In this document: positions 1-6,330 of the stretch, piece after piece
Layout of the letters: the number at the start of each line of letters is the position of its first letter
Position numbering within the stretch: the stretch's first letter is position 1
Assembly: GCA_003157315.1 (NCBI GenBank)
Contig: PMJE01000071.1
Coordinates: 1-6,330 of the forward strand
Direction of reading: 5' to 3'
DNA: 6,330 bases
Source of the DNA: Myxococcales bacterium
GTDB lineage: Bacteria > Myxococcota > Polyangia > Fen-1088
Position numbers and translations under genes: made by a program
Notes under the pieces: model-generated
What the model saw: the letters and a program-made list of their open reading frames with translations, nothing else
Database searches by the model: none
What the model was told of the DNA's origin: nothing

Positions 1-452
1 GACGTCCGGCGCATAGACGCCATCGAACTGACGGCGCATCTATCTCGAACCGCCAAGAGACTTGCCTTCTCTTTCTCAATCTCCAGCTGGTATGCACGGT
101 TGAGCAGGCGACCGAGAGTATCTGTCATGTTCACTAGAGCCGCCACAAGTCCATCGAACGCGAGGTATGCGTAGTCGATCACCGCTGTCGGGTGTGTGAT
201 CTCCAAGGTAGCATCCGGAAGGTCGATACGTAGGCGCTCTGGCCCGGACGATGGTGTAAGAGACCGGCCAATGCCATCGATGCGCTCCCAATCGATACTC
301 TTCAGAATAGTCCAGTGGATGTCAGCGAACATTGCTTTGCGCTTGATGGCGCGAATCAGTGGGTCTATGTCAGCCGAGCTAGCAATTGGATTTCGGGCGC
401 CCAGATTCGGCACGCAAAGCACCTGTTCCAATACAGATAGCCGGTCAGCTAG
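1..452 (-). pseudogene. IS-disrupted partner gene of the DUF4062-NTPase, 3' part (unknown function, runs off left edge)
   Basis: The minus strand reads without a stop from 452 to the window edge (150 codons, starting L-A-D-R-L-S-V-L-E-Q). The composition is protein-like: mixed hydrophobic and charged residues, a segment with I-D-W-E-R-I-D-G-I-G, then a helical stretch around Y-A-Y-L-A-F-D-G-L-V-A-A-L followed by a charged helix with E-I-E-K-E-K. No signal peptide or membrane segment is visible. I do not recognise the family. The frame has no proper start here because an IS1634-type element ends at 453. If the IS and one CTAG are removed, the frame continues into GCT-AGG-GTG, and that GTG overlaps the stop codon of the upstream NTPase gene. 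It was therefore probably the second, translationally coupled gene of the operon, now cut off after about four codons. The same frame is open back to the transposase TAG at 548-546, so weak expression by reinitiation (for example TTG at 431 or GTG at 422) cannot be excluded. The real C-terminus lies outside the window. Confidence 0.75.
449..452. repeat. CTAG target-site duplication, left copy
   Basis: CTAG directly abuts the left inverted repeat and is repeated next to the right one. It is self-palindromic, so it could instead be the outermost part of the inverted repeats. In that case only a 2-bp AG would be shared outside (447-448 and 2312-2313). A 4-bp duplication is shorter than the 5-6 bp usually given for IS1634 elements. 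Confidence 0.6.
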
Positions 453-474
453 CCCCGCGTTTGACAGCTGGAGG
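453..474 (+). repeat. IS left terminal inverted repeat (IRR relative to transposase)
   Basis: This 22-bp end matches the reverse complement of 2286-2307 at 20 of 22 positions. The first 15 bases (CCCCGCGTTTGACAG) are identical. The mismatches are c/t at position 16 and g/a at position 19. The end lies downstream of the transposase stop. Confidence 0.9.
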
Positions 475-499
475 GGTGGAAAAGGTGAGGCAAGAGACT

Positions 500-526
500 G
501 ATCTGATTGGGCGATCTGCAGATCTG
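500..526 (+). repeat. Three GATCTG motifs and a 12-bp palindrome next to the IS left end
   Basis: GATCTG occurs at 500-505, 513-518 and 521-526. The last two sit in or overlap the perfect palindrome GATCTGCAGATC (513-524). This lies between the transposase stop and the left inverted repeat. It may be a subterminal protein-binding site. The three GATC sites would be Dam-methylated in hosts that have Dam. No function is shown by the sequence alone. Confidence 0.45.
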
Positions 527-537
527 GATTGAGAGTG

Positions 538-549
538 CTCTGTGCCTAC
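538..549 (+). repeat. 12-bp direct repeat flanking the transposase gene, copy 1
   Basis: CTCTGTGCCTAC here is identical to 2200-2211. This copy contains the transposase stop codon on the minus strand. The other copy lies 44 bp before the transposase ATG. Confidence 0.5.
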
Positions 550-2156
550 GGATTGGGGCCTGGCAGGACACGAGGAGGGGCAGAAATCTTGAGTGATTTG
601 AATAGGTTCTGTGCCGTAGACGGGAGGACGCCAGTCTCCCAGACGGTCTGTCCCTCGAAGTTCAGCTCCACGGCCCTGCATCGCCGCAGTAGGCGGCGCA
701 CCTGTTCAAATGGCTGTTTGGTTTCTATCTCGACGGCGCGTTCGAGGAGGTAGGCGATCGTGCAAAGGGTGACGTGGGCACGGATGCGTTTGTCGAGGCG
801 GTGATACACCGGACGCAGGTAGGTGCCGTGCTTGAGGCTGCAAAAGGCAGCCTCCACGCGCAGCAGGCCCTTGTAGGCCAGCGCTGCCTGCGCGGGATCG
901 ATCTTGGGATTGCTGACCTCCAGGACGAAAGTGCCGTCGCACTGGGCTTCGCGCTCAAGCTTGTGTTTGTCCAGGGCGAAGGTCCCGTCGTGGTGGCGGG
1001 TGACGAAACGACGGTAGAGACCATGTTCGGTGATTTGCGCGGCGTCGGCACCGGCGTTGACAGCCGCGAGCACGGGACGCATTCGTTCGAGTGCGCCGGT
1101 GCGCAGTTTGAGATCGCGCTCCGCACTTTCGGGCGAGAAGCACACGACCATGCGTTGCTGGCCGACGGTGATGGCCTTGACCATGAGACCCTCGCTGGCC
1201 TTCTGAAATGGCGCGGGGTCAGCGGTGATGGCGGCGCGCAGGCTCTCGGCCGCGCGCAGACGCACGCCCAGGATGTAGTCGAGGCCAGCCGCACGCACGG
1301 AAGCAATGTTGATCGCCGAAGCCATTCCGCGGTCCGCGACCCAAGCGACGTTGCGCAGGCCCATGCGCTTTAGCCTGGCCAGCATGGGCACGACGGTCAG
1401 CGCATCGGAGGTGTCGCCGCTGAAGACGTCCGAGGCGACAGGCAATCCCTGTTGGTCCACGGCGAGCCCCAGCACGATCTGTCTTCTGTCTGGGCGAAGG
1501 TCGCGCGAGTAGCCACGCTGGCGCAGACCATACTGGGCCGGCTCATCGCCGGGGTCGTCGCACTCGAAGTAGGTACTGGTGGTGTCGTAGTAGACGAGTT
1601 CGACACGGTCGAATAGCGAGCGGCGATGCAGGTACAGCGCTTCCTCCAGCGGCTCATGACAGTCGTCGAGGAAGTCCATGGCACGGTACAGGTGCTGGGC
1701 TTGTAAGCCCTCGACCCCAGGGAGATAGGCGTCGTTCTCGAACCAGTCCCAGGCGGCCAGCTTGGAGCCAGGGTCCAGCATTCTGTGCGCGACCATGACG
1801 AACAAGGCGCGTTCGACCGGGGCGTCGTACTTGCGCTGGCGCAAGTGCTTGGCGAAAAACTTGTGCAGGTCGAAGCGACGCCAGAGCGCATCCGCAAGGT
1901 AGACGACGCCGAAGTCGCGAACCTCACCCACTCGTCCACCCTCCGGCACCTGGCCATTTTCAAGATAGCGCGAAAGCGCGAGGACGAGCCGGCGCACCTG
2001 CTCACGGTCAATTTGGTCCACGCGGCCAAGCGGAAGTAGCACGCGGTGACGGGGCTTGCCGACGTCGTCACGAAACGACTCGACGATCTGCGCATATCTG
2101 ACCGGTCGACCGGCCTTCTTCCCTGTTACTACTTCGCGGAGGAACATGGCTTCCAT
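546..2156 (-). CDS. IS1634-family DDE transposase
   Basis: This 536-residue transposase would catalyse cut-and-paste-type movement of the surrounding element through an RNase H-like DDE fold. The N-terminal region (about 5-70, starting F-L-R-E-V-V) is typical of the IS1634 branch of the IS4-related transposases. The catalytic residues can be placed: D191 in YYDTTSTYF, D275 in VADRGM, and E435 in RVEAAFCSLK, with the K442 that sits seven residues after the glutamate. The block G-Y-S-R-D-L-R-P-D (215-223) and the segment L-R-P-V-Y-H-R with following R-A-H-V (447-462) are also family hallmarks. Length is normal and no frameshift is visible. ATG at 2156 is used; a second ATG at 2147 (M4, M-F-L-R) is an equally plausible start because neither has a clear Shine-Dalgarno sequence. 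The stop is TAG at 548-546. The gene points the same way as the host operon, so readthrough transcription from the NTPase gene could reach it. Confidence 0.93.
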   Translation of the reverse strand: MEAMFLREVVTGKKAGRPVRYAQIVESFRDDVGKPRHRVLLPLGRVDQIDREQVRRLVLALSRYLENGQVPEGGRVGEVRDFGVVYLADALWRRFDLHKFFAKHLRQRKYDAPVERALFVMVAHRMLDPGSKLAAWDWFENDAYLPGVEGLQAQHLYRAMDFLDDCHEPLEEALYLHRRSLFDRVELVYYDTTSTYFECDDPGDEPAQYGLRQRGYSRDLRPDRRQIVLGLAVDQQGLPVASDVFSGDTSDALTVVPMLARLKRMGLRNVAWVADRGMASAINIASVRAAGLDYILGVRLRAAESLRAAITADPAPFQKASEGLMVKAITVGQQRMVVCFSPESAERDLKLRTGALERMRPVLAAVNAGADAAQITEHGLYRRFVTRHHDGTFALDKHKLEREAQCDGTFVLEVSNPKIDPAQAALAYKGLLRVEAAFCSLKHGTYLRPVYHRLDKRIRAHVTLCTIAYLLERAVEIETKQPFEQVRRLLRRCRAVELNFEGQTVWETGVLPSTAQNLFKSLKISAPPRVLPGPNP

Positions 2157-2199
2157 GCTGTCGGCAATTGCGTTGCCACGTCAAGCATGCGTCCGCCGC

Positions 2200-2211
2200 C
2201 TCTGTGCCTAC
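2200..2211 (+). repeat. 12-bp direct repeat flanking the transposase gene, copy 2
   Basis: This is an exact copy of the 12 bases at 538-549, in the same orientation, inside the noncoding right part of the IS. A chance match is possible. Confidence 0.5.
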
Positions 2212-2229
2212 ACGTTTTCAGCGTCGTGA

Positions 2230-2266
2230 AGAACGTAAGTCCGCGATTCTCGCGGACTTACGTTCT
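2230..2266. repeat. Perfect 17-bp inverted repeat (hairpin) upstream of the transposase
   Basis: Bases 2230-2246 are exactly complementary to 2250-2266, leaving a 3-nt loop (ttc). The core arm is GAACGTAAGTCCGCG. The hairpin lies inside the IS, between its right end and the transposase ATG, with the stem ending about 74 nt before the ATG. It lacks a T-run on either side, so it is not a standard intrinsic terminator. A strong RNA stem here would form in transcripts entering from the NTPase gene. It could damp transposase expression from outside transcription, as stem structures do in some IS4-group elements. That role is inference. Confidence 0.85.
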
Positions 2267-2285
2267 CTCCACCCCCCAAAAGGGG

Positions 2286-2307
2286 CCTTCAACTGTCAAA
2301 CGCGGGG
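2286..2307 (-). repeat. IS right terminal inverted repeat (IRL relative to transposase)
   Basis: This is the partner of the inverted repeat at 453-474, with 20 of 22 positions identical. Reading inward on the minus strand it contains TTGACA (2299-2294), a perfect -35 hexamer pointing towards the transposase. I see no convincing -10 at 16-18 bp, so a promoter call is not justified. The inward flank has a CCCCTTTTGGGG palindrome (2285-2274). Confidence 0.9.
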
Positions 2308-2311
2308 CTAG
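2308..2311. repeat. CTAG target-site duplication, right copy
   Basis: This is the second copy of CTAG, adjacent to the right inverted repeat. Collapsing the two copies restores one continuous reading frame between GTG at 2320 and the frame at 452-1. That fits a simple insertion without adjacent deletion. Confidence 0.6.
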
Positions 2312-2320
2312 AGCCCTCAC
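2308..2320 (-). pseudogene. 5' stub of the disrupted partner gene (GTG start in GTGA overlap)
   Basis: GTG at 2320-2318 overlaps the TGA stop (2319-2317) of the DUF4062-NTPase gene by the four bases GTGA. Reading on gives M-R-A-L up to the CTAG target. In the present arrangement the frame runs into the IS right end and stops at a TAA at 2260-2258, giving a 20-residue dead-end peptide. In the reconstructed uninterrupted sequence it is in frame with the 150-codon frame at 452-1. The start assignment is inference. It is supported by frame agreement, the typical overlap geometry and an upstream purine-rich sequence. Confidence 0.6.
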
Positions 2321-5300
2321 TCGTCGTCCCCTTCTTCCTCCCACTGTTCTCTGTCCTGCCGAATGTGGTCCTCAGCAGCCCTAACAAGCGAGTCATAGAA
2401 ATATCCTGCGGGCTGATTCGAGTAGACGTGCGCAAGTTTCTGGGCCTGCTCTTTGTCGTGCAGGTGCCGTGGCGCAGGCTGGCCAGGTGTGCTGGTGTAG
2501 GTCCCGTTGGTTGCAAGACAATACAGTTCGCTCATCGCGCTCTTTAGGCAATCGTCGCCGCATCTAGCCGCAGCCGCAAGGAGTTCAGCCATCAATTCAT
2601 GGTCCGAGAAGATGATGCCGTGATTGAACCCTCTAAGGAGATGAGCAGCTCCGACGATTCTGTTCGCGTCACCCGAGGACAGCCATTCCCCTAGGACCGC
2701 AAGACCGCCTAGCAGATTCCTCGCACAGACATGGAATAGCTCAGGGAGCCAGAACCGCGCCGCAGAACTCGCCTCCAAGAGGGCATCACGAATCATTCGA
2801 AGAATGTCAGGGTACTCTTTTGCCTGCTCCAGGTCGGGCAGATTCAGGCCATGCCCGCCGTAGGGGATTGGTGTGAATCGATGTCCTCGCTTGTCGGATT
2901 CTCCATCATCATCCCACAAAATACGGCTGAGAAGCATCTCGACCGTTTGCCTCGGACGTCTGGTTGAGGCGAAGGCAACGAACTCCAGAATGTCGAAGCC
3001 ACCGCCCTCTATGGAGTTGAGCCGCGTGATCCGTCCCAAAAGGGTGTCGATATCGGTGTCAGACAGTGCATTCGGATCGAGACCAAACTTGGGATGCAGG
3101 GCATTGAGAACTGCATCACCAAGCGCGGGATCGTCACCCCAGTCGATGCTCGTGAGGATCTTCAGGGCTTCTGAAAGAGATTCTCCGGGGCAACGGCGAA
3201 GGGCGTCCGGGACCATCCTGCGCACGATTGGTGAACGGTCTTGGCTCAGTTTTCGAACCATCTCGATGACTTCTTTGGGCGGCACGGGACGGGCAACTAT
3301 CCACTGGGCGGCATCCAAGGCGTACATCCTCAGGGGATCCTGTGCAGCCATGCTCAGTTGCGTGAGCACCTCTACGGCGAGCTCAGGCTGCCGTTCGTAA
3401 GCGTCTAGAATTGCGGGCCGGAGAAGACGCCAACCATCCTCATCGGATGCAATCAGCGCACGAATCACCTCCTCGCTATGCTCTGGCTTCATTGCGACTA
3501 TCGAACGAATGAGTTGGTCCGGGTACGCCTGAGTTCCGAAATCGCGCAGGCGGCCGATGGACGTCAAGACCGTTCCAACAGTTGCCGCAGGCGTTCTGTG
3601 CTCATCCCATAAGGCCTCAGCAGCTCGATCGCAGAGATCACAAATTCTCTTGTGCTCCGCCTCGATATTGTCGAGTCGTTCCTCCCACGGTGCTCCAACC
3701 AAGAGGTAAAGAAGTCCCTCGTTTGGCCCTGGTGGACAGCCTTTCCACGCATCAGCCAACATTGGAGCGATCTCGGGCCACCGTTCCTGATGGGGCACGC
3801 GGAGCTCTCTACGCGCGAAGAAGCGCACGATCTCGGATGGCGCTGCAGTGGCGATCTCCCGAAGTGCATCAATCGCAAACGCCGTCTCCTGTTGCCAAGC
3901 AGCCACCTCGCCTTCTTCAGGTATGCCCGTTATCGGGCCTCGCGGAGTGCACAGCAGTTGGGCCAACTCGTGCAGGGCAACCTTGGCCTCTGCTAGCCTT
4001 CCAACCAAAGCGATGCGCTTTAGGCCTTCCATGATATTGCGTCGGCGATCGGCTATCTGAGGGAGATACTTGGCCAGGGAGAACTCCCCCCATGTTATCT
4101 GGAGCCTGTTCGACCTGTTCCATTCCCCCACCCGACGTAGCGCAAGGCCCAGTCCGGATACGGCCCAGGGGGCATCCTCCTTGCGATCTACATCGTGAAG
4201 TCGTCCTAGCAGAAACTCGATAGTCTGGACGTGCACCCCGCGTGGTGATTGCCAATCGGATCTGTCCTTGTACTTCAACAGGTCCTCGAATCGTCGTCTT
4301 GGGTGCTCGGGATACTGATTCGTTGGCCGGTGGTCGAGGAGCGCGGCTTTCCAGAGCCTCGCGACACAGCGTCCGGTGAAGTCCGGATGCCCTGCAATGA
4401 ATCCGAATAGTTCCGTGAGCGTCCGGTTGACCATAGCCGGCGTGTCTTCCAACCCCCATTCCGCCAACTGAGAATCGGCAGGAGCGTTTGGATGGTCGTC
4501 TAGCCATTCGGCAATGTCGAGTACCTCGGCAGGGGCAAACAGGGCAGCCCGCTTGAGCTTCCCGAGGAGCTCTGCCCGCTGCCTATTCGTTGCCCGTGGC
4601 AGAAATGCCATCCTCTCTTCCCAAATCCTGGCGAGGACTGCGTCGTGTTTGGCATCGGTAGCGGCCCGCCAGTCGAGTTCAGCGGCGTTGGCAAGAATGT
4701 TCTCCAGCAGCGCAGGAAAGATCTCGATCATCTTCTCGACAAATCTAGTCGGCCTGCCGTTTTCATCGACCGCCGCCTTGTAGAGCAGATGATCCCCGAG
4801 AACATCTGGGCTGACTCGTACCTGTCGCCCTCGACGCATCAAGAAGCCGGCAGTTTCTAATTTGGCGAGCAGCAGGCGCAACTCATGTTCCGCCAACTCG
4901 ACGAAGTCAGAGAGCCTGGCCACAAACGCGTCGTCTCCCAAGAGCGCTGGACCGACGCAGGCAATGACCTCAAGAACCTTCCTGCGGACCCGCACATTCT
5001 CGTCCTTGAAGATTGGGTCATCGAGAAGGTGGTCAAGAACGACAGTGCGAAATCCCTCTTCCGTCTGTCCGAGGACCTCCGGAAATACCTTCTTAGCCAC
5101 AATGCACCGGGAGCCGACACGGATGATCAGAGGGTTCCGGTCAGCCAATCTCACTAGGCGATCTCCAAGGTATCCAAAGTCCGATCCTAGGCAGCATCGC
5201 GCCAGCTCTTCCGCGTCCTCCTTGGCCAAGGGAGAAAGGTCAATGCTTGGCGGTGGATCGTCACCTATCAACGAACGTATCGATGGTCGGAGAATTTCTA

Positions 5301-6171
5301 CTGCACTTGGCCTGCACGAAACGATGTAGCGAGTCCGATCATTCTGCTGGCGACAGGCTGCAATGAGCTGGCCCAAGTCCGGTCTCCGATGGGCGTCGTC
5401 AAAGACAAGAATCGTCGGCCCATCTGGCAGCCGATTGACGTCTCCGGAGTTCCACTGCGCGTCAGGTGCGACAAAAAGGATCTTGGGGGCGCCAGAATCA
5501 GTGCCGACGGCTTTCGCCGCCTCCAAGACGAGTCTACTCTTCCCACTGCCACCAGGCGCCTTGAGTACAAGCAGGTCACCAGTGCCTTTGATGAAGTCCA
5601 CTAGCTGCTGCAGCGGCTCGCGCCTCCCAACAAATGGCCCCTCGTGATTAAAGAGCGGTGGCTTTTCTCCCAGTTGGAGAGCAAAAGCCAGATCGTAGCG
5701 TTGGAAAAGGGAGAATCGGCCAATCAACCGCCCCTGGCGATCGGCCTTGTTGATCGAGGCCAACACCTCCACTGGCAAGTCCTCGCTCCTAGACACCGTA
5801 TCGTAGGTAGCATCGTTTCCGACCTCGGCTAGGAAATCGTCAAGCCTCTTCCTCTGCTCGGTGCCCAGCCCAGAATCCGCCGGCACACTGAACGCCAGCA
5901 CTGGGATGCAAAGCCGTCTGGCCTCGCGAAACTCCCTATGGGTGTAGGAGATCCCCTCCGGGAGTTCTGAACCGTAGCGAGGCCCGACGATGAGCACGAC
6001 GACGTCTGACTTCCGGACCTCACCGAGGCAAACATCGATGGGAGGGTCAGCCTGCGCTCCGAACTCCTCCATCGCGCCGACATCATAGTCGGCCTTGCGC
6101 AGACCTCGCATCAGCCGGCTTCGCGGCTCTTCAAAGCCTTTGGACACAGAGCTGACAAAGACCCTAATCAT
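2317..6171 (-). CDS. DUF4062 (TIR-like) - STAND P-loop NTPase, probable defence or stress sensor
   Basis: This is a 1284-residue, probably cytosolic protein with no signal peptide or membrane segment. Residues 1-97 form a DUF4062 domain: strand I-R-V-F-V-S-S at the start, M-E-E-F-G-A at 34-39, V-C-L-G-E-V-R-K-S-D-V at 47-57, the V-V-V-L-I-V-G-P-R-Y-G core at 57-67, and Y-T-H-R-E-F-R-E-A at 76-84. DUF4062 is regarded as TIR-like and is often an N-terminal module on signalling NTPases. Residues 180-470 are a STAND-type NTPase: entry motif FVGRREPLQQL (180-190), Walker A APGGSGKS (205-212, K211), Walker B ILVFDDAH (254-261), sensor-like RYIVSCRPS (281-289), RNPLII (345-350) and a winged-helix-like end with VSPDVLGDHLL (453-463). 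From about 470 to 1284 only helical, HEAT-like sequence is evident (clearest about 885-1010), which by analogy would be the sensor. The tail is very acidic. ATG 6171 is fixed by an in-frame TGA 15 nt upstream and by the domain starting at M1. It lacks a clear Shine-Dalgarno sequence. By analogy with Avs-like STAND proteins, ligand binding would trigger NTP-driven oligomerisation and activate the N-terminal effector. The stop overlaps the GTG of the disrupted partner gene. Confidence 0.9.
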   Translation of the reverse strand: MIRVFVSSVSKGFEEPRSRLMRGLRKADYDVGAMEEFGAQADPPIDVCLGEVRKSDVVVLIVGPRYGSELPEGISYTHREFREARRLCIPVLAFSVPADSGLGTEQRKRLDDFLAEVGNDATYDTVSRSEDLPVEVLASINKADRQGRLIGRFSLFQRYDLAFALQLGEKPPLFNHEGPFVGRREPLQQLVDFIKGTGDLLVLKAPGGSGKSRLVLEAAKAVGTDSGAPKILFVAPDAQWNSGDVNRLPDGPTILVFDDAHRRPDLGQLIAACRQQNDRTRYIVSCRPSAVEILRPSIRSLIGDDPPPSIDLSPLAKEDAEELARCCLGSDFGYLGDRLVRLADRNPLIIRVGSRCIVAKKVFPEVLGQTEEGFRTVVLDHLLDDPIFKDENVRVRRKVLEVIACVGPALLGDDAFVARLSDFVELAEHELRLLLAKLETAGFLMRRGRQVRVSPDVLGDHLLYKAAVDENGRPTRFVEKMIEIFPALLENILANAAELDWRAATDAKHDAVLARIWEERMAFLPRATNRQRAELLGKLKRAALFAPAEVLDIAEWLDDHPNAPADSQLAEWGLEDTPAMVNRTLTELFGFIAGHPDFTGRCVARLWKAALLDHRPTNQYPEHPRRRFEDLLKYKDRSDWQSPRGVHVQTIEFLLGRLHDVDRKEDAPWAVSGLGLALRRVGEWNRSNRLQITWGEFSLAKYLPQIADRRRNIMEGLKRIALVGRLAEAKVALHELAQLLCTPRGPITGIPEEGEVAAWQQETAFAIDALREIATAAPSEIVRFFARRELRVPHQERWPEIAPMLADAWKGCPPGPNEGLLYLLVGAPWEERLDNIEAEHKRICDLCDRAAEALWDEHRTPAATVGTVLTSIGRLRDFGTQAYPDQLIRSIVAMKPEHSEEVIRALIASDEDGWRLLRPAILDAYERQPELAVEVLTQLSMAAQDPLRMYALDAAQWIVARPVPPKEVIEMVRKLSQDRSPIVRRMVPDALRRCPGESLSEALKILTSIDWGDDPALGDAVLNALHPKFGLDPNALSDTDIDTLLGRITRLNSIEGGGFDILEFVAFASTRRPRQTVEMLLSRILWDDDGESDKRGHRFTPIPYGGHGLNLPDLEQAKEYPDILRMIRDALLEASSAARFWLPELFHVCARNLLGGLAVLGEWLSSGDANRIVGAAHLLRGFNHGIIFSDHELMAELLAAAARCGDDCLKSAMSELYCLATNGTYTSTPGQPAPRHLHDKEQAQKLAHVYSNQPAGYFYDSLVRAAEDHIRQDREQWEEEGDDE
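2328..2340 (-). promoter_or_regulatory. Ribosome-binding sequence for the disrupted partner gene
   Basis: Within the last codons of the NTPase gene the minus strand reads GAGGAAGAAGGGG. AAGGGG lies 7 nt before the GTG at 2320. This supports that GTG as a real start within the GTGA overlap. The purine run also encodes the acidic C-terminal tail (Q-W-E-E-E-G-D-D-E), so part of the signal may simply be coding bias. Confidence 0.4.
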
Positions 6172-6247
6172 GCCAGACCAACCGTTTCACAACGTGACGC
6201 GGTGGATCGCCGATGGATTCTGATGACCTCTCGCACTCACAAGGGGC

Positions 6248-6253
6248 AGTATA
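6248..6253 (-). promoter_or_regulatory. Candidate -10 element for the DUF4062-NTPase gene
   Basis: The minus strand reads TATACT, five of six matches to the sigma-70 -10 consensus, 77 bp before the ATG. No good -35 hexamer lies at 16-18 bp. The nearest candidate, TTCGAA, is 20 bp upstream within a dyad. The start site and promoter class remain open. Confidence 0.25.
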
Positions 6254-6267
6254 CGCCTTTGGTGCCT

Positions 6268-6286
6268 AATCCTTTCGAACAGGATT
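6268..6286. repeat. 19-bp imperfect dyad upstream of the operon
   Basis: AATCCT and AGGATT flank TTCGAAC on the plus strand, giving 6-bp arms around a 7-base centre, followed by five Ts. It overlaps the expected -35 region of the candidate promoter, so it could be an operator. On the plus strand it could be a weak terminator for rightward transcription. Neither is established. Confidence 0.3.
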
Positions 6287-6330
6287 TTTCTGCGTCAGAG
6301 AACCCTCCCGCCATGGGCCGGCACGCCCAC

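What the first reader, a model, noticed from the sequence alone, without database searches (positions are those of the whole stretch)
1..2320. IS1634 insertion splits a translationally coupled partner gene of the DUF4062-NTPase
The minus-strand frame at 452-1 is open for 150 codons but has no start. Removing the IS (453-2307) and one CTAG joins it in frame to GTG at 2320, which overlaps the NTPase stop as GTGA and has AAGGGG 7 nt upstream. This implies a conserved two-gene system, with the second gene inactivated here about four codons in. The gene is easily missed because the frame has no start codon and is cut by the window edge. Its disruption next to an intact, potentially toxic NTPase suggests the partner is not a required antitoxin, or that the system is already silenced.
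Basis: partly seen in the sequence, partly recalled or inferred. Interest (0 to 1): 0.75.

Follow-up and report, generated by a model that had tools for sequence, protein, structure and literature searches.

The report
Insertion-broken HEPN-like partner of NTPase
A mobile element has landed four codons into a small unnamed gene that, in every related copy we could locate, sits directly behind a large TIR-like immune-type NTPase and looks like an RNA-cutting (HEPN) partner, so this copy is the wreck of an unrecognised two-gene, probably antiphage, system.

Summary
An IS1634-family element (453-2307, CTAG on both sides) sits at codon 4 of a gene starting at GTG 2320, overlapping the NTPase stop. 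Relative P0001 (89% identical) begins VRALTDRLSVLEQ, collinear with the two flanks. In 5 of 5 located uninterrupted copies the gene directly follows a relative of the NTPase with stop/start overlap (GTGA x3, ATGA x1, TGATG x1); distances of the two proteins correlate (17 pairs, r 0.89, 0 of 10,000 permutations).

New here: (1) The partner is a ~241-residue family with no passing Pfam or NCBIfam model, probably a HEPN ribonuclease: RGxCQH (Rx4H) in 104 of 114 members, where HEPN proteins carry it; both AlphaFold models match HepT best, though helical bundles score close. (2) Family similarity stops at window position 24, before the motif, so this copy is broken twice. (3) DUF4062 is published as a TIR-like NADase in antiphage defence, so the unit may pair a STAND/NADase sensor with a HEPN RNase. 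The 'not an antitoxin' inference fits, but function was not tested. The insertion is ordinary; the conserved pair is the interest.

The parts
2317..6171 (-). Gene 1: 1284-residue DUF4062 - STAND NTPase (nSTAND5-like) - helical-repeat protein; full length, motifs kept
   Evidence: ORF; PF13271 DUF4062 3e-23 at residues 3-84, PF25199 nSTAND_NTPase5 32.1 bits against a cut-off of 34, HEAT_2 weak; keeps 147 of 149 columns invariant in the other 21 rows of A3; 88% identical to P0061
5920..6165 (-). DUF4062 (TIR-like) domain; invariant Glu80 in SYTHREF is the candidate catalytic residue
   Evidence: domain; E80 in the list of invariant columns of 22 rows; position; equating E80 with the published catalytic Glu is inference
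5533..5553 (-). Walker A (GGSGKSR, residues 207-213)
2328..2333 (-). AAGGGG, possible ribosome-binding site for gene 2, 7 nt before GTG
2308..2320 (-). Gene 2 (HEPN-like partner), first four codons; GTG 2320-2318 overlaps the NTPase stop TGA (2319-2317) as GTGA
   Evidence: equals residues 1-4 of P0001 (VRAL)
453..2307 (.). IS1634-family insertion sequence, 1855 bp
   Evidence: inverted ends, transposase family
546..2156 (-). IS1634-family transposase, 536 aa
   Evidence: NF033559 4.8e-105, 352 bits; PF01609
453..474 (+). left terminal inverted repeat of the IS
2286..2307 (-). right terminal inverted repeat of the IS
449..452 (.). CTAG, left copy of the likely 4-bp target duplication
2308..2311 (.). 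CTAG, right copy of the likely 4-bp target duplication
24..452 (-). Gene 2, residues 4-146 (127 of 143 residues identical to P0001); ends before the Rx4H motif (P0001 residues 168-173)
   Evidence: tblastn
1..23 (-). sequence beyond the second break; unlike the family in the reading frame; nature unknown

Best explanation
The window holds a degraded copy of a two-gene immune-type unit. Gene 1 is a STAND (NLR-like) NTPase with an N-terminal TIR-like DUF4062 domain and a C-terminal helical-repeat region. Gene 2, whose start overlaps the stop of gene 1 (so probably made with it), is a HEPN-like protein with an Rx4H site. Most likely mechanism (inferred): the repeat region senses a phage component, the NTPase oligomerises, the DUF4062 domain destroys NAD+, and the HEPN partner acts with it as an RNase effector, stopping infected cells. 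Here an IS1634-family element entered gene 2 at codon 4, and gene 2 departs from its family again before the HEPN site, so the HEPN arm is lost while the NTPase stays intact. Shown: both genes, their conserved adjacency and overlap, co-inheritance, the insertion and the second break. Inferred: HEPN fold, RNase activity, translational coupling, defence role. The order of the two breaks is unknown.
Confidence: 0.62

Rival explanations
1. The partner is a regulator or chaperone that restrains or licenses the NTPase (antitoxin-like), not an effector. Its loss here then means that the NTPase is tolerated only because it is silent or needs a trigger.
For: Overlap with gene 1 in 5 of 5 loci and co-inheritance suit a complex; no activity has been measured.
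Against: The Arg and His of an Rx4H site are invariant in 41 of 41 and 74 of 74 aligned members, unexpected for a mere scaffold; the window keeps a full-length NTPase with 147 of 149 invariant columns without the partner.
Confidence: 0.15
2. The partner is a helical protein unrelated to HEPN, for instance an adaptor or sensor for gene 1; Rx4H is a structural motif.
Against: HepT is first in both models and nearly all of it is aligned; further HEPN chains (7aex, 2hsb by their titles; 1ufb, 5yep and the Roquin chains as recalled) appear in the lists; the motif position and the weak PF18730 hits agree.
Confidence: 0.15
3. The breaks are assembly faults and the source cell carries an intact gene.
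For: No whole genome is held for the window, the second break lies 24 bases from its edge, and many database members are shortened.
Against: The IS has matched ends, a full-length transposase and CTAG on both sides exactly at a collinear point, as in a real insertion; P0002, which the tool marks as the window's own protein, continues past the edge in sequence unlike the family.
Confidence: 0.08

Closest known systems
Swarozyc (DUF4062 antiphage NADase; PMC13174449: abstract, part 1 of 2 of Results, and Discussion read)
   Same: N-terminal DUF4062 (TIR-like) domain with a conserved Glu; bacterial; modular sensor part
   Different: The KpSwz protein studied there has an auxiliary winged-helix domain that binds the phage portal; ours has a STAND NTPase and a long helical-repeat region, plus an overlapping partner gene. 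The paper mentions operons with diverse enzymes; the word HEPN does not occur in its main text
HEPN_Cthe2314 (PF18730) and the wider HEPN RNase superfamily (PMC3710099, passages)
   Same: Rx4H at the end of the third helix of a helical bundle; best though sub-threshold Pfam hit
   Different: Below cut-off; Gly after the Arg; long loop between helices 3 and 4; the 2013 table lists 'none detected' for architecture and operons of Cthe_2314, here a fixed neighbour with a DUF4062-STAND gene
MntA-HepT toxin-antitoxin (6m6u by title; 7bxo taken as the same system from recall)
   Same: First structural match of the partner is the helical chain (HepT), nearly whole domain
   Different: Here the neighbour is a 1284-residue DUF4062-NTPase, not a nucleotidyltransferase antitoxin
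STAND/NLR-type bacterial immune NTPases
   Same: Effector-like N-terminus, P-loop NTPase, repeat C-terminus
   Different: No PADLOC model matches convincingly (best E 0.026)
IS1634-family insertion sequences (PMC2266710, passages)
   Same: Transposase family, element length within 1500-2000
   Different: Published direct repeats usually 5-6 bp (long and variable in two elements); here 4 bp, palindromic CTAG

Membership tests
IS1634 insertion sequence family | IS1634-type transposase above the curated cut-off | tested here: met
   NF033559 352 bits, cut-off 100
IS1634 insertion sequence family | terminal inverted repeats and target duplication of 5-6 bp | tested here: inconclusive
   Inverted ends met; duplication is 4 bp (CTAG), shorter than the 5-6 in the family table, though two members are known to differ
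DUF4062 TIR-like NADases | DUF4062 domain | tested here: met
   PF13271 82.2 bits, cut-off 24.7
DUF4062 TIR-like NADases | conserved catalytic Glu and NAD+ hydrolysis | not testable with these tools
   Glu80 is among the invariant columns of 22 rows; its identity with E97 of KpSwz was not aligned; activity not measurable here
Swarozyc system | DUF4062 protein that defends against phage by abortive infection | not tested
   Needs experiment; architecture differs, so it is not filed as Swarozyc
STAND NTPase | Walker A and B in an nSTAND-type NTPase domain | tested here: inconclusive
   GGSGKS and FDDAHRR kept; PF25199 32.1 bits against a cut-off of 34 for the window protein; 48 of 50 relatives carry PF25199 in the database table
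HEPN superfamily | Rx4-6H motif at the end of helix 3 | tested here: met
   RGxCQH in 104 of 114 proteins; of the ten without it, nine were looked at and end or leave the family before the motif is complete, P0057 (100 residues) was not. Position in models against the description. Seen in relatives; the window's copy ends before it
HEPN superfamily | curated profile match | tested here: not met
   PF18730 below cut-off; hence HEPN-like, not filed as a PF18730 member
HEPN superfamily | four-helix HEPN fold | tested here: inconclusive
HEPN/MNT toxin-antitoxin | adjacent MNT nucleotidyltransferase antitoxin | tested here: not met
   The upstream overlapping neighbour is the DUF4062-NTPase in 5 of 5 loci; the genes on the other side were tested only in part

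The most novel reading that the evidence does not exclude
An unrecognised two-effector immune system, seen in Planctomycetota and possibly elsewhere: a TIR-like-NADase STAND receptor whose activation also switches on a co-translated HEPN RNase, so that one sensor triggers NAD+ depletion and RNA cleavage together; IS capture of the HEPN gene marks loss of one arm.
Probability: 0.4. Interest if true: 0.68.

Novelty: new variant of a known kind. Interest (0 to 1): 0.5.

Why it matters
It points to a second gene for a branch of the DUF4062 (TIR-like NADase) proteins, which run from bacterial defence to human TEP1 (PMC13174449). A STAND receptor with a NADase head and a separate HEPN partner would let one ask directly whether one sensor can drive two effector chemistries. 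The partner family has no passing Pfam or NCBIfam model and, where a source names it, it is called a hypothetical protein. The IS insertion itself is ordinary.

Tried and rejected
Plasmid and phage collections gave no match to the partner; for the NTPase, 13 plasmid records match, each under 60% identity, one covering 86% at 22.6%. Viral contigs: no confirmed relative of the partner or of the NTPase. IS ends in viral contigs: none; IS DNA in plasmids at near identity: none. PDB by sequence: two hits at E above 1, not meaningful. Foldseek: nothing below E 0.001 for either model.

Second break as a simple frame slip: the tail of P0002 matches no family member in its own frame (best E 2.3). I suspected an IS91-like transposase in another frame, from memory; ten random back-translations of that tail gave no such Pfam hit. 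Rejected for want of evidence.

I briefly thought that several broken members break at the same residue (around SSL, residue 146-148); one search shows departures from about residue 100 to 192 with only a loose cluster, so I make no claim.

Profile comparison with PF18730 members: L048 4% probability, L049 2%, transposase control 0.5%; a three-row PF18730 alignment was too poor to use.

G732 carries a distant DUF4062-NTPase (28% identical over residues 2-608, contig with Ns inside the gene) and no partner, so the partner seems tied to the near clade.

Papers: DUF4062 with STAND and defense gave 5, the name Swarozyc 0 (it may be printed with an accent), HEPN with TIR domain, antiphage and STAND gave 11, seen as a listing only, IS1634 with target site duplication gave 2.

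Full report
Observation. The minus-strand frame from 452 down to 3 is open for 150 codons; a TTG at 431 is the first of the usual start codons inside it. At the other side of the element, GTG 2320-2318 overlaps the NTPase stop as GTGA and lies 7 nt after AAGGGG. The 1855-bp element between has 22-base inverted ends (26 with the CTAG; 92% complementary), CTAG on both sides, and a 536-residue transposase scoring 352 bits against the NCBIfam IS1634 model (cut-off 100). It resembles, at 31 to 35% identity in the rows shown, plasmid genes mostly annotated as IS1634 family. The IS1634 family usually makes 5-6 bp duplications (PMC2266710, passages); here it is 4 bp.

Is the split gene real? The left frame has 60 homologues among 200 scored candidates. 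The nearest, P0001 (244 residues; 127 of 143 aligned residues identical), starts V-R-A-L-T-D-R-L-S-V-L-E-Q. The right flank of the element encodes residues 1-4 of that protein and the left flank residues 4-146, with the CTAG as the shared stretch; no residue is missing or added. A 2-bp duplication with CTAG as part of the element would also keep the frame but would lack two residues that P0001, P0003 and P0004 have (my reasoning from those sequences).

Is it a two-gene system? A scan of the GTDB contigs with the partner alignment gave three loci, one Schlesneria MAG and two Phycisphaerae-group MAGs. Two more came from a draw of 397 genomes of the class of G002. In 5 of 5 the partner directly follows a relative of the NTPase on the same strand, with overlap: L001, L002 and L042 GTGA, L043 ATGA, L003 TGATG. 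In L002, L003 and L042 a contig end cuts the front of the NTPase gene; G002 carries the missing front on another contig. The loci were found through the partner, so this shows that the partner goes with the NTPase; the reverse rests on the draws. In 392 genomes of the phylum of G001, 101 have some match to the NTPase alignment (apart from G001, partial matches to DUF4062, P-loop or repeat stretches), only the centre G001 itself has a full-length one, and it alone has the partner. In the class draw, 4 of 397 pass E 1e-60: the centre G002 and two new genomes, G443 and G736, have the partner; the fourth (G732) is a distant relative (28% identity) without it. In these draws at most 2 (NTPase) or 7 (partner) candidates per genome were scored, and the two draws share some genomes. 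In the protein collection, 12 of 47 NTPase clusters share an exact longest-contig length with a partner cluster, against 0 to 1 at nine shifted lengths (P0062, P0109 and P0110 left out; 11 of the 12 also share a source label, P0070/P0142 does not). The unit is rare in the genomes sampled, tightly linked and co-inherited.

What is the NTPase? DUF4062 (PF13271), an nSTAND5-like NTPase just under cut-off, and a weak HEAT hit. The window's protein keeps 147 of 149 columns that are invariant in the other 21 rows; Walker A, FDDAHRR and Glu80 are kept. PMC13174449 (abstract, part 1 of 2 of Results and the Discussion read) reports that DUF4062 is a TIR-like NADase and that a DUF4062 protein (Swarozyc) gives antiphage defence by NAD+ depletion; it notes operons with diverse enzymes. 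The word HEPN does not occur in its main text. Searches for DUF4062 with HEPN found 0 papers and for DUF4062 alone 9, in the open-licence library only; HEPN with STAND NTPase gave 6, of which I saw passages of two: PMC8195603 mentions HEPN as an effector fused to an inactive STAND module; PMC7159879 was of no help for HEPN. PMC3710099's table lists HEPN fusions to STAND-ATPases.

State of the copy here. Similarity to P0001 stops at window position 24 (residue 146), before the motif at 168-173. P0002, marked as the window's own protein, continues 22 residues beyond the window edge in sequence unlike the family and then ends; whether at a stop codon or a contig end is not told. Gene 2 is thus broken twice; what the second break is, and which came first, cannot be told. 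An intact NTPase beside a dead partner fits a partner that is an effector or accessory rather than an antidote, but a silent operon would look the same.

Setting. Of the genes beside the pair that were tested (ten proteins per library, nine of them the same in both), those with a Pfam match lie in three of the five loci: methionine synthase (L002), a zinc ABC transporter and an IS110 transposase (L043), an acetyl xylan esterase and HlyD-type proteins (L001). PADLOC matched only the ABC transporter ATPase, which I take as spurious. The defence role therefore rests on domain content, not on a defence island.

Verdict. Observation confirmed; two-gene reading confirmed; antitoxin reasoning only consistent. 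The insertion is ordinary; the HEPN-like partner of a DUF4062-STAND protein is a new variant of a known kind.

Noticed in passing
window 1-23 (minus strand): The partner gene leaves its family at position 24; P0002 shows 22 further residues past the edge that are unlike the family and then ends: a second break of unknown kind.
   Followed up: partly
partner family proteins P0013, P0036, P0043, P0053, P0054, P0055, P0060, P0151, P0152, P0164: Ten database members leave the family sequence between residues ~100 and 192, six of them (P0036, P0043, P0053, P0054, P0055, P0164) before the Rx4H motif is complete; recurrent gene breakage or sequencing errors.
   Followed up: partly
L047 (G732 contig 55): A distant DUF4062-NTPase (28% identity) without the partner gene, suggesting that the partner joined only one branch.
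   Followed up: partly
L043 5664-6731 (+): An IS110-family transposase gene lies about 0.7 kb beyond the 3' end of the partner gene in another copy of the unit.
   Followed up: no
window 453-2307: IS1634-family element with a 4-bp palindromic CTAG duplication, shorter than the 5-6 bp listed for the family.
   Followed up: partly
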